Below, piece by piece: positions 1-64,000 of a stretch of DNA of 64,000 nt (positions within the stretch are counted from its first letter, which is position 1; every line of letters begins with the position of its first letter). The notes under the pieces are model-generated. The model saw nothing but the letters and a program-made list of their open reading frames with translations. It was not told where the DNA came from and did not search any database. The position numbers were made by a program, and so were the translations under genes. Source of the stretch: Nitrospira sp. (GTDB lineage: Bacteria; Nitrospirota; Nitrospiria; Nitrospirales; Nitrospiraceae); NCBI GenBank assembly GCA_022226935.1, contig CP092081.1, positions 1,571,332 to 1,635,331 on the forward strand, given 5' to 3'.

Positions 1-286
1 AAAATTCCGGGAAAAACGCAACTGCCAACCAAGAACTGGCACTCGCAGCCTAATTTAGGCTGAGACGTCGTTCCATCTGAGGCCCGCGGGGGTGGAATGG
101 CGCGATGCAGCGGGCTGGTCCCACGCCGGTGCTCAGCGGCGGGGGGCGAGACAATACTGGGCTAGCGGTGATTCTAAGCCGGCCGATAGGCGTGGGTCGC
201 TGCGAAGCGTAAAGAATCGGCTACACATGTAGACGCGATGTGCCGACGATCTTCGGACAGGGGTTCAACTCCCCTCGCCTCCACCA
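1..286 (+). ncRNA. ssrA: tmRNA (ssrA), 3' part; 5' end lies outside the window
   Basis: Transfer-messenger RNA, which rescues stalled ribosomes and tags their products for proteolysis. The tRNA-like 3' end is visible: a T-arm with GGTTCAA at 262-268 between paired GGGG/CCCC, the acceptor strand, and the encoded CCA ending at 286. An open tag reading frame runs from 18 to a TAA at 51-53 and reads ATANQELALAA, ending in the usual LAA protease signal. The resume codon is probably GCA at 18, but the 5' tRNA half is missing, so the exact first tag codon is not certain. Confidence 0.93.
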
Positions 287-302
287 ATCGCACTTCGTGC
301 GA

Positions 303-327
303 CCCCGCGCCTCACATGTGCGCGGGG
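303..327 (+). terminator. Hairpin after tmRNA, probable terminator
   Basis: CCCCGCGC (303-310) and GCGCGGGG (320-327) form a perfect 8-bp stem with a 9-nt loop, just downstream of the CCA end. A smaller hairpin (cgcac ttc gtgcg) sits at 289-301. There is no long T-run, so termination is likely but not textbook. Confidence 0.6.
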
Positions 328-692
328 CTGCTTCCCCTCAAGTGAGTGCCCTTTGCAGATCGTTCGACCCGGAGCCAAGACAATGGTTCCGGGCGACGGG
401 ATAAGGGCCTTTCCGGACCGCTTTGACGCTTCCTCCAATCGGTTCTGGATACAGATCCACCTCCTGTGTATTTCCATACGACTGAAAGGACTCCCTATGC
501 TTGCGATGTCCACCGCCGATTCTGAACATCGATAGTCTTGAGCGGTGTTGAGCTTTGAGACGTCTATTGTAGAGACCTCGCGCAGCAGGGGCCGCTGAAC
601 GGCATCGACATCTGACCATCTTCAATGCACAATGTGATCCCACAAATGCGCTCAAGACGGCTGACAGAGGGCTTGGCCGACAGAGGTGTTCA
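328..692. other. Intergenic stretch between ssrA and the GH84 gene
   Basis: No reading frame here has both a ribosome site and a protein-like composition. The stretch separates the tmRNA, a common integration target, from an A+T-richer gene. No second copy of the tmRNA 3' end was noticed downstream. Confidence 0.5.
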
Positions 693-1745
693 GTGAGCGA
701 TGACATGTTTGGAATTGGAGTTGTTGAAGGTTTCTTCGGGCCGGAGTGGTCATGGAACAGCCGACATCGATTTTGTGAATCCCTTCCTGCCTACGGGGGC
801 GATTTTTATCTCTATGCTCCTAAGCGAGATACGTTCTTACGAAAAAACTGGAAACAGACTCATTCCGGTAGACTGTGGAAAGAAATACACAGTCTGAGTT
901 CAACATGTCATCGGAGTGAAGTGGCATTCGGCGTGGGGCTCAGTCCATTTGAGATTCACGCAGAGTGGAATCAACAGACCAAAACACTGCTGCGGGATAA
1001 AGTTGAGAGTCTCGAAGAACTCAACATTCAATTTCTTGGTTTGTTATTCGATGACATGCGGGGGGCCGCCGACTTGGCGGACAAACAGATCGAAATCGTT
1101 GAGTACGTGAGAGATATCACGAACACAACCATTCTGTTCTGTCCGACTTATTACTCGGACGACCCGCTCCTCGACAGGATTTTCGGCCAGCGACCAGACG
1201 GTTATTTGGAACGGATTGGAAATCTCTCGAAGGATATTCAAATTTTTTGGACGGGGCGCAAGGTTATCCCTGAATCAATTTCAGTTGACGAGCTGAATGA
1301 GGTGGCCAGGGTGCTGAGGCGCAAGCCATTCATTTGGGATAACTACTTTGCAAACGACGGCCCAAAGCAATGCAAATTTCTAAAATTGAAACATCTCGAC
1401 GGTCGAACTCGCAATGCCTTTCGACATTCAAACGGCTGGGCGTTTAACTTGATGAATCAACCGAGCCTCTCTGAAATAGTTTTTGCGTCCTCAGTCGAAA
1501 CGTTGACAGGCGGAGTCAATGCTGAAGAATCCTTCCATCGAATGGCGGCAAAGTTAGCTGGAGATGGGCTGGAACTCTTGTTGAGAAGAGACCAAAAGGC
1601 ATTCCTGGAAATGGGACTTGATAAGATCGACGAAGGTAAAAAGAAGGAAATCATACAGGCTTTGAGCAGTGATCGATTTTCTCAAGAACTATTAGATTGG
1701 CTCAACGGGAAATATGTTGTTGGAGAAGAGTGTTTGACAGATTAA
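693..1745 (+). CDS. GH84-family beta-N-acetylglucosaminidase (O-GlcNAcase/hyaluronidase-like)
   Basis: Glycoside hydrolase of family GH84, which removes beta-linked N-acetylglucosamine by substrate-assisted catalysis. The opening GVVEGFFGPEWSW (residues 9-21) matches the family's first beta-strand motif. YAPKRD (41-46) matches the YAPKDD motif, and LLFDDM contains the catalytic Asp pair at 120-121. The protein has 350 residues, about the length of the bare catalytic barrel, with no signal peptide and no accessory domains. It starts at GTG 693 behind AGAGG; an in-frame ATG follows at 705. The gene is visibly richer in A and T than its neighbours and lies beside tmRNA, which suggests horizontal acquisition. 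The natural substrate is unknown; a cytoplasmic role is inferred from the missing signal. Confidence 0.86.
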   Translation: MSDDMFGIGVVEGFFGPEWSWNSRHRFCESLPAYGGDFYLYAPKRDTFLRKNWKQTHSGRLWKEIHSLSSTCHRSEVAFGVGLSPFEIHAEWNQQTKTLLRDKVESLEELNIQFLGLLFDDMRGAADLADKQIEIVEYVRDITNTTILFCPTYYSDDPLLDRIFGQRPDGYLERIGNLSKDIQIFWTGRKVIPESISVDELNEVARVLRRKPFIWDNYFANDGPKQCKFLKLKHLDGRTRNAFRHSNGWAFNLMNQPSLSEIVFASSVETLTGGVNAEESFHRMAAKLAGDGLELLLRRDQKAFLEMGLDKIDEGKKKEIIQALSSDRFSQELLDWLNGKYVVGEECLTD

Positions 1746-1782
1746 TGCCAGCGGTCTGGTGGTCTTGCGAGCAGTCGTGAGG

Positions 1783-2799
1783 TCATGGCGGGCCACGCCA
1801 CGGAATCGCTTGAGATGCTCGTCGGGTGCTCACTTGGGCTTCGGCCGGTTGCCGGTTGCCGGGTGCCGGCGAATCGGCGAGAGGCTGCGAACAGACTTCC
1901 CGCACACAGCCGCGTAGCCAGCGATGCGCGAGATCGGCGTCCAGTCGAGGGTGCCATAGCAACGACACGGTGAACTCCGGCGTCGAGATCGGGAGGGCAA
2001 AACTATGCATGCCGGCTCGCAAGACGCCGGTGTGTCGCTCAGGAACGGTGGCGATCAGGTCCGAGGCACGAGCCAGCGCGAGGGCCATGGCGAAGCCACC
2101 GACAATCGTGACCATCTCCCGCTCCAAGCCTAAGGGCACTAAGGCTTCATCGACCGGGCCCTTTTCGAGTCCCTGCCGCGAAACGCAGATATGCCTGCCG
2201 GCCGCATAACGGGAGGGTGTGATCCTGCCCTTGGCGAGGACGTGTCCGGCTCGCACGACACCGATGTATCGGTCGTTGAACAGGGCCTGCGCGCGTAACT
2301 CCTGCGCGGTGGTGGCCTCAACGACGCCGGTTTCCAGATCAACGGTTCCTGTGCGGAGGGGCGCACTGTCTTTGTCCGGCTTCTGCACGAAGCGCAGTCG
2401 CACGCCGGGGGCATCCAGGCCGATTCGGGCAATCAGCGCTGGTCCAAAATTCTCCACGAACCCTTCACTGGTCCGCAAGGTGAATGTCTGCACGAGCTGA
2501 TCGAGCTTGAGCTGCTCCGCAGGGCGTAATACCGCTGTGACGTCCTGCACCAGGTGGCTGACTCGTTCACGCAATTCGAGCGCTCGAGGGGTCGGAACGA
2601 GACCGCGACCGGCTCTCACCAACAGTGGATCGCCGGTCGTCGCGCGCAATCGGGCCAGCGCCCGACTCATCGCCGACGGGCTCAGCCGCAGCCGGTGCCC
2701 CGCGCGAGCTACGCTGCCTTCCGCCAGTAACACATCGAGGGTCACAAGCAAATTGAGATCCGGTCTCGCCATGGCGCGATGATACCACGGTTCGATCAT
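1783..2799 (-). CDS. LysR-family transcriptional regulator
   Basis: DNA-binding regulator with the LysR layout. An N-terminal winged helix-turn-helix (motif DLNLLVTLDVLLAEGSVARAG and the SPSAMSRALARLR recognition helix) is followed by a periplasmic-binding-protein-like effector domain. Length (329-338 residues) is normal. The first residues before MARPDLN are not typical, so the ATG at 2772 is an equally good start; neither has a clear ribosome site. The protein ends in a Pro/Ala/Arg-rich tail that is probably not structured. It is divergent from the methyltransferase-MFS pair at 2911-5000, so control of that pair is plausible. No effector can be read from the sequence. Confidence 0.88.
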   Translation of the reverse strand: MIEPWYHRAMARPDLNLLVTLDVLLAEGSVARAGHRLRLSPSAMSRALARLRATTGDPLLVRAGRGLVPTPRALELRERVSHLVQDVTAVLRPAEQLKLDQLVQTFTLRTSEGFVENFGPALIARIGLDAPGVRLRFVQKPDKDSAPLRTGTVDLETGVVEATTAQELRAQALFNDRYIGVVRAGHVLAKGRITPSRYAAGRHICVSRQGLEKGPVDEALVPLGLEREMVTIVGGFAMALALARASDLIATVPERHTGVLRAGMHSFALPISTPEFTVSLLWHPRLDADLAHRWLRGCVREVCSQPLADSPAPGNRQPAEAQVSTRRASQAIPWRGPP

Positions 2800-2910
2800 G
2801 AGATGGCGTGAGATGCACGAATACCATGCAACCCATGCGTCTTCCGCCAGGTCTTGGAGCGGCGTAAGATGGCTACATCGTACACTTCATTTTTACGGAG
2901 GTCGCACAGT

Positions 2911-3555
2911 ATGGACGCACAGTTCTGGCATGATCGGTGGGCCAGCAATGAAATCGGGTTCCACAAGAGTGAAGCGAACTCGTTGCTGGTGAAGTATCTC
3001 GACGAGTTGTCCCTGCCGGAGGGCAGTCGTGTCTTTCTGCCGCTCTGCGGCAAGACGCTGGATATCGGATGGTTGTTATCGCGCGGCTTTCGGGTGGCCG
3101 GGGCCGAATTGAGCGCCGTGGCGATCGAGCACTTATTCGTGGATCTGAACGTGACACCGACAATCACCAAAGTCGGCACCCTCGATCACTACCATGCCCC
3201 GCAGCTCGACATCTTCGTAGGCGACATCTTCAACGTGACGCCGGAGCGGCTAGGCCCGGTCGATGCCGTCTATGACCGCGCAGCCTTGGTCGCCCTGCCG
3301 CAACAGATGCGTGCTCGGTACACCGCCCACCTTGCCAGCCTCACCGCGCAGGCGCCACAACTGCTGATCTCCTTTGAATATGACCAACAAGCAATGGAGG
3401 GCCCGCCGTTCTCCGTCACGACCGAAGAGATCCAACAGCTGTATGGTCAGCGGTATGACATCACCGTCCTAGCCAGCCTCGATGTCCCTGGGAGCCTCAA
3501 GGGACGCTGCCCGGCCACGGAGCTGGTGTACGTGCTGAGAAAGGGACGGCGATAG
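2911..3555 (+). CDS. tpm: Thiopurine S-methyltransferase family protein
   Basis: SAM-dependent methyltransferase of the TPMT family, which methylates thiols and, in bacteria, selenium and tellurium compounds. The family opening DAQFWHDRWASNEIGFHKSE and the SAM-binding VFLPLCGKTLD are both present. Length is 214 residues from ATG 2911, the usual size, and GGAGGT at 2897-2902 sets this start; an upstream in-frame ATG at 2854 lacks support. Only 2 bp separate it from the MFS transporter gene, so the two are probably translated from one message. This suggests modification followed by export of a toxic compound. Confidence 0.9.
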   Translation: MDAQFWHDRWASNEIGFHKSEANSLLVKYLDELSLPEGSRVFLPLCGKTLDIGWLLSRGFRVAGAELSAVAIEHLFVDLNVTPTITKVGTLDHYHAPQLDIFVGDIFNVTPERLGPVDAVYDRAALVALPQQMRARYTAHLASLTAQAPQLLISFEYDQQAMEGPPFSVTTEEIQQLYGQRYDITVLASLDVPGSLKGRCPATELVYVLRKGRR

Positions 3556-3557
3556 CG

Positions 3558-5000
3558 ATGGAGAAGGAACAGACCGTTTCAAATCAATGGATCCTCGCCG
3601 CCCTCTCGTTGGCCGTGCTGTTGTCGTCGATTGGGACGAGTATTGCCAATGTGAGTCTGCCGACGTTGGCGCAGACCTTTCACGCATCTTTCCAGCAGGT
3701 GCAATGGGTGGTACTGGCCTATCTTCTGGCGGTGACGACGATGGTAGTCAGTGTGGGACGGCTTGGTGATATCATCGGGCGGCGACGGTTATTGATGCTG
3801 GGTGTCTTCTTGTTCACCGCGGCATCCGCGCTCTGCGGAGGCGCCCCGGCGCTGTGGCTTCTCATCGTCGCCCGAGCGGTACAGGGACTGGGAGCTGCCA
3901 TTATGATGGCGCTCACCATGGCTTTTGTCGGAGAGACGGTTCCTCAAGCCAGGGTCGGCCGTGCAATGGGATTGCTCGGGACGATGTCGGCGGCCGGCAC
4001 CGCGCTGGGCCCTTCTCTCGGAGGCCTGTTGATCTCAGCATTCGGCTGGCAGGCGATCTTTTTGATCAATGTGCCGCTGGGCCTGACCATTCTGCTGCTC
4101 ATTCATCGATATCTCCCTGTCGATGCGAATCCTCAACCACACAAACGGGCCAGCTTCGATGTTGTGGGCACGTTGTTGTTGGCCATGACACTCGCTGCTT
4201 ACGCGCTGGCGATGACGATTGGACGAGGTCAGTTCGGATCACGCAATATGGCGCTGCTGGCGGCGGCATTGCTCGGTATCGGTCTCTTCATCGTCGCCGA
4301 GAGACGGGTCGAGTCCCCATTGATCCGCTTAGCGCTGTTCCGGCATGCCTTGTTGAGCGCAAGTCTCTCCATGAGCCTGCTCGTCTCGACCGTGATGATG
4401 GCGACACTCGTGGTCGGGCCGTTTTATCTCTCGCGAACATTGGGACTCAGCGCGGGCTGGTTGGGCTTGGTGTTGTCGGCCGGTCCACTGTTTGCGGCCT
4501 TGTCCGGCATTCCCGCCGGTCGTTTGGTGGACGACGTGGGCGCCCACCGCATGACCCGCTTGGGACTGATCGGTATCGCGGCCGGGTGTCTCTTGCTGTC
4601 TGCGCTGCCGGCCACCGTGGGGATTGTGGGCTACATCCTCCCCATCGTTGTCCTGACGGTTGGATATGCGTTGTTCCAGACGGCCAACAATACGCTGGTG
4701 ATGATGGACATTCCTCCAGACCAGCGGGGTGTCATCTCCGGCTTGCTCAACCTGTCGCGCAATCTGGGGCTCATCACCGGTGCCTCCGTCATGGGCGCCC
4801 TGTTCACGTATGCGTCGGGGATGACCGACATCGCCACGGCCGCTCCTGAAGCCGTCGCGACCGGGATGCAGATCACGTTCGCTGTCGCGGGACTGCTCAT
4901 CCTCGTCGCACTGGCCCTGGCGGTAGGCAGCCGGGCTGCCGATGTACGACCGGTGCTGGCAGAGGAACCGGGAATCATGCGGCGGTTGTGCTCAGACTAA
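3558..5000 (+). CDS. MFS drug-efflux transporter, DHA2 (14-TM, EmrB/QacA-type)
   Basis: Inner-membrane proton-driven multidrug exporter. The 480 residues contain about 14 hydrophobic segments. Motif A reads GRLGDIIGRRR after the second segment, and the antiporter motif C region is GTALGPSLGGLL. The start follows the tpm stop by 2 bp, so expression is likely coupled to it and possibly to the divergent LysR gene. The substrate cannot be deduced. Confidence 0.9.
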   Translation: MEKEQTVSNQWILAALSLAVLLSSIGTSIANVSLPTLAQTFHASFQQVQWVVLAYLLAVTTMVVSVGRLGDIIGRRRLLMLGVFLFTAASALCGGAPALWLLIVARAVQGLGAAIMMALTMAFVGETVPQARVGRAMGLLGTMSAAGTALGPSLGGLLISAFGWQAIFLINVPLGLTILLLIHRYLPVDANPQPHKRASFDVVGTLLLAMTLAAYALAMTIGRGQFGSRNMALLAAALLGIGLFIVAERRVESPLIRLALFRHALLSASLSMSLLVSTVMMATLVVGPFYLSRTLGLSAGWLGLVLSAGPLFAALSGIPAGRLVDDVGAHRMTRLGLIGIAAGCLLLSALPATVGIVGYILPIVVLTVGYALFQTANNTLVMMDIPPDQRGVISGLLNLSRNLGLITGASVMGALFTYASGMTDIATAAPEAVATGMQITFAVAGLLILVALALAVGSRAADVRPVLAEEPGIMRRLCSD

Positions 5001-5045
5001 ACTAAAACTATATTCAGTCTATAGTGAATCACGAGGAGCTACGCG

Positions 5046-5346
5046 ATGCGCTATTCTTCTCACGTGAAACCCATCAGCTACCTTAAGGCCAATGCTGCGG
5101 AAGTGTTGGCGCACATTGCCGAGCAGCGAGAACCGTTGGTCATTACCCAAAATGGGGAAGCACAAGGCTGTGCTGCAGGATGTGGCATTGTTCGAAGAAA
5201 CCCAGGAGAGCCTGACCTTGCTCAAGATTCTGGCCCTTGGCAACCAGGACTTGGCGGCAGGGCGGGTCAAGCCTGTGCCCGGTGTGGTGGCGCGGCTACG
5301 CGCCAGCGGACCACGGCCTGATGGTCGGCAGGCAGAAACACTATGA
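5046..5346 (+). pseudogene. Frameshifted Phd/YefM-type antitoxin
   Basis: The first 40 codons read MRYSSHVKPISYLKANAAEVLAHI and continue to VITQNGEA, a typical Phd/YefM antitoxin N-terminus. After GEA (about 5163) the frame is broken. The remainder of the family pattern (KAVLQDVALFEETQESLTLL) continues in the next frame to the TGA at 5344-5346, consistent with one inserted base in gcacaagg. No intact antitoxin is made unless the frameshift is bypassed. The ribosome site GAGGAG before the ATG is still present. Confidence 0.8.
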
Positions 5347-5705
5347 GGTGTTGCTTACTCAGGGCGCCGAGCGGGACCTGGAGTCCATCGACGACGACCT
5401 TGTTGAATTCAATGGCATCGCCAATGCCAACGACGTGCTAGACCGGTGATGGAGGTTGTCGAGGGATTGGCTCGGCTTCCAGAGCGTGGCAGTTACCCAA
5501 AGGAACGTGCGGCGCTAAGCATCAAAGAATACCGCCAGACTCAGTTCAGCCCTACCGGGTGATCTACCGTGGCACGGGCAGGCAAGTCGTCATCTTCCTC
5601 ATCATCGATGGCCGGCGGTATATGCAGCTCTGCTGGCCCGACGATTGCTCGGTGCTTGACCGGCACCGACCCAGCCAAGCTCTCCATCCCTCTTGGTTCA
5701 TTTGA
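5321..5705 (+). pseudogene. Decayed ParE/RelE-type toxin
   Basis: From ATG 5321 the frame reads MVGRQKHYEVLLTQGAERDL and then stops at 5447-5449 after DVLDR. The family sequence resumes one frame over as LMEVVEGLARLPERGSYPKE. A second shift near 5556 is needed to recover PYRVIYRGTGRQVVIFLIIDGRR. At least two frame breaks separate the parts. The original toxin start overlapped the antitoxin end, as usual in such modules. Both partners are broken, so the module is dead. Confidence 0.8.
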
Positions 5706-5796
5706 GTCTCCCTGTTCCATTCTGCTACAAGAGCACCGCCCGTGCCGTGAAGCCATAGTCTGAGCGGCGCTATGTCAAACCAGGAGGACGGATGAG

Positions 5797-6360
5797 ATGG
5801 GTGACGATGTGCTGAAGTACCTTGGGCCGTTAGCGGCGTTGGCTGGTGTGTGGGAGGGTGACAAAGGCGCGGATGTGGCGCCGTCGGATGACCGGGGGAC
5901 CGAACGCAATGCGTATCGTGAACGGTTGACGTTCGAGCCGTTTGGTCCGGTCATGAATCATGAACAGCAACTGTATGGCCTCCGGTATGCGACGGTGGTG
6001 TGGCGCTTGGGCGATGCCGGCCCTTTTCATGAAGAAACCGGGTACTGGCTCTGGGACGCGGCGGCGAAACAGGTGCTGCGTTGTTTCATCGTTCCGCGGG
6101 GTGTCACGGTCTTGGCCGGAGGCACGGTCGAACCGGATGCGACTTCGTTTCAGATCGCGGCAGAGGCCGGATCGGACACCTATGGCATTTGTTCGAATCA
6201 ATTTCTGGATCGGGAATTCAAAACGGTGCGGTATGAGCTGACGCTGACCATGCATGGCCGCGACAGTTTCAGTTACCATGAGGATACGCAGTTGAAAATG
6301 AAGGGCCGGAGCGACCTCTTTCACCATACCGATGACAACCGGGTGACCAGAGTCAGATAA
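5797..6360 (+). CDS. Heme-binding beta-barrel protein (nitrobindin/THAP4-like)
   Basis: Single small beta-barrel domain of 187 residues. LAALAGVWEGDKG near the start is the family's first strand and turn. FEPFGPVMNHEQQLYGLRY and PFHEETGYWLWD are further conserved stretches. Known relatives bind ferric heme and react with nitric oxide or peroxynitrite; for this subgroup the role is not established. The start at 5797 is supported by GGAGGA about 10 nt upstream. No signal peptide is seen, so it should be cytoplasmic. It stands alone between a dead toxin-antitoxin module and a lipoprotein gene. Confidence 0.75.
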   Translation: MGDDVLKYLGPLAALAGVWEGDKGADVAPSDDRGTERNAYRERLTFEPFGPVMNHEQQLYGLRYATVVWRLGDAGPFHEETGYWLWDAAAKQVLRCFIVPRGVTVLAGGTVEPDATSFQIAAEAGSDTYGICSNQFLDREFKTVRYELTLTMHGRDSFSYHEDTQLKMKGRSDLFHHTDDNRVTRVR

Positions 6361-6469
6361 TTCTGTCGCGCCAGTCTCTTGAATCTCGGAGACCACGTGG
6401 TGTTATGGTCACGCAACCTGTTATATATATCTAGAAGAAAAGTGAGACCATTTTACGGAGGAGGAAGCA

Positions 6470-6880
6470 ATGAGATATATGTGGTGTGTGTCAGCAGCTG
6501 TCGCTCTATTAGCCGGATGCGCGGGTTTGCCACAAACCTCGAGAACGGCGGTCATCCATGAGATCAAGTTCGAGGCTAATTTGGTGCCCGCGGACCTCAC
6601 CGTGCATGTCGGCGACGAAATCCGCTGGGTCAACCATCGGACGCTCTCGGTATTGATCGATATCCCCGGACTGAATGCGGATATGTTGTCCTGCGATCGT
6701 GGCTTCACCGGTATGATGGGAGGCGTGACCGAGCTGAAGGAGTTAGACCCAAGCAAGAGCGCGAGCCTCTGTTTCAGCAAACCCATTGTCATCAGCTACA
6801 ATGCCCGCATGAAATCAGCCGATCCGGGGGGCATGAAGATTGAGCCGGGCACCATCCGAGTCGTCGGTCCCGCCCAGTAA
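6470..6880 (+). CDS. Lipoprotein with a plastocyanin-like (cupredoxin) domain, tentative
   Basis: A lipoprotein signal with lipobox LLAGC puts the modified Cys at residue 17. The mature part resembles the N-terminal half of small cupredoxins: IHEIKFEANLVPADLTVHVGDEIRWVNH. The C-terminal metal-binding loop is less clear: there is a Cys in LCFSKP but not the standard Cys-His-Met spacing. It may have lost copper binding or may bind differently. GGAGGAGG just upstream fixes the start, and TATATATAT near 6423 could be part of a promoter. Confidence 0.68.
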   Translation: MRYMWCVSAAVALLAGCAGLPQTSRTAVIHEIKFEANLVPADLTVHVGDEIRWVNHRTLSVLIDIPGLNADMLSCDRGFTGMMGGVTELKELDPSKSASLCFSKPIVISYNARMKSADPGGMKIEPGTIRVVGPAQ

Positions 6881-7066
6881 TATGTCTCGGCGCGGCTGAC
6901 GCCCGTCCTTTCACCTTGGCCCCGGGGCTTGTTGCACGGCTCCGGGCGCCGAGAGAGGACCTTCAACCCAACATCCAAGTGTGCCGCTGTCGTCCCGGTC
7001 GGCGAACACCATCGTCGCATCACCGGGCTTGCGGGCAGAGCTGACCTTTGGCGGCACGAGCGAGCG

Positions 7067-8902
7067 TTACAACACTGTCGTCCAGGACGGACTGACGGCG
7101 AACGCGGCATTGATCAGGCCGACGTGTGAGTAGGCTTGGGGGAAATTGCCGAGTTGGGTGCGCGTCTCCGGCACGAAATGTTCGGAGAACAGCCCGAGAT
7201 GGTTCGCGCCGGTGAGGACTTGCGCCATGATCTGCTGCGCTTCCGCCATCCGTCCGAGCCGCGCCAGGCCTTGAACGACCCAGAACGAGCAGATGACAAA
7301 GCTCGATTGCGGCCGTCCAAAATCATCAGTGCGCAGGTACCGGAAATAAAACCCGGTTTCCTTTCCACCGGTCTGGACGGCTAGCGCGCGCGCAATGCTC
7401 TGCATCGTGGATTCGCACACATCCCGGTTCGGGAAGCCCAGGATCGCTGCTTGCGCCAACGAGGCATCATAGGTGTCGTCTTTGGGGCCGTTGCGGAGAG
7501 AGCCGTCTTTGGTCGCGTTCAGCAACGCCTGCGCCGCGCGCGCGCGGGCGGCGTCGATGTCGAGGGTCAAGGACGGTAAAAATCCGGCCTTGTGCATGCG
7601 GTGCGCCCGGTCGAGTCCGGCCCAGCACATGAGATTCGAAAACGAATGTTCCTGCCAGCCGTTCCGAATTTCCCACAGTCCTGCGTCCGGCTGGGCAATG
7701 GTGCGATCGCAGAGTCGGGCCAAATTGGCGACGAGCTGCTCCTGGTCCTTGGTTCGCAAGTCGTAGAAGCGGTTGTCGCTGAAGATGGGTGTGAGCGCCA
7801 GCACCAGCTCGCCGTACACATCATTTTGGACGTGCTCGGCGGCCTGATTGTGGTTGCGCACCGGAGCGCTGCCCGAGAAGCCGGCCCAATTGGGATGTTC
7901 GGTTTCCGGCAGCGGAAGATCCTGACTCAACGTATACACCGGGGCGAGCCGTTCCCGGGAATGTTCATGGGTGTAAGCGATGTTGAGGAGAAATTTGAGA
8001 AACCCTTCCATCTCCTCGAAATGGCCGAGGTTGTGAAACGCGGTGAGCGAAAAATAGGCGTCGCGCAACCAGCAGTAGCGATAGTCCCAGTTCCGCGGGC
8101 CACCGGGCTCCTCGGGGAGGCTGGTGGTCAAGGCGGCCAGGATGGCGCCGGTGTCTTCATAGCAGTGAAGTTTAAGCGCCAGAGCGGAACGGATCACTTC
8201 TTCCTGGTGCAGCACCGGAATCGAACAATGCTTCACCCACATGCGCCAGTAGCGAGTGGTCTGATCCAGAAATTCGTGGCTGACCTTGGCGAGGTCGTCC
8301 TCGATGCCCAGGCCCCAGGTCAGAGCGAAGTAGGTCTTCTCGGTCAAGGCAAAGGGGCGCTCTTCGTAGAGATACGTGAGGGGCATGTTGGTCAACAGCC
8401 GGAGGTATTCACCGCGGATGTCATACCGCACGTGGCTGTTGCCGCGCATGCCGCGCGCATACTCTTTCCCCCACCCTGCGACCGGGCGACAGCTGACGCG
8501 GATGGACGGCGTGCCCGCCAGCGGTTCAACGATGCGAAACAGCGCCGCGGGACGATAGATGCGGCCGTACTGTTCGAACCGTGGGCAGAAATCCGTGATT
8601 CTGAAGGTGTCGCCGTTGGACGTGGAGACCTCCGTCACCAGGATATTTGTATTGGGCAGGTAGCGCTGCGTTGTCTTGACTTGAGCCGAGCCGGTAGGGC
8701 TTGATATGGAAAAATGCCCCCCTTCCGGATCGAGGATTCGTCCAAAGACCGGATCACTGTCCGGTCTGGGCAGGCAGAGCCAGTCTACCGACCCGCTTTC
8801 ATGGATGTGCGCGGAGACGTGGCAGTTGCCGATGAGTCCGTAGGGGTACATGCCCCGACCATAAGAGATTTTGGTCTCAAAGTAAACTGCGGGAGAAAAC
8901 AT
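7067..8902 (-). CDS. Glycoside hydrolase family 15 protein (glucoamylase/trehalase-like)
   Basis: GH15 enzyme of 611 residues with an N-terminal beta-sandwich and a C-terminal (alpha/alpha)6 barrel. Barrel motifs NWDYRYCWLRDAYFSL and QLGNFPQAYSHVGLINAA are typical. Bacterial members hydrolyse alpha-glucosides and some are trehalases. Lying head to head with trehalose synthesis genes, trehalose turnover is a reasonable inference. Two starts are possible. The ATG at 8902 has an excellent GGAGGGA (8910-8916 on the plus strand) 7 nt away and is preferred. MYPYGLIG at 8851 matches where relatives often begin but has a weaker site. The preferred start overlaps the start of the opposing gene. Confidence 0.88.
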   Translation of the reverse strand: MFSPAVYFETKISYGRGMYPYGLIGNCHVSAHIHESGSVDWLCLPRPDSDPVFGRILDPEGGHFSISSPTGSAQVKTTQRYLPNTNILVTEVSTSNGDTFRITDFCPRFEQYGRIYRPAALFRIVEPLAGTPSIRVSCRPVAGWGKEYARGMRGNSHVRYDIRGEYLRLLTNMPLTYLYEERPFALTEKTYFALTWGLGIEDDLAKVSHEFLDQTTRYWRMWVKHCSIPVLHQEEVIRSALALKLHCYEDTGAILAALTTSLPEEPGGPRNWDYRYCWLRDAYFSLTAFHNLGHFEEMEGFLKFLLNIAYTHEHSRERLAPVYTLSQDLPLPETEHPNWAGFSGSAPVRNHNQAAEHVQNDVYGELVLALTPIFSDNRFYDLRTKDQEQLVANLARLCDRTIAQPDAGLWEIRNGWQEHSFSNLMCWAGLDRAHRMHKAGFLPSLTLDIDAARARAAQALLNATKDGSLRNGPKDDTYDASLAQAAILGFPNRDVCESTMQSIARALAVQTGGKETGFYFRYLRTDDFGRPQSSFVICSFWVVQGLARLGRMAEAQQIMAQVLTGANHLGLFSEHFVPETRTQLGNFPQAYSHVGLINAAFAVSPSWTTVL

Positions 8903-11132
8903 GCGACTGTCCCTCCGGTTTATCCTTCCCCTCTTGCTGGTCCTTGGCGTCGTGGCCTACAGCGTGGTGCCCTTAGTGGATTCCCTCACACTGAAGTGGT
9001 TCACGCGCGACCTCGAAAGCCGGTCCAAATTGCTGGCCAGCACGATGGAGGTGCCGCTGGCGGATTTGGTGGTCTCCCGCTCCCGCACGAAGATTTTTGC
9101 TTACTTCCATAAAGTGATTCAGGACGAACGGTTGTATGCGTTGGGCTTCTGCGATACGCAGCAACGGTTGATTTACCAGACGTTGACCTACCCGGATCAA
9201 TTGTCCTGCGAAAGCCTGGCGCACCTGGCGCCCGGCTCCTCGGAAGTGGTGGACTTCGCCCAAGGGCCGCTGCACGTGGTGGTCGCGACGATTCAATCAG
9301 GCGGCAAGGCGCAGGGCCGGTTGATGCTGGTCCATGACATGAGTTTCGTGCATCAGCGCAGCACCGACACCAAGTGGTACATCTTTTACTTGTTCGTCGG
9401 TCTCGCGGGGGTGATTTCGGCCGTCACCGTGCTGGTGGCGCAACTGAGTTGGCGAGGATGGGTCGCCGGGGTGCGGGCGATGTTGACCAGCAAGGGCTTG
9501 CCGGCAGAATCCAGCCAGGCCCATTCAGCGGAGTTGCACCCGGTGGCGCAAGATCTCCACGCACTGGTGAGGGAACTCGAAGCGGATCGCCGCATGCGGG
9601 ATGAGAGCCAGATCACCTGGAGCCCGGCCAGCCTCAAGACGATTCTCCATGAACACCTGTCGGGCGACGAAATTCTCATCGTGTCGAATCGGCAACCGTA
9701 TATCCACAACCGGCGCGGGCAAAAAGTCGAAGTCCAGGTGCCGGCCAGTGGGTTGGTTTCGGCCCTCGAGCCGGTGATGCGGGCCTGTTCGGGCGTATGG
9801 ATCGCTCACGGCAACGGATCCGCCGACAAGGAAGTGGTGGATAATCGGGACCATGTTCGGGTGCCGCCGGATCATCCCTCGTACGATATTCGTCGGATTT
9901 GGCTGTCGCCGGATGAGGAGTCCGGATTTTACTACGGCTTCTCCAACGAGGGGCTCTGGCCGCTGTGCCACAACGCGCATGTGCGGCCCACGTTCAGGAC
10001 CTCCGACTGGGAGCAATATGTCGCCGTCAACGAGCGGTTCGCGAAGGCGGTGGTCGAAGAAGCCAAGACCGATGATCCCGTCATCCTGGTGCAGGATTAT
10101 CACTTTGCGCTGCTGCCCAAGATGGTGCGGGAAAAGCTGCCGAACGCGACCATCATCATGTTCTGGCATATCCCCTGGCCCAACTCCGAAAGCTACGGCA
10201 TTTGCCCGTGGCGGCAGGAAATTCTGGAAGGATTGCTGGGCAGCAGTATCGTCGGGTTTCACACCCGCGAGCACGGCAACCATTTCTTGTCCTGTATCGA
10301 TCGTATTCTGGAAGCGCGCATCGACCGCGACTCATCGACCGTGTCGTATGGCGGCCGCTTGACGGCGGTGAACCCCTACCCCATTTCTATCGAGTGGCCG
10401 TCACGCTGGCTGGAGAACCAACGGCCTGTGCCGGATTGCCGAGTGCACATCCGCGAGCGACATGCCATGGGGCCCGATCGGCTGGTAGGAATCGGTGTCG
10501 ATCGATTGGACTACACGAAGGGGATCATCGAACGGTTTCTCGCGGTCGAACGGCTGTTTGAGCTGCAGCCGGAATGGGTCGGCAAGTTTTCCTTCATTCA
10601 GATTGCGGCCCCGAGCCGGACGATCATCGATCAGTATCAACATTTTCACGATCAGGTCTATGCCTTGGCGGAACGCATCAACAAGCGGTTCGGCCGCGAA
10701 GGGTATGAGCCGATCGTGCTGAAGGTGAAGCATCACGAGCCGCCGGATGTGTATGAGTATTATCGGGCCTCCGACCTGTGCTTCGTGACCAGTTTGCACG
10801 ACGGCATGAACTTGGTGGCCAAGGAGTTCATCGCGGCTCGCGATGATGAGCAGGGCGTCCTCATCCTCAGCCAATTTACCGGCGCGGCCCAGGAGCTGCC
10901 GGAAGCGCTGGTGGTCAATCCCTACGATATCGATCAATGCGCAGCGGCCTTGCACATGGCGCTGTCGATGGCGCCGAAAGAGCAGCGCGCCCGTATGCGG
11001 AGCATGCGCGGGCTGATTCAGGAATTTAATGTCTATCGATGGGCGGGCCGTATGCTCATGGATGCGGCCCGGATGCGCCGTCGCATTCGTGTCATGAAGC
11101 AGGTGGGACAGGCCTCGGGACGGGGGCGGTAG
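8901..11132 (+). CDS. otsA: Membrane-anchored trehalose-6-phosphate synthase with an N-terminal sensor-like region
   Basis: GT20 enzyme making trehalose-6-phosphate from UDP-glucose and glucose-6-phosphate. The glycosyltransferase occupies roughly residues 250-725, with [35 protein letters not shown] and [12 protein letters not shown]. Ahead of it lies an extension of about 240 residues: a TM helix at about 6-26, an extracytoplasmic domain of about 130 residues, a second TM at about 160-182, and a HAMP-like linker. That is the layout of a membrane receptor, fused here to a catalytic domain instead of a kinase. The start ATG has GGGAG 5 nt upstream, inside the opposing GH15 gene. otsB follows after 8 bp. 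Confidence 0.92.
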
Positions 11133-11140
11133 TCACGCCG

Positions 11141-11914
11141 ATGCAGGACGTGTTCAGTGCTCAAGGGAAGCGTGTCCTCGACCGGCTAGCCAGTCAGGGA
11201 GGCTCTCTCTTTGCCTTCGATTTTGACGGCACGCTGGCGCGCATTGTCCAGGATCGGCATGCCGCAGGTCTGACGGAATCCACGCGCCAGGCCCTCCACG
11301 ATCTAGCCATCGTCGCGCCGACCGCGATCATTTCCGGACGTTCTCTTGCGGACCTCAGCCCCCGCGTGAAAGGAATTTCCGCTCATCTCATCGGCAATCA
11401 CGGGTTAGAGGGCTTGCACGCGTCAGAGCGAGTGATGCAGCAAGCTCAAGACTGTTGCCGCGCATGGTTGAATGCCGTGACGAAAGATGACCGCGAGCTG
11501 ACGCGGGCCGGCGTCGTGGTGGAAGATAAAATGTATTCCCTCACTTTCCACTATCGGCAGGCCTGGTCGCCGGCGGCCGCGCGGGAAACGATCTTTCATG
11601 TCGTGTCCACGCTGCTTCCTGCGCCCCGACTGGTGCTAGGAAAAGCGGTGGTGAACGCCATTCCTTCCGGCAATCTGCACAAGGGGACGGCCATGCTGGA
11701 GTTGATGCATCAACTCCAGACATCCGCCGCGCTCTATGTGGGAGACGACGATACGGATGAGGATGTGTTTTCGCTGCCGGACGAACGCATTGTTTCGGTG
11801 CGGGTGGGAAAAAAGGCGGCGACCGCCGCGCAATGGTACCTCACGCGGCAGTCGCAGATCGGACAGTTGCTGCAGTATCTTACCGGGGCGCGCGCCCGCG
11901 CCGTATCGGCCTAA
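11141..11914 (+). CDS. otsB: Trehalose-6-phosphate phosphatase
   Basis: HAD-superfamily phosphatase that removes phosphate from trehalose-6-phosphate, completing the OtsAB route. Motif I is DFDGT at residues 27-31, ISGRS is motif II, and GDDDTDEDVF carries the motif IV acidic residues. The 257-residue length is normal. ATG 11141 lies 8 bp after the otsA stop, so the pair forms an operon. The 3' end overlaps the convergent macro-domain gene by 4 bp. Confidence 0.92.
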   Translation: MQDVFSAQGKRVLDRLASQGGSLFAFDFDGTLARIVQDRHAAGLTESTRQALHDLAIVAPTAIISGRSLADLSPRVKGISAHLIGNHGLEGLHASERVMQQAQDCCRAWLNAVTKDDRELTRAGVVVEDKMYSLTFHYRQAWSPAAARETIFHVVSTLLPAPRLVLGKAVVNAIPSGNLHKGTAMLELMHQLQTSAALYVGDDDTDEDVFSLPDERIVSVRVGKKAATAAQWYLTRQSQIGQLLQYLTGARARAVSA

Positions 11915-12396
11915 GCTTCTTGCGCGGAGACTCCTTTCTTGTACAGTCCATACACGTAGACGGGAATGTGCAGCTCTTTCAAGGCCTGTTGGAGCAAGGG
12001 ATAGACTTTTTCCCATTCCAGTCCACCTACTCCTGTAGCCAGACGAGGGAGCGCCAGGCTCTTGACCTGATGTTCCTGCAGTTCCTTTTTTAGCGCCTGC
12101 AGCGCATGATTGACGTTGGGGAGCGTCGCCTTCCCGGGATGATCCTGGTCGGTGGCCGGCGCCTCCTGCGTAAATAAATTGATAATGACGGGAGAGTTCG
12201 GGCCTTTCCACGACCAAGCGCCGCCCGGTTTGGGATTGTAGGTCTGGCAGTAATGGCGAAAGTCTTTGTACATGCCCGGCCACTGCTCGCGAAGCGACAA
12301 GGCCAAGCCCTGCTTGAAATTGTCATGGGGCGCAATACCATGCGCGATCGCGCCGGCGGTGGATAACAGGATGTCTCCGCTTACTTCCTTGAGCAT
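11911..12396 (-). CDS. Macro-domain protein (ADP-ribose binding/hydrolysing)
   Basis: Single macro domain of 161 residues. GDILLSTAGAIAHGIA contains the adenine/ribose-binding start of the fold, and LALPRLATGVGGLEW is the phosphate-binding loop. Its pattern resembles the stand-alone TARG1/ALC1-like class, whose members remove ADP-ribose from proteins or process ADP-ribose-1''-phosphate. It converges with otsB. No ADP-ribosyltransferase toxin partner is visible next to it, so a housekeeping repair role is more likely than a toxin-antitoxin role. Confidence 0.82.
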   Translation of the reverse strand: MLKEVSGDILLSTAGAIAHGIAPHDNFKQGLALSLREQWPGMYKDFRHYCQTYNPKPGGAWSWKGPNSPVIINLFTQEAPATDQDHPGKATLPNVNHALQALKKELQEHQVKSLALPRLATGVGGLEWEKVYPLLQQALKELHIPVYVYGLYKKGVSAQEA

Positions 12397-12577
12397 GACC
12401 GATGCCTCCTTGATGGGTGAAAGACCTGTTTATCACATAAGGCTGTGCCCGCTTCAATCAACTGATCGCCGGAAAGAAATTTTTCCGTACCCGTGAAGGC
12501 GACTGATTTGATCGCCGACCGGTGTGCGTTGCCCGTGGTCCTGGATGTTGCAGGAAAATCAGTGTAGGAGGAGCACA

Positions 12578-13396
12578 ATGGAGAGGTATCGTATCAAGCC
12601 CGGTTGCCGCCCATCGCTCAAACGGTTTGATCCCGACGAGACCGGATCCTACAAAAAGAACGAGGCCGGGAAGGCCAAGGCCAAAACCGCCACGGCCGCG
12701 CATATTGCAAAGCTCGATCAGTTGCAGGAACGGCTGTATGCCAACCGCACGCGCGCCTTGCTGATCATTCTCCAAGGCATGGACACGAGCGGCAAGGACG
12801 GCACGATCAAGCATGTCATGTCCGGCGTGAACCCGCAGGGCTGCCGCGTCGCCTCCTTTAAGGCGCCGAGCGAGAAGGAACTCGAACAGGATTTCTTGTG
12901 GCGGATTCATCAAGAAGTGCCGCCCAAAGGGTACATCGGCATTTTTAACCGATCGCAGTATGAAGACGTGTTGATCACGCGCGTGCATGGTCTGGTGTCG
13001 AAAAAGGTCGTCACGCAGCGATTCAATCAGATCAATGAATTCGAAGAGTTATTAGTCGAAAACGGCACGGCTCTCATCAAACTGTTCCTGCACATTTCCA
13101 AAGACGAGCAAAAAGTGCGTCTCACCGAACGCATCTGTAATCCGGAGAAGCGTTGGAAATTCAGCGAGGGTGACCTGGAAGAGCGGAAACTGTGGGACGA
13201 CTACATGACGGCGTTTGAGGACCTCATGGCGGCGACCAGTACCGAGTGCGCGCCCTGGTACATCGTGCCTGCGAATCGCAAATGGTATCGGAATCTGGTT
13301 GTTGCTGAGCTCGTGGTGCAGGCGCTTAACGGGATGAACCTCTCCACCCCGCCGGCTCTCAAAGGCGTGCATTTCGATCGGCTCACGATTGACTGA
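12578..13396 (+). CDS. ppk2: Polyphosphate kinase 2 family protein
   Basis: PPK2 transfers phosphate from polyphosphate to nucleotides. The Walker A loop GMDTSGKDGT is at residues 67-76, and the lid/Walker B part reads IFNRSQYEDVLITRVH. The N-terminal RYRIKPGCRPSLKRFDP and the stretch CNPEKRWKFSEGDLEER resemble class III enzymes, which can phosphorylate both AMP and ADP; the class call is from memory of family members. Length is 272 residues from ATG 12578, which follows AGGAGGAG at 12566-12573. It could recycle AMP or store energy from polyphosphate. Confidence 0.9.
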   Translation: MERYRIKPGCRPSLKRFDPDETGSYKKNEAGKAKAKTATAAHIAKLDQLQERLYANRTRALLIILQGMDTSGKDGTIKHVMSGVNPQGCRVASFKAPSEKELEQDFLWRIHQEVPPKGYIGIFNRSQYEDVLITRVHGLVSKKVVTQRFNQINEFEELLVENGTALIKLFLHISKDEQKVRLTERICNPEKRWKFSEGDLEERKLWDDYMTAFEDLMAATSTECAPWYIVPANRKWYRNLVVAELVVQALNGMNLSTPPALKGVHFDRLTID

Positions 13397-13491
13397 GAGC
13401 CGTCCGCGCAGTGCCATCTGGCATCGTCCGCAGGGCTCGGCTACACTGGCGAGCCTGAGTCGTGTGTCTACCTTAACCAGGAGCGTCGAGC

Positions 13492-14364
13492 ATGCGAAGG
13501 AAACCGGCTCTTTTGATCGGCCTCGTCCTGAGCCTCACTGCCCTTCCGGTCTACGCGGGAGATTTTGAAGGCGTGATCCAGATGAAAACCAGTCATGTGG
13601 ATACCGGCACATCGGGCACCATGAGTTGGTATCTCAAAGGTGACCGGGGCCGCATGGAAATGTCCCGGACGGACGGTCAAGCACAAGTCATGCTGTTTGA
13701 CGGCAAAACCAGGACGATGCAGATGGGGATGCCGGGACAGAAGTCCTACATGGAGATCAGTCTGGAGGGAGATCGCGGTGACCATCTGAAGGAGTTGCTC
13801 GACACACAGAGCGTCGAGCGCACCGGCAAGACCGACAAGATCGCCGGGTATACCTGCGAGGTGTGGCGGATCACCCATAAGGAACAGCATCGTGCCAAGA
13901 GCGAATTGTGTGTGGCGAAAGGATTTGGGAAAGCTGCCACGTTCTGGATCGATCCGAAGGAGGCTCGACGCTCCTCTCAGCCTGCCTGGGTCAAGCAACT
14001 GGTCGAAGAGGGAGGCTTCGGCCTCCGGAGCATCCAATACGACGGGGCAGGTAAGGAATCGGTCCGCATGGAAGTAGTCAGTATCGAGAAGAAAACCTTG
14101 GACGCGAGTCTGTTTGTCTTTCCTGCCGATTGGGCGAAGCACGACATGTCGGGGTTCCAAGAACGGATGAAGGCCATGCGGGAGCAGAAGAAGGAAGGCG
14201 AGGCAGATGTCTCGAAGATGATCGAAGAGAGGAAGAAGCGAAAGGCTGCGCGAGGCAAGACCGGCGAAGTATCCGGAAGAGACGAACAGCCGGCGGATAT
14301 GAAAGAACTGATGAAGCAGTTCGGCGAGGCCATGAAGAAGCAGCAACCGCAGGGCGGACAATAA
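13492..14364 (+). CDS. Secreted DUF4412-like protein, copy 1
   Basis: A signal peptide (residues 1-22, ending VYAGDFEG) exports the protein. The mature part is a beta-rich domain with FEGVIQMKTSH, SWYLKGDRGRMEM, KIAGYTCEVWRI and a Cys pair around CEVW/LCVAKG. This is the layout of DUF4412-type envelope proteins of unknown role. The last 75 residues are highly charged (Lys/Glu/Arg/Gln) and probably helical. The next gene is a paralogue lacking that tail, so the two arose by tandem duplication. AGGAG precedes the start. Confidence 0.72.
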   Translation: MRRKPALLIGLVLSLTALPVYAGDFEGVIQMKTSHVDTGTSGTMSWYLKGDRGRMEMSRTDGQAQVMLFDGKTRTMQMGMPGQKSYMEISLEGDRGDHLKELLDTQSVERTGKTDKIAGYTCEVWRITHKEQHRAKSELCVAKGFGKAATFWIDPKEARRSSQPAWVKQLVEEGGFGLRSIQYDGAGKESVRMEVVSIEKKTLDASLFVFPADWAKHDMSGFQERMKAMREQKKEGEADVSKMIEERKKRKAARGKTGEVSGRDEQPADMKELMKQFGEAMKKQQPQGGQ

Positions 14365-14401
14365 TCCGGAATCCGGCGCGTCTGTGTCGAAAGGAGTGGG
14401 C

Positions 14402-15127
14402 ATGCGTGCTGTCATGGCGGGAATGTTAGGAGGCATTCTGCTGGCGGGTATTGCGGCGGCGGACGATTTCGAAGGGATCATCGTCCTGCATGAAACGAGT
14501 GACGGGACGACTGTCCAGCAGCAATGGTTTCTGAAGGGCGACCGGCTGCGCTTTGAAGAGAGCGGCCAGGATGTGGAAAAAGGCGCCATGATTTTCGACG
14601 CCAAGAAGAAGCTCATGTACAACCTTCGGCACGACGACAAGATATACCTGGAGATCTCCACCACCGAACGCTCGAAAGTCGCGCCGGATGGGCCTGACGA
14701 CACCGTGGTCGTGAAAACCGGAACAAGCGATAAGGCAGCAGGGTATACGTGCGAGATCTATCAGACTACCAACAAATCGGACGGCAGCACCGGTGAAGTC
14801 TGCATGGCACGAGGGATCGGCAACGCTGCCCTGTCCGGGATGATGAGCGCGCAAGCCGGGGGTGCGTCGCTATTGCCGGCATGGATGCAGGAGATGTTCA
14901 GGGACGGAGGCTTTCCGGTCAAGGGTGTGGATCGTAGTAGCCAGGGAAAGGAGGAAGCGCGTTGGGAAGCCGTCAAGATCGAAAGGAAGCGCCTCGACGA
15001 CACGTTGTTTTTGCCGCCCGCCGATTATCAGAAGCAAGAGATGACCGTCATCACGCCCGAGTCGGACAGTGATCCGAAATCGGATCCGTCCATGGGGAAC
15101 CGAGAGAATCGGCGCGAGACCCGATGA
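14402..15127 (+). CDS. Secreted DUF4412-like protein, copy 2
   Basis: Paralogue of the preceding gene: DDFEGIIVLHETSDGT, QWFLKGDRLRFEE, KAAGYTCEIYQT and EVCMARGIG align with it. A signal peptide ends near residue 20. ATG 14402 is chosen because AAGGAG lies 5 nt upstream; the in-frame GTG at 14384 would place the ribosome site inside the gene. It sits 37 bp after copy 1, probably on the same transcript. The charged C-terminal extension of copy 1 is replaced by a short acidic tail. Confidence 0.72.
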   Translation: MRAVMAGMLGGILLAGIAAADDFEGIIVLHETSDGTTVQQQWFLKGDRLRFEESGQDVEKGAMIFDAKKKLMYNLRHDDKIYLEISTTERSKVAPDGPDDTVVVKTGTSDKAAGYTCEIYQTTNKSDGSTGEVCMARGIGNAALSGMMSAQAGGASLLPAWMQEMFRDGGFPVKGVDRSSQGKEEARWEAVKIERKRLDDTLFLPPADYQKQEMTVITPESDSDPKSDPSMGNRENRRETR

Positions 15128-15151
15128 AGGAGGGCCTGGGGATTCCCCCTG

Positions 15152-15180
15152 TTGACAAGATTTTTGAGGGGGCGTAGATA
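15152..15180 (+). promoter_or_regulatory. Sigma70-type promoter of tiny-ORF unit A
   Basis: A perfect -35 TTGACA at 15152-15157, a 17-nt spacer, and a -10 TAGATA at 15175-15180. It begins 24 bp after the DUF4412 stop, so the downstream unit is independently transcribed. Confidence 0.65.
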
Positions 15181-15286
15181 GAGTTGGCGGCCCGAATTTT
15201 CCTTGTCTCAAGTGGAAGACCGGACAGACCGCGCGGCTGCCATCTAGATCTTCCACACATTCCCGCCACAGAGAGGAGGGTGGACG

Positions 15287-15331
15287 ATGACCGATACCAC
15301 GCCACCTGGCCTGTACGGCCTGTCGAATTGA
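15287..15331 (+). CDS. 14-residue ORF of tandem unit A
   Basis: ATG 15287 is preceded by GAGGAGGG with good spacing and opens a 14-codon frame, MTDTTPPGLYGLSN, ending at TGA 15329-15331. It begins about 107 nt after the promoter at 15152-15180. A related unit 517 bp further on has the same layout and a peptide with TPP at the same position. After the stop both units keep related sequence (GGCGG, then TCGTCGGT). No function is known. It may be a translated micropeptide, or part of a dual-function RNA of about 0.4 kb. Confidence 0.5.
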   Translation: MTDTTPPGLYGLSN

Positions 15332-15560
15332 AGGCGGTTTTCTCGTCGGTGTTGCCCAAGTTTTCCATCGCAGATGCCACAAGGCATTCCACGATGCGTC
15401 AAATGCGCATTCCGGCGCCATGCCACTGAGTGGGGAGCTTGGTTGACGACCGTGAAGCGTCACCCGCGTGAGTGTGATCGCTAGTTCCCCGGCGAGATGT
15501 CTTCCGCTGTTGATCAACTCGGCAGGTCTTGTGCGGGCCGCCTACATACACAAAGCCTTC

Positions 15561-15610
15561 GGCGTCCTAAGCGCCACACGCGGGCTCCCGTCAGGCACGG
15601 GGGCCCGTGT
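15561..15610 (+). terminator. Hairpin pair ending unit A
   Basis: GGCGTCCTAAGCGCC (15561-15575) folds as a 4-bp stem with loop TCCTAAG. It is followed by an imperfect GC-rich hairpin at 15576-15610 with ACACG/CGTGT at its base. The same small hairpin precedes the terminator of unit B. There is no strong T-run here. Confidence 0.5.
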
Positions 15611-15673
15611 TGTATGGGGACCTTCACGGCAGACACGAGATATGGGGAAAAATGACTAGGGCCGATTTTCTTG

Positions 15674-15702
15674 TTGACAGAGTTTTCTAACGAGCGTAAG
15701 AG
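15674..15702 (+). promoter_or_regulatory. Sigma70-type promoter of tiny-ORF unit B
   Basis: TTGACA at 15674-15679, a 17-nt spacer, and TAAGAG at 15697-15702. The -35, the spacing and the following G/T-rich bases resemble the unit A promoter. Confidence 0.6.
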
Positions 15703-15803
15703 GGAAATTGTAAGCTTCAAAGACTGTGTTAACCGTGACGAGGCGATGAACAGTGCGCGCCTGTTCGTGGACCTCGCCACTCCTCAACCGGGGAGGTTCA
15801 CGC

Positions 15804-15848
15804 ATGGAAGAACTTACGCCGCCGGACTGCAACGGCCCGCAGAGTTGA
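15804..15848 (+). CDS. 14-residue ORF of tandem unit B
   Basis: ATG 15804 follows GGGGAGG with 7-nt spacing. The frame reads MEELTPPDCNGPQS and ends at TGA 15846-15848, exactly the same length as its counterpart in unit A. Both have TPP at positions 5-7 and a Gly at position 11. The coding DNA shares ACGCC-CC-GG and ACGGCC at equivalent places. After the stop, GGCGG and TCGTCGGT are kept, and in this copy TCGGTC/GACCGA forms a perfect hairpin. Function unknown. Confidence 0.5.
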   Translation: MEELTPPDCNGPQS

Positions 15849-16060
15849 GGGCGGGCTGATCGTCGGTCGTGCTGACCGATCCTTCCCTGGCTTGTGTCTC
15901 ATGACACTATCCGATCCAGGATAACAGCCACTGCAGAACGAAGGATTGAAGACAAGCACGAGGCACACCAGCATCCTGGGAATAACGTTCCCCCGACGAA
16001 CATCCTGATCATCCATCTGCTCGAACGGGTCTGGTCTGTCGGACAACCTATTTGACTGTA

Positions 16061-16117
16061 GGCGTCCCAAGCGCCAACCACGGGCGACCTCCCACCGCAG
16101 TGTAGGGTCGCCCGTGG
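16061..16117 (+). terminator. Hairpin plus intrinsic terminator ending unit B
   Basis: GGCGTCCCAAGCGCC (16061-16075) repeats the small hairpin of unit A. Directly after it CCACGGGCGACC (16078-16089) pairs perfectly with GGTCGCCCGTGG (16106-16117), a 12-bp stem followed by cattttaa. Unit B would give an RNA of roughly 410 nt. Confidence 0.7.
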
Positions 16118-16353
16118 CATTTTAAGCGAAGAATTTATTGACGTCTTGTTCTCTCCCCTTCCTTCAGCTGATGCCTCACCGTCCACCTCATGCTTGGACG
16201 AGGCTGCGGTAAGTGTGTTGGTCCACCATGTTGATCGAAATGGTGTCCGACCTGGTTCCCGGTCTCTTCATCCGCTCACAAAGGAAAGTGCGCCCCCTGT
16301 AAAGCAGCCTGCAGGAAGATCAGCGCGCGCTGTGAGAGCCGTCGGCGTGGCGA

Positions 16354-17016
16354 TCAGATGCGATCCGGATAGTCTGAGACAATGCCGTCCACACCCAATG
16401 CCCGCATGCGCCGGATGTCTGTCCAGTCGTTCACGGTGTAGACGAAGACTTGCCGCCCCAAGTCGTGGTAGGTCTGCAGCAGCGCGGGTGTTACTGTCGA
16501 ATAGTGTAATCCTACGTGAGAGGCGTTGAGGGCGACCACGTCGGCAACAGGGTCTAGAGGAAGGCGGCGATGCTGCAATACCATGATCTGTGCGGTGGAA
16601 TCGGCCTGTCGGACGCGATGGAGTTCCGCGATCAGAAACGAGGCATAGATGAGCGAATTGGAAAAGCCGACGCGTTTGACGATCGCGCAGGCCTCGTTGC
16701 CGATCCCCTCGACCTTCAATTCGAGAATGACCCCGATGGCCTTTCCGCAGATATCCAGCGCTTCTTCGAGCGTGGGGATACGTTGCCAATTGCCCGCGTC
16801 CAACCGTTGAACCTGCTCCAACGACATGTCGGCGAGATTGCCTGATTTGTTGGTAGTGCGATCAATGGTCTCATCGTGCAGCAACACGAGATGACCGTCG
16901 CTGGTTTCGCGCAGATCGATCTCCACGAAATCTGCGTGAAAGGATCGAGCTTTCCAAATGGCGGCGAGAGTATTTTCGGGAGCGTGGCCGGCGGCTCCGC
17001 GATGACCGATGCGCAG
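16354..17016 (-). CDS. Glycerophosphodiester phosphodiesterase; start codon unclear
   Basis: GDPD-family enzyme releasing glycerol-3-phosphate from phospholipid head-group diesters. EIDLRETSDGHLVLLHDETIDRTT, GVILELKVEG and FVYTVNDW are typical. The first conventional in-frame start is ATG 16926, but the essential GHRGAAGHAPENT motif is encoded upstream in the same frame. Between an in-frame TAG near 17113 and that motif there is no ATG, GTG or TTG. Either a rare start is used (CTG at 17016, or an ATC or ATT), or a small deletion has put the real start out of frame. ATGs at 17041 and 17071 exist in a different frame. The gene may therefore be damaged. Confidence 0.78.
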   Translation of the reverse strand: MRIGHRGAAGHAPENTLAAIWKARSFHADFVEIDLRETSDGHLVLLHDETIDRTTNKSGNLADMSLEQVQRLDAGNWQRIPTLEEALDICGKAIGVILELKVEGIGNEACAIVKRVGFSNSLIYASFLIAELHRVRQADSTAQIMVLQHRRLPLDPVADVVALNASHVGLHYSTVTPALLQTYHDLGRQVFVYTVNDWTDIRRMRALGVDGIVSDYPDRI

Positions 17017-17288
17017 GACGGAATCGATAGCGACCTCGCATGAGAAGGTCTGAAGGGTTCTCCCCGCCCATCCGTGACCAGGTCGAGAGGGGGTTTCTTT
17101 TCTAACCGCACTTCCCTACCATATTTTGCATATCTCTGCAAAGGCAGTTGAAGCCGACGGGATGTGTGGAGATGCAGGATGATCTCTGCAATCATGAGGC
17201 GAGCTGACGACGCGCGCCGAAGATGGCGTGAGGATTTTTCTGTCGAAGATGTATTCGCGAGTCACCCTTGCTGAAAAAGGAGGCTGCC

Positions 17289-17777
17289 ATGCTCGTTCAG
17301 GAAGTGATGTCTACCGGTGTGGTGACGGCCAAGCGCAATGAATCCGTCCGTTCCGTGGTGACCAAGATGCTCAGTCGCCATTGCGGCGCCATTCCCGTCG
17401 TGGAGGACGGCGACGTGTTGATCGGCATGGTGACCTTGCGTGATGTGTTGATTCCCCTCTATCCCAATTACGGCGAGTATATTCATGACAACGTGCATAG
17501 CCGCGATTTCGTGGAGATGGAGGAAGGGTATGCCGATGTGCTCTCGCAGCGCGTCGAAGAGGTGATGAGCTTGAATCCGCTGACGGTGTCCCCGCGCACT
17601 CCCGTGTTGGAAGCCGCGTCCTATATGGGCGTCAAGCATTTCCGCCGGATTCCGGTTGTCGACAAAGGCACGTTGGTTGGCATGGTCAGCGTGGGCGATA
17701 TCAATCGCGGTCTCTTTTTCGAGCGAGGCCATGCGGTGACCAACCAGTATCGGGTTGCGCAACCGTCCGGGCGGTAA
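17289..17777 (+). CDS. CBS-domain pair protein
   Basis: Two tandem CBS domains and nothing else (162 residues): VMSTGVVTAKRNESVRSVV to DVLIGMVTLRDVL, and VMSLNPLTVSPRTPVLEAA to GTLVGMVSVGDI. Such pairs bind adenine nucleotides and act as energy or redox sensors on partner proteins. ATG 17289 follows AAAAAGGAGG; an in-frame TTG at 17268 lies upstream of that ribosome site and is rejected. No partner is fused or obvious nearby. Confidence 0.9.
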   Translation: MLVQEVMSTGVVTAKRNESVRSVVTKMLSRHCGAIPVVEDGDVLIGMVTLRDVLIPLYPNYGEYIHDNVHSRDFVEMEEGYADVLSQRVEEVMSLNPLTVSPRTPVLEAASYMGVKHFRRIPVVDKGTLVGMVSVGDINRGLFFERGHAVTNQYRVAQPSGR

Positions 17778-17862
17778 GGCGGTTGCGGGACACAACGAGC
17801 GGCCCGTAGAATAGCGGTTCGTGCACGAGCCCAAGAGGAGATTCGTTTGCCAAGGAGCTGCC

Positions 17863-18213
17863 ATGAGTTTAGCCGACAATAAATGTATTCCCTGCCGGGG
17901 CGGGATCCCTCCTCTCCCCGCCGATCGTATACAAGCCCTGTTGACGGAGCTCGGACGAGGGTGGACCTTGAGCAAGGAGGGACATCTCGAACGGCTCTAT
18001 ACGTTCAAGGATTTTGCGCAATCCCTCGCCTTTGCCAACAAGGTGGGCGCGGTGGCGGAAGCCGAAGGGCATCATCCGGATCTCTCTGTGGCCTGGGGAA
18101 AATGCAAGGTGGAGATTTGGACGCACAAGATCAACGGCCTCACCGAGAGCGATTTTTATTTGGCCGCGAAGGCTGATCGTGAGTTCGAACCGTTTCGAGT
18201 CGTTGCCGGGTGA
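17863..18213 (+). CDS. phhB: Pterin-4a-carbinolamine dehydratase
   Basis: Small enzyme (116 residues) that recycles the pterin cofactor of aromatic amino acid hydroxylases, and may have other pterin roles. EAEGHHPDLSVAWGKCKVEIWTHKINGLTESD carries the family's His-His-Pro, Trp, His and Asp residues; read it as EAEGHHPDLSVAW followed by VEIWTH. The N-terminal KCIPCRGGIPPL is common in bacterial members. ATG 17863 follows AAGGAG. The radical SAM gene starts 39 bp downstream on the same strand. Confidence 0.9.
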   Translation: MSLADNKCIPCRGGIPPLPADRIQALLTELGRGWTLSKEGHLERLYTFKDFAQSLAFANKVGAVAEAEGHHPDLSVAWGKCKVEIWTHKINGLTESDFYLAAKADREFEPFRVVAG

Positions 18214-18252
18214 ATGTGGTGATGTGCTGCGCAAAGACCATCGAGGTGGCTC

Positions 18253-20115
18253 ATGAGTGACAGAGCCCAGGTGGCGCTCGTCAACATGCCCTTCAGTTTT
18301 TCGAAGTACCCGTCCATTCAATTGGGTACGCTGTCTGCGTTATTGAAAGCCAAGGGCGTCGCGGTCGATTGTCACCACCTCAATGTGCGGTTTGCCCACA
18401 AGATCGGAATTCCTCTCTACGAATCGATTTGTGAAAAGCGGGGGTTGTTCGGCGAATGGCTGTTCTCTTACCTGCTCTTTCGTGACAATCCCAAACGGGC
18501 GGAGTATCCGCGCGTGTTTAAGCCGGTCTTCGAGCAGATAGCTCGGGAGAGCGGTCAGCCGGTGTCGTTCTTTGAAGACATGGCCACGCGCACGGCGCCA
18601 CAATTCCTGACCGCCGCGATGACAGGAATTGATTGGGATCAATATAAGCTCGTCGGGTTTACGTCCACCTTTGATCAAAATGTGGCCAGCCTCACGATGG
18701 CCAAGCTGATCAAAGATCTGTATCCGGACGTGAAGATCGTGTTCGGTGGCGCCAATTTTGATGGCGAGATGGGGCTGGAATATTTCCGGGCGTTTCCGTT
18801 CATCGACTACGTGGTCGTCGGCGAAGGAGAGGTCACGTTCCCGGCGCTGGTCGACTACGTCATGCGTGGATCGGGCGGGCCCTGCCCGACAGGCGTTATC
18901 TACCGGGAGCATGGCGAGGCCAGGCTCGAGCCGAATACGGCCCTGTTCACCGGGTTTGCCCAGACCGGCCCGCCGGACTATGACGACTACTATCATTTGT
19001 TGGCTGAACTCGGCACCGAAGCCTCCCGCGGCCTGGACCGTATTCTCCTCTATGAAGGCTCACGCGGTTGCTGGTGGGGCGAGAAGCATCATTGCACCTT
19101 CTGCGGGCTGAATGCGCAGAGCATGAAGTTCCGCTCGAAATCTGCGGAACAGGTCGCGCAAGAAATGGCGTACCTCTCGAGCCGCTACGATACGACTCGC
19201 TTCCGTCTGGTGGATAACATCATCGACATGAAATATGTCGATAATCTGTTCGGGCAGTTCGCGACCGAGCATTGCGATCTGGATGTGTTTATCGAGACCA
19301 AGAGCAATCTGCAGAAGAGTCAGATCCGGACGCTGGCTGTCGGGGGCGTGAAGTGTATGCAACCCGGCCTGGAAAGCCTCAGTCTCTCGCAGTTGAAAGC
19401 GATGGACAAAGGCGTGACGCCCATGCAGAACATCATCTGTCTGAAGTGGAGTTGTTATTACCGGGTGGCGGTTTCCTGGAATATTCTGCTTGGTTTTCCC
19501 GGTGAAACGAACGAAGACTATCGCCGGCAGATTGATCTTCTGCCGTCCCTGTTTCATTTGCAGGCGCCGGAGGCGACCGGGAAGTTCTGGTTGCAGCGGT
19601 TCAGTCCCTACTTTACGCGACCGCATGAGTACGGCGTGCGCATCACTGGTCCTGGTACAGCCTATGAGTATGTGTACGATGCGGCGCGTGTCGATCTGCA
19701 GAAGATCGCCTATGATTTTGAGTATGAGCTCGACGACTGGCCGGTGGATCCGCAGGTCTACCAGGAATTGATCGGCTTGGTGGAGGAATGGCAGCGACGG
19801 GCGCGCAGCAACGATCGGCCGTTCTTATATTTCTCCAAGGCCATGGAGTACGTGACAATTTATGATGGGCGTGATCCGGAGATGCCGACGAGACGACGGT
19901 ATGACTGGCCTGCGGCAGGCATTATCGAAGCGTGCAATGAAGCGGCGAAGAGCCGCGACCAGATTCGCACGGCATTGAAGGATGCAAAGCCCGACCTCAC
20001 CTGCTCGGATGAAGACCTGACTCAGGCGCTGAGTATTTTGACGAGTCGTCGCATCCTCTACGAAGAGCGCGGGAAGTACTTCACGTTAGCCATCCCCGAG
20101 CATCCCTACTACTGA
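18253..20115 (+). CDS. B12-binding radical SAM protein, RiPP-maturation C-methyltransferase-like
   Basis: 620-residue enzyme with an N-terminal cobalamin-binding domain (VALVNMPFSFSKYPSIQLG, then VGFTSTFDQN and KIVFGGANFDG) and a radical SAM domain. The cluster motif is unusual: EGSRGCWWGEKHHCTFCG, with the three Cys of C-x7-C-x2-C. This variant with GLNAQSMKFRSKS after it is characteristic of the RiPP maturation radical SAM protein 1 group, whose members methylate unactivated carbons in peptides. A winged-helix-like C-terminus follows. No precursor-peptide gene is evident next to it. The convergent neighbour is a carboxymuconolactone-decarboxylase-family protein. The start has GAGGTGG upstream. 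Confidence 0.85.
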   Translation: MSDRAQVALVNMPFSFSKYPSIQLGTLSALLKAKGVAVDCHHLNVRFAHKIGIPLYESICEKRGLFGEWLFSYLLFRDNPKRAEYPRVFKPVFEQIARESGQPVSFFEDMATRTAPQFLTAAMTGIDWDQYKLVGFTSTFDQNVASLTMAKLIKDLYPDVKIVFGGANFDGEMGLEYFRAFPFIDYVVVGEGEVTFPALVDYVMRGSGGPCPTGVIYREHGEARLEPNTALFTGFAQTGPPDYDDYYHLLAELGTEASRGLDRILLYEGSRGCWWGEKHHCTFCGLNAQSMKFRSKSAEQVAQEMAYLSSRYDTTRFRLVDNIIDMKYVDNLFGQFATEHCDLDVFIETKSNLQKSQIRTLAVGGVKCMQPGLESLSLSQLKAMDKGVTPMQNIICLKWSCYYRVAVSWNILLGFPGETNEDYRRQIDLLPSLFHLQAPEATGKFWLQRFSPYFTRPHEYGVRITGPGTAYEYVYDAARVDLQKIAYDFEYELDDWPVDPQVYQELIGLVEEWQRRARSNDRPFLYFSKAMEYVTIYDGRDPEMPTRRRYDWPAAGIIEACNEAAKSRDQIRTALKDAKPDLTCSDEDLTQALSILTSRRILYEERGKYFTLAIPEHPYY

Positions 20116-20233
20116 GCGGGACGGTGAACCAGGTCGGCAGCTGTATTCTCACTGCGCGCGTCGGCTTGTTCGACTATCCCGCTCATCCCATTGGCTCCCA
20201 TGCTTCAGCTGGAGCCGAATCGTCGCCGAACGA

Positions 20234-20566
20234 TCACATCGATAATTTCTCCGCCACATTACGCATTTGGACGCCGTGCACCAGCGAGGCGCCGCCGCGG
20301 ATGGCGCAGGCCACGTGGACCGCTTCCGTCATTTCTTCGATGTTCGATCCTTTTTCAAGGCAGGCTTGCGTATAGGCATCGATGCAGTAGGGGCACTGCA
20401 CGGCTTGCGCCACCCCCAGCGCTATCAGCGCCTTCTCGCGTTCCGTGAGCGCGCCTTCGGCAAACACCGCGCTGTAATAACTCATGAACTTTTCCCACAA
20501 GACGGGATTGCCCTTGCCCATCTCTCCGAATTTTCCGAGATCCTTCGAATGGTAATAGCAGTCCAC
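20234..20566 (-). CDS. Carboxymuconolactone decarboxylase/AhpD-family protein with CxxC
   Basis: 110-residue helical protein of the AhpD/CMD superfamily. QCPYCIDAYTQACLEKG has the redox CxxC followed by the helix typical of alkylhydroperoxidase-like members. The opening MDCYYHSKDLGKF and the whole length match a subgroup often found beside radical SAM proteins (arsenosugar-associated peroxidase-like). It may act in peroxide or thiol redox chemistry; the substrate is unknown. The start is GTG 20566 with GAGGTGATCC upstream. It converges with the radical SAM gene, so co-transcription is not possible, though the association may still be functional. Confidence 0.82.
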   Translation of the reverse strand: MDCYYHSKDLGKFGEMGKGNPVLWEKFMSYYSAVFAEGALTEREKALIALGVAQAVQCPYCIDAYTQACLEKGSNIEEMTEAVHVACAIRGGASLVHGVQMRNVAEKLSM

Positions 20567-20653
20567 GGATCACCTCGCTGATTAGGGGTCTGCTCATACT
20601 GGCACGCAAGCCGGCGGGCAGGCGTGCCAGCGGTCTGTGCTGGCGAGAAACGG

Positions 20654-20923
20654 CTACGCGTTTCCGGGCGGTGTCGGTTCGGCCTCATTGAGGGCCTGGG
20701 AGAAGCGATGTCCCACGATGGTCGTGACCTTGTTCATCAGCTCGCCGAGTTCCTTCCACTCATCGGCACTCAAATCGGCTTTAATCTGAGGATGAAGCGC
20801 CCATTCGGCGTTGACGAGTTGGCCCTTGCGTGAGACATGCACATGCAAGAGCTCGACATCCCACACGTCCTGGGTATTGGAGGAAGGGGTGGCTGGTTTC
20901 TGCGGAGGAACTTGGCTTGCCAT
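20654..20923 (-). CDS. Conserved-type hypothetical protein, 89 residues
   Basis: The start ATG 20923 is set by AAAGGAGT upstream (20933-20940 on the plus strand). The N-terminus is Pro/Ser/Gln-rich (MASQVPPQKPATPSS). The rest forms one domain: VWDVELLHVHVSRKGQLVNAEW, then an acidic-aromatic helix DLSADEWKELGELMNKV. No family recognised. It stands between the CMD gene and suhB, all on the minus strand. Confidence 0.65.
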   Translation of the reverse strand: MASQVPPQKPATPSSNTQDVWDVELLHVHVSRKGQLVNAEWALHPQIKADLSADEWKELGELMNKVTTIVGHRFSQALNEAEPTPPGNA

Positions 20924-21058
20924 GCTACGTACACTCCTTTGACCGTACAGATGAGAGGGGCATGATACCGCATCAAATATCGCACTGTACATGGGAGGAG
21001 CGACGCGAATGCTGATCGTAATGGCCGGATGGATACCAGACTCAATGGACTGAGAGTT

Positions 21059-21880
21059 TTAGGCCTTGTCAGAGCGTTGGTTGATTACGTCGAGCAGCTG
21101 ATGGTGAATGCGGCCGTTCGTTGCGACGAGTTCTTGTCCATAGAGAGAAAATGTGTCTTGCTGAAAGCCGGAGACCAGTCCGCCCGCCTCGCGCACGATG
21201 ACGATTCCCGCGGCCATGTCCCAGGGACTGAGTTTCACTTCCCAATACCCGTCAAACCGTCCCGACGCCACATAACTGAGATCCAATGCGGCTGAGCCGG
21301 TGCGCCGCACGCCTTGGGCGCGCAGTGAAATGCGGGAGAAATGGTCCAGATTGTTGTTCGTCGTCTCGCGAATATCGTAGGCAAACCCGGTTACGAGCAG
21401 GGAACGATCGAGAGACTCGTTGCTCGACACGCGGAGGCGGTCACCATTGAGGTAGGCCCCTTTGCCAGCTACTCCCGTGAACAGCTCGCGACGAGTCGGG
21501 TCCAGGACCACTCCCACGAGACAGGCACCACGATATTCCAGCCCGATCGAGACCGAATAAAAAGGGAAGCCGTGCGCGAAGTTGGTCGTGCCATCGAGAG
21601 GATCGATGATCCATTGGTAAGGCGACTCCGTGGCCCCGTCCCGCCCCCGCTCCTCGGCTAAAATCCGGTGCGTGGGATGGGCTGAAAGAATCGTGCGGAC
21701 GATACATTCCTCAGCTTGCCGATCCGCATCGGTCACGAGATTGATGGCGGCCTTGTGGTCGATCCTGAAGCCTGTTCGGGCGTGCTCAAGAAGGACGAGG
21801 CCCGCTGCTTCCGCTGCCTGGATGGCCGTGGCGAGATAGCAGTCGTATTCGTCGGAGGAGAGTGTCTGCGAACTGTCCAT
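21059..21880 (-). CDS. suhB: Inositol monophosphatase family protein
   Basis: Mg-dependent, Li-sensitive phosphatase fold of 273 residues. WIIDPLDGTTNFAHGFPF is motif 1 and WDMAAGIVIVREAGG motif 2; ILAEERG provides the third metal ligand. Bacterial SuhB-type enzymes hydrolyse inositol-1-phosphate and some also assist rRNA transcription antitermination. Which applies here cannot be told from sequence. Confidence 0.9.
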   Translation of the reverse strand: MDSSQTLSSDEYDCYLATAIQAAEAAGLVLLEHARTGFRIDHKAAINLVTDADRQAEECIVRTILSAHPTHRILAEERGRDGATESPYQWIIDPLDGTTNFAHGFPFYSVSIGLEYRGACLVGVVLDPTRRELFTGVAGKGAYLNGDRLRVSSNESLDRSLLVTGFAYDIRETTNNNLDHFSRISLRAQGVRRTGSAALDLSYVASGRFDGYWEVKLSPWDMAAGIVIVREAGGLVSGFQQDTFSLYGQELVATNGRIHHQLLDVINQRSDKA

Positions 21881-22073
21881 ATGCGTCGTATCCTAGCATG
21901 AGTGATGGAAAGTGAGTCAAAAGATCCTTCGCCGTTTTTGAGTGAGCATCATAAGATATTGAAAAATAATAAAGTTATAAAATCTTGTTCTTGTAGAACA
22001 AGGCTTGGATAGACATTGAGTGTATTCTGCTTGTATGTGCGGAGAATGCGATCAAATAGTTATGACTAGTTAC

Positions 22074-22102
22074 TTGACAGATTTTAAATCACTTGCTATA
22101 AA
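22074..22102 (+). promoter_or_regulatory. Sigma70-type promoter before the HARE-HTH gene
   Basis: TTGACA at 22074-22079, a 17-nt spacer and TATAAA at 22097-22102: near-consensus at both boxes. It falls inside the longest possible reading frame of the downstream gene, so it argues for a later translation start. Confidence 0.8.
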
Positions 22103-22130
22103 GCAAGTATGCTTTGTTGAGGACTTGCTT

Positions 22131-22643
22131 GTGGAAGAATTGACCGACATCCTGGTGGGGCTGGAACAACGGATCAGCGCCTACCGGAATCGCTATCAGG
22201 AACTTGAGAAAAAGCGACGTCGGCTCGACGATGAAATCGCAATGATCAAGAAGTACTTGGAACTCGCCGAAACGCTCTACCGTGTGGAAGCCGATAAGGC
22301 CAAGTTGGCCAGCCTCTCCAGTCAAATTATTACCGACGAAAAAGGGATTCGACCGCTTCCGGTGACGGATGTCACGGATCAGTCGCGTGAGATCTTGCTC
22401 GGCAAAAGCAAATATGTAGGAAAGAGTGTGCCGGAAGCCGCATGTCAGATTCTCAAAGAAGCCAGCCGGCCGATGCATGCGAAGGAGCTCTTGCAACGTC
22501 TCTTGGAAGGCGGATTGCAGATCAAGGGGAAGACGCCGCTGACCTCCGTGGCTACGTCATTGAAGCGGGATAAGCGTTTCCAAAAAGTCGGACCCAATAC
22601 GTTTGCGGTCACGACACAGCAGGAATTGACTGCGGTAGTGTAA
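22131..22643 (+). CDS. Coiled-coil protein with a C-terminal HARE-HTH domain
   Basis: 170 residues from GTG 22131. Residues 1-70 form a charged coiled coil (ISAYRNRYQELEKKRRRLDDEIA). The C-terminal 75 residues match the HARE-HTH winged helix (VPEAACQILKEASRPMHAKELL through TSVATSLKRDKRFQKVGPNTFAV), found in RNA polymerase delta subunits and chromatin-linked proteins. The frame is open back to a GTG at 22020, but a near-perfect promoter lies at 22074-22102. GTG 22131 has TGAGGA 7 nt upstream. A tiny Lys/Ala-rich peptide and a terminator follow, suggesting a two-gene transcript linked to nucleic acid binding. Confidence 0.75.
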   Translation: MEELTDILVGLEQRISAYRNRYQELEKKRRRLDDEIAMIKKYLELAETLYRVEADKAKLASLSSQIITDEKGIRPLPVTDVTDQSREILLGKSKYVGKSVPEAACQILKEASRPMHAKELLQRLLEGGLQIKGKTPLTSVATSLKRDKRFQKVGPNTFAVTTQQELTAVV

Positions 22644-22695
22644 GTGGGCCGAGGAAGTTCATATCAACTTTAATGTGTGAAGGGAGGTGAGAGTC

Positions 22696-22752
22696 TTGGC
22701 AACGAAGAAGGCAGCGAAGAAACCAGCGAAGAAGGCAGCGAAGAAGAAGTAA
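22696..22752 (+). CDS. 18-residue Lys/Ala-rich basic peptide (histone-H1-tail-like)
   Basis: TTG 22696 follows the strong ribosome site AGGGAGGTGAG. The frame reads MATKKAAKKPAKKAAKKK and stops at TAA 22750-22752. The composition (10 Lys, 5 Ala) is that of histone H1 C-terminal tails and bacterial H1-like proteins such as AlgP or HctB, but as a free 18-mer. An intrinsic terminator starts 18 nt later, so this is the last gene of a short transcript with the HARE-HTH gene. A DNA- or RNA-compacting role is inferred from charge only. Confidence 0.6.
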   Translation: MATKKAAKKPAKKAAKKK

Positions 22753-22770
22753 GTCCTGCCAGGATTTGCA

Positions 22771-22806
22771 CGCCGGGGGTAAGGCCACTTGCCCCCGGCG
22801 TTTTTT
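22771..22806 (+). terminator. Intrinsic terminator
   Basis: CGCCGGGGG (22771-22779) pairs with CCCCCGGCG (22792-22800) and is followed directly by TTTTTT. Textbook Rho-independent terminator ending the HARE-HTH/basic-peptide transcript. Confidence 0.92.
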
Positions 22807-22881
22807 ATGCTCAAAAACTGAAAATGCCGCGGTCACCGCTGCAGCGGTGGGTCGCAAGTAGGCTGCGCATGGGTGAAGCGG

Positions 22882-23808
22882 TTAGATTGCGAGGGAAGGT
22901 GCGGGGCGGAGCAGTCCAAGGGAGGCGCGCGATTCTGATGCGGCAACCGCGTGTTCCCCGGTGATCAGCGCCCATTTATCGCGTTGAAGGAGGATTTGTT
23001 CGACGAGCTTCGTATGCATGGCATGACCTGACCGTTCGGCCACAATGTGCCCGATAAACGGAAAGCCGAGCAGCGAGATGTCGCCGATGAGATCCAATAC
23101 CTTGTGTCGAACAAATTCGTTTGAGAAGCGCAAGCCGGATTCGTTCACGACGCCGTCTTTGGACAGCACGATGGTGTTATCCAACGTCCCGCCTTTTCCG
23201 AGTCCCCTGGACCACAGCGCTTCAACTTCGTGAAGAAAGCCGAATGTGCGTGCTTGCGCGATATCCTGTTCAAACGCTTGGGCGGAGCAAGTATAGGTGT
23301 AGGACTGCGTTTGAATCAGCGGGTGATCGTAATGGATGGAGTACGTGATTTTCGGAGTTGACGAAGGTTCGATCCTGACCCGTTTCGAACCGTCCACCAC
23401 TTCGATGGGTTGCATGATCTTGACATAGGATTGGCGCCGAGTCTGCGGAATGACGCCAGCCGCACGGATCATACGAACGAACGGGCCTGAGCTTCCGTCG
23501 AGCACGGGCACTTCCCCTGCGTTCACCTCTGCGTACACGTTGTCGACTTCCATTCCCACCAGAGCGGCGAGGAGGTGTTCGATCGTTTTGACCTGGTGTC
23601 CGTTGACGCTGATGGCTGTGCAGAGTTCCGTCGGGACCTTATTGGAGATCGAAGCAGGGATGACTGTTTCTTCCGACCCATGCCGATAAATGAAAACGAT
23701 GCCGGTGTTCGGAGGAGCCGGGCGAAGCGTCAGTGTGACCGGCTGGCCTGAGTGGAGCCCGACGCCTGAACACGAAATTGGTGAGCCGATCGTTTGCTGA
23801 AACCGCAC
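22882..23808 (-). CDS. lpxC: UDP-3-O-acyl-N-acetylglucosamine deacetylase
   Basis: Zinc enzyme committing lipid A synthesis, so the cell has an outer membrane with lipopolysaccharide. Motifs visible in order: QTIGSPISCSGVGLHSG, TIEHLLAALVGMEVDN (zinc His), VLDGSSGPFV, FVRHKVLDLIGDISLLG (zinc His and Asp) and the SGHAMH region. Length of 308 residues is normal. GTG 23808 is preceded by AAGGAGG. A sigma54-type promoter lies 33-50 bp upstream. Confidence 0.95.
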   Translation of the reverse strand: MRFQQTIGSPISCSGVGLHSGQPVTLTLRPAPPNTGIVFIYRHGSEETVIPASISNKVPTELCTAISVNGHQVKTIEHLLAALVGMEVDNVYAEVNAGEVPVLDGSSGPFVRMIRAAGVIPQTRRQSYVKIMQPIEVVDGSKRVRIEPSSTPKITYSIHYDHPLIQTQSYTYTCSAQAFEQDIAQARTFGFLHEVEALWSRGLGKGGTLDNTIVLSKDGVVNESGLRFSNEFVRHKVLDLIGDISLLGFPFIGHIVAERSGHAMHTKLVEQILLQRDKWALITGEHAVAASESRASLGLLRPAPSLAI

Positions 23809-23840
23809 GGTGCCTCCTTCGTAAAATCCAGCACTAGCTA

Positions 23841-23858
23841 TAGCAATGCTTGTGCCAA
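23841..23858 (-). promoter_or_regulatory. Sigma54-type (-24/-12) promoter upstream of lpxC
   Basis: Read on the minus strand the site is TTGGCACAAGCATTGCTA: TGGCAC and TTGC with GG-N10-GC spacing, the hallmark of RpoN promoters. The -12 element lies about 35 nt before the lpxC start. No upstream activator site was identified. The flanking 24 kb region is A+T-rich. Confidence 0.55.
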
Positions 23859-24096
23859 TATGAGCAAATTATATAAGATATTGTTATGTAAAGTATTATG
23901 CCACATGTTGAATAACTGTCGTTGTTGCTAAAAAAACACAATTGTATCTTTTGCTGAAACGAATACACTACGAAAGTAACAAGTTTTCAAAGAGTTATCA
24001 GGTGTGAGTTCTGAGAAGGGTGGCCCATGTCACACAAGGCGCCGGCGGTCTCTACACAGAAGTCGCCTGCAGGTTTGGAATACACAGCATCTCGAC

Positions 24097-24768
24097 TCAT
24101 GGTCTAGGCTCTAATTCAATGAGCCCCTTTCGAATCGCCAAGATCGCAGCTTGTGTTCGGTCATATACTTGCAGTTTATGAAAGATGTTGCGGACGTGGT
24201 TTTTGACGGTCTTTTCACTGAGGTCTAGACTGTTGGCAATTTCCTTGTTCGTTTTGCCGTCAGCAACCAAGCGTAGGACGGTGATTTCCCGTTCGGTCAG
24301 GTCATGTTCCACCCACGCCGGCTTTTTGCCCTTTTTCTGAGACATGAGTGAGAACTCCGCCAGAATCTTGCTGGCGACCGAAGGGTGGATGAGCGATTCT
24401 CCACGATAAATGGCCCGGATGGCTGCCACAATTTGCGAAGATTCGGAATCTTTCAACAGATATCCCGTCGCCCCGGCCCGTACAAGATCGAAAATATACT
24501 GCTGCTCTTCGTACATGGTCAGAGCAACAATCCCCATATGAGGGAACTCGCGTTTGATTTGCCGCGTGGCTTCAATGCCGCCCATACGCGGCATGCTGAC
24601 ATCCATCAGGATGACATCCGGCATCAGGGTCTTGGTTTTTTCCACGGCTTCCGCCCCGTCTTGGGCTTCGCCGACGACATTGATGTCTTCCTTTGTCTTC
24701 AGGATGGCTGCCAGGCCTTCACGAACTACGCGGTGGTCATCGGCGATCAGGACCTTAATTTTTTCCAT
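24097..24768 (-). CDS. NarL/LuxR-family response regulator
   Basis: 223 residues: an N-terminal receiver domain with the acidic pair in IADDH, phospho-acceptor Asp56 in VILMDVSMP and the Lys of LLKDS. A C-terminal LuxR-type HTH follows (LTEREITVLRLVADGKTNKEIA, then SEKTVKNHVRNIFHKL). Its start overlaps the end of the upstream kinase gene by 14 bp, so the two form a two-component system in one operon. Target genes are unknown. Confidence 0.93.
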   Translation of the reverse strand: MEKIKVLIADDHRVVREGLAAILKTKEDINVVGEAQDGAEAVEKTKTLMPDVILMDVSMPRMGGIEATRQIKREFPHMGIVALTMYEEQQYIFDLVRAGATGYLLKDSESSQIVAAIRAIYRGESLIHPSVASKILAEFSLMSQKKGKKPAWVEHDLTEREITVLRLVADGKTNKEIANSLDLSEKTVKNHVRNIFHKLQVYDRTQAAILAIRKGLIELEPRP

Positions 24769-25921
24769 GACGAATCGTCTCCTTGTCGGCTAGCGGGATG
24801 CGCAACACGATACGCGTGCCACGTCCCTTTTTCGAATCGATCGTGGCTTCTCCGCCCACCAGTCGTGCTCGTTCCAAGATGCCACGAATGCCGAAGTGAT
24901 CCCATTTTTCAGGATCCCGGAGCACCGCGTCCATGTCGAACCCGATCCCGTTATCGGAAATGGTCACTTGTAACAAGTCGAGGCGAATGTCGAGTTGAAC
25001 CGATACCCGCCCTGCCTTCGCGTGCTTTTGCACGTTGCTCAGGGCCTCTTGGACGATCCGGAACAAAAAGATCTTCGTGCGCGGGAACAGGATCGTCTCG
25101 TCTCCGGTCACGGAAAAGGCGGTCTTGATATGGTACTGAGTTTCGTAGGACTTCAGGTAGTTGGTGAGTGCCGGGATCAGCTCCATTTTATCGTAGTGGA
25201 GCGGACGTAGATTGAAAATCACCTGCCGCGCTTCTTGGATGGCGAGCTTCAGTTGCGCTTTGGACTCCCGGATGGTGGCCAAGCTGGCTTGTGGATTCTT
25301 GCGCAGCAGTTCTTGCGAAAGCTCCAATTTGAAATTGACGCCGGCGAGGCTTTGCACGAGACCGTCGTGAATTTCGCACGCGATGCGGGTGCGTTCTTCC
25401 GTCACGGCCGCGCCGGTCTCCTTCACATAGAGCCGGTACAACGACTGGTATTTGTTCAAGGCTTTCTCAATGTCGGCTGTGGCGCGGATGCGAGCCTCGA
25501 TGAGCTGCCACATGAACTTGGCGCTGGCTCCGCCGATCACCGACACGCCCATGCGGCGGAAGTCCTGGAGGTATTCGCCGACTTCGGGATTGCCCGACAC
25601 ATCAATCACCAGATCGACGGGACCCATCTTGAGCAACTGCCGATAATTACGCGTGACGCGGATATGGAGGCGTCTCGCGAGCCCCAGGCCAGGCGCTTGC
25701 GGGCTGATATCGGCGACCCCGACGATGCGCACCAGCGGGTCGTTGGCGAAAATTTCCATCAAGGCCGTGCCCCCGCGGCCCGCGCCGATGATGACCACAT
25801 GCGTAGCCCCCGGTGATCGCCGTTTGGTAGGGCGGCGAGTGGTTCGTCGTTCCCGTGATGTTTTGGTTTTGGCCATATCAATCAGACATTCCCAAGGACG
25901 GCGGTTCTCCTCTGTGGCCAT
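24755..25921 (-). CDS. Sensor histidine kinase (HisKA_3) fused to a Rossmann NAD(P)-binding-like domain
   Basis: 388 residues. After a basic N-terminus (KTKTSRERRTTRRPTKRR), residues about 38-150 form a Rossmann-type domain: HVVIIGAGRGGTALMEIF has the GxGxxG dinucleotide loop, followed by VADISPQAPG and VDLVIDVSG. A linker helix leads to the HisKA_3 domain with RTRIACEIHDGL (phospho-His about residue 185) and a HATPase with DNGIGFD and GRGTRIVLRIP. There are no TM helices, so it is cytoplasmic. Sensing of NAD(P)(H) or another nucleotide is inferred from the fold. ATG 25876 (MAKTKTS) is an alternative start. Its partner regulator overlaps downstream. Confidence 0.85.
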   Translation of the reverse strand: MATEENRRPWECLIDMAKTKTSRERRTTRRPTKRRSPGATHVVIIGAGRGGTALMEIFANDPLVRIVGVADISPQAPGLGLARRLHIRVTRNYRQLLKMGPVDLVIDVSGNPEVGEYLQDFRRMGVSVIGGASAKFMWQLIEARIRATADIEKALNKYQSLYRLYVKETGAAVTEERTRIACEIHDGLVQSLAGVNFKLELSQELLRKNPQASLATIRESKAQLKLAIQEARQVIFNLRPLHYDKMELIPALTNYLKSYETQYHIKTAFSVTGDETILFPRTKIFLFRIVQEALSNVQKHAKAGRVSVQLDIRLDLLQVTISDNGIGFDMDAVLRDPEKWDHFGIRGILERARLVGGEATIDSKKGRGTRIVLRIPLADKETIRHGKN

Positions 25922-25983
25922 CCATCCTGCCTGGGGCTATCAACGCGAACTCTGATCCGGAACAGCGAGGAGAAGGGGAGGGC

Positions 25984-26448
25984 CTAACGCTCCCGGCGCT
26001 GCTGGGCCAGGGATTTGATTTCATCCATGAACTGATCGATGTCTTTAAACTCTCGGTACACCGATGCGAATCGAACGTAGGCCACCTGATCGAGTTGAGA
26101 GAGCTCCTTCATGACTTCTTCGCCCACCGCGGTGCTCACGATCTCAGTTTCGCCCATATCCTGGATGCGTTTCTCGATGCGGTCGGTAACGGTTTCGATG
26201 GTCGCGGTGCTGATGGGTCGCTTCTCACACGCCTTTTTCAGTCCGGACACGATCTTGCTTCGATCGAATGGTTCCCGGCGCCCGTCCTTTTTGACGACGG
26301 CGGGCATGGTCTCTTCGACGCGTTCGTAGGTAGTGTAACGGCGTTTGCACGAGAGGCATTCACGCCGCCGGCGGATGACCTCGCCTTCTTTGGCCATCCG
26401 CGAATCGACGACTTTGTCTTCGACATCGTCGCAGAAAGGACATTTCAC
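25984..26448 (-). CDS. nrdR: Transcriptional repressor NrdR
   Basis: Zinc-ribbon/ATP-cone repressor of ribonucleotide reductase genes. Cys 3, 6, 31 and 34 form the zinc ribbon, and [29 protein letters not shown] is the start of the ATP cone (read from VVKKDGR to RPI). The 154-residue length is standard. No NrdR box was located nearby. It lies 15 bp downstream of glyA on the same strand. Confidence 0.95.
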
Positions 26449-26463
26449 GGGCGGCCGTCCTGC

Positions 26464-27741
26464 CTAAGCGGGAGACGAATCGTAGGCATGAAAGATAGGG
26501 AACCGGTTGCACAACGTTTTGGCCTGCCCCCGTACCTCGGCCTGCACCTGCTGGTCCTGGGGATGCTGTAACACGCGATCGATCAACGTCACAATTTCGC
26601 GCATCTCGGCCTCGCGCATGCCGCGCGTGGACACAATGGGACTGCCGATGCGGATGCCGCTTGCCACGGCCGGCGGCTTTTCGTCGTAGGGGATGGCGTT
26701 TTTGTTGACGATGATCCCGGCGGCGTCCAGAGCAGCGTCGGCTTCTTTGCCCGTGATCCCTTTGTTGGTCAGGTTCACCAACATCAAATGCGTGTCCGTC
26801 CCTCCGGACACGATCTTGTAGCCACGCTCGACCAGCCCTTGTGCCAGCGTACGGGCATTGGTCAGCACTTGCTGCTGATAGCGCTTGAACGCCGGCGACA
26901 TCGCTTCCTTGAATGCAACGGCTTTGGCGGCAATCACATGCATGAGCGGGCCCCCTTGCAGGCCCGGGAAAATGATCTTATCGACCGCCTTTGCATGTTC
27001 GGCTTTGCACATCGTGACGCCGCCGCGAGGGCCGCGCAGCGTCTTATGGGTCGTCGTGGTGACGAAGTCGGCGTAGGGGACGGGGTTGGGATGCAACCCG
27101 GCTGCGATCAGTCCGGCGATGTGGGCGATATCGACCAACAGATAGGCGCCGACCGACTTGGCGATGTCCTGGAACTTGGCAAAGTCCAGGGTACGGGCGT
27201 AGGCGCTGGCCCCGACGACCAACATGCGCGGGCGGCATTCCTCGGCGATCTTTCGGACAGCCGCGTAGTCGATGGTTTCGGTCTGGCGATCGACCCCATA
27301 CGAAAACGCGCGGAAGATGATGCCGGAGAAGTTCACCTTGCTGCCGTGTGTAAGGTGCCCGCCTTGAGCCAGATCCAATCCGAGGATCGTGTCGCCCGGC
27401 TTGAGCACCGCGAGATAGGCCGCCATATTCGCCTGCGATCCCGAGTGCGGCTGCACGTTGACATGTTCGGCTCCGAAGATTTGTTTGGCGCGGTCGATCG
27501 CGAGGCTTTCGACCGTATCGACGTGCTGGCAGCCGCCATAGTAGCGTTTGCCGGGATACCCCTCGGCGTATTTATTGGTCATCACGCTGCCCTGGGCGGC
27601 CAGGACGGCGGGACTCGCAAAATTTTCCGACGCGATCAGGAGCAACTTATCGCGCTGACGCTGTTCTTCGGCAACGATGGCGTCATACGTCTGAGGGTCG
27701 GTCGATTTCAACGCATCCAACGAACCGATCAAATCCTGCAT
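26464..27741 (-). CDS. glyA: Serine hydroxymethyltransferase
   Basis: PLP enzyme interconverting serine and glycine with tetrahydrofolate, the main one-carbon source. The PLP-lysine motif reads [29 protein letters not shown] and [11 protein letters not shown] are other conserved parts. Length 425 residues is normal. It precedes nrdR closely and follows rplI, all on the minus strand, a likely operon. Confidence 0.96.
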
Positions 27742-27794
27742 GCTTCCTCCGGGCGTGGCCCCTGTTCAGCGGCGATCACGCATGATCGCTCGAG

Positions 27795-28280
27795 CTAGGC
27801 CGTGGGGGCGACTTCTTCGGCTGCTTCCGTCTCTTCCTGTTTCTTGACCACGTGGACCGCAATCGTGGCAGTCACTTCGCGCGGCAACTTGATCGCGATG
27901 GCGAAGGTTCCCAGTTCCTTGATCGGCTGGGCCAGTTGGATCTTTCGACGGTCGACGGTGAATCCCTGCTCGGCCAGGCCTTCCGCGATATCCTTGGCGG
28001 TCACAGATCCGAACATCTTGTCATCCTTGCCGACTTGCGCGGCAACGGTGATCGACACGGCCGAGATCTTCTTGCCATGCGCTTCGATGTCCTGCTTTTC
28101 CTTTTTGGCCTTTTCAGCGGCCGCGCGCTTGGCATGTTCGAATTCTTTGATATTCCGGCTGTTCGCCTCAACGGCCTTCTTGCGCGGTAAGAGATAGTTC
28201 CGGGCAAACCCATTGGAGACGTCTAACAGATCGCCGAGGTCGCCCACACCCTCGAGTGTTTCCTGGAGAATCACCTTCAT
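27795..28280 (-). CDS. rplI: 50S ribosomal protein L9
   Basis: MKVILQETLEGVGDLGDLLDV followed by NGFARNYLLPRKKAVEA is the L9 signature. The 161 residues include the long central helix and the C-terminal RNA-binding domain, plus a short acidic C-terminal tail. ATG 28280 has AAGGAG upstream; longer in-frame starts are not supported. It begins the rplI-glyA-nrdR group. Confidence 0.96.
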   Translation of the reverse strand: MKVILQETLEGVGDLGDLLDVSNGFARNYLLPRKKAVEANSRNIKEFEHAKRAAAEKAKKEKQDIEAHGKKISAVSITVAAQVGKDDKMFGSVTAKDIAEGLAEQGFTVDRRKIQLAQPIKELGTFAIAIKLPREVTATIAVHVVKKQEETEAAEEVAPTA

Positions 28281-28565
28281 ACTGCAACTCCTTCTGTTGG
28301 AAAGGGAAAAAGCATACTGGCGGGCTGTGCAAAAGTCAATTGATCCGGACCTGTCGAGAGGGGTTTTCTTCGGTGCCTGGGAAAGGGAAAATATGTGACT
28401 GCTCGCAATGGAGTACCGCCCCCTCCGATTGTTGAACATTGGGAACACCGGATTGTCTGATGGCTGCTGGACAGGTTCTTTCCCGACTCTTTAAGATACG
28501 GCCGCTGTTTCAGGGCTCGGCCTGTCACCAACGCGTCCCAACGAAATGCAGGAGCAAAATCCATC

Positions 28566-30041
28566 ATGACCGCCATGCCCGGCACCCTACCGGAGCTTCT
28601 CGACCAACTGGCTGCCGTGCTCGAACGTGATGCTGGGCAAAGCGCGGATCAGGGGCGCGATCAAGCCGTTGCGCTCGTACGGGGGCGGTTGCTCCAGACC
28701 ATCGGGAACCTGCATCTGTATGAGTTCTTCCTTCCCCCTGAGGTGCGCATCGGTGCCGATCTGGCTGCCAGCCTCTTGCTGGGCGAGGAGGCAGAACCGA
28801 CAGAAGGCATTGTCTTGTTCCAGGAGGGCGAGCGTCTGGTGCTCCAGGTGTTTGATGCGATCGGGGAGGTGGTCCCGCACGCCACGCTGGTGCCGGACTC
28901 CAGCGGATTGGCTCTGACGATCAGTCGTCGATTGGCCGAAATGAGTAAGGCGGGTGCTTCTTATACCCTGGGTCCGGCGGAACGTCTTCTTCCCATCATC
29001 TACGCAGGCCGGTCCGGTGATCGTGCCACGCTGGAGGCCGTGACCCCGACGTCGGTGTTGACGCCCCTTTGGCAGGACGATGAGACTGCGCGCCGGCAGA
29101 AAGTGGCGACCCTGGTCGTGGAGCTGATTCGAGCCAACAAGCGTATTCTCCTCGTCACCCCGGATCACCAGAGCGCTGATCTGATCACCCTGGTGGCCGC
29201 GCGGGCCATGAAGGCAGCCGGGCTCACCTTCAAGAGTTGGCTGAGTCGGTATGAAGTGGCGACCAGCAAAGAAAGCGGAGGCATTCCCCTTCCCGATCTT
29301 GGATTTGAGGCGCAGATGCATCAGTTCTACGCCAAGTCCCGATCGGACAAGGCGGCGCTCCGCAAGAAGTACGATCGGTTTCGAGAGCTGACCCCGATCC
29401 TTGCCTACAAGGCCCAAAAGCAAAAAGATTTGGACGAAGTGCGCCTCCTGGAATGGCGCCTGGTGACGCAATTGAGCGACTACCAGGCGAAGATCAAAGA
29501 CATCGACGCCACCTTGGCGCAGTACGAACAGCTGCCGATTTGGAAACGTCTGTCCATGCAGGCCATGGGGAAAAATGTCGAATCCCTTCGCGAATACAGA
29601 GTGATCTATGAGCGGTATAGCGCAGGGCTTCGCAAAGAAGTCGATATCGCCAAGAAGCGGATCGAGGAACTGATTCCCGAAGCGACGGTTCCGAAGGAGC
29701 TCAAACCGGAATTTGCCGAACTGAAGGAAGACGTCATTCATCTAGGGGGCACGAAAAAGATCCGCGAGCTCCTGGCGGCGGAAGAAAATACGAATCGGCA
29801 GGCGTTCGTGCAGAACCGCCGGGTGATCATCACTACTGCAGCGCGAGTGGCAGCGGATCCGTTGTTTCAAAAGGTGCGGTTCGATGTCTTGATCGCTGAG
29901 GAAGCGCCTCGTATCCCAAGCCCCTTTCTCTTGGCCGCGGCGGGACTGGTGCGCGAACGCATTGTGCTCAGTGGTGACCTGCGGGAAGTGACCCCGCAGG
30001 GGGCCTGGAGTCTCGAGGGCGGTCTCTCCTCTATCGTGTGA
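28566..30041 (+). CDS. SF1-helicase-like protein without a Walker A motif
   Basis: 491 residues. The C-terminal part resembles UPF1/DNA2-type SF1 helicases: RVIITTAARVAADPLFQKVRF, then FDVLIAEEAPRIPSPFLLAAA (a Walker B with EEA instead of DEA) and ERIVLSGDLREV (motif III). KRILLVTPDHQSADLI corresponds to motif Ia. A charged coiled-coil insertion (about 235-390) matches the stalk domain of that family. No GxxxxGK(S/T) is found where Walker A should be, and the protein ends after motif III, so domain 2 is missing. It is probably not a working helicase, though perhaps a binding protein. AGGAG supports the start. Confidence 0.6.
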   Translation: MTAMPGTLPELLDQLAAVLERDAGQSADQGRDQAVALVRGRLLQTIGNLHLYEFFLPPEVRIGADLAASLLLGEEAEPTEGIVLFQEGERLVLQVFDAIGEVVPHATLVPDSSGLALTISRRLAEMSKAGASYTLGPAERLLPIIYAGRSGDRATLEAVTPTSVLTPLWQDDETARRQKVATLVVELIRANKRILLVTPDHQSADLITLVAARAMKAAGLTFKSWLSRYEVATSKESGGIPLPDLGFEAQMHQFYAKSRSDKAALRKKYDRFRELTPILAYKAQKQKDLDEVRLLEWRLVTQLSDYQAKIKDIDATLAQYEQLPIWKRLSMQAMGKNVESLREYRVIYERYSAGLRKEVDIAKKRIEELIPEATVPKELKPEFAELKEDVIHLGGTKKIRELLAAEENTNRQAFVQNRRVIITTAARVAADPLFQKVRFDVLIAEEAPRIPSPFLLAAAGLVRERIVLSGDLREVTPQGAWSLEGGLSSIV

Positions 30042-30131
30042 CTCTGCCTGGGGCTGGCTCCTGACAGATTTTCCGCCCGTTCACCTTGACGGGTCGGGAC
30101 CGATCAGCGATAATCCCCTTCCTATTCCTTG

Positions 30132-30218
30132 GCCGAAGTGGCGGAACTGGCAGACGCACTGGTTTCAGGTACCAGCGCCCGTAAGGGTATCCGGGTTCAA
30201 CTCCCGGCTTCGGCACCA
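30132..30218 (+). tRNA. tRNA-Leu (anticodon CAG)
   Basis: Acceptor strands GCCGAAG (30132-30138) and CTTCGGC (30208-30214), discriminator A and an encoded CCA. The anticodon loop TTCAGGT at 30164-30170 gives CAG at 30166-30168, between CTGGT and ACCAG. A long variable arm and GGTTCAA T-loop fit class II leucine tRNA. Its 3' end is the integration target of the following elements. Confidence 0.96.
30200..30218 (+). repeat. attL: tRNA 3' end, first of three copies
   Basis: The 19 bp ACTCCCGGCTTCGGCACCA are identical to 45154-45172 and nearly repeated at 49369-49385. The copy here is part of the intact tRNA gene. Confidence 0.88.
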
Positions 30219-30282
30219 AGCCCTTATATTTCAATAGTTTACGAGTCCATGCGGCTCTCTGGCTACGACAGAGGGACCGCTA

Positions 30283-31959
30283 ATGGCTACGACACGGAGC
30301 CGCAAAGGACGCCCCTCCCTCTACATCCGCGTGTCTGTTCCCCGGAGCCTACGAGCCATTGTAGGCCGCTCAGAGATCGTTAAATCTCTCGACACTAACA
30401 ATTCTTCTATAGGAAATTTGCGGGCAGGACTTGTCTCCGGCAAGGCTGCGCGGCTGTTCCTCTTCATCCAACAGCGAGGGCACACAATGACGAAGGCGGA
30501 GATTCGGGCGCTAGTCTCTCGATACATTGAAGAGCGGTTGGACGACTGGGAAGAGAATACATACGAGCCAGCGGTACAAGAGAGCCTTCGCAAAGGCAAC
30601 CTTCCAGATGAAGAAGGCGGAACAGAATGGCAGGACATTCACGCGCTCTTTTCACAATCAACGGCGGAGGACTGTGAAAAGGCGCTCCGCTCGAATGATC
30701 TAGGAGCTATCGCCCCAATCCTTGAGGAGTTCGTAGCCAAGTACAAACTCAAGATCAAGCCAGAGACACCAGAGCACAGGACGCTAGCAAGGGAGTTACT
30801 GAAGGCGGAGGCGGTCATAGCGCGAAAGATGAGAGAGCGGGTGCAAGGGATGTTTGGCGAGGACTATCAGGGGAGTGGATCGGCCTTGGCTGGCCCTTCG
30901 CTTAGCCTTGAGACGGAGGAATCTAGCCCCCTGCTTTCTGCGGTCGCTCCACTCTATCTAAAACACTTCGAGCATAGAGCGCCGGGAACTATTGAAGCGA
31001 AGCGGAGCGTACTGAAGAGGTTCGGTGATCTGATAGGAGACAAGCCGCTTCACACCATCACCAAACAGGAGGGCATCACCTACCGGGATTTGTTGGGAAA
31101 GCTTCCCGCGAATGCTTCAAAGAAGTTTCCAGGCGTCCCGCTCCTGGAGGTATTGCAGCGAGCGGAGGTTATGTCGAAGCTGGAACGCCTCTCAAAGCAG
31201 ACAATCAATAAGGACCTCACCCATCTTCAGCACTTCTTTTCCTGGTCGATCAAAGAGGAGAAGTACAAGGGCTCTAATCCCATTGATGGCCTAGCCTTTG
31301 AGGGCCTGGAGTACAAGGCTAGCGAGACCTTTACGGATGAGGACATCAAGACTGTCTTCGGTAGCGAAGAATTTCAGAAACAGAAACATGATGTGCTGTA
31401 TTCCTCTCGCTACTGGCTCCCGTTGATCCTGCTCCATACAGGGGCGAGGCGCGAAGAAATAGCGAACCTAGGACTATCAGACATTCGACAGGAAGAAGGC
31501 GTCTGGTTCTTCGATATCGCGCCTGACCAGGAACGAGGAAGAAGGCTGAAGAACAAGGCGTCTAAACGGAAGGTTCCTGTACATTCCCATCTAATCGCAC
31601 TTGGTTTCTTAGGTTACGTGGAGGAGCGCCGGACCAAAGGGGCGGCTCTACTGTTCTCCAAGAAGTCTACGAGCAAAGGCAGAGCGACAGCGGGAGACTC
31701 GGTTTCAAAATGGTTTCACCGACTGTTGAAGAAGCTGAATGTAAAAGGCTCTAAATCTCTCCATGGATTGCGGCCCACGGTAACAACGAAGCTCCATGAG
31801 GCTGGAGTAGATGGGGAGACTAGAAGAGAGTTGCTAGGGCATTCAGGAAAGGATGTGCATGAGTCAGTATACCTAAGGTTGTCACTGAGGACGTTAAGTG
31901 AGAATTTAGAGAAGTTGAAGTATACTGCACTGCGTTCGCGGCACGATGGTTTCTTTTAG
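30283..31959 (+). CDS. int: Tyrosine-type site-specific integrase, element 1
   Basis: 558-residue recombinase expected to integrate and excise the element at tRNA-Leu. Catalytic residues can be placed: Arg389 in LHTGARREEI, His494-x-x-Arg497 in LHGLRPTV, His520 in LLGHSG and the nucleophile Tyr530 in SVYLRLS. An N-terminal DUF6538-like segment (RKGRPSLYIRVSVPRSL) and a SAM-like core-binding domain (about 235-330) precede it. GAGGG supports the start. The 30480-31160 part is nearly identical to the broken integrase of element 2. Near residues 43-50 (SLDTNNSSIGNLRAG) the sequence looks locally reshuffled relative to what such proteins usually carry. Confidence 0.92.
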   Translation: MATTRSRKGRPSLYIRVSVPRSLRAIVGRSEIVKSLDTNNSSIGNLRAGLVSGKAARLFLFIQQRGHTMTKAEIRALVSRYIEERLDDWEENTYEPAVQESLRKGNLPDEEGGTEWQDIHALFSQSTAEDCEKALRSNDLGAIAPILEEFVAKYKLKIKPETPEHRTLARELLKAEAVIARKMRERVQGMFGEDYQGSGSALAGPSLSLETEESSPLLSAVAPLYLKHFEHRAPGTIEAKRSVLKRFGDLIGDKPLHTITKQEGITYRDLLGKLPANASKKFPGVPLLEVLQRAEVMSKLERLSKQTINKDLTHLQHFFSWSIKEEKYKGSNPIDGLAFEGLEYKASETFTDEDIKTVFGSEEFQKQKHDVLYSSRYWLPLILLHTGARREEIANLGLSDIRQEEGVWFFDIAPDQERGRRLKNKASKRKVPVHSHLIALGFLGYVEERRTKGAALLFSKKSTSKGRATAGDSVSKWFHRLLKKLNVKGSKSLHGLRPTVTTKLHEAGVDGETRRELLGHSGKDVHESVYLRLSLRTLSENLEKLKYTALRSRHDGFF

Positions 31960-31971
31960 GAACTCACAAAC

Positions 31972-32868
31972 ATGCTGCCGATCTCTCGAATAGCATTACA
32001 CCTCACTGGATGGCACGTCCTCATTGTCTACATCTGTCTAGCTGTCGGTGTTGCTATACGCGTATCAAGGGCGAGCGAGAATACCGAATTCTTGTTGGTT
32101 GTGTCGATCTTGGTGGGGGTCTGCCTTGCGTATTTAGTCCTTGGATCGATCCTCAGACGTAAGCACCAGAAGTGGGGGCTCTATCTCGTCAAAGAGAACG
32201 ATGGGATTAGGAGCTTTCGCGGCACTCCTATGCTCATGCTTTGGCTGGGACATATTTGGAGAGCTGTCGTTATCAACCTCGGAGTTAAGGGCGTTGCTGC
32301 GCTATTAAAGACCGCTTACGGTAGTTACCTTACCCCGTATACAGAATTTGCCATAGACTCACTCGCGTATATTTCCACGCTGTATCTCGCCTTTATTTGG
32401 CTTCTCAAATATCAGTATGGAGCTTTTAAACTCGTCAGAGCAGACGATCCCCAATTGCAGATAAGAAGGGACGCAGATTTGCCGATGCTTGAACCTCTGG
32501 GCGAAGTGGAGAGTCAAGCCGTGTCGGATTCCGTTGGCTCATTGCGTTCGCTTATAGGTGGGGTGCTTGGAACCGTGGCGGTACTTTCTTATATCGTCAT
32601 GGGCTTAGTACAGTTTGCAGCAATCTATGCATTCTTCAAAGACTATTGGGGCTGGTGGTTCATGCCGAGTGTTCTTGCGGCACTATTTATAAGTTACACT
32701 CCGCTGCTTGGCGCGATTGCTGGAGTCTTTGCAGCAACTAAAGTTTGGGAATGGTCAATCACTTCTTCGCTTCTCTTATTCTTCTTCCCTCTCTGTATCG
32801 CGCTGGTGGTTAGCCTCTTAGCCGGATTCGGTACCTTAGTGAGTGGTCTTACGAAGAAAAGGGCTTAG
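31972..32868 (+). CDS. Multi-pass membrane protein of unknown function
   Basis: 298 residues with about six hydrophobic segments (for example WHVLIVYICLAVGVAI, LLVVSILVGVCLAYLVLG and the C-terminal SLLLFFFPLCIALVVSLLAG). A soluble stretch (VRADDPQLQIRRDADLP) sits mid-protein. It starts 13 bp after the integrase stop behind AGGAAC and is probably co-expressed. No family recognised; accessory cargo such as host protection is possible but not shown. Confidence 0.62.
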   Translation: MLPISRIALHLTGWHVLIVYICLAVGVAIRVSRASENTEFLLVVSILVGVCLAYLVLGSILRRKHQKWGLYLVKENDGIRSFRGTPMLMLWLGHIWRAVVINLGVKGVAALLKTAYGSYLTPYTEFAIDSLAYISTLYLAFIWLLKYQYGAFKLVRADDPQLQIRRDADLPMLEPLGEVESQAVSDSVGSLRSLIGGVLGTVAVLSYIVMGLVQFAAIYAFFKDYWGWWFMPSVLAALFISYTPLLGAIAGVFAATKVWEWSITSSLLLFFFPLCIALVVSLLAGFGTLVSGLTKKRA

Positions 32869-32970
32869 GGCCACCCGTTACAAGCTGTTTGTATCATAGT
32901 TTTGCTTTCGCTCCTTGCGTTAGACCGGCACTTATAAGCCGCGACGTTTCCCCAAAATTGTCTCAATTCT

Positions 32971-34068
32971 ATGGTTATTCTTCCCGCCACTGTCGATGAA
33001 ATACTGGACTACGGAACTACGATTCTAAAAGGAATTATTGACGCGCAAAATTCAGTCAATAAGTCGTCTCCACAGCTTCGGGAAATTTTCTACAGGAAAC
33101 ATCAAAGGGATTTGGAAGGCTATGCCACAGACTTGCACGATAAAATGTCTCTGTATGATGCTGCGGTTGTTGCATACATTCGCAAACTAAGTCACACACA
33201 CGCAGCAACAGGCAAGGATTCGATCCTCATTCGATTGAACCCCATCTCTATACAGCAAGAAACCATTCACACGAATCTGAGGAATTTAAACGATCAAATA
33301 TTCAGAAGGGATCAGGAGCTTAATTCACGTTCAGCCCTGTGCGTCGCTCTTATTTCCTCCCTAGTCGGGATAGCTGCTCTTTTGGTCACTGTTCAGCAAA
33401 TTTATATGGCTATGCAATCGGATACGGAGATTAAAAGGATAACGGATAAGTTTGACCAAAGGATGGAAATTCAAATAGGAACAATGAAGGACTTGAATGA
33501 CAGGCTAAAGGAACAAAATTCGTTAACCGCCAAGTTAGACAGTGCCATCGAAAAGCAGCTTGAAATTGTGGAGAAACAAGATAGGCTCAATCGCGCTGTA
33601 TTGGCACAGAAACCAAAACCGTCGTTTCTGATGTTACTTGATAGAAAGAAGCCAGACCCTATTCCGGAAAAGCACGCGCCCACAGAGTTTGAATTGAAAG
33701 TTTTGCTTTCCAATGCGGGCGACCGCGCCATTGAAGGGACGATTTACTATCATATTTTAATCCCTGAGGTCTTAAAGTTTAGTCACGCAACCGGACACTT
33801 AAGTTCTTCGAGTCGTAGAAGCAGGATAGTAAAGGACGAACGCTATCAAGAGGTGGCGGGCTCAATAAATGCGCCAGTTTTCGCCGGGCAACACTTGGGT
33901 GTCGGGGAGATTTACCTATTAGGCCCTTACCAAAGCTATACCCTTCTAACGTCGATTTCCATTAAAGAGGGGCAATTTCCAGCGGGAAAAGGATACTCTG
34001 CATATAGCATGTGGTTTGCGCCCAGCGGTCTTGCGTTAACCAATGCAGCTCCGGATGTAATCCCGTGA
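32971..34068 (+). CDS. Membrane-anchored coiled-coil protein of unknown function
   Basis: 365 residues. An N-terminal helical region is followed by one clear TM helix near 120-145 (ALCVALISSLVGIAALLVTV), a coiled coil (KFDQRMEIQIGTMKDLNDRL) and a beta-rich C-terminal domain beginning near residue 225 (FELKVLLSNAGDRAIEGTIYY). The C-terminal part looks like an immunoglobulin-like fold. No known family. It ends at a strong two-way hairpin shared with the helicase gene. Confidence 0.6.
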   Translation: MVILPATVDEILDYGTTILKGIIDAQNSVNKSSPQLREIFYRKHQRDLEGYATDLHDKMSLYDAAVVAYIRKLSHTHAATGKDSILIRLNPISIQQETIHTNLRNLNDQIFRRDQELNSRSALCVALISSLVGIAALLVTVQQIYMAMQSDTEIKRITDKFDQRMEIQIGTMKDLNDRLKEQNSLTAKLDSAIEKQLEIVEKQDRLNRAVLAQKPKPSFLMLLDRKKPDPIPEKHAPTEFELKVLLSNAGDRAIEGTIYYHILIPEVLKFSHATGHLSSSSRRSRIVKDERYQEVAGSINAPVFAGQHLGVGEIYLLGPYQSYTLLTSISIKEGQFPAGKGYSAYSMWFAPSGLALTNAAPDVIP

Positions 34069-34091
34069 GACTCAAACACCGTATAAGGCAC

Positions 34092-34128
34092 AGCTCCGGT
34101 AGGGTTTAATATTCCCCTAGCCGGAGCT
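34092..34128. terminator. Bidirectional terminator between convergent genes
   Basis: AGCTCCGG (34092-34099) pairs with CCGGAGCT (34121-34128), and inner GGG/CCC pairs extend the stem. It lies between the convergent genes ending at 34068 and 34140; T-rich bases follow on the plus strand. Confidence 0.75.
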
Positions 34129-34139
34129 ATTCTTCCCGC

Positions 34140-36188
34140 CTAGGCTACTGCTTCTTCGACCTCTGTCACTTCTTTATCGACCGTCTTAATAAGCGCGTGT
34201 CCTTGCCTTTCCCATTCAGAATTACCTTTCAAGAACAAGCGAATAGCATCTTTCCAGACCTGTTTTGAAAAAGGGTCTGAGCCTATATCTCTCTTATGGG
34301 TTAAGACCCCTTTTGTGATTTCCGCCTTGACGGTCTCGGTCTTCACGGTCTTTCCCTGGTAGGTTTCAAGGTATCGCGTGACCTTCAACATTACATCATA
34401 GGTCCGACTGGTCTTAAGCCTGTTCTCTGAGGCCTGGTCCGTCCATCCAGCCTTAGGAAAAGCCTTAGTCAGTCTTGTCTTGAACGTCCTTTCCGGCGAG
34501 TCGAGATGGACGACATAGATTCGTGCAGGCAGCGCCTTCCCATTCTTCACAAGCCGACACTGTAACCGGCCCATCGCCTGTTGAGCGTCAGACGCAGCAA
34601 CGGCTTGATGGACAAGGTCTACTTCTGTGAAGTTGATCTTACTAGCGATAGACTTTCTTGCTCCACACATCGAACCGGCGATGTCTGCCTTATGTCGCTG
34701 TTGCACTCCAGCGAGAATGCCAGTTGAACAGTAGCGGAACTTGTTGGTTCCGACATGGTTCCCGTAGGTGGTGAAAGCTATCCTCGGCTGTGTCGTTCCT
34801 TCAGCGTCTTCAATCTTCCGGTTGATGTCGATACCAGCCTGCACGAAGACCCGTTGAAGTTGCTCCACGTAGTCTACGCCATCTTCCTTGTATGTCAGCA
34901 CTAAGACCCCTTCGTCTTCGGGAGTCCCCTTAATCGCTTGGATATAGAAAGCAAGAATCTCCTTCGTTGATCCGCTGTCCTTGGCGAGGTCTTCAAGATG
35001 GCCCTTCATCGTGCTTTTACCCCCACCCCGTTGAAGGTGGGTGATGTGCATATCTGAGTAGTCGATGATTCCGGCCAGACCTTCAAGGCCGTACTCCGTC
35101 TTCAAGGCCTGGAGCATAGGGAAATGGTCGTCAGCGTTCTTGATGGTTGGGTCAAGCGCCGACAGCATCCCCACTTCAAAAGAGGCGTTGAGTTCAATAC
35201 GGTTGGTGAGACAGGGCGGCATGGTGTTGATGATTGTGACGACTCCGCTTTGACGGCCTCGAATAAGGCGCAACGGAGACGGAATCATCTGAAGAAATTT
35301 ACAGAGGAGAGTTCTCTCTACCTGATGCAGTGGGTTGACCTTCTTGACCAAGCCTTCCAATGTGGCGATGTCGTCAGTACTGAGGGCCGGAGATGGAATC
35401 ATCCCTTCTGCATAACCCAACGCGGTTAGCTTCTCTTGTCGGGAGTTCTCATCCTTGAGGGCGCGGTACAGCGGCTCTAGGGTGTCGAAAAGGGGCGCGA
35501 AGTCATGCGCCTTAGGTGAGTCTTTCGCATTCAGGAGGCAGGTCCGAAGCGCGTTACAGAGGAGACCTTGATCTAGATAGCCTACCTCGTTCTCGCTGAA
35601 GGCTTCGTCCACAATGCAGAGGTCGCGCGGTTGATCGCGATAGAAAAGAAACTCCTCTTGTTCTTTGGAGGGTCGCTTTGCGAGATGCTTCAGCTTGTTG
35701 TGAGCAACCAGAACAATGGGCGCGTCCTTGCCGTCTTCGCTCTGCTCATACTTCCCTGTCCAGTCGGAATGTAAAACAGCGATACGATGGGAAGGCACAG
35801 GAAAGCGAAAGGCAGAGTTGCCCTTGTCGGCTCGCGTCATTTGGTCGCGGAGTTCGTAGAGGCTTTCAATCCGGGCGGCGGTGATGATCGCGGAGACGTG
35901 GCCTTGATGGTTCCACGCTCGTCCGGGCTGGTTCAGCATGTAGAGCGAACCTAGACCACGCATGAAGGAACAGAGACCCGTAGACTTGCCCCATCCCGTA
36001 CCTGAACCCCACCCCCATTTCCCATGCAGGCTTGTATCTTTACCGTCTACCATCCCGGCTAGAAGCGCGTGAAAGGAGCGGAGAGAATGGTCATGAGCGG
36101 CGCTGAGTCGGTTGTGGTGGCTTTCAAGTTGATCCCGATGCATCTGGTAAGAGCAATGGGCCAGCCGTTCGCGTTGATGTGTAATCAT
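34140..36188 (-). CDS. DEAD-type (SF2) helicase of element 1
   Basis: Replication- or packaging-type ATPase. From ATG 36188 the Walker A is GSGTGWGKST at residues 61-70, motif Ia follows (VSAIITAARIESLYELRDQM), Walker B is LCIVDEAF, and near the C-terminal third QQAMGRLQCRLV looks like motif VI with its arginines. Total length is 682 residues; a GTG at 36269 would add 27 residues overlapping the upstream gene and has no better ribosome site. It is the last gene of the minus-strand group, downstream of an iteron-like repeat region. It could be the element's own replication helicase; no primase or initiator was seen. Confidence 0.72.
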   Translation of the reverse strand: MITHQRERLAHCSYQMHRDQLESHHNRLSAAHDHSLRSFHALLAGMVDGKDTSLHGKWGWGSGTGWGKSTGLCSFMRGLGSLYMLNQPGRAWNHQGHVSAIITAARIESLYELRDQMTRADKGNSAFRFPVPSHRIAVLHSDWTGKYEQSEDGKDAPIVLVAHNKLKHLAKRPSKEQEEFLFYRDQPRDLCIVDEAFSENEVGYLDQGLLCNALRTCLLNAKDSPKAHDFAPLFDTLEPLYRALKDENSRQEKLTALGYAEGMIPSPALSTDDIATLEGLVKKVNPLHQVERTLLCKFLQMIPSPLRLIRGRQSGVVTIINTMPPCLTNRIELNASFEVGMLSALDPTIKNADDHFPMLQALKTEYGLEGLAGIIDYSDMHITHLQRGGGKSTMKGHLEDLAKDSGSTKEILAFYIQAIKGTPEDEGVLVLTYKEDGVDYVEQLQRVFVQAGIDINRKIEDAEGTTQPRIAFTTYGNHVGTNKFRYCSTGILAGVQQRHKADIAGSMCGARKSIASKINFTEVDLVHQAVAASDAQQAMGRLQCRLVKNGKALPARIYVVHLDSPERTFKTRLTKAFPKAGWTDQASENRLKTSRTYDVMLKVTRYLETYQGKTVKTETVKAEITKGVLTHKRDIGSDPFSKQVWKDAIRLFLKGNSEWERQGHALIKTVDKEVTEVEEAVA

Positions 36189-36232
36189 GATTGATGAAGT
36201 TTCGCCTCGTGCTTTCACGGTTAATTGTAAAG

Positions 36233-36796
36233 TCAGAAACAGTCTACGGTCCGGCTTGTCTGCGTACACTTCAGCGCGGTTCCATTCGGGCCGTAGGCGG
36301 TGAAGTTATGGACAGGATTCTGATAGCTCGGCTCTCCATAGGTCACAGGAGCCTGTATCTCCGCTGATCGCTCGGCCTGATATTGGTTGAGGTCGAGTCG
36401 TTCCTGCAGATAGGCATCGGCTTGAACCTTCTCGGCTCCATACGATGACGTAGAAGTCCAAGAGTTAGCGCCGTTCGCCGTCAGTTCTTCTAGTGAGAGA
36501 TCCACAGCGAAGACCACAGAAGGAACCGCCACGCAGAGCACAAGGCACGTTACTAACAGCGCTAGCTCCATTTCCTTCCAGACCTTCACCAGCCTTCGGA
36601 ATAGCGGGCTTCCTTCTCCCCGGTTAAACGCTTCCATCATGAGGCCTTCCATCTCTGGGCCTACGTCGCCTTTGTCGGCGGCTTCCTTCATGGCCTCTCG
36701 GTTGGGTGACATGCTCATGAGAAGAGTTCCTAGCTCATAAGCAATCTCTTCGGCCTTTCCCTGGTGTCGTTCCGCTCGTTCTTCTGTGGTCTCCAT
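36233..36796 (-). CDS. Single-TM protein of unknown function, element 1
   Basis: 187 residues with an acidic N-terminal half (METTEERAERHQGKAEEIAY), a TM helix near 77-98 (LALLVTCLVLCVAVPSVVFAV) and a Ser/Tyr/Gln-rich C-terminal half ending in CTQTSRTVDCF, where two Cys might form a disulfide outside the membrane. AGGAG precedes the start. No homologue recognised. Confidence 0.55.
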   Translation of the reverse strand: METTEERAERHQGKAEEIAYELGTLLMSMSPNREAMKEAADKGDVGPEMEGLMMEAFNRGEGSPLFRRLVKVWKEMELALLVTCLVLCVAVPSVVFAVDLSLEELTANGANSWTSTSSYGAEKVQADAYLQERLDLNQYQAERSAEIQAPVTYGEPSYQNPVHNFTAYGPNGTALKCTQTSRTVDCF

Positions 36797-36828
36797 GGTG
36801 TCTCTCCTCTCGTAGGTTGATGGTGGCG

Positions 36829-37122
36829 CTAGTAGAGTGGTCGCTTGATTCCCTTGGCCTGCTCCTCTGTACTCACAGCTTCGTTGATTGAGGTCAGTCG
36901 TTCGAACACATCCGCCAGACCTTGAAAGATCGCGGAGCCTTGCCCCTCCTTTGCAAGCTGGCGCATTCGAGGAAGAGCTATCCGCACATCCGGCGAACGC
37001 ATGAGCGCCGGTTCAGGACAGAAGTACCCCATGGACACGAAGACGAAGGATAAGGCGCGGTCGAGTTGATGGGCGGGAATGGGGCCTCTGGTTGGCATGA
37101 GATGGGCGCTACTCTCTTCCAT
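36829..37122 (-). CDS. Small protein of unknown function, element 1
   Basis: 97 residues from ATG 37122, which has GGAGGA 7 nt upstream; a longer frame begins at 37158 without support. It has a mixed helical pattern with a conserved-looking ALSFVFVSMGYFCPEPALM segment. It heads the minus-strand pair with 36233-36796 and lies beside the TTGCA repeat region. Confidence 0.5.
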   Translation of the reverse strand: MEESSAHLMPTRGPIPAHQLDRALSFVFVSMGYFCPEPALMRSPDVRIALPRMRQLAKEGQGSAIFQGLADVFERLTSINEAVSTEEQAKGIKRPLY

Positions 37123-37213
37123 GGCGTTGTCCTCCGGGTGGTCTAAGTGACGTGTCATGGAGGAAGTATTGACCAGAGCGGAAACACAGTCAAGTAGTGT
37201 AGCTTAGGTAACT

Positions 37214-37314
37214 ATTGCACCTATGCAAGTCTTGCAACCATGCAAGGCTGAGAATCAACGAAAGGCCGCGTGAAGGCTGAACACTAGCCTTGCAACGCTG
37301 CAACTCTTGCACGG
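37214..37314. repeat. Cluster of TTGCA/TGCAA motifs, iteron- or operator-like
   Basis: Within 100 bp there are ATTGCACCTATGCAA, CTTGCAACCATGCAAG, AGCCTTGCAACGCTGCAA and CTCTTGCAC. TGCAAGGCT (37241-37249) and AGCCTTGCA (37286-37294) form a perfect 9-bp inverted repeat. An A/T tract (aaaaatttattttt) follows at 37325. Around it, 37123-37582 holds no convincing gene. Such clusters serve as replication origins or repressor sites. Confidence 0.5.
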
Positions 37315-37582
37315 AGTCAGCTTGAAAAATTTATTTTTGAGGGGACGGCGGCTAGTAGGCTTTTCCTGAGAGCCTCTATTGCGGCCCTAACTAGATACAT
37401 AGTTATGCCTACCATTAGGGGCACAATGGATTCGTCTTTCGACAGGCGCGAACGCCAGCCGGAATGCCCTCCAAACCGAACAAGACGGGCTCAGGTTCAA
37501 CGATGGACGCGGGGCCGGATGGGGCGCAAGGCGTGGCTGTCTCTCCTGGACAGCTTTAACGCCTCGTTCTATGACTCTGCTC

Positions 37583-37795
37583 TTAAACCGGCCTTCCCCA
37601 CCACCAAGGCCGATCTTCGGAACTCGGAGGACCGGCGACTGTTACAAGCTCCTTAATGGTCGGTTCATGGTCCGGCTTCTCCGGACGATGTTCTAGGACG
37701 TAGTCAATCAATCCTTCATTCCATCGCCTAATGGTTCTGGGCTTCAGGGTGAATGCGGTACGGCTGGTCTGTGTTGTGGCTACAATTCGTTTCAC
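37583..37795 (-). CDS. Possible small protein, element 1
   Basis: A 70-codon frame from GTG 37795 (MKRIVATTQTSRTAFTLKPR). It has helix-turn-helix-like character in FTLKPRTIRRWNEGLIDYVL but no clear family. GGAGGGA lies rather far upstream and fits better an overlapping 25-codon ATG frame, so the call is weak. An opposing frame at 37405-37656 is rejected. Confidence 0.3.
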   Translation of the reverse strand: MKRIVATTQTSRTAFTLKPRTIRRWNEGLIDYVLEHRPEKPDHEPTIKELVTVAGPPSSEDRPWWWGRPV

Positions 37796-37988
37796 TGTAC
37801 TTCATGTCTTTTCTCCCTCCAGAGAATGAGTGATAGGAAATGACCTTCTCAAAACTGAACCCAAATCTTCATTTTGACGGCCTTTTTTGAGGTGGCGTTT
37901 GGCTCAGGATCAACGAGAGGCGGCAACCCTAGGAAAGGCTAGGGTTACCACCTTCAATCGTTCCTAGGGCATTTGCGGGTAGGCGGTC

Positions 37989-38216
37989 TTACTGGATTGG
38001 CAACGAGCCGTCAGTCGGCTGAATAACAGGGGACTGAGAGACGGCGTAATCTCGGCGCACAGTGCCATCCGAGTACGCAATTGTGGAGACGCCAGTCGTT
38101 TCCGTCCGGCTCAGCTCATGCCGCTCTTTGTTCGGGGATAAGGCGGAGTCGATCATTTCCGGCTTCGGCTTGTTTTCAAAGGCGGCGATTTCTTCGGTTG
38201 TTGGTAAGTGGATCAA
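37989..38216 (-). CDS. Small hypothetical protein, element 1
   Basis: 75 residues, Pro/Glu/Thr-rich (MIHLPTTEEIAAFENKPKPE), probably poorly structured. It follows the 235-residue gene by 13 bp on the same strand, with GGAGACG upstream, and belongs to the minus-strand unknown-gene group. No function can be proposed. Confidence 0.45.
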   Translation of the reverse strand: MIHLPTTEEIAAFENKPKPEMIDSALSPNKERHELSRTETTGVSTIAYSDGTVRRDYAVSQSPVIQPTDGSLPIQ

Positions 38217-38229
38217 GGTAACGTCTCCT

Positions 38230-38937
38230 CTATGCCATCATGGGTGCAGGTGCGCCGTTGTCGTCGTCGTTGAAGATGTCCTCATCTGAAATGCCGTGCT
38301 CACCCTGCTCTCCGGGGTCTTCTTGCCCCAGGGATTCGAAGTAGGCGCGTCGAGCGGCGGAACGGGCGGCGTCTTGAGCTTCAGTCTTGGCCTGTGCCTT
38401 ACGGTCTGCCCTGAGATTGTCGCGAGCTTGGGCCACTGCATCCCCATCCATCTGGAACCGGACAGGCGTGGTGTCGTTCGTCCGATCAACTGCGCGGTGT
38501 CCTACTGCGTTCTGAATTTCTTCTTCATGGGCTCGGATAAAGTCTTCGACCTCTCGCCGATAGCTAGGAGACTTTTCGTAGCGTGGATCTGCAAACATTT
38601 GCTGGATGCGCTCGGCGTAAATAGCTTGATCCTCGGCGGCACGAGCGGCGGCTTTATTTGACATCGCTCTTTCAAGCGCTCCTGCTCCAATCTGGATACC
38701 GCTACCTACTGTCCCCGGCGCATGCTCTTCGCTGTTCTTAAGCATAATGGCGACGGCGTCACGCCAATCCGGGTCAGACTCGTAGCGAGCATCTCTAAAC
38801 GCCGCCTGGACTTCTGCTTGGCTGTTGAACGCGTACTTGCCCCAGTCGGCTTCAGCGCCAAGGTAACGATTCATACGCTTCCCCGGTTCGGTTTCTTTTC
38901 TGTCGTCCTGTCCAATCATGTATCGCTGAAATGACAT
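38230..38937 (-). CDS. Hypothetical protein with an internal repeat, element 1
   Basis: 235 residues, highly charged and helical. Two related segments stand out: VQAAFRDARYESDPDWRDAV and IQQMFADPRYEKSPSYRREV, about 65 residues apart, so a short motif (F-x-D-x-RY-E-x-x-P/D-x-[WY]-R) is duplicated. The C-terminus is Ala/Arg/Gln-rich, then acidic. AAAGGA supports the start. A virion-assembly or scaffold role would suit its position near the gp14-like gene but is only a guess. Confidence 0.55.
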   Translation of the reverse strand: MSFQRYMIGQDDRKETEPGKRMNRYLGAEADWGKYAFNSQAEVQAAFRDARYESDPDWRDAVAIMLKNSEEHAPGTVGSGIQIGAGALERAMSNKAAARAAEDQAIYAERIQQMFADPRYEKSPSYRREVEDFIRAHEEEIQNAVGHRAVDRTNDTTPVRFQMDGDAVAQARDNLRADRKAQAKTEAQDAARSAARRAYFESLGQEDPGEQGEHGISDEDIFNDDDNGAPAPMMA

Positions 38938-39135
38938 TTATTTGGATTCCTTTCTGTTCATCTGATTTGAAATGTGGTGAGACCAGGCTTGAAAGCCCGC
39001 GTCTTGAGTCGTGCTGAAGCAAGCCCATCCGCGGCAGGCACACACGGCGCTTGAGAGGTCATGCGGGCGAAGGACGGTGACGGCCTTGCTTCGATCTTCA
39101 AAGCGGTAAGAACATTTCGGTTTGATTGTTTGCAT
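38938..39135 (-). CDS. Small Cys-containing protein, element 1
   Basis: 65 residues. CSYRFEDRSKAVTVLRPHD and CACRGWACF give Cys spacing compatible with a small zinc site, possibly a zinc finger. It ends immediately before the start of the 235-residue gene. The ribosome site AAAGG is moderate. No family recognised. Confidence 0.42.
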   Translation of the reverse strand: MQTIKPKCSYRFEDRSKAVTVLRPHDLSSAVCACRGWACFSTTQDAGFQAWSHHISNQMNRKESK

Positions 39136-39235
39136 TGAGAGAGACCTTTACTGCTTGGGACGAACCAGTCCCACCAAGGCCAACGGAATTGTTGACCTCG
39201 ATATGACGGCTCTATGAAGGGAACGGGAGAAGGGG

Positions 39236-39868
39236 CTACTTAGTCGCGGGCGGCTTCTGAAGCAAGGGGTTTACGAATGCCCCAGTTTGGATGCCTGTAT
39301 TCAGGCCTGCCTGAGCGACACTAAAAAGAGGTCCAAACCAATCGGTGGGCTTAACCGGGTTCTTTTGATAGGGCTTTACCGCATTGGCTCTGTTTTCGTA
39401 CTCCGTGCGGTAGGCGTCGATCATGCGACTATGTTGATAGCTAGAATTCTCCTGGTTCAATCCTAGCCGCGCCTTCGTTTGCTCGACCTGATAGCGGTAG
39501 TCTTGTTGGATGTCCGCCAGAGTTTGGCCAGCTACTCCGCTTTCCGCTGCGGTGACTTTTGCTGTTGCTCCGGCAGCACGTTCGTTGCGGTCAAGATCGT
39601 GCTGCTTTTCCGCTAAGGCCTGCTTCTCTTGGCTATCTGCAAGGATTTCATCTTCCACCTTTTGGAGATAGTCAGCAGTAGCCCGCTTCCTGTTTTCGTG
39701 AATTTGTTCGTCTACAGCTTCCGCTCGCTGTTGTTCAACCTGACTGGCCGCTTCATTTTGCTGGTGTTGCCCATAGATCGACGCTCCCGCGCCCATCGCC
39801 GCTACACCCATTGAGGCGGCGGTGAGTGAGACCGGCTCGCAGCTCAGGTATCTGTGTTCGTGTCGCAT
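39236..39868 (-). CDS. T7 gp14-like internal virion (core) protein
   Basis: 210 residues. Following a short leader, CEPVSLTAASMGVAAMGAGAS is a hydrophobic start, then YGQHQQNEAASQ begins a long helix. AAESGVAGQTLADIQQDYRY is the middle segment typical of podovirus internal core proteins, and a hydrophobic end (WFGPLFSVAQAGLNTG) closes it. In T7 this class is ejected into the host membrane at infection to help build the DNA channel. AAGGAG lies 9 nt before ATG 39868. It is the only phage-structure-like gene recognised in the element. Confidence 0.65.
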   Translation of the reverse strand: MRHEHRYLSCEPVSLTAASMGVAAMGAGASIYGQHQQNEAASQVEQQRAEAVDEQIHENRKRATADYLQKVEDEILADSQEKQALAEKQHDLDRNERAAGATAKVTAAESGVAGQTLADIQQDYRYQVEQTKARLGLNQENSSYQHSRMIDAYRTEYENRANAVKPYQKNPVKPTDWFGPLFSVAQAGLNTGIQTGAFVNPLLQKPPATK

Positions 39869-39874
39869 CGGCGG

Positions 39875-40114
39875 TTACTCCTTCGCGAGGGCCGGGGCTT
39901 CTGCTTCGACCGGCTCAACGGACGGATGCAGACCTAGCGAAATTGATGCAAAGCAGATGAGATGGGAGAATTCAGAGCGGCCAAGACTCCGTAATCTGTC
40001 GGCCAGTTCTGCAAAGTCTGACACATCGGCTAGCCCGAGTTTAGAATCAAGCTCGATAAGGCCGGTGACAATGTCGGTAGCGAGGGTGTTTTGCGAAACA
40101 GTATGACGATGCAT
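39875..40114 (-). CDS. Small helical protein, element 1
   Basis: 79 residues from ATG 40114 with AAAGGAG upstream. A single amphipathic region (TDIVTGLIELDSKLGLADVS) suggests a small helical bundle. It lies 6 bp upstream of the gp14-like gene, so they are probably co-translated. No family recognised. Confidence 0.48.
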   Translation of the reverse strand: MHRHTVSQNTLATDIVTGLIELDSKLGLADVSDFAELADRLRSLGRSEFSHLICFASISLGLHPSVEPVEAEAPALAKE

Positions 40115-40158
40115 TTAAGGGGCTCCTTTGTTGTGTGATGGTTGATGGGACTGTGGGA

Positions 40159-40437
40159 CTACTTACTTGCAAGTGGGCTCGAATGTCGGTGGGTCTTGGC
40201 GCGAAGCTGTGCGGCATGTGCGTTGATTGCTGAACGCACTGCCTCCGCTCCGCTAACGGCTCGTTTCTCCGTTGTCTGGTAGAATCTCTGGATAAAGGCA
40301 AGGCGGTCCATGTCTTCATTGCTTAGGCGAACGGGGCGATAGTTTGAACGGGTGACACGCTTGCAGCTCTTTGAGGGGTCGTGTTCTCTGAGGCGTGGGC
40401 GAGGGGCGGAAAGGTCAGTCACAGTTGGGATCGACAT
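40159..40437 (-). CDS. Small basic protein, element 1
   Basis: 92 residues with AAGGAG upstream. RSNYRPVRLSNEDMDRLAFI followed by AVSGAEAVRSAINAHAAQLRA resembles a ribbon-helix-helix DNA-binding pattern, but the match is loose. It begins the minus-strand run and sits beside an A+T-rich divergent intergenic region, as a regulator might. Confidence 0.48.
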   Translation of the reverse strand: MSIPTVTDLSAPRPRLREHDPSKSCKRVTRSNYRPVRLSNEDMDRLAFIQRFYQTTEKRAVSGAEAVRSAINAHAAQLRAKTHRHSSPLASK

Positions 40438-40698
40438 GATGAAAGCTCCTTAAGTTGAGAATGAGGTTACAAAAGACAAAAATGCTCTGTGACAGCAGAA
40501 AAATGTTTTGTATTCATACTAATCATGAGATAATAATTAGCGTTTAACGTCAATATCTTATGATATAAATATGGTACATGATAATTACTTTATTATTTAA
40601 TATGTTATGATTCGGTGTCATTAATGCCAACGATGCTCCTGGCGAACTAATCAAACTGGTTGTGCATAAATGGTCTGTGAAGAGGGAGGTCTACGTCT
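40438..40698. other. A+T-rich divergent intergenic region
   Basis: About 110 bp (40505-40615) are strongly A+T-rich, with several short palindromic pieces such as cttatgatataaat and catgataattac. It separates divergent genes 40437 and 40699 and probably holds promoters for both. It might also be an origin; no clean iterons were found. Confidence 0.45.
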
Positions 40699-41475
40699 GT
40701 GTTTAAGATGAGGCCAAAGCCAAAGGAAACGTATCTTGCCCGACTTAAGCGGCAATACCCGAGCCATGAAGGATTGGCGGAAGCTGTCGCCGCATACCAG
40801 GGGCACACTCACCTCTTAGAAATGGACGCGGATGAAGCGGAAGAGGCGATTCGTTGGGCTGAATTGGAGCGATTCGGCGCTGATCGGCGTGCTGAGGCGG
40901 GACAAGTCAAGGATGGAAGACTACTTGGATCTGTGCCGGACCAGACCAAAACTCTTCCGAAGTGGAAGCGATGGCAAAAATCCAGCGTGAACGCACGGAA
41001 GCGGGTCTATAAACGTGCGGATGCCGACATTGATGATCTCATCAACCAAGATATTGGCGGCAAACCCAGGCGAATGGGGATGGTTAGAGGACAGGGCAAT
41101 GGACACACCTTTAGACCACTAAACCCAAGATACTGGACGCGGAAAGAACTCTATAACCGCGTACGATGGCTTCGCGGCGAAATCACCCGCCTCATTATGA
41201 ATGAAGATCCGAACAAGAAAAGGGACCTGTCGTTTCGACAATCGCAATTACGGACTTATCAAAAAATTCGAATGGAGCGGGACGCAGAACTTAGTGAGAT
41301 GGCGCGGCAGAAGCACAATGATAAGCGACGAGCTAAGCGAGCCAGGGAGAAACTGAAAGCGCAAAAGGCCAAAGAAAAGACCTGGATTGAAAAGAAGAAG
41401 GCCGAACGACTTGCGCGCCGTACTGAGCGTGAAGCAACAATAGCGACGAGGAAGAAGACCAGCAAGAAAGATTGA
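40699..41475 (+). CDS. Highly basic protein of unknown function, element 1
   Basis: 258 residues. An N-terminal globular part (LARLKRQYPSHEGLAEAVAA, then EEAIRWAELERFGADRR) is followed by a very basic C-terminal helix (KRRAKRAREKLKAQKAKEK), suited to binding nucleic acid. GGGAGG precedes the GTG start. It is the only plus-strand gene in the middle of the element, convergent with the next. No family recognised. Confidence 0.5.
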   Translation: MFKMRPKPKETYLARLKRQYPSHEGLAEAVAAYQGHTHLLEMDADEAEEAIRWAELERFGADRRAEAGQVKDGRLLGSVPDQTKTLPKWKRWQKSSVNARKRVYKRADADIDDLINQDIGGKPRRMGMVRGQGNGHTFRPLNPRYWTRKELYNRVRWLRGEITRLIMNEDPNKKRDLSFRQSQLRTYQKIRMERDAELSEMARQKHNDKRRAKRAREKLKAQKAKEKTWIEKKKAERLARRTEREATIATRKKTSKKD

Positions 41476-41522
41476 TGCTGCTCCTTGCTGGTCTTTGGTG
41501 TCGCTCGCTACCTTTGTCCTTT

Positions 41523-42077
41523 CTATTGCTTAGAAGAGCCCGACACATACCCTCTCTTTATCGCGTCTTCAATATCCAGATACCTTCCCGGCTCATACGG
41601 CCTCATTCCGGTTTGTTCCTCATGCTCTCGCCGTTGTCGGTCCTCTTTGGCCCATGCCTCGCTCTCTTGCTTCGCCTTTTTCACTTTCTCAGCATGTGCG
41701 GCGGTATCACGTTGAACTGCAGCAAAGAACTTCGCGTCCTCCTCTGATTCCCGTTCACGCCTGGTCATTGGTCTGAACTGCACCACGCGGTAACCTTCCC
41801 ATCGCTCCCATGGTTTCAGCGTACGGTATCGTAGGCCGTTTGGGGCTGAGGCATCGTGAACGGGGACGCTTGGTACATTCTGAGCTTCCTCTGTGGGAGA
41901 CGACTGAGAAAGGGGCGGCTGAGACTCCGCCGTCCGGGTGGCCTTACGCTTGGCCTTACCGTTGCCCTTAGGCGCGGCCTTGCGCTCAGCCTTTGCTGAG
42001 CCTTCATTGAGATGCTGCTCAATCTTCTGCTTTCGCTGTTGTCTTTCTAGTTCGGTACGGTCACTGGCAATCGACAT
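41523..42077 (-). CDS. Charged low-complexity protein, element 1
   Basis: 184 residues from ATG 42077 (AAGGAG upstream); a longer frame to 42203 overlaps the upstream gene and is less likely. Lys/Ala/Glu/Ser-rich first half (KAERKAAPKGNGKAKRKATR), then RYRTLKPWERWEGYRVVQF, a compact segment, and a charged helix. No family recognised. Confidence 0.45.
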   Translation of the reverse strand: MSIASDRTELERQQRKQKIEQHLNEGSAKAERKAAPKGNGKAKRKATRTAESQPPLSQSSPTEEAQNVPSVPVHDASAPNGLRYRTLKPWERWEGYRVVQFRPMTRRERESEEDAKFFAAVQRDTAAHAEKVKKAKQESEAWAKEDRQRREHEEQTGMRPYEPGRYLDIEDAIKRGYVSGSSKQ

Positions 42078-42091
42078 GGTCTTAGGTCTCC

Positions 42092-42973
42092 TTATGGCTT
42101 TGAATCTTTCTGTTTTTTCGGCGCTGGTTTCCCCTTCCATCGGCATGGATGACCGGGACGACGCCAGGTAGGGGTTAGAGTTTTGTTCTGCATCGTTTCC
42201 CATCGAACGTCTTGCGGGTAGACGCGGCTTGCAACAAGCGTAAGGATGGCCTTATCTCGCGCCTTACTGTCTTCGGAAAGGTAGCGGAGGAACGGGTCAA
42301 GGTAGTCGTCTAGCCGTTTCGCAATCCATCTCCCTTGGAGCTTCGGGCGAGACTTGTAGAACTCTTTCCGACTCAACCAGGCTGGACGCTTCCCACGCCC
42401 TCTAGAGATAAGGCGAAGCACAGCCTTGACCTGCATCGCTCGGCGGAACGCTTCACGGTGCTGAAGCGGTAACTCAGGCCCTTCGATCTGACAAGCAAGG
42501 CGCGTCCCAAGGATCGAACACAGTACCGCTAAGGCGGCTTGAAGACCTAAAGGCCAGCGTGTGAGCGTGGCTCTCAGGAGGGCTTGAGCCTTACGCTTGG
42601 AGTTAATGCGCCTTCGGTTCAGGTCGGTGAAGACGATCTTTTCGCAATGGTTGCGGAGAAAGGTATCGAGTTCGATAAGGGTTTGGAGGAGCCGTAAGGC
42701 ATTCGCTGAGGGCTTCTTTTTCTTGTTGGTGGATTGAGCTTGGCGGATGAGGGTCTTGCAATAGACTAAGCTTCCTTGGATGTAAGGTGTTCGCAGCCGG
42801 GAGGAGAGAGGGTGCTCGGCTAACGCGGTGCCTTGGCTGAGCCTTCGGTTTAGGTGCGTACGACAGACGCCATGGAATGGAACCACAGGTCGTCTACAAC
42901 CGAAAACGGCAGAGCACACCTTATAGGGTCGGCCACAAATCGTCCTAATACGGACTTGTTTGCTCGAAATCAT
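42092..42973 (-). CDS. Basic protein with an N-terminal Cys cluster, element 1
   Basis: 293 residues. The N-terminus holds Cys/His in CGRPYKVCSAVFGCRRPVVP and GVCRTHLNRR, a possible zinc site. The rest is basic and helical. Position next to the resolvase suggests an element maintenance role, but no family match supports this. The start has a weak ribosome site. Confidence 0.5.
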   Translation of the reverse strand: MISSKQVRIRTICGRPYKVCSAVFGCRRPVVPFHGVCRTHLNRRLSQGTALAEHPLSSRLRTPYIQGSLVYCKTLIRQAQSTNKKKKPSANALRLLQTLIELDTFLRNHCEKIVFTDLNRRRINSKRKAQALLRATLTRWPLGLQAALAVLCSILGTRLACQIEGPELPLQHREAFRRAMQVKAVLRLISRGRGKRPAWLSRKEFYKSRPKLQGRWIAKRLDDYLDPFLRYLSEDSKARDKAILTLVASRVYPQDVRWETMQNKTLTPTWRRPGHPCRWKGKPAPKKQKDSKP

Positions 42974-43115
42974 TTATAGGTCCCCGTTAGCCACACAAAG
43001 CGCGGCGGATTGGATGAAGGTTGAAAGTATTCCGGGATCGGTTGCGGATTGGTCGAGAGGAAGGGACAGCAAAGGCCAGCCGGAAGGCTCCGGCCAGCCC
43101 TGAGATGAAGACGGT

Positions 43116-43712
43116 CTAGGCCTTGACCATCCGGGACACGGTACCTACGCCGATGCCTACGGTCTTCGCTATCTTGATGATGCCTTGTCCCTTAGCGCGG
43201 AGGGCAAGAACCTTCTTTTCAATGTCCCCGTTCAACATGGGCCTTCCTAGGACCTTCCCTTGTGCCACGGCTCGCTTGAGACCGGCTTTCACACGCTCTT
43301 GAATCATCGCTCGCTCGAACTCTCCGAAGACACCTAGCATTGAAAACATGGCGCGGCCTGCTGGTGTCGTGGTGTCGATACCTTGCTGATGAAGGTAGAG
43401 GTCAACCTTCTTCGCGTGGAGTTCGTTCAAGAAGCTGATGAGATGCTGAAGGCTCCGCCCTAACCGATCAACAGACCAGGCCGCGACAAGGTCAAACTCC
43501 TTGCGGGCTACTCCGTTGAGGATGGCGTTGAATTGAGGCCGTTCGCTGCGTCCTTTGGCTCCGCTGATGCCTCTATCGGTGTATTCTCCGACTATCTCCC
43601 ATCCATGCCGCTCAGCCACAGCGCGAAGCTCCTGAAGCTGATTCTCTACGCTCTGTCCGTCAGTTGAGACACGTGCATACAAGGCTACTCGCTTGGCGGC
43701 TGTGGTGGTCAT
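43116..43712 (-). CDS. Serine recombinase (resolvase/invertase family)
   Basis: 198 residues. The catalytic Ser16 lies in YARVSTDGQ; YTDRGISGAKGRSERPQF and AWSVDRLGRSLQHLISFL are typical of the resolvase domain. A C-terminal HTH (GQGIIKIAKTVGIGVGTVSRMVK) completes a Tn3/Hin-type small recombinase. AGGAGG supports the start. It could resolve element dimers or invert a segment; no paired recombination site was identified. Confidence 0.92.
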   Translation of the reverse strand: MTTTAAKRVALYARVSTDGQSVENQLQELRAVAERHGWEIVGEYTDRGISGAKGRSERPQFNAILNGVARKEFDLVAAWSVDRLGRSLQHLISFLNELHAKKVDLYLHQQGIDTTTPAGRAMFSMLGVFGEFERAMIQERVKAGLKRAVAQGKVLGRPMLNGDIEKKVLALRAKGQGIIKIAKTVGIGVGTVSRMVKA

Positions 43713-43931
43713 GGTCTACGCCTCCTCGTTTGTGATGCGTGGAGGATAGCAGGCAGATATACAGAAATCAAGTGTATATTGTATGGCTCAAGTCGAGAGA
43801 CTCGCTGTGAGAGATAACAGCAACTTAGAGCGAGCCAATTCAGAGAGGTTTTCTGTATAGGGCTTCCCTTGAATGAAACTCTAAGTTTTCCTAAGCTAGG
43901 GCGATGGATGTTCCAGAACAGGAGGGAATCT

Positions 43932-44135
43932 ATGAAGCTGGATCTATCGCTTGAAGAGGCCCGCGTGCTGGATATTGCCGTTGAATACATCAAGAGACAT
44001 AAGGATGTAGCCTCCAAGATATATGCAGGCTATGAGGATGATATGAAGACGATCAATGCGGTGGGAGGTACAATCCGCGCTGCGTACCTGAATGGGAAGC
44101 GAGAGCTAACCGAAAAGTGTGCTCCTCGCCCCTGA
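43932..44135 (+). CDS. Small protein of unknown function, element 1
   Basis: 67 residues from ATG 43932, fixed by AGGAGGGA. MKLDLSLEEARVLDIAVEYI forms an amphipathic helix; the whole looks like a small helical protein. It is divergent from the resolvase gene. Function unknown. Confidence 0.5.
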   Translation: MKLDLSLEEARVLDIAVEYIKRHKDVASKIYAGYEDDMKTINAVGGTIRAAYLNGKRELTEKCAPRP

Positions 44136-44327
44136 ACGTGTAACCATTCTTCGCGGCTGTGCCCGCGTGTGCGCGACTATTGACGCGCGGGCGCTCGCGT
44201 CCTTCTGTGCGCGTGTAGGCGTGTCCTATCTTCGCGCGAGGGGTACCGGGGGAAACTCCCTGTCCGCGCAATGCGTAAGGGATAACAAATTTTTGCGCAA
44301 ATTTAACAGGCACTACCCGCTAAGAAG

Positions 44328-44975
44328 TCATTCAGTGCTAATGCCTAGCATGTCTCGAAAAGACGTTTCGATCTTATTCCGCGCGAGTGCCGTGTCAAGC
44401 AGGATCTTTTGCGAGTACTCTTCAAAAGCTTGACGCTCCGCTCCCGAAAAGGAAGCTGGCGCGATTTCAGAATAGCGAGAATCGCTACATATCTGAATAA
44501 ATTCGAGGGCCAGTTTTTCAACTTGCTTGCTAAAGGCTTTGTCCAAGTATATGGAGTGTTCCAGGCAATATTTTGAGAAATCAATGCTCAGTGTTCTCGC
44601 ATGCAGAATCGCTACCTTAAAAGGTACCTTGTCTTCTTTTCCGAGCGCCAAGAAAATTGCTATGTGCGCATTACTTAGCTTTTTATATAGCTCCTCGATT
44701 ACTTCGGCCCGTTTTCTCTGTAGGTGTGTAAAGGTCTCTTGATGCTTGAACGATTCGAGCTGAAGTTTTGACCTAAACTCTTCTAGCTCTTTATGGAGTG
44801 CAGAGCGAACTTCTTCTAATTCCTTTTCCGTTCGAGATTTCAATGATGCCCGGTGATTTTCCAAATCTCTTGCTAGAAGCTGCTGCAATATCGAAGCGCC
44901 AAAATACTTCAATACTCCTCCTAAAATTCCGATGATCGCGAGGATTTGTAAAAAGATTTGGAGGATGTCGTTCAT
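44328..44975 (-). CDS. Membrane-anchored coiled-coil protein of unknown function
   Basis: 215 residues from ATG 44975. One TM helix at about 5-25 (LQIFLQILAIIGILGGVLKY) is followed by a long coiled coil (NHRASLKSRTEKELEEVRSA through FRSKLQLESFKHQETF) and a helical domain. Proteins of this plan recur in accessory regions, sometimes near defence genes, without known function. It is the last gene before the element 1/element 2 junction. A longer frame to 45062 has no supporting start. Confidence 0.55.
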   Translation of the reverse strand: MNDILQIFLQILAIIGILGGVLKYFGASILQQLLARDLENHRASLKSRTEKELEEVRSALHKELEEFRSKLQLESFKHQETFTHLQRKRAEVIEELYKKLSNAHIAIFLALGKEDKVPFKVAILHARTLSIDFSKYCLEHSIYLDKAFSKQVEKLALEFIQICSDSRYSEIAPASFSGAERQAFEEYSQKILLDTALARNKIETSFRDMLGISTE

Positions 44976-45153
44976 GGCGGATTTAGCGCTGCAATATAAC
45001 ACAGCACTCCTTACTTGTATGGCTACAGCAAGGAGAGTAAAAGAGGTTACAACACGTCTCAAGCCCCGTTCGCTTATGCAAATATTGTTTAGTAATAACC
45101 AGGGTTTCTATAAGCAGGGGCATAGAGGCTTAAAGGAAAGGGAGCACGGCTAC

Positions 45154-45172
45154 ACTCCCGGCTTCGGCACCA
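45154..45172 (+). repeat. Middle att copy (element 1/element 2 junction)
   Basis: ACTCCCGGCTTCGGCACCA, identical over 19 bp to the tRNA-Leu 3' end at 30200-30218. The bases before it (ggctac) do not continue the tRNA, so it is a junction scar. Confidence 0.88.
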
Positions 45173-45248
45173 TACATTCTGTTTTCGTCAATCTATTCAA
45201 TAGTTTAACGCTTCATCATCCATCCGCCTACACCAGAGGGCGGGCCTG

Positions 45249-46263
45249 ATGGCTACACCAGTTACGAGAAACGGACGAGCTTCGCTCTACGTCCGCTGCC
45301 TTGTCCCTCGGCCTCTTCGCGGTCTTATCGGTCGCTCAGAAATCCTCAAGTCTTTAGGCACCAAACAATTTTTCTACAGGAAAGTTGCGGGCTGTTTTGG
45401 TCAAAGGCAGAATGGCGCGGCTGTTCCTCTTCATTCAACAGCGAGGACAAACAATGACAAAGGCGGGGATTCGGGCGCTAGTTGCTCGATACATTGAAGA
45501 GCGGCTGGACGACTGGGAAGAGAACACATACGAGCCAGCGGTACAAGAGAGCCTTCGCAAAGGCAACCTTCCAGATGAAGAAGGCGGAACAGAATGGCAG
45601 GACATTCACGCGCTCTTTTCACAATCAACGGCGGAGGACTGTGAAAAGGCGCTTCGCTCGAATGATCTAGAAGCTATCGCCCCAATCCTTGAAGAGTTCG
45701 TAGCCAAGTACAAACTCAAGATAAAGCCGGAGACACCAGAGCACAGGACGCTAGCAAGGGAGTTAGTGAAGGCTGAGGCGGTCATAGCGCGAAAGATGAG
45801 AGAGCGGGTGCAAGGGATGTTTGGCGAGGCGTATCAGGGGAGTGGATCGGCCTTGGCTGGTCCTTCGCTTAGCCTTGCGCCGGAGGAATCTAGCCTCCTG
45901 CTTTCTGCGGTCGCTCCGCTCTATCTAAAACGCTTCGAGCATAGAGCGCCGGGAACCATTGAAGCGAAGCGGAGCGTACTGAAGAGGTTTGGTGATCTGA
46001 TAGGAGACAAGTCGCTACACACCATCATCAAACAGGATGGCATTACCTACCGCGATTTGTTGGGCAATCTCCCTGCAAATGCTTCAAAGAAGTTTCCACG
46101 CGTCCCGCTCCTGGAGGTATTGAAGCGAGCAGAGGCCAACGCACGAGCGACGGCGGGCCCTGCCTCTCCCGGGTCTTCGCCAAAAGGATCAAATGCTCTC
46201 ATGCAATATGGTGTTGTCTCCTTTCCTGTGGAGGCGTCGGGGCTACACCATAGCCGGTGCTAG
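45249..46263 (+). pseudogene. Broken tyrosine integrase of element 2
   Basis: The N-terminus (MATPVTRNGRASLYVRCLVP, then GRSEILKSLG) runs in one frame to about 45385, then continues in the next (VLVKGRMARLFLFIQQRGQT), because of one extra base in the caatttttctac region compared with element 1. From 45440 to about 46128 it is nearly identical to the element 1 integrase. After KRAE the match ends abruptly and the frame runs into unrelated sequence (ATAGPASPGSSPKGS), so the whole catalytic domain is lost. Confidence 0.85.
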
Positions 46264-46770
46264 TTGCCTCAATGGGTCCAACGGCAGCGGTAAGGCGAAG
46301 CAGCGCAAGTTTTTGGTTCGCAAACATGGGGGGACAAGGCCTGCACTTTATGGCCGTCCGGCCTAGAAGCCGCGCCCTTGCGGCACTTGCTTGGACGCCT
46401 TTCTATAATCTATCCAGCAGTGCCTGAACCCTCGTTTGATTTCCTTTGTTCACTCACGCAGCCGCCTTAATTCAACCCAAATTCAACCCATTGAGATGGG
46501 ACTTGTCGCGTAGTGGGTCATTCGTTATCCTGTCGCTCCCTGAATCGTCGTCCTATGCGAATCCTCGCTTTTTCCGTGTAGGCACTTACCCCGAGCAGGG
46601 GAAATCAGTTCTGGACGTACTCTGCATTGCTAGCAAGTCCACAAGGTGCAGCGGAGAGCGGCGAAAGGCGGGTATGCGCAGAGCCGCATCTAGCGCTGCC
46701 ATGGGATTGGCGCAACCGCATCATCGATCTAAGAGGAGTTCCAATAATTTTCCTTGGAAAGGGGAAGATT
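46264..46770. other. Stretch between integrase remnant and patatin gene
   Basis: Open frames here (including one at 46446-46853) overlap the patatin start or have low-complexity composition and lack ribosome sites. It may be debris from the event that removed the integrase end. Confidence 0.45.
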
Positions 46771-48243
46771 ATGCCTGTCAGAAGTATTCTAAATTCCATA
46801 TTTGTTGTGTGGACCATCAGCTTTTCCGCCGCGTGCGGCATATTGAACTTTGATCGAGGGAGTAATGACTTCTTGGAGCCGTCTCCTGTGCTCCCGGTGG
46901 AGTCAGGAAAGGAGCTGGCACCCTTTATAGGGGTCGCCATTTCTGGTGGAGGTAGCCGAGCGGCAAACTTCGCTGCAGCAGTCCTGCAGGAACTCGAACG
47001 TTATGGGTTCCTTCAACATGTCACGGCCATTTCGGGCGTATCTGGAGGCACCTTGCCAGCCGCCTATTATGCACTAAATCGGAATCGTCCAGATTGGGAC
47101 TGGGCAGCATTCCGTAATTTGATGGGTACGAACTTTTATCGAAGTTTCCTTTGGAAGCACTTCGGCCCATGGGGTTTGCTGAACTACTTGAATACTGAAT
47201 ACAATCGATCAGACATGATGGCAGACGTGTTTGATGATGTGCTGTTTCGTGGTGCAAAATTTGAAGACTTAGATCCTTCTTTGCCGGTTTTGCTGATTAA
47301 TGCAGCACCGTTGCATACTGCATCAAGAGGGCAATGGTCATTTACTGAAGCGAGCTTCCGCGAACTAAAATCGAACTTGAAAACATTTTCCATCTCAAGA
47401 GCTGTCGCCGCTTCTACTGCTGTGCCTGGGATTTTTAACGGAATCGCCCTGCGGGCCTACAAGGAAGACCGGACCTTTCGTTATAGACATCTGGTAGACG
47501 GCGGGATTTCTGAAAATCTCGGCGTAGAAGCGCTCCTCCAGCTCTATGTCAAGTCTAGAAAACATGATTTTACGGGCCAAATGCGCAATGATGAGGGTGC
47601 TGCTCCACGAGGCTGCTTTATCTTTGCAGTCGATAGCTTCCCTGATAAGTTTTTACCGGATGAACTTTCAGACAAACGTGACCTGAGAAGCGGGATCGAT
47701 TTCATCATCGACAGAAACCTACTCACTACTTTTGACATCATGGGGAACAATGCTCGCGATCGTTTTTTTGCGATGCTTCAACATGGTGTTCACATTGATG
47801 GGAATTTGTTTCCGGTCATGTATCGGCCATGGTTTGAGGGCTACAGGTGCCAAATTTGGCATATTCACAGCGGAAATCTAATGCGGAGGTTTCTATTCCG
47901 TACCGAGCGACCGAATCGGAATGGCGATTTTCTGGCGTTGCGAGAAACGTTGGCCCAAGTCATTCCAGAAATAAAAACGCATTGGAAGCTAGAAGCCTCT
48001 GGAACATGTAGCAGTGCGGCGCTGCAAGAGGCTTTGTATGCTACCGCGACTATGTTAGTGACTGAAGATCGAATGGCACACAATCTTGCGAGAGATTGGT
48101 TTGTCGCACGAGGTCTCCGCTTGGGGGCAGAGAAACCCAAGGATTTTGATGAATCGCAGTATGACCGATTCAAAAATTTACGCATGGAACTGAAGCATGA
48201 GGTCACTGGTGGTTTAAGACTTATGTGCAACGACTCCCCATAG
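46771..48243 (+). CDS. Patatin-like phospholipase, predicted lipoprotein
   Basis: 490 residues. The N-terminus is a lipoprotein signal with Cys22 in FSAACGIL. The patatin fold shows the oxyanion loop VAISGGGSRAANFAAAV, nucleophile Ser91 in ISGVSGG and catalytic Asp243 in LVDGGISENLGV, the usual Ser-Asp dyad. The C-terminal 200 residues are less conserved. Such enzymes hydrolyse acyl chains of phospholipids; an envelope location is predicted from the signal, unlike the cytoplasmic patatins of CBASS. ATG 46771 follows AAAGGGGAAG; a longer frame from 46627 would hide the signal and is rejected. Confidence 0.85.
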   Translation: MPVRSILNSIFVVWTISFSAACGILNFDRGSNDFLEPSPVLPVESGKELAPFIGVAISGGGSRAANFAAAVLQELERYGFLQHVTAISGVSGGTLPAAYYALNRNRPDWDWAAFRNLMGTNFYRSFLWKHFGPWGLLNYLNTEYNRSDMMADVFDDVLFRGAKFEDLDPSLPVLLINAAPLHTASRGQWSFTEASFRELKSNLKTFSISRAVAASTAVPGIFNGIALRAYKEDRTFRYRHLVDGGISENLGVEALLQLYVKSRKHDFTGQMRNDEGAAPRGCFIFAVDSFPDKFLPDELSDKRDLRSGIDFIIDRNLLTTFDIMGNNARDRFFAMLQHGVHIDGNLFPVMYRPWFEGYRCQIWHIHSGNLMRRFLFRTERPNRNGDFLALRETLAQVIPEIKTHWKLEASGTCSSAALQEALYATATMLVTEDRMAHNLARDWFVARGLRLGAEKPKDFDESQYDRFKNLRMELKHEVTGGLRLMCNDSP

Positions 48244-48315
48244 GGCATGGAGTTGCATTGCCGACACTTCGCACATCGATCCTGCACGCCGCTAGGCAGC
48301 GGGGCGGGCGGGAAG

Positions 48316-48340
48316 GCCCCCGTTCTGTTAACACGGGGGC
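48316..48340 (+). terminator. Hairpin after the patatin gene
   Basis: GCCCCCGT (48316-48323) pairs with ACGGGGGC (48333-48340), 73 bp after the patatin stop. It lacks a T-run. Confidence 0.55.
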
Positions 48341-49368
48341 TCAGACCACAGGGTTGGTTACAGGGAGTCGAGAGATTTCAGAGAATTGAGAAGACACGGA
48401 CCACCGACCGCTACCCAATGGCTCCCATGAGACTGGACCATGCGCTCGAAAAATCGCCGCTTTTTTGCTACTTCTGTCGTGCCTGAAAGCTATTGTCCTA
48501 TGCCCTTCCCGAAGCTGCCCATAAACGAATCGCCCAGCACATAGCCTAGGCCTGACTCGGCTGATGTTCCACTCTAATTGGAGCCAGACCGGCAACAATA
48601 GCTTGCAGCGGGGTCAAGGCGTTAGTAAGCCGTTGCGTCCGAATCTGTTCAGGGATCAGCATGGGGTTTTGTAAGTTCGGCTAATGAGGGGAAGTAGAGT
48701 GGCTCCCATATTCGTGGTAGCTGAACCCACAATGCCAGGGGTGCTATTCGGGCTGAACTGCCCACGAAGTGCCCCTCCCGCTGACGCATTCGCGAACATC
48801 TCGTGCGCAAAGGCATTGGCCACGCCCCTGGTCTTGAAACAGTCCGGGGATGGTGGAGGATATATTGAACTGTGGGACGGCGTTGTTGCGGTACAGGTCA
48901 TGGGCGGAATCAAAGAGACCCACCAACCCGTTCACGACGATATCGAGGCATGGCCCTGATGTCGAACAAAGCCGGAATTAGATACTTGCTTGGTGCCGCC
49001 CGAACTGAAGAAACCTGAAAAGCCCGTAGGAACGCCTCCTCATTTGAATGAATGGGTTACACCCCCTATGTGTAACGCCTTTTTACAATTCTAAAAAATT
49101 TTGACGTGAATGGTCTGCGGCTATTCCTGCTGAGACGCCCCGGCCCCCGCGTAGCGGGACCACGCCAAGCCTGGGGGGGGAGGGGTCAGCTTGGAGAGAC
49201 AGATGGAGCAAAAGAGCAGGTGTTAGCTAGGTGTTAAGCAGGCCGACAAATAGGAGGCCTGGAGACTCAAGAGAGACGAAGAGCGGCGAACGGTTTGCCC
49301 TACTCCGTTAGCGCCTGGGGCGGAATTGCCCAAGTCTTCAATGATCTGAGCAATCCCCTCTGATACAA
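48341..49368. other. Gene-poor end of element 2
   Basis: No convincing gene. Opposed frames at 48656-48959 are short; on the minus strand two overlapping frames might be joined by a shift (HDLYRNNAVPQFN... and FANASAGGALRGQFSPNSTP), which could be a decayed gene, but I do not recognise it. Confidence 0.4.
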
Positions 49369-49385
49369 TCCCGGTTTCGGCACCA
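49369..49385 (+). repeat. attR: third copy of the tRNA-Leu 3' end
   Basis: TCCCGGTTTCGGCACCA matches the tRNA end TCCCGGCTTCGGCACCA with one mismatch. Chromosomal genes resume after it. Confidence 0.78.
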
Positions 49386-49562
49386 TCTCTCATCCGCTCA
49401 CTGCTTCAACGCGTCACGTCTCTAAGTCTGGCCCATATCATCAATCGCTTTACCGTGCGGCAATGGCCCAATTTTGCTGTGTCGCGCGGGATAAAAGGCC
49501 GGAATGGCACTCGAATCGGCCGGTCTTGAACTAGACCCGCCAAGCGCGTAGATTCGTTTTTC

Positions 49563-49754
49563 ATGCACATGGACATCCTCTCTCTCCTCGCCCTCCTGGT
49601 TGGCATGGTCGTCCTGTTTTACTTCGTCCGTGCATTGATTAAGCTCAGCCTTTCACTTGCCCTGTTCTTGTTGGTGCTCACGGTTGGTGGGGTGTTGTCA
49701 TTTCTCCTGCTTCCCACCGTCCGATCTATCGTCAGTTCGCTCAGAAGTGTGTAG
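49563..49754 (+). CDS. Small membrane protein, 63 residues
   Basis: Two hydrophobic helices (LSLLALLVGMVVLFYFVRAL and LSLALFLLVLTVGGVLSFLL) joined by a short basic turn. No family recognised. The start has two candidate ATGs (49563, 49569) and only a weak ribosome site. First chromosomal gene after attR. Confidence 0.5.
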   Translation: MHMDILSLLALLVGMVVLFYFVRALIKLSLSLALFLLVLTVGGVLSFLLLPTVRSIVSSLRSV

Positions 49755-49917
49755 ACCTGCGGCGGCTATCCCTTCCTTCGCTTGAATTAATGTGCTCGCT
49801 CGCGATGTTCTCTGCGCGTGCAGGTCGGCCCGCCTTCATACATCTGTGCCGTTGGCCGACGTCATGTCTGGAGTTGTGTGCGGAGGGAGACTGCATGGGG
49901 GTTGGTAGGCCTGTGAT

Positions 49918-50211
49918 CTACCGGGTCGGGAGACCTAAGGTGTTGTGGTGAAGGTAGACCACGGGAGTCGATAGGACCCAGGCGGCGACATTGTTCTGCT
50001 TCAAGGCCCGTTCTAATTCTAGGACGGAGGGATCGTCCTCATCGAGTAAAATCGTAGGAATCTGAATGGTGCAGACAATTTCCATCCCGTGAAAGACCGT
50101 GAGCGTGCGATCGACATGTGTGCGGGATCCATCACGCACATCGTAGCCGGGCAGTGCGTTCAGCAAGTAGTCCCGGATCGCTTCAATCTTAGTCTCTTCC
50201 ATGTTCATCAT
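49918..50211 (-). CDS. Hypothetical protein, 97 residues
   Basis: From ATG 50211 with AAAGG upstream; a frame to 50274 has no better start. The pattern IEAIRDYLLNALPGYDVRDG to TLTVFHGMEIVCTIQIPTIL to LERALKQNNVAAWVL suggests a small alpha/beta domain that may be widespread in this lineage. No function known. Confidence 0.58.
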   Translation of the reverse strand: MMNMEETKIEAIRDYLLNALPGYDVRDGSRTHVDRTLTVFHGMEIVCTIQIPTILLDEDDPSVLELERALKQNNVAAWVLSTPVVYLHHNTLGLPTR

Positions 50212-50442
50212 TCGGCCTTTCTCGGTCTTGCGGGCACGAGACCCCCATCCCTTCAACAATCGGCCAATCCCCACAGGGCTCGAGTCAAGCCGTGTCCTGC
50301 CGCGTGTGTCTAGACATGACGTACCGGAACTACTCGACCTTTTTAGCTAGGAAGACCCCTGGCATGAATGCTGAGCAATTGTAAGCGGAGGGACTGCACA
50401 AGTGGGGATATCTCAGGCAAGCGAACTGAGCAAGCAGCTCGG

Positions 50443-50904
50443 TCAGTACCCAATCGGAGTGATCAACCAACTGGTGATGTAGACGTTGCGCACCCGTCCC
50501 TGAGGAAGGAGTTTGTTGACCGTGCGTTTGAGATCGTCTCGAAGCGTAGCGGAGTTGCCAGGAGTGCGCAAATCTTGAATGGGATACGTGTGAAGCATCT
50601 CCATGACGTATCGATCGATGGTGTCGTGGCGATCTCTGATCAGGGTGCCGGTTGCCGGACGGTCGATTTCCACCGCCAGGTTGGCTTGAACATAGTAGAA
50701 CCGCTCGCCGTCGTCGACTGGAGCGACGATGGGCGGCAGATTGATCACGAGCCCCGCCGATTTCTGCTGCGGTTCGACCGGCGCATCTTTGATGGAAAAT
50801 GTGCGCGGCATGAGATCTGAGTAGGAGATGCCTCCAAGGTAGCCCGCTACGAACAGGAGGCTGGTGATGATGAGGAAAATCGCGATGCCGACGCGTAATG
50901 TCAT
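50443..50904 (-). CDS. fliL: FliL-like flagellar basal-body-associated protein
   Basis: 153 residues: a TM helix at about 6-26 and a periplasmic stomatin-like domain with GLVINLPPIVAPVDDGERFYY, LIRDRHDTIDRYVM and LRDDLKRTVNKLL. FliL supports motor torque at the stator. No other flagellar gene is nearby, so it is either an orphan or misplaced from its operon. ATG 50904 starts directly before the TM helix; a longer frame to 51072 adds an unlikely Arg/His-rich leader. Confidence 0.75.
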   Translation of the reverse strand: MTLRVGIAIFLIITSLLFVAGYLGGISYSDLMPRTFSIKDAPVEPQQKSAGLVINLPPIVAPVDDGERFYYVQANLAVEIDRPATGTLIRDRHDTIDRYVMEMLHTYPIQDLRTPGNSATLRDDLKRTVNKLLPQGRVRNVYITSWLITPIGY

Positions 50905-51324
50905 GCTTATCTGACTTATCTGAATGAACGTTGGAGCAAGAGGGCTGCCATATGATGCGGCCGGAACTGAACTGTTGCCCTGACGATGTTCTGGACAATG
51001 GTACCACCTATTTCCTATATGTCTGTACGTAGTCGAGCGTGGTCGTGTGCTGGGCAAATGCCTAGGCAGCATGCAGAACCAACGGGCTGAGCAGTCGCCT
51101 GTAAGACTATTCTCGCCTCATGAAATCAAGATGTTTGGGTAAACCGTCAGAGCTGTCTTACGGCAATTTGCGGCATATAAGCCGGGTTATGCGAGGCAGA
51201 TGCCATGATGTGTAGTTTGTATGAGCGGAAGTACGAGGAATTGGGTTTCCCGGCAACTCTACGGAAGTGGAAATGTCACGGTGCTGTTGCAGCGGCTATG
51301 CGGAAGGAGGTGTCGCTTGGCCCC
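50905..51324. other. Intergenic region between fliL and the DCC gene
   Basis: No clear gene. A 47-codon plus-strand frame at 51205-51348 has GAGGCAG upstream but runs into the end of the DCC gene on the other strand, and its composition is not convincing. Confidence 0.4.
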
Positions 51325-51711
51325 TCATTGGTTCCGGCACTGATCTGAAGTGCAGACCTTGCGGCCGGTGAGCCAGAGCCGATTTCTTGCAAACCAGGCA
51401 TAGGCCTTTACGGCAAGCGGATCGATGAGAGGAAGACGGCTCATTCGAGTCAGAAATCCCAGGCCGACAGCCTGCCAGATCGCGCGAAAGACCTCGACGC
51501 CACGGATCACGGTCCCGTCACCCCACTGCGCGTGAATGACCGCGCTCAGCTCCGACACAGGAATCTCACTGGTTACAATATCAGACCCGGGAGCGGAGAA
51601 GTCACAGAATCGGAGTCGTCGTTTTCTGTCGAGGCGTTTCATGAATGTCATCTCCCGAGAGCACAGAGGACAGGCGCCGTCAAACCACACGGTGAGGGGG
51701 TACTCAGCCAT
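51325..51711 (-). CDS. DCC-family (DUF393) thiol-disulfide oxidoreductase-like protein
   Basis: 128 residues. TVWFDGACPLCSREM contains the DxxCxxC (DCC) motif that names the family, a thioredoxin-like redox site. HAQWGDGTVIRGVEVFRAIW is the second conserved block. It begins 17 bp after the CarH/LitR-like regulator on the same strand, so it is probably co-transcribed and under the same B12/light control. GGGAG precedes the start. Confidence 0.88.
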   Translation of the reverse strand: MAEYPLTVWFDGACPLCSREMTFMKRLDRKRRLRFCDFSAPGSDIVTSEIPVSELSAVIHAQWGDGTVIRGVEVFRAIWQAVGLGFLTRMSRLPLIDPLAVKAYAWFARNRLWLTGRKVCTSDQCRNQ

Positions 51712-51728
51712 CAGAAGAGCTCCCTTCG

Positions 51729-52646
51729 TTATCCGGGAATCGGAAGTCGTCGGGTGAATCGCTCCAACGTCTCATCCAAATCGCCGAAGGATTCCAGGAG
51801 TTCGATGCCTGATTCAGTAAAGTGTTGGCGCATGGCCAGCGCCCCTCGGCCACCGACGACAATTTTAGAAACCGGTGCCACGTCGTGAATCAGGGCCTGC
51901 ACGAGGTCGCTCGCGAGCGGATCCGGAGGAGCGAGAGTGATGGAAAGGATGGTGAGGTCGGGCGCCACTTCACGGCAGAGTTTATTGAGCGAGAGTACCG
52001 GTACGTTGGCTCCGAGGTAATACACTCGGCAACCACGAACGCGGCATCGATACGCCACGGCAAGCGCGGCCAGGTCATGCTCTTCTCCTGGTGGACACGC
52101 AATCACCACGGTGGCGCCGAATTCAGCAACCGGCAGCTGGTTCATCGCGGCGTAGAGCTTTTGCTTGATCTGGCCTGTGACGTAATGTTCGACGGCCACG
52201 TTGATGCGGCCGGTACGCCACAATTGTCCCACACGTTCCTGAAGCGGAAGGAGGATTCCGTGGAGGGCCTCTTCAAACGGCACGACGGCGACCGCGCCGT
52301 TCAGTCGTTTTTCGAACATCACGCGATCGAGTGGTTCCAGCGCCGACAATAATTCGCGCAGTAGACGCTCAAAGGTATTATCAACGGCGATGCTGCGTGG
52401 CGAGGTTGCCCGCATACGATTGATCAATTCTTCCCGCCCCAGGCGCGCGAGATCGCCGATCGACGCTCCGCCATCTAATTGCTGCTTCAAGTATCGCAAT
52501 AACGCGACATCGTCGTCGGAATAGTTGCGATAGCGGTTCGCCCCTCTGGTTGGTTTCAACAGGTCGAATCGTCGCTCCCATACCCGAATCACATCCCGAC
52601 TCAGGCCCGTAAGCTTCGCAACCCTATGAATTCTGTGGGTATTCAT
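51729..52646 (-). CDS. MerR-family regulator with B12-binding domain (CarH/LitR-type)
   Basis: 305 residues from ATG 52646; a frame to 52676 would run into its own operator. The N-terminal MerR HTH reads HRVAKLTGLSRDVIRVWERRF. A helical B12-cap domain follows with VGQLWRTGRINVAVEHYVTGQ, keeping the W-x9-EH pattern of CarH. The Rossmann B12 domain has PPGEEHDLAALAVAYRCRVRG, with the cobalt-ligand His, and YYLGANVP. In CarH, adenosylcobalamin makes a DNA-binding tetramer in the dark that falls apart in light. A matching array of direct repeats lies just upstream. It likely represses itself and the divergent stress cluster. Confidence 0.88.
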   Translation of the reverse strand: MNTHRIHRVAKLTGLSRDVIRVWERRFDLLKPTRGANRYRNYSDDDVALLRYLKQQLDGGASIGDLARLGREELINRMRATSPRSIAVDNTFERLLRELLSALEPLDRVMFEKRLNGAVAVVPFEEALHGILLPLQERVGQLWRTGRINVAVEHYVTGQIKQKLYAAMNQLPVAEFGATVVIACPPGEEHDLAALAVAYRCRVRGCRVYYLGANVPVLSLNKLCREVAPDLTILSITLAPPDPLASDLVQALIHDVAPVSKIVVGGRGALAMRQHFTESGIELLESFGDLDETLERFTRRLPIPG

Positions 52647-52669
52647 TGATGTAGCAAGTATATGTTTAG

Positions 52670-52764
52670 TGTCCAATGTTTGTCAAATATTTTAAATAAT
52701 AACTATTGACACATTGGACAAAAATGTTTAAACATTAGACATAGCCGTTGCAAACATTGGACAT
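52670..52764. promoter_or_regulatory. Divergent promoters with four ACATTGGACA operators
   Basis: Direct copies ACATTGGACA (52711-52720), ACATTAGACA (52732-52741) and ACATTGGACA (52754-52763) lie 21 and 22 bp apart, on one face of the helix. An inverted copy is at 52670-52679. Leftward promoter: -35 TTGACA (52681-52686, minus) and -10 TATACT (52657-52662). Rightward: TTGACA (52706-52711) and a weaker TAAACA (52729-52734). In both, one repeat lies between -35 and -10, as expected for a repressor site. Confidence 0.8.
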
Positions 52765-52781
52765 CAATAACAGGAGTGACC

Positions 52782-53150
52782 ATGGTAGCCACGAACGCAT
52801 TGCAGGCAGGGCAAACGGAGAGCCGGGTCGAGTTTTCGAGCCTTCTTCAGGAATCGAATTGCACCCGGTGCGGCGGGCTCATGGTTCGTGATTTCTGCAC
52901 GGACCTACTGAGCGGCAAAGATGGGCTCGATTGTCCCATCCGGCGATGCGTGCAATGCGGTGATGTGATCGATCCGGTCATTCGCTGGAATCGTCATCTC
53001 CAGCATGTGGCTGGCAGAGGCCGGGAGATGGATGCTCTGAACCAGGCGTTGCACAGACAACCCTCTGTGCAACGGCTGTCATTGTCACACGAGTCGACTA
53101 TTCACAACCAAGGAGGTTTCACATGCGGAGTCACATCACCCTTCAGATAG
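52782..53150 (+). CDS. Four-cysteine zinc-ribbon protein
   Basis: 122 residues from ATG 52782, which follows AGGAG. A zinc ribbon is formed by NCTRCGG and RRCVQCGD, 28 residues apart; the rest is poorly conserved. A paralogue at 55862-56215 has the same ribbon with DPVI after the second pair. It is the first gene of the plus-strand cluster, directly behind the operator array. Its end overlaps the next gene by 28 bp. Function unknown. Confidence 0.65.
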   Translation: MVATNALQAGQTESRVEFSSLLQESNCTRCGGLMVRDFCTDLLSGKDGLDCPIRRCVQCGDVIDPVIRWNRHLQHVAGRGREMDALNQALHRQPSVQRLSLSHESTIHNQGGFTCGVTSPFR

Positions 53151-54085
53151 GAATAGGAATGCTGCTGGTGGCAGGGGCGACATCCTTTGCCGTTGCCGCA
53201 GATGCCGGCGGCGACAACAAAGACATGGTGCTCATCCCCAAGGGTGAATTCATCATGGGGAGCAACGAACATTCCGATGAGGTTCGCCATCAAGTCGTGC
53301 TCGATGCCTACCTGATCGATAAGTTCGAAGCTTCGAACGCGCGTTACAAGGAATTTATGCGAGCCACGGGGCACCCGGCCCCGGCCTATTGGGACGATCC
53401 CCGTCTGAGCAAGTCGGAACAGCCGGTGGTCGGAGTCAGCTGGACGGATGCGAATGCCTTCTGCAAGTGGGATGGCAAACGATTGCCCAGCGAAGCGGAA
53501 TGGGAAAAAGCCGCGAAGGGGCCGGAAGGCGATAACCATTATCCCTGGGGGCATCACCTCGACGCGAAGAAAGCCAACTATGGACAGAACGTGGGCCGCA
53601 CGATGCCGGTGGATTCCTATCCTGAGGGTGTGAGCGGGTACGGTGTCTACAACATGGCCGGCAACGTCTTCGAATGGGTAGACGACTGGTACGACCCCAA
53701 ATACTACAAGACCAGCAACGCGTTGAATCCCAAGGGCGCCGACAAGGGCTACAACTTTGCCAACCAAGGCCCGGTGAAAGTCCTGCGGGGCGGATCATGG
53801 CTGGCGCCGGAAACGTCATTGCACACCAGCCACCGATTCTGGAATCAGCCGGAAAATAACTCCTACGGCGTTGGGCTCGGCTTCCGGTGCGCGAAGTCGG
53901 TGAGCGCGGTGTCGGAAGAAGCGGCGCAGGCCGGACGCGATGCCTTCATTCAAGCGCTCGTCGGCATGGGTGCGGAGAAGAACGCTGATGCGATGGCCTC
54001 TATCGAGAAGGCTCTAGCTGCAGACCCGAACAACAAAGAGTATCTGGCGACACGTGAGCTGATTCAGAAGACGATGAAGAAGTAA
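53123..54085 (+). CDS. Secreted SUMF1/FGE-fold protein, copy 1, without the FGE catalytic cysteines
   Basis: 320 residues. A signal peptide ends near residue 26 (SFAVAADAGG). The SUMF1-type fold shows MVLIPKGEFIMGSNEHSDE, PVVGVSWTDANAFCKW, RLPSEAEWEKAAKG, NMAGNVFEWVDDWY, VLRGGSW and GLGFRCAKS. Formylglycine-generating enzymes carry a catalytic Cys pair shortly after RGGS(W/Y); here that stretch is LAPETSLHTSHRFWNQ, without Cys. So it is probably not a sulfatase activator, and no sulfatase lies nearby. A C-terminal helical extension (residues 265-320) resembles a single TPR unit. AAGGAGG precedes the start. Confidence 0.85.
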   Translation: MRSHITLQIGIGMLLVAGATSFAVAADAGGDNKDMVLIPKGEFIMGSNEHSDEVRHQVVLDAYLIDKFEASNARYKEFMRATGHPAPAYWDDPRLSKSEQPVVGVSWTDANAFCKWDGKRLPSEAEWEKAAKGPEGDNHYPWGHHLDAKKANYGQNVGRTMPVDSYPEGVSGYGVYNMAGNVFEWVDDWYDPKYYKTSNALNPKGADKGYNFANQGPVKVLRGGSWLAPETSLHTSHRFWNQPENNSYGVGLGFRCAKSVSAVSEEAAQAGRDAFIQALVGMGAEKNADAMASIEKALAADPNNKEYLATRELIQKTMKK

Positions 54086-54111
54086 TTGCTGACCGACGGA
54101 GGAGGTGCGGC

Positions 54112-54177
54112 ATGACATTGATGGGTACTGTAGGCAGGATAGGAGCCCTCATCGAGCAATCGATAAAACGCCCGTAA
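54112..54177 (+). CDS. 21-residue ORF
   Basis: ATG 54112 has a near-perfect GGAGGAGG 5-6 nt upstream and opens a 21-codon frame (MTLMGTVGRIGALIEQSIKR, then Pro) ending at TAA 54175-54177. It forms an amphipathic basic helix. It sits between two cluster genes with 26- and 51-bp gaps. Could be a real micropeptide or a translational relay. Confidence 0.42.
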   Translation: MTLMGTVGRIGALIEQSIKRP

Positions 54178-54228
54178 TGTCGGGTGCAGCCGGTCGCATC
54201 CCAGGATTCATATGACGGAGGCAGAGGC

Positions 54229-54597
54229 ATGAGATACAGGACGATCGTCACAGTCATGGGTGGGTTGGCGGCGCTACTGTCCGCGATGGATCTCCAGGCC
54301 GGGCCGATCGATGCCAGCCGCCACACCCACCCGGAGAAGGTGCAATTGGTGCATGAGGCGGAACACAGCGTGGACCATGCCTGGGAGGTCTACCATCGTG
54401 CGGCGCTGGGAGGAACCGTGGCGTCACCCGATCTGCAAGCACAAATCGAACAACATTTGCATGAAGCGAGAACTCTCGTGACCCAGGCGCAGGAAGCGGC
54501 CGACCGTGGGGACGCAGGTGTGGTGGAGAAGCTCGTCGAGCAGATCAAGACTCACACGGATCGGGCCATCGAAGGGAGCAAGGAGCAGAAGAAATGA
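54229..54597 (+). CDS. Secreted His-rich helical protein, SmbP-like (tentative)
   Basis: 122 residues from ATG 54229 (GGAGGCAGAGGC upstream). A signal peptide ends near AGPIDASRH. The mature part is two or three amphipathic helices rich in His/Glu (HTHPEKVQLVHEAEHSVDHA, QIEQHLHEARTL, QIKTHTDRAI). This resembles SmbP, the small periplasmic metal-binding protein of Nitrosomonas, though the His repeats are fewer. Metal binding is plausible. It overlaps the next gene by 4 bp (ATGA), so the two are translationally coupled. Confidence 0.6.
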   Translation: MRYRTIVTVMGGLAALLSAMDLQAGPIDASRHTHPEKVQLVHEAEHSVDHAWEVYHRAALGGTVASPDLQAQIEQHLHEARTLVTQAQEAADRGDAGVVEKLVEQIKTHTDRAIEGSKEQKK

Positions 54598-55457
54598 CAC
54601 AAGGTGTGACCAGGAGACGTACCAAGTGGGGATATGCGGGGCTGTTGGCAGCCGGCTGTGTGCTCGCGCTCTCTCCTGTGTTTGCGGCGCCGGCTGTGAA
54701 AGAGCTGGATCCGGTTCTCATGGTGACCATTCCAGCCGGACCGTTTGTCATGGGCACGCAGAGTCCGAAAGGAAGGGCCGATGAATGGCCGCAACGGACC
54801 GTGCAGGTCGATGCCTTCGCCATCGATGAGGTGGAAGTCACCAATGAACGGTACATGACATTTGTCACGACCACAGGGCACCGAAGTCCGCCCAATCCCT
54901 ATGGCACCGGCGTGTTGGTGTCCGCCAAGGGTATCGAGCGTCTGCCGGTCGTGCAGGTCACGTGGTACGACGCCAAGGCCTACTGCGCCTGGGCCAAGAA
55001 ACGATTGCCTACGGAAGCGGAGTGGGAAAAGGCCGCGCGTGGCACTGATGGTCGGACATTCCCGTGGGGGGAAGGCGCGCCGACTGCGAAGCGAGCTAAC
55101 TACGACCGTGAGTGGGTCGAGGACAAGACCCTTCACGCGGTGGGGTCCTTGCCGGGCGGCGATTCGCCCTACGGTATCAAGGATATGGCCGGCAACGCCC
55201 GGGAATGGGTCCAGGATTGGTATGACCCGGATTATTACGCCAACGCTCCGGCCAAGAATCCTCAGGGACCAGACAAGGGCATTGTCCGTGTGATTCGAGG
55301 AGGTTCCTGGCACAGCCCGCATTCCGATATTACGGCGACGGCCAGGGGCCGGGGCGGATTCGCGCTCCAAACTCACGGAACCGGGTTTCGATGTGTGCGG
55401 AGCCTTGACGAGCAGGGTCATCAGGACGCACCCGGAGCTGAGTCGAAAGCCAGGTGA
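54594..55457 (+). CDS. Secreted SUMF1/FGE-fold protein, copy 2, without the FGE catalytic cysteines
   Basis: 287 residues with a signal peptide ending near ALSPVFAAPA. The fold motifs are MVTIPAGPFVMGTQSPKG, RLPTEAEWEKAARG, DMAGNAREWVQDWY, VIRGGSW and TGFRCVRS. After RGGSW it reads HSPHSDITATARGRGG, with no cysteine, so like copy 1 it lacks the catalytic pair. Copies 1 and 2 are clear paralogues, but copy 2 has no TPR-like extension. Coupled by ATGA overlap to the His-rich helical protein upstream. They may bind or modify an envelope partner. Confidence 0.85.
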   Translation: MTQGVTRRRTKWGYAGLLAAGCVLALSPVFAAPAVKELDPVLMVTIPAGPFVMGTQSPKGRADEWPQRTVQVDAFAIDEVEVTNERYMTFVTTTGHRSPPNPYGTGVLVSAKGIERLPVVQVTWYDAKAYCAWAKKRLPTEAEWEKAARGTDGRTFPWGEGAPTAKRANYDREWVEDKTLHAVGSLPGGDSPYGIKDMAGNAREWVQDWYDPDYYANAPAKNPQGPDKGIVRVIRGGSWHSPHSDITATARGRGGFALQTHGTGFRCVRSLDEQGHQDAPGAESKAR

Positions 55458-55640
55458 ACAGTGAGCTCGTGGGGTCAGTCGTTGAGAATACAGCTGCGGT
55501 GGTGATGGAGGTACCGCGACTCCGCACGCGGCCTCCCGTTGAGGAGGATGGGTGCTTCCTTCGGAGACACCTGTCCCCTCAGCGAACCACCAGAGACCGT
55601 GCAGACGTGGATTTCGATCAGCAGGATGAAGGAGGCAGGT

Positions 55641-55772
55641 ATGACGCACGAAATGATCTTGGGCATGGCGGCCTTCGTGGTGAGTATCGGCGCGGTGTTG
55701 TATGTGCGGCTGCGTCGCCCCGCGTATGCGGTAGTGCGTCGAGCGAGCCGGGAGCAGTCTCGTGTTCGGTAG
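55641..55772 (+). CDS. Small membrane protein, 43 residues
   Basis: ATG 55641 follows AAGGAGG with ideal spacing. One TM helix (EMILGMAAFVVSIGAVLYVR) precedes a basic tail (RLRRPAYAVVRRASREQSR), giving an N-out/C-in orientation by the positive-inside rule. It is short enough to be missed by gene callers. Part of the plus-strand cluster. Confidence 0.6.
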   Translation: MTHEMILGMAAFVVSIGAVLYVRLRRPAYAVVRRASREQSRVR

Positions 55773-55861
55773 CGTTGCGAGTGGTCACGATTGTCGCCGT
55801 GCAGCCGAAGTAGTCAGTCGAAGAATGCAGGCGCTTATCTTTCTCGAAGCCGGGGGTTCCA

Positions 55862-56215
55862 ATGGAAACACATGGGACACCAGAATCATTCACACCTCCC
55901 CCACGGGGCACCCACGCCTGTCCCCGTTGCGGAGGATTATTGCTGACGCAACATTATATTGACCTCCTTGATGATACGGGCCAAATCGATATTACTGCCT
56001 GGCACTGCGCCATGTGCGGCGAAGTGCTCGACCCGGTGATCCTCAAAAATCGGCACAGTCCGCCACCCAATTTGCTGTATGGTACGAAGGAGCGGAAGTT
56101 CAGTCAGCGGGTGACGGGCATTTCGAATGACAGCGGTTCGAAAAAGACGTCTCCCCGCGAGGCGGAGATAGATGAAGAAGATTCGGAAGCTGGACCCGAC
56201 CGCGACCCATCATAG
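55862..56215 (+). CDS. Four-cysteine zinc-ribbon protein, paralogue
   Basis: 117 residues. ACPRCGGLLLTQHYIDLLDD and WHCAMCGEVLDPVILKNR form a zinc ribbon with the same spacing style as the protein at 52782-53150, including DPVI after the second CxxC. The C-terminal half is charged and probably disordered (SPREAEIDEEDSEAGPDRDP). Two such ribbons bracket the SUMF1-fold genes. Function unknown. Confidence 0.65.
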   Translation: METHGTPESFTPPPRGTHACPRCGGLLLTQHYIDLLDDTGQIDITAWHCAMCGEVLDPVILKNRHSPPPNLLYGTKERKFSQRVTGISNDSGSKKTSPREAEIDEEDSEAGPDRDPS

Positions 56216-56242
56216 GCGAATGCCAGAACCGGAGGACAGCAG

Positions 56243-57160
56243 ATGAACATTGTCGTGACCGGAGGGACAGGCTTTATCGGCCATGCGCTGATGGAAGAAT
56301 TGTCGCGCGCGGGTCACGACATCCTGGTGTTGAGCCGCAAGCCACATTCCTCCACTCGGTCGAAGGTACGATATATAGAGTGGGACGCCCGGTCGGCCGG
56401 ACCCTGGCAGGACGCCGTTGCTGCGGCGGACGCGGTAGTCAACTTGGCGGGCGAGCCGATTGCGGAAGGACGATGGACAAGCGCCCGTAAGCGAATTCTC
56501 GTCGAGAGCCGTGTTCTTGCCACCAGACTGCTGGTGGATGCGATAGCAACGAGGCCTCGGCCGCTCCCTGTGCTGCTTAGCGCCTCGGGCATCGGCTACT
56601 ACGGCCCCCAGGATGATCGGGTGTTAGATGAGCGATCCCCGCTCGGTGAGGGATTTCTCGCTCAATTATCCGCGGCCTGGGAAGCGGAGGCCCTGCGCGC
56701 CGGTCAATTCGGCACTCGTGTGGTGCTTCTACGAACGGGAATGGTGTTGGAACGGGATGGCGGGGCATTGCCGAAAATGATGCTGCCGTTTCAGTTGTTT
56801 GCAGGAGGACCGGTATTGCCAGGGACGCAATGGGTGTCCTGGATTCATCGAGCAGATCTGATCGGCTTGATTCACTGGGCCATTCAATCGCCGGATCTTT
56901 CGGGGCCCCTGAATGGTGTCGCGCCTGGGCCGGTGACGATGAAGGCGTTCTGCGGCATCCTCGGCAAGGTCCTGCACCGGCCATCGTGGTTGCCGGTTCC
57001 TGGTCTCGCATTGCGTCTAGGGTTGGGAGAGCTCGGAACGTTGATGACGACCGGGCAACGTGTCGATCCGGCCAAGGCGCAAACCGCGGGCTACACGTTT
57101 CGATATCCGACACTGGAACCGGCCTTGCGGGCAATCATGACGAAGGATCAGCCGGCATGA
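56243..57160 (+). CDS. TIGR01777-family NAD-dependent epimerase/dehydratase
   Basis: 305-residue extended SDR. MNIVVTGGTGFIGHALMEEL has the GxxGxxG dinucleotide loop; VNLAGEPIAEGRWT, SASGIGYYG (catalytic Ser/Tyr region) and WVSWIHRADL are characteristic of the YfcH/SDR39U1 family. Function in bacteria is poorly known. The next gene begins at the ATGA overlap, so the two are coupled. Confidence 0.92.
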   Translation: MNIVVTGGTGFIGHALMEELSRAGHDILVLSRKPHSSTRSKVRYIEWDARSAGPWQDAVAAADAVVNLAGEPIAEGRWTSARKRILVESRVLATRLLVDAIATRPRPLPVLLSASGIGYYGPQDDRVLDERSPLGEGFLAQLSAAWEAEALRAGQFGTRVVLLRTGMVLERDGGALPKMMLPFQLFAGGPVLPGTQWVSWIHRADLIGLIHWAIQSPDLSGPLNGVAPGPVTMKAFCGILGKVLHRPSWLPVPGLALRLGLGELGTLMTTGQRVDPAKAQTAGYTFRYPTLEPALRAIMTKDQPA

Positions 57161-57633
57161 GCCTCCTCGTTGAATCGATCATGCAGTATCTGCACGGCCT
57201 GGCTGCGGCGATACTCGTCGGCAAGGTGGTGCTGTTATCGTTTGTGGTGGCTCCCGTTCTAGCAAAGCAATTGGCGCCGGAGCAGTTCGGCAACGTGGTG
57301 CGACAATTGTTCCCTGCGTATTATCTCCTGGGTATGGGCGCGGCTGCCGCGGGTCTCGTGTCGGTGACGGCACTCCTGGTCATTCGTGGGGCCAGCCCTG
57401 CGCTGTCGGCGGCGGGCGGCATCTGGCTGATGATCTTCTTGGCGGAATCGTATTGCCGGTCGCCACTGACTCCACAGAGCAATGCGATGAGGGATCAACT
57501 AAAGGAACAGGAACGCCGTGGATCCGTCGATCCGGTCCTGAAAGCCTCTTGGGAGCGATTGCATCAGCGGTCGCTCTATTTGAATTCGCTCGTCCTCTTG
57601 GGAGGGCTGTGTCTGGTAGGGTTGGCCTCTTAA
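57157..57633 (+). CDS. DUF4149-like membrane protein
   Basis: 158 residues from ATG 57157, overlapping the preceding stop as ATGA. Four hydrophobic segments (YLHGLAAAILVGKVVLLSFVV, GMGAAAAGLVSVTALLV, LSAAGGIWLMIFL, LYLNSLVLLGGLCLVGL) and the loop CRSPLTPQSNAMRDQ resemble DUF4149 proteins. Coupled to the epimerase gene. Function unknown. Confidence 0.78.
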   Translation: MSLLVESIMQYLHGLAAAILVGKVVLLSFVVAPVLAKQLAPEQFGNVVRQLFPAYYLLGMGAAAAGLVSVTALLVIRGASPALSAAGGIWLMIFLAESYCRSPLTPQSNAMRDQLKEQERRGSVDPVLKASWERLHQRSLYLNSLVLLGGLCLVGLAS

Positions 57634-57660
57634 CGGTCGTTGTGAAGAAGGGAGTGCAAG

Positions 57661-58143
57661 ATGCGCACACACACGTCTATGGCGGCCTGGGTCTCCATTG
57701 GGTTCCTGAGCCTCTGCCTGACTCAGTGGTCTGATGGAACGGGCCAGGCTTGGGCCGCAGAGGGACATGAGAAGTCTGGATCTCCAGGAGGATCCTACGG
57801 GTTGGAGGTCACAATTCCGGACGGCGTCATCGGAGTCTCGTTGCATGTTGGGGCGGAGCGAGTCGGTGACACGGCAGTGTTGTACATCGCACAAGTGTTG
57901 CCGGATGGGCCGGCGGAGAAGGCCGGGCTCAAGTCGGGGGATGAAATCACGACGGTGGACGGTGCGGTCGTGACGGGCAAGACCTACGAGCAGGTGGCGT
58001 TGATGGTCCGGGGCGAACCGGGAACGGTGGTCAAGTTGGGGATCAAAGCAGACAGCGCCGTGCGGGAAGTAGCGGTGACCCGGGTGGCCGGTCAGACGCT
58101 GTACAAAGGTCAGATGGGGTCACATGGCGGCCCTGCCAAATAG
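57661..58143 (+). CDS. Secreted single-PDZ-domain protein
   Basis: 160 residues with a signal peptide ending near AWAAEGHE. The PDZ domain covers about 45-140: GVIGVSLHV, then VLPDGPAEKAGLKSGDEITTVDG. There is no protease domain, so it probably acts as a peptide-binding adaptor in the periplasm. Co-directional with its neighbours, with 27- and 7-bp gaps. Confidence 0.82.
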   Translation: MRTHTSMAAWVSIGFLSLCLTQWSDGTGQAWAAEGHEKSGSPGGSYGLEVTIPDGVIGVSLHVGAERVGDTAVLYIAQVLPDGPAEKAGLKSGDEITTVDGAVVTGKTYEQVALMVRGEPGTVVKLGIKADSAVREVAVTRVAGQTLYKGQMGSHGGPAK

Positions 58144-58150
58144 GTGATGT

Positions 58151-58675
58151 GTGAAACGAACCATTGCCCTCCTCGTAGGGCTTCTCATTGTCTCGGGAGC
58201 CTCACTGTTGGAGGTGGAAGCGCATTCAACGCCGGGATCGAGGCTGTCGGAGGTCGAAAAAACAGGACTGTACCTGCTGGCCGGTGACTATCGTCGCGCA
58301 CTGGAGAGTTGTGAGCAGGCGATACAGGAGCGCCCGTCGGTTGAGGCCTACGTCCGGTTGACCTATGTGTATCAGGCCATCGATGCATACCTCGAACAGT
58401 TGAGTAAGGACGAAAGCTGGATGGCGGTGGAGCAGCTGTACTTGAACCTGGCGTACCGGCATACCGAGGATCTCGTCGATCCGCCGGGCGGTCTTGCGCG
58501 CATGGCCAAAGAAATGATCCAAACCAGCGTCCGCCAACAGTCTGATGTCAGCGCTGCGATGGCGGTGCGATTGAACAGGGTGGCCTCCGATCGCCTCTGG
58601 CAGGAGCAGACTCAGTGGCGACAGGCGCATCCCACCACCTGGTGGCAAGCGTTCCCCGAGGCTTGGGGGCAGTGA
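58151..58675 (+). CDS. Secreted helical hypothetical protein
   Basis: 174 residues from a GTG start 7 bp after the PDZ gene. A signal peptide ends around LLEVEAHS. The mature part is helical with TPR-like AGDYRRALESCEQAIQERPS and a Trp-rich C-terminus (HPTTWWQAFPEAW). No family recognised. Likely co-expressed with the PDZ protein. Confidence 0.62.
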   Translation: MKRTIALLVGLLIVSGASLLEVEAHSTPGSRLSEVEKTGLYLLAGDYRRALESCEQAIQERPSVEAYVRLTYVYQAIDAYLEQLSKDESWMAVEQLYLNLAYRHTEDLVDPPGGLARMAKEMIQTSVRQQSDVSAAMAVRLNRVASDRLWQEQTQWRQAHPTTWWQAFPEAWGQ

Positions 58676-58724
58676 CGCGATGGACGCCGAGGGCATGACA
58701 GTTCCAGGGAAGGAGAGCGGAACC

Positions 58725-59156
58725 ATGATGCAGCAGACGAATCGACGCGGCATCGATATTAAATTATTCGGGGCGCTGTTTGTGCTGGTGGGGCTGCTCG
58801 ATCTGCTCATCATCGAATGGTTCCCCGCTTATGCTCTCAAACTATTCGGCGTGACGATCGCCGGCCCGATGGCCTATATCGTGAAGTTGCATTCTCCCGC
58901 CGTACACTTTTTGATCGGCTACGGGTTCATATTCTTGCGTCCATGGGCCTGGGGATTAGCGATGGCCTATGGGGGGTTCGGGCTCATCAGTGAGCTCATG
59001 AATCAATGGCAATTCGGGTTCCACCAACTACGCACCGGATTCATGGTCTCGACGGCCTTGTTTCTCTGCTATGTGGCCTGGCGTCGAGTGTTGTTCGCCG
59101 ATCCGCTGCCGCCTGAGACGCGACTGGCCTCTTCGTCACGCGAGGTCCACTTATGA
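58725..59156 (+). CDS. Four-TM membrane protein of unknown function
   Basis: 143 residues from ATG 58725 (AAGGAG upstream); an ATG at 58680 is an alternative. About four TM helices (LFGALFVLVGLLDLLII, VHFLIGYGFIFLRPWAWGLA, YGGFGLISELM, GFMVSTALFLCYVAW). It overlaps the photolyase start by 4 bp (ATGA), so it is coupled to light repair. No family recognised. Confidence 0.68.
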   Translation: MMQQTNRRGIDIKLFGALFVLVGLLDLLIIEWFPAYALKLFGVTIAGPMAYIVKLHSPAVHFLIGYGFIFLRPWAWGLAMAYGGFGLISELMNQWQFGFHQLRTGFMVSTALFLCYVAWRRVLFADPLPPETRLASSSREVHL

Positions 59157-60592
59157 GGGGGTTGGTCTGGCTGCGTCGTGACTTGCGGCTCCATGACAAT
59201 CCGGCCTTGTCGGCGGCCTGCAAGGAATGCAAAGAAATCGTGCCACTCTTTGTGTTCGACGAACCATTGCTGCGCAGTCATGTATTCGGATCTGCTTGCG
59301 TAGGCTTCATGCTGGGTTGTCTCGAAGATGTGCGCCGCTCATTGGCGGAGCAGGGTGTGACGCTTGTCTGGCGAATGGGTGAGCCGATCGAGACGGTGCT
59401 ACGCACGGCGCAGGAATGTGCCGTTGACGCTGTCTATTGGAATCGAGACTATGAACCGTCAGCGGTCGCGCGTGATCGTACGGTGCAACAGCGCTTGGCT
59501 CAGCAGGGGCGCCTGGTAAGAACCTTCAAAGACCACGTGGTGTTCGAGGCCGAAGAAGTGCGGGGGTTAACCGGTGATCCCTTTCAACGGTATAGTGCGT
59601 ATCGTGATCGCTGGTGGACTCAATGGCGGTCTGCCGCACCACCGCTGATTCCCGTGCCTTCATTCCCCTCGTCGCCCCAGGCGGTGAAATCGTCGCCTTG
59701 GCCCACTGCGCAGGACTTGGGGTACGAATCGGGACCGATGTGGATCGAGCCAGGCGAGCAGGCGGCACGAGCCAGACTGCAGCGGTTCTTGAAAAAGCCG
59801 GTTCATAGTTATGTCAGCGGCCGAAATCTTCCAGCGCTGGACGGGACGTCGAAACTGTCTCCGCATTTGCGATTCGGAACGATTTCCGCGCGGACGATGG
59901 TGCATGCCGCCTTGCACACCCTCTCCAAAGGCGGTCAGGTGTCCCGCCCTGACGTGTTCACGTGGATAGACGAATTGGTCTGGCGAGAATTTTTTCAGCA
60001 AGTGCTGATGGCCTTTCCCCATGTCACCGAAGGGCCGTTCAAGGTCAAGCCGGGCCTTCCCGCTCCCCGTCCTGCCGGTCCTGAGCGCGATCGGCTCTTT
60101 GCGGCCTGGTGTGAGGGCCGTACCGGATACCCGATTGTGGATGCCGGCATGCGCCAGTTGAATCAGACAGGCTGGATGCATAATCGTGTGCGGATGGTGG
60201 TGGCTTCGTTCCTAGTCAAGGATCTTCGGATCGATTGGCAAAGCGGCGAGCGGTACTTTATGCAGCATCTCGTCGATGGAGATGTTGCGGCCAACAACGG
60301 AAACTGGCAGTGGTGCGCCTCCACCGGAACGGATGCGATGCAGGGGTACCGCATTTTCAACCCGACGCTGCAAAGTGAAAAATTCGATCCTGAAGGGCAG
60401 TATCTGCGATGCTACGTACCGGAATTGACTTCCGTGCCGACAAAATGGATTCATGAACCTCAGCTCATGCCGCAAGAAGAACAAATCCGAGCCGGATGCC
60501 GGATCGGTTCGGACTACCCGGAGCCCATCGTGAATCACCGGCAGGCCCGGCAAGAGTATTTGGATCTCGGCAAGCAGAAGGTCTCGACGTGA
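59153..60592 (+). CDS. phrB: Deoxyribodipyrimidine photo-lyase (CPD photolyase)
   Basis: 479-residue flavoprotein that repairs UV-made pyrimidine dimers with blue light. The N-terminal antenna domain begins GLVWLRRDLRLHDNPAL. The FAD domain has LSPHLRFGTISART, FTWIDELVWREFFQQVL, YPIVDAGMRQLNQTGWMHNR and DGDVAANNGNWQWCASTGTD, all typical of class I CPD photolyases. It is coupled by short overlaps to genes on both sides (59153/59156 and 60589/60592). Its position in the CarH-operator cluster fits light induction. Confidence 0.94.
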   Translation: MRGLVWLRRDLRLHDNPALSAACKECKEIVPLFVFDEPLLRSHVFGSACVGFMLGCLEDVRRSLAEQGVTLVWRMGEPIETVLRTAQECAVDAVYWNRDYEPSAVARDRTVQQRLAQQGRLVRTFKDHVVFEAEEVRGLTGDPFQRYSAYRDRWWTQWRSAAPPLIPVPSFPSSPQAVKSSPWPTAQDLGYESGPMWIEPGEQAARARLQRFLKKPVHSYVSGRNLPALDGTSKLSPHLRFGTISARTMVHAALHTLSKGGQVSRPDVFTWIDELVWREFFQQVLMAFPHVTEGPFKVKPGLPAPRPAGPERDRLFAAWCEGRTGYPIVDAGMRQLNQTGWMHNRVRMVVASFLVKDLRIDWQSGERYFMQHLVDGDVAANNGNWQWCASTGTDAMQGYRIFNPTLQSEKFDPEGQYLRCYVPELTSVPTKWIHEPQLMPQEEQIRAGCRIGSDYPEPIVNHRQARQEYLDLGKQKVST

Positions 60593-61542
60593 CGACCGCA
60601 ACGCTCCGTCTCGGCATCAGCCGTTGCTTACTGGGCGAAGAGGTGCGTTTCGATGGCGGCCACAAGCGGGATGCGTTCTTGACCGATGTGTTGGGGCGTT
60701 ACGTGGAGTGGGTGCCGGTGTGTCCGGAGGTTGAGGCGGGATTAGGCACACCGAGAGAAGCCATGCGGCTGGTTGGCAGCCCGCAACAGCCGCGGTTGGT
60801 CACGCTGAAGAGCGGGCAGGATCATACACGCGCCTTGGAGGTCATGGCGGCCAGGCGCCTTGATGACCTTGCCGGAGCAGACTTATCCGGCTTTGTGTTC
60901 AAAAAAGATTCGCCCAGTTGCGGAGTGGAACGAGTTCGTACTTACAACGAGCACGGCATGCCGGGTCGCAAGGGCGTGGGACTGTTCGCGCGGGCGTTTC
61001 TCGGGCGCTTTCCGCTGATACCGGTCGAAGAAGAAGGACGCCTGTACGATCCATTGCTGCGTGAGAATTTTATCGAACGAGTATTCTGCTATCGGCGCTG
61101 GAGGGACCTGATGAACAGCGGTGCGACGAGGCAGGCAGTGGTGCGGTTTCATACCATACATAAGTATCTGCTGCTGGCGCATAGCGCGCCGCACTATCGC
61201 CAACTCGGCCGTTTGGTGGCACAGGTGAGCGAGTATCGACCCAAAGATCTGGCGCTTCAGTATGGCGAACTGTTCATGCAGGCGTTGGCGGTGCGGGCGA
61301 CGGTGCGCAAGCATGTGAATGTGCTCCATCATATCCTCGGACATTTCAAGGAACGGCTTGATGCGCAAGAAAAGGCGGAGTTACTGGGAGTGATCGGAGA
61401 TTACCATCAAGGACTCACACCGTTGATCGTGCCGCTCACCCTGATCAAACACTATGTGCAGCTCTTCGATGTCGAGTATATTCGCGAGCAGGTGTATCTG
61501 AATCCGCATCCGAAGGAATTGATGCTCCGGAATCACGTCTAG
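60589..61542 (+). CDS. DUF523-DUF1722 fusion protein (YbgA-like)
   Basis: 317 residues from GTG 60589, overlapping the photolyase stop (GTGA). The N-terminal DUF523 has LGISRCLLGEEVRFDGGHKR and VFKKDSPSCGV with Cys that may bind metal. The C-terminal DUF1722 includes FHTIHKYLLLAHSAPHYRQLG. In E. coli ybgA lies beside phr, so linkage with photolyase is a recurrent pattern. DUF523 members have been linked to thiouracil desulfidation; the role of the fusion is not settled. Confidence 0.9.
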   Translation: MTTATLRLGISRCLLGEEVRFDGGHKRDAFLTDVLGRYVEWVPVCPEVEAGLGTPREAMRLVGSPQQPRLVTLKSGQDHTRALEVMAARRLDDLAGADLSGFVFKKDSPSCGVERVRTYNEHGMPGRKGVGLFARAFLGRFPLIPVEEEGRLYDPLLRENFIERVFCYRRWRDLMNSGATRQAVVRFHTIHKYLLLAHSAPHYRQLGRLVAQVSEYRPKDLALQYGELFMQALAVRATVRKHVNVLHHILGHFKERLDAQEKAELLGVIGDYHQGLTPLIVPLTLIKHYVQLFDVEYIREQVYLNPHPKELMLRNHV

Positions 61543-61552
61543 AAAGGACCTC

Positions 61553-61648
61553 ATGCCGCATGTCGTGGTGGAAGGCGCCGGTGGCGAAATGTATTCGCAC
61601 GGTGTGCCCGACGAAGTGATGGCAAGACCAATTCGCAGGAATTCTTAG
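61553..61648 (+). CDS. 31-residue ORF
   Basis: ATG 61553 follows AAAGGACC and opens a short frame beginning MPHVVVEGAGGEMYSHGVPD. It lies 10 bp after the DUF523 gene. It may be a real small protein or the truncated start of a lost gene. Low confidence. Confidence 0.35.
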   Translation: MPHVVVEGAGGEMYSHGVPDEVMARPIRRNS

Positions 61649-61707
61649 GAGCTAGTGTGACGAAGTAAGTACCGGTCGATGCGGCATTGAATGGGAGGTA
61701 TGAAGAG

Positions 61708-62217
61708 ATGGCAACAGTGCGGAAAGGTGTGATTTTGGTGGGACATGGCGGGATTCCCAGAGGTTGTCCTCAAGAGATGGTAACGAAACTCAAGCGGCTT
61801 GAGGCGCAGCGGCGTGCCGCGAAGCAACCGGCGTCGGCTGAAGAAATGGAGTTGGACGCCAAGATCCGCCAATGGCCGAGGAATGCAGAGACCGATCCTT
61901 ATCAGGCAGGACTCGAAGCGGTGGCCGCTCAACTACGCGCGAAGCTGGGCGAGGTGTTGTTTGCGGTGGCCTATAACGAATTTTGTGCGCCGACATTAGA
62001 AGAATCAGTCGAGCAACTTGCCAAGCAGGGTGCGACCCACATCACTGTGGCCACCACCATGTTTACGCCCGGCGGGTCTCACTCGGAAGTGGAGATCCCT
62101 GAAATTCTTGAACATCTCCGGCCTCAGTATCCTGGCGTCGAGCTTCGGTATGCGTGGCCGTTTGATCTTGGCATGGTCGCCGGGACGCTGGCAGAACAGG
62201 TCCGTCGATTCTCTTGA
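61708..62217 (+). CDS. CbiX/sirohydrochlorin chelatase-like protein
   Basis: 169 residues from ATG 61708. GVILVGHGGIPRGC holds the catalytic His of the CbiX/CbiK fold, and ITVATTMFTPGGSHSEVEIP the second conserved region; VAYNEFCAPTLEESV is between them. The family inserts Co or Fe/Ni into tetrapyrroles. With a B12-dependent regulator at the head of the region a link to cobalamin supply is attractive, but not shown. Confidence 0.78.
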   Translation: MATVRKGVILVGHGGIPRGCPQEMVTKLKRLEAQRRAAKQPASAEEMELDAKIRQWPRNAETDPYQAGLEAVAAQLRAKLGEVLFAVAYNEFCAPTLEESVEQLAKQGATHITVATTMFTPGGSHSEVEIPEILEHLRPQYPGVELRYAWPFDLGMVAGTLAEQVRRFS

Positions 62218-62402
62218 GGAGAATGTCAATCGGTTGTGGGATCTTGTGAACGCAGCTCATGGACAGGAATGCGGCAGGTAGGTCGGTGAATCATTTGATG
62301 TCATCTGAGTTGAGACCGGTGTACAATCAGCCGCCGTTGCGAAGCGCCGGCACAGCCGTGGTGGCTTGATGAACCGGGCTTCAAGGGAGCGCTGGACCGA
62401 TC

Positions 62403-62978
62403 ATGCTGCAAGACGAACTTATCGCTGCGTTTCACAAGACGCAGTCGTTCAAATGGGATCCGAAAGGCGGCTTTAAGCTAGCCTCGGGGTTGCTCAGTCC
62501 GTTTTATGTCGATTGCCGGACGTTGATGGCGTTTCCCCACGCTCGCCACTTGGTCGCCCAGAAAGCCTGGGAGGTCATTAAGGATCTACAGATCGATTGT
62601 CTGGGTGGGTTGGAAATCGGCGCGATCTCGATCGCTACGTCCATCTCGGATTATGCCTATGCGGCTGCTCCTCGCCGCGAGTGGCGCACCTTTTTTGTGC
62701 GGAAGCAGGCAAAAGACCATGGGCTCGGCCGATTGGTCGAAGGGGTCGTGGGAACGGGAGATCGCGCCTTGATCGTGGATGACGTGTTGACGTCCGGCGG
62801 ATCTGTGGTGAAAGCCATTGTCGCAGCTCGTGAGGCTGGATTGAACGTCACAGAGGCACTGGTGATCGTCGATCGAAAAGAGCAGGAAGGGCGCGCCCGT
62901 GTCGAGCAGACGGGAGTGAGAGTCAGAAGTCTCTTGACGATTGATGATCTGATGAAGGGCGGCCCGATTCCGCTCTGA
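62403..62978 (+). CDS. pyrE: Orotate phosphoribosyltransferase
   Basis: 191 residues. ALIVDDVLTSGGSVVKAI is the PRPP-binding loop, and GGFKLASGLLSPFYVDCR and FFVRKQAKDHGLGRLVEG are characteristic of OPRTases. It makes OMP in pyrimidine synthesis. It abuts a convergent lipoprotein gene with no gap. Confidence 0.94.
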   Translation: MLQDELIAAFHKTQSFKWDPKGGFKLASGLLSPFYVDCRTLMAFPHARHLVAQKAWEVIKDLQIDCLGGLEIGAISIATSISDYAYAAAPRREWRTFFVRKQAKDHGLGRLVEGVVGTGDRALIVDDVLTSGGSVVKAIVAAREAGLNVTEALVIVDRKEQEGRARVEQTGVRVRSLLTIDDLMKGGPIPL

Positions 62979-63290
62979 CTATTTGCACTGGAACTGAATG
63001 CCCCACCGCCGTTCCTCGACCACGTCGCTTGATCCCGCAACGGGGCTGGCCTGACGAAGGCGTCCCTTCGTTTCCCCTTCTCGCACGATCGCATACCCGC
63101 CCGGGCATTTCTGTTCCATCAGACGCACGGCTTCCTTACGGAACGACGACAGCAGGGTACCCTGTTCGGCTCGATAGGGATACACGACCACCCCTCCGTC
63201 GACGTTGTCCTTCACGAGGAGGGCACCCTCACCACAGCTTGCCAGGACGAGCGAAACAGCAAGGACTGTCCAGCTTGACCACCTTTTCAT
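62979..63290 (-). CDS. Small lipoprotein of unknown function
   Basis: 103 residues from ATG 63290. The signal MKRWSSWTVLAVSLVLASCGEG has its lipobox at VLASC (read as MKRWSSW then VLASC). The mature part includes VVVYPYRAEQGTLLSSFRKEA and a Cys at the C-terminus. No family recognised. It is convergent with pyrE and divergent from the rhodanese gene. Confidence 0.7.
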   Translation of the reverse strand: MKRWSSWTVLAVSLVLASCGEGALLVKDNVDGGVVVYPYRAEQGTLLSSFRKEAVRLMEQKCPGGYAIVREGETKGRLRQASPVAGSSDVVEERRWGIQFQCK

Positions 63291-63355
63291 AGGGCTTTTA
63301 TCATACAGCATATGTCACACACCTATTCCGGCTCGCCAAAAGGAGAGAGATAGCC

Positions 63356-63781
63356 ATGCGATACCTTACGTCTATCATGTGTGGGCTCTGTCTGTGTGGT
63401 CTTCTGCTCGATGGCCCTCAATCGGCCGTTGCGTATCACTCTTATGTCTTGAGCGTGCAGCAGTTGCGGGCCGGTCTCATGAAGGCCTCGTCGACGAGTG
63501 CCAAGGGTTTTGTTCTGGTCGATGTGCGTTCCCCTGAAGAGCATGCGTCCGGCATGATTCCCGGCACAGACCTGAACATCGATTTTCGCGAGATGAAAGC
63601 CCGCCATCGTGAGCTCGGAGCAAAGCTGGAGGATCATATCGTCGTCTACTGTCAATCTGGTCATCGCAGCAATATTGCCGCGGAGACTCTGGCCGATTTG
63701 GGCTACACACATGTCTACAATGTAGTGGGAAGCATGAATGCCTGGACGGAGGCTGGATTTCCCGTTTCTCCAGGGCGATAG
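63356..63781 (+). CDS. Secreted rhodanese-domain protein
   Basis: 141 residues: a signal peptide (to about SAVAYHS) and one rhodanese domain. The active-site loop is VVYCQSGHRS with the persulfide Cys; VLVDVRSPEEHASGMIPG is the family's N-terminal motif. It could carry sulfur or act on thiols in the periplasm. AAAGGAGAGAG precedes the start. Confidence 0.9.
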   Translation: MRYLTSIMCGLCLCGLLLDGPQSAVAYHSYVLSVQQLRAGLMKASSTSAKGFVLVDVRSPEEHASGMIPGTDLNIDFREMKARHRELGAKLEDHIVVYCQSGHRSNIAAETLADLGYTHVYNVVGSMNAWTEAGFPVSPGR

Positions 63782-63782
63782 T

Positions 63783-63998
63783 TCAGCGTCCGCGAGTGGA
63801 CTGTGATGGGCCTGGAACCGGTGCGCTACGCGCGGGGTTACGTGGACTGATGCCGATCACCGTCGGCAGCGGGATATGTACCCCCATCGTCCCCGCCAGG
63901 AGCGATCGCCATCCAGCCTGCGAGGAGGTTTCCTGGGCCGCGTGCAACAGGTCGGGGCTGGCAATGACATCGGATGATGCGCCTCCATCCATGGCCAT
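63783..63998 (-). CDS. Possible 3' end of a minus-strand gene running off the window
   Basis: An open frame enters from the window edge and ends at 63783, reading SDVIASPDLLHAAQETSSQA and later GVHIPLPTVIGISPRN. The composition is protein-like but no family is recognised, and the start is outside the window. Confidence 0.32.
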   Translation of the reverse strand: MAMDGGASSDVIASPDLLHAAQETSSQAGWRSLLAGTMGVHIPLPTVIGISPRNPARSAPVPGPSQSTRGR

Positions 63999-64000
63999 GG

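Follow-up and report, generated by a model that had tools for sequence, protein, structure and literature searches.

Two short stretches of the same layout follow each other in the 64-kb window (the whole stretch of DNA that was analyzed), and they raise the question of whether their product is a peptide, an RNA, or an RNA that makes use of its own translation. In the preliminary description, they were paralogous transcription units, each encoding a 14-residue TPP peptide. Judging from covariance model and BLAST searches, both units are members of an undescribed family of ~0.4-kb folded RNAs, known so far only from Nitrospira and its relatives. We consider it about an even call that each unit acts as a separate RNA, the fold of which would be gated by a pause sensor of eight codons.

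Architecture and distribution of the units

By inspection of the sequence, each unit (15152-15615 and 15674-16123) runs from a promoter through an RBS, a TPP mini-ORF and a GGCGUCCnAAGCGCC hairpin to a terminator; the TTGACA boxes with 17-nt spacers, GGAGG sites, ORFs, hairpins and terminators described earlier are all in place, and the units are indeed paralogous. The predicted features are as follows:

15152-15180, + strand: unit 1 promoter (TTGACA 15152-15157, spacer of 17 nt, TAGATA 15175-15180)
15187-15193, + strand: unit 1 closing helix, 5' strand GCGGCCC, pairing with 15535-15541
15212-15256, + strand: unit 1 5' hairpin, GUGGAAGA...UCUUCCAC, with inner CAG/CUG
15275-15279, + strand: unit 1 RBS, GGAGG
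15287-15331, + strand: unit 1 mini-ORF MTDTTPPGLYGLSN, with coding selection on codons 1-8 (15287-15310)
15342-15349, + strand: unit 1 long-range helix, 5' strand CUCGUCGG, partner CCGGCGAG
15489-15496, + strand: unit 1 long-range helix, 3' strand CCGGCGAG, partner CUCGUCGG
15535-15541, + strand: unit 1 closing helix, 3' strand GGGCCGC, which can close unit 1 with GCGGCCC
15561-15575, + strand: unit 1 hairpin GGCGTCCTAAGCGCC, i.e., GGCG-UCCUAAG-CGCC
15576-15615 (end approximate), + strand: unit 1 intrinsic terminator
15674-15702, + strand: unit 2 promoter (TTGACA 15674-15679, spacer of 17 nt, TAAGAG 15697-15702)
15740-15778, + strand: unit 2 5' hairpin, GGCGA/UCGCC and GAACAG/CUGUUC
15792-15796, + strand: unit 2 RBS, GGAGG
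15804-15848, + strand: unit 2 mini-ORF MEELTPPDCNGPQS, with TGC at codon 9, a stop in most relatives
15833-15858, + strand: unit 2 helix CGGCCCGC/GCGGGCUG, beginning at ORF nt 30, 5 nt past codon 8
15860-15866, + strand: unit 2 long-range helix, 5' strand UCGUCGG, partner CCGACGA
15993-15999, + strand: unit 2 long-range helix, 3' strand CCGACGA, partner UCGUCGG
16061-16075, + strand: unit 2 hairpin GGCGTCCCAAGCGCC, i.e., GGCG-UCCCAAG-CGCC
16078-16123, + strand: unit 2 intrinsic terminator, CCACGGGCGACC/GGUCGCCCGUGG followed by UUUU

The 4.23-Mb genome contains exactly two matches to the hairpin string GGCGTCCYAAGCGCC and exactly two to the pattern of the RBS with ATG..CCNCC, all of them at these units, with 0 matches in the control; thus, the units are not chance resemblances. 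A DNA search of the same genome for further copies returned one second match only, at chance level. Promoter-like and terminator-like elements are retained in the copies examined by sequence comparison, from which a transcript is predicted, and family comparison found TTGACN with a similar -10 box upstream of nearly all copies. It should be noted that CTAGGGCCGAT, located just 5' of the TTGACA of unit 2 (15658-15668), is nearly invariant across the genus and is possibly the site of a regulator.

BLAST locates both units at the corresponding position in about 27 of 28 genomes of the genus (identity of 73-89%), and partial copies were detected in other genera. Using a covariance model of 140 positions, we detected copies in 86 of 296 Nitrospirota genomes and in 47 of 61 close relatives; thus, the copies in relatives that the earlier proposal called for do exist. 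Family f1, to which the window belongs, carries the element widely, often as two unlinked copies, and families f2 and f3 gave weaker matches. An exact degenerate pattern of the RBS and ORF start occurs in 58 stretches among 84,980 species genomes: 53 of these are in Nitrospira/Nitrospirota, and the other five (Rhizobium, Streptomyces, Actinomadura, Nocardioides and Rhodospirillales) are near chance level, since we estimate one or two chance matches per scan. This distribution marks the family as restricted to one lineage. No family of Rfam release 15 reaches its gathering score at either unit, the best match scoring 19.4 bits (chance level) versus a threshold of 80; at E-value thresholds, nothing rose above threshold at the units. 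In a literature search, the family turned up in no paper.

Coding selection and RNA structure

Statistics of the ORF were calculated for model matches picked without regard to the peptide (168 matches, with the ATG aligned in 164; 110 nonredundant copies). They replace earlier codon statistics on copies chosen by a peptide regular expression, which were biased by that selection. The consensus of the conserved start (codons 1-8) is M-x-[D/E]-x-[T/S]-P-P-[D/G]. An RBS-like stretch lies upstream of the ATG in 163 of the 164 aligned copies. Pro-Pro occupies codons 6-7 in 160 of the 164 aligned matches and in 107 of the 110 nonredundant ones, a retention that is partly selected for because the CCACC bases were present in the copies used to build the model. 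One copy has lost PP; in two same-genus genomes, a 2-nt insertion breaks the PP frame of third-locus copies (L076 and L077), which are probably decaying. An acidic residue (E or D) occupies codon 2 in 69 of 110 copies and codon 3 in 105 of 110. Codon 8 encodes D or G in 100 of the 107 nonredundant PP copies and neither in the other seven, with G, not D, in about half of copies.

For the 110 nonredundant copies, the entropies at the first, second and third positions are 0.31, 0.13 and 1.51 in codon 3; 0.21, 0.07 and 0.80 in codon 6; and 0.15, 0.07 and 1.40 in codon 7. The third position of these codons is thus far more variable than the first two, i.e., there is a three-base periodicity, and translation of the ORF is predicted from coding periodicity in codons 3-7 and from the RBS-like stretches. 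Past codon 8, conservation is of the RNA type: codons 9-10 are free, codons 11-13 (GGC CCG CCG) are most conserved at pairing bases, and the third-position entropy of codon 11 is 0.07. The position of the stop varies (codon 9, 15, 24 or elsewhere/later). For example, most same-genus copies of unit 2 have TAG or TAA as their ninth codon and read MEELTPPD-stop; the ORF has 23 codons in other genera, and distant copies read, e.g., MEDLSPPDHNGPPSHGRASRQSR. At codon 9 of unit 2 (15828-15830), we also observed TAC or CAN in some relatives, with TGC in the window. The end of the third-position pattern at codon 8 and the scattered stops identify the conserved translated unit as eight codons, the 14-residue length in the window being incidental. 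The PP start of the peptide first described is conserved and its length is not. A 14-residue micropeptide as the product is not supported, as coding selection ends at codon 8 and neither the length nor the sequence of the C-terminus is conserved.

A purely noncoding structured RNA, in which the RBS and ATG are by-products of structure, is highly improbable. The RBS has possible pairing partners in codons 5-7 (UCCACC) or 3-4 (GACCUC), and the helices are well supported; such an RNA does not account for the periodicity at codons 3, 6 and 7, for an RBS-to-ATG spacing that is maintained across indels, or for an in-frame extra codon in one copy (L100, MKEDLSPPD). The codon periodicity contradicts this explanation.

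The helices themselves are supported by compensatory changes. In CCCGCC/GGCGGG, GGUUCUCC/GGAGAACC and GUGCC/GGCAC, standard pairs fill 93.1% of cells, compared to 37-51% when the strands are slid, and 26 helix cells are changed on both sides (shuffles, 9.9 on average; slid controls, 2-10). These changes identify the bases kept after the stop as strands of RNA helices, not peptide; the conservation of that stretch, reported earlier, is real, and it is not conservation of peptide. Selection on both the ORF and the RNA, proposed at the outset, is borne out by substitutions that respect both, with variation at third positions and compensation in helices. The outer stem of the unit 1 5' hairpin has two-sided changes between genomes (GGAAGA/UCUUCC and GGGAGA/UCUCCC), and a closing-helix complement of at least 6 bp is found in 44 of 50 class-A copies, compared to 19 in the shuffled control. 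Of the 110 nonredundant copies, 83 have the GGCG-UCCYAAG-CGCC hairpin 244-281 nt past the ATG, with the loop UCCYAAG in 74. Pairing of the loop GGUUCUCCA with the RBS or start codon was considered and dropped, since this loop has its pairing partner in GGAGAACC further downstream, the two showing compensatory changes. By eye only, we noted that GACCGCGCG could pair over a long range with the 3' CGNGCGGGUC box.

Among stems starting in ORF nt 25-48, the 5' arm of the best one falls at nt 30-33 in 79 of the 110 copies, including distant ones, and in most of those 79 the helix starts 5-6 nt past codon 8. This spacing is supportive, not conclusive, because shuffled sequence matched or beat the real local stem in 33 of 110 copies and unit 1 of the window has no good stem in this region.

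Genomic context and alternative explanations

The gene next to the units in the window, a GDPD gene, is on the opposite strand, and the window holds no same-strand gene close downstream before 17268, where a CBS protein starts. In several other genera, the class-A neighbor (GDPD or permease) is also on the opposite strand. Elsewhere, the element is found 210-500 nt upstream of same-strand genes. According to names given from reading translations, with no family search, the downstream same-strand genes encode a universal stress protein (USP; L075, L078, L079, L094 and L151), a ClpX-like zinc-finger protein (L071 and L072) or a CBS protein (L096, L101, L102 and L109), and deaminase/ROK genes follow the element in some relatives. 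Among the neighbors of the element, we saw no Mg2+ transporter gene. A tmRNA cut off by the window start (1-286) and a tRNA (30132-30215) are also present in the window.

Many class-B copies are followed, after a good RBS, by a membrane peptide of 26-27 residues with a single helix (MDSTFLMFASVMLAIFIGGLVVYKKSQ-like), located ~380-450 nt past the mini-ORF start in L064, L066, L068, L070, L093, L113, L114 and L117. In other genera (e.g., L031, L060, L070, L096 and L109), a GGCAY-N5-TTATGC box lies ~140-180 nt upstream of the ORF; in most copies, TTGACA follows the box at a distance of 48-50 nt. The box, absent in the window, resembles in sequence a sigma-54 promoter (GG-N10-GC) or an imperfect palindromic operator.

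If the element were a cis-acting leader or attenuator of a downstream gene, the window copies would be orphaned leaders. The same-strand arrangements upstream of USP, ClpX-like, CBS, membrane-peptide and deaminase/ROK genes are what such a leader predicts, as are the USP and ClpX-like copies, which lack the UCCYAAG hairpin. Conversely, the units are kept in nearly all same-genus genomes with the next gene on the opposite strand, as it is in the window and several genera, and a terminator precedes the gene in many class-B copies. We regard the leader explanation as unlikely. The early statement that simple attenuation is improbable holds for the window; it does not extend to the few relatives in which the element, without the hairpin, is directly upstream of a same-strand gene.

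Another alternative is that the ORFs encode RiPP precursor peptides matured by the B12-dependent radical-SAM C-methyltransferase (TIGR03975), which is encoded at full length ~2 kb downstream of the units (18253-20115) and is also found near class-A copies in other genera. A precursor is expected to keep its core peptide, yet the C-terminal part is not conserved and is often absent past codon 8, and class-B and class-C copies are located elsewhere. In addition, the enzyme, which exceeds the cut-off in 51 of 61 genomes searched, is full length in nine genomes with no RNA match (G016, G038, G040, G041, G052, G054, G056, G058 and G059), and two genomes with the RNA (G011 and G057) have no match over the enzyme cut-off. 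With no conserved C-terminal core and the RNA and enzyme uncoupled both ways, we rejected this explanation, the chance of which is close to nil, and with it the early suggestion that the peptides are substrates of a maturation enzyme.

A dual-function RNA of ~0.4 kb fits best among the options listed in the preliminary description. In its usual form, the 3' part would pair with target mRNAs in trans, the mini-ORF would make a short peptide or only protect the RNA, and pausing would be incidental. The units stand alone with their own promoters and terminators; the nearly invariant (within the genus) loop of the unit 2 terminator and the UCCYAAG loop are possible seeds or protein sites. In one genome (G007, locus L028), a transposase-like insertion between the units leaves both intact, which suggests that they work independently. 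A functional peptide fits poorly with coding selection that covers only codons 1-8, is centered on PP and leaves the C-terminus unconserved. We see a possible but doubtful case for this explanation.

A proposed ribosome-pausing ORF and comparison with known systems

In the pause-sensor model, it is the codons 1-8 that matter: they look as if built for ribosome pausing, which might make the RNA a sensor of how translation is proceeding. A ribosome would load at the strong RBS and translate M-x-[D/E]-x-[T/S]-P-P-[D/G]; with Pro7 in the P site and Asp8/Gly8 in the A site, it would pause or drop off, in the manner of PPX motifs under limiting EF-P and of the first codons of MgtL, which are acidic and rich in proline. 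In the absence of EF-P, ribosomes pause at sequences that include PPD and PPG, although most PPX motifs need no EF-P in vivo (PMC4140641). During the pause, the helix GGCCCGCC/GGCGGGCU would be 5-6 nt past the A-site codon. The RNA would fold differently depending on whether the ribosome had paused, passed or been lost, with the helix past codon 10 coupling the state of the ribosome to the fold, and the fold would set the fate or activity of the 3' part with its long-range helices, UCCYAAG hairpin and terminator. Copies upstream of USP or ClpX-like genes might act on the downstream gene, whereas the window copies, with no close same-strand gene, might act in trans. We infer from sequence comparison each of these events, from transcription and translation to the pause, the fold switch, the targets and every downstream effect. 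A bolder version is rather unlikely: a stand-alone, trans-acting RNA gated by a ribosome paused on its own Pro-Pro-Asp/Gly sensor. Such an RNA would not be the leader of one gene; it would act either as a free-standing readout of the state of translation (EF-P, EttA, Mg2+ or energy) or as a trap for ribosomes.

Among known systems, MgtL offers one comparison. Acidic and proline codons at the very start of this leader ORF can stall or release ribosomes, tuned by Mg2+ and EttA (PMC11282234), and, in the available part of PMC6460261, deletion of efp raises mgtA mRNA via the proline codons of mgtL. The likeness lies in a very short ORF near the RNA 5' end, acidic residues and prolines in the first codons, and the expected stall or destabilization of early ribosomes (PMC11282234, PMC6460261); the relevant factors, EF-P and EttA, are encoded in the genome of the window. 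However, MgtL has an interspersed EPDP, whereas the units have a fixed PP[D/G] at codons 6-8. MgtL controls mgtA in cis via Rho, whereas the units are a different structured RNA with intrinsic terminators and mostly stand alone; a position in the 5' leader of a controlled gene is not found in the window, only in some relatives.

Dual-function small RNAs with a short ORF include SgrS/SgrT and Spot 42/SpfP. They resemble the units in being stand-alone transcripts (predicted here) of a few hundred nucleotides with their own promoter, RBS, short ORF, structure and intrinsic terminator; unlike them, the units conserve only eight codons, centered on the pause motif, and do not keep the peptide end. 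The tandem-ORF attenuator of mgtCBR, as presented in the available part of PMC3641672, also has short ORFs in a long leader, where translation is expected to decide the fold; however, the units have no downstream operon in the window, and their RNA fold and ORF sequence are unrelated to it. The families of Rfam release 15 are structured RNAs like the units, but none matches them at its gathering score. Nitrospira are major nitrite oxidizers, and an RNA family conserved to this degree has no Rfam entry. If the pause model is true, the family would be an MgtL-like nascent-chain sensor uncoupled from a fixed downstream gene and reused as a module, either stand-alone or before stress genes. The units would then allow the joint action of a pause motif and a helix at the leading edge of the ribosome to be tested cleanly in a natural setting.
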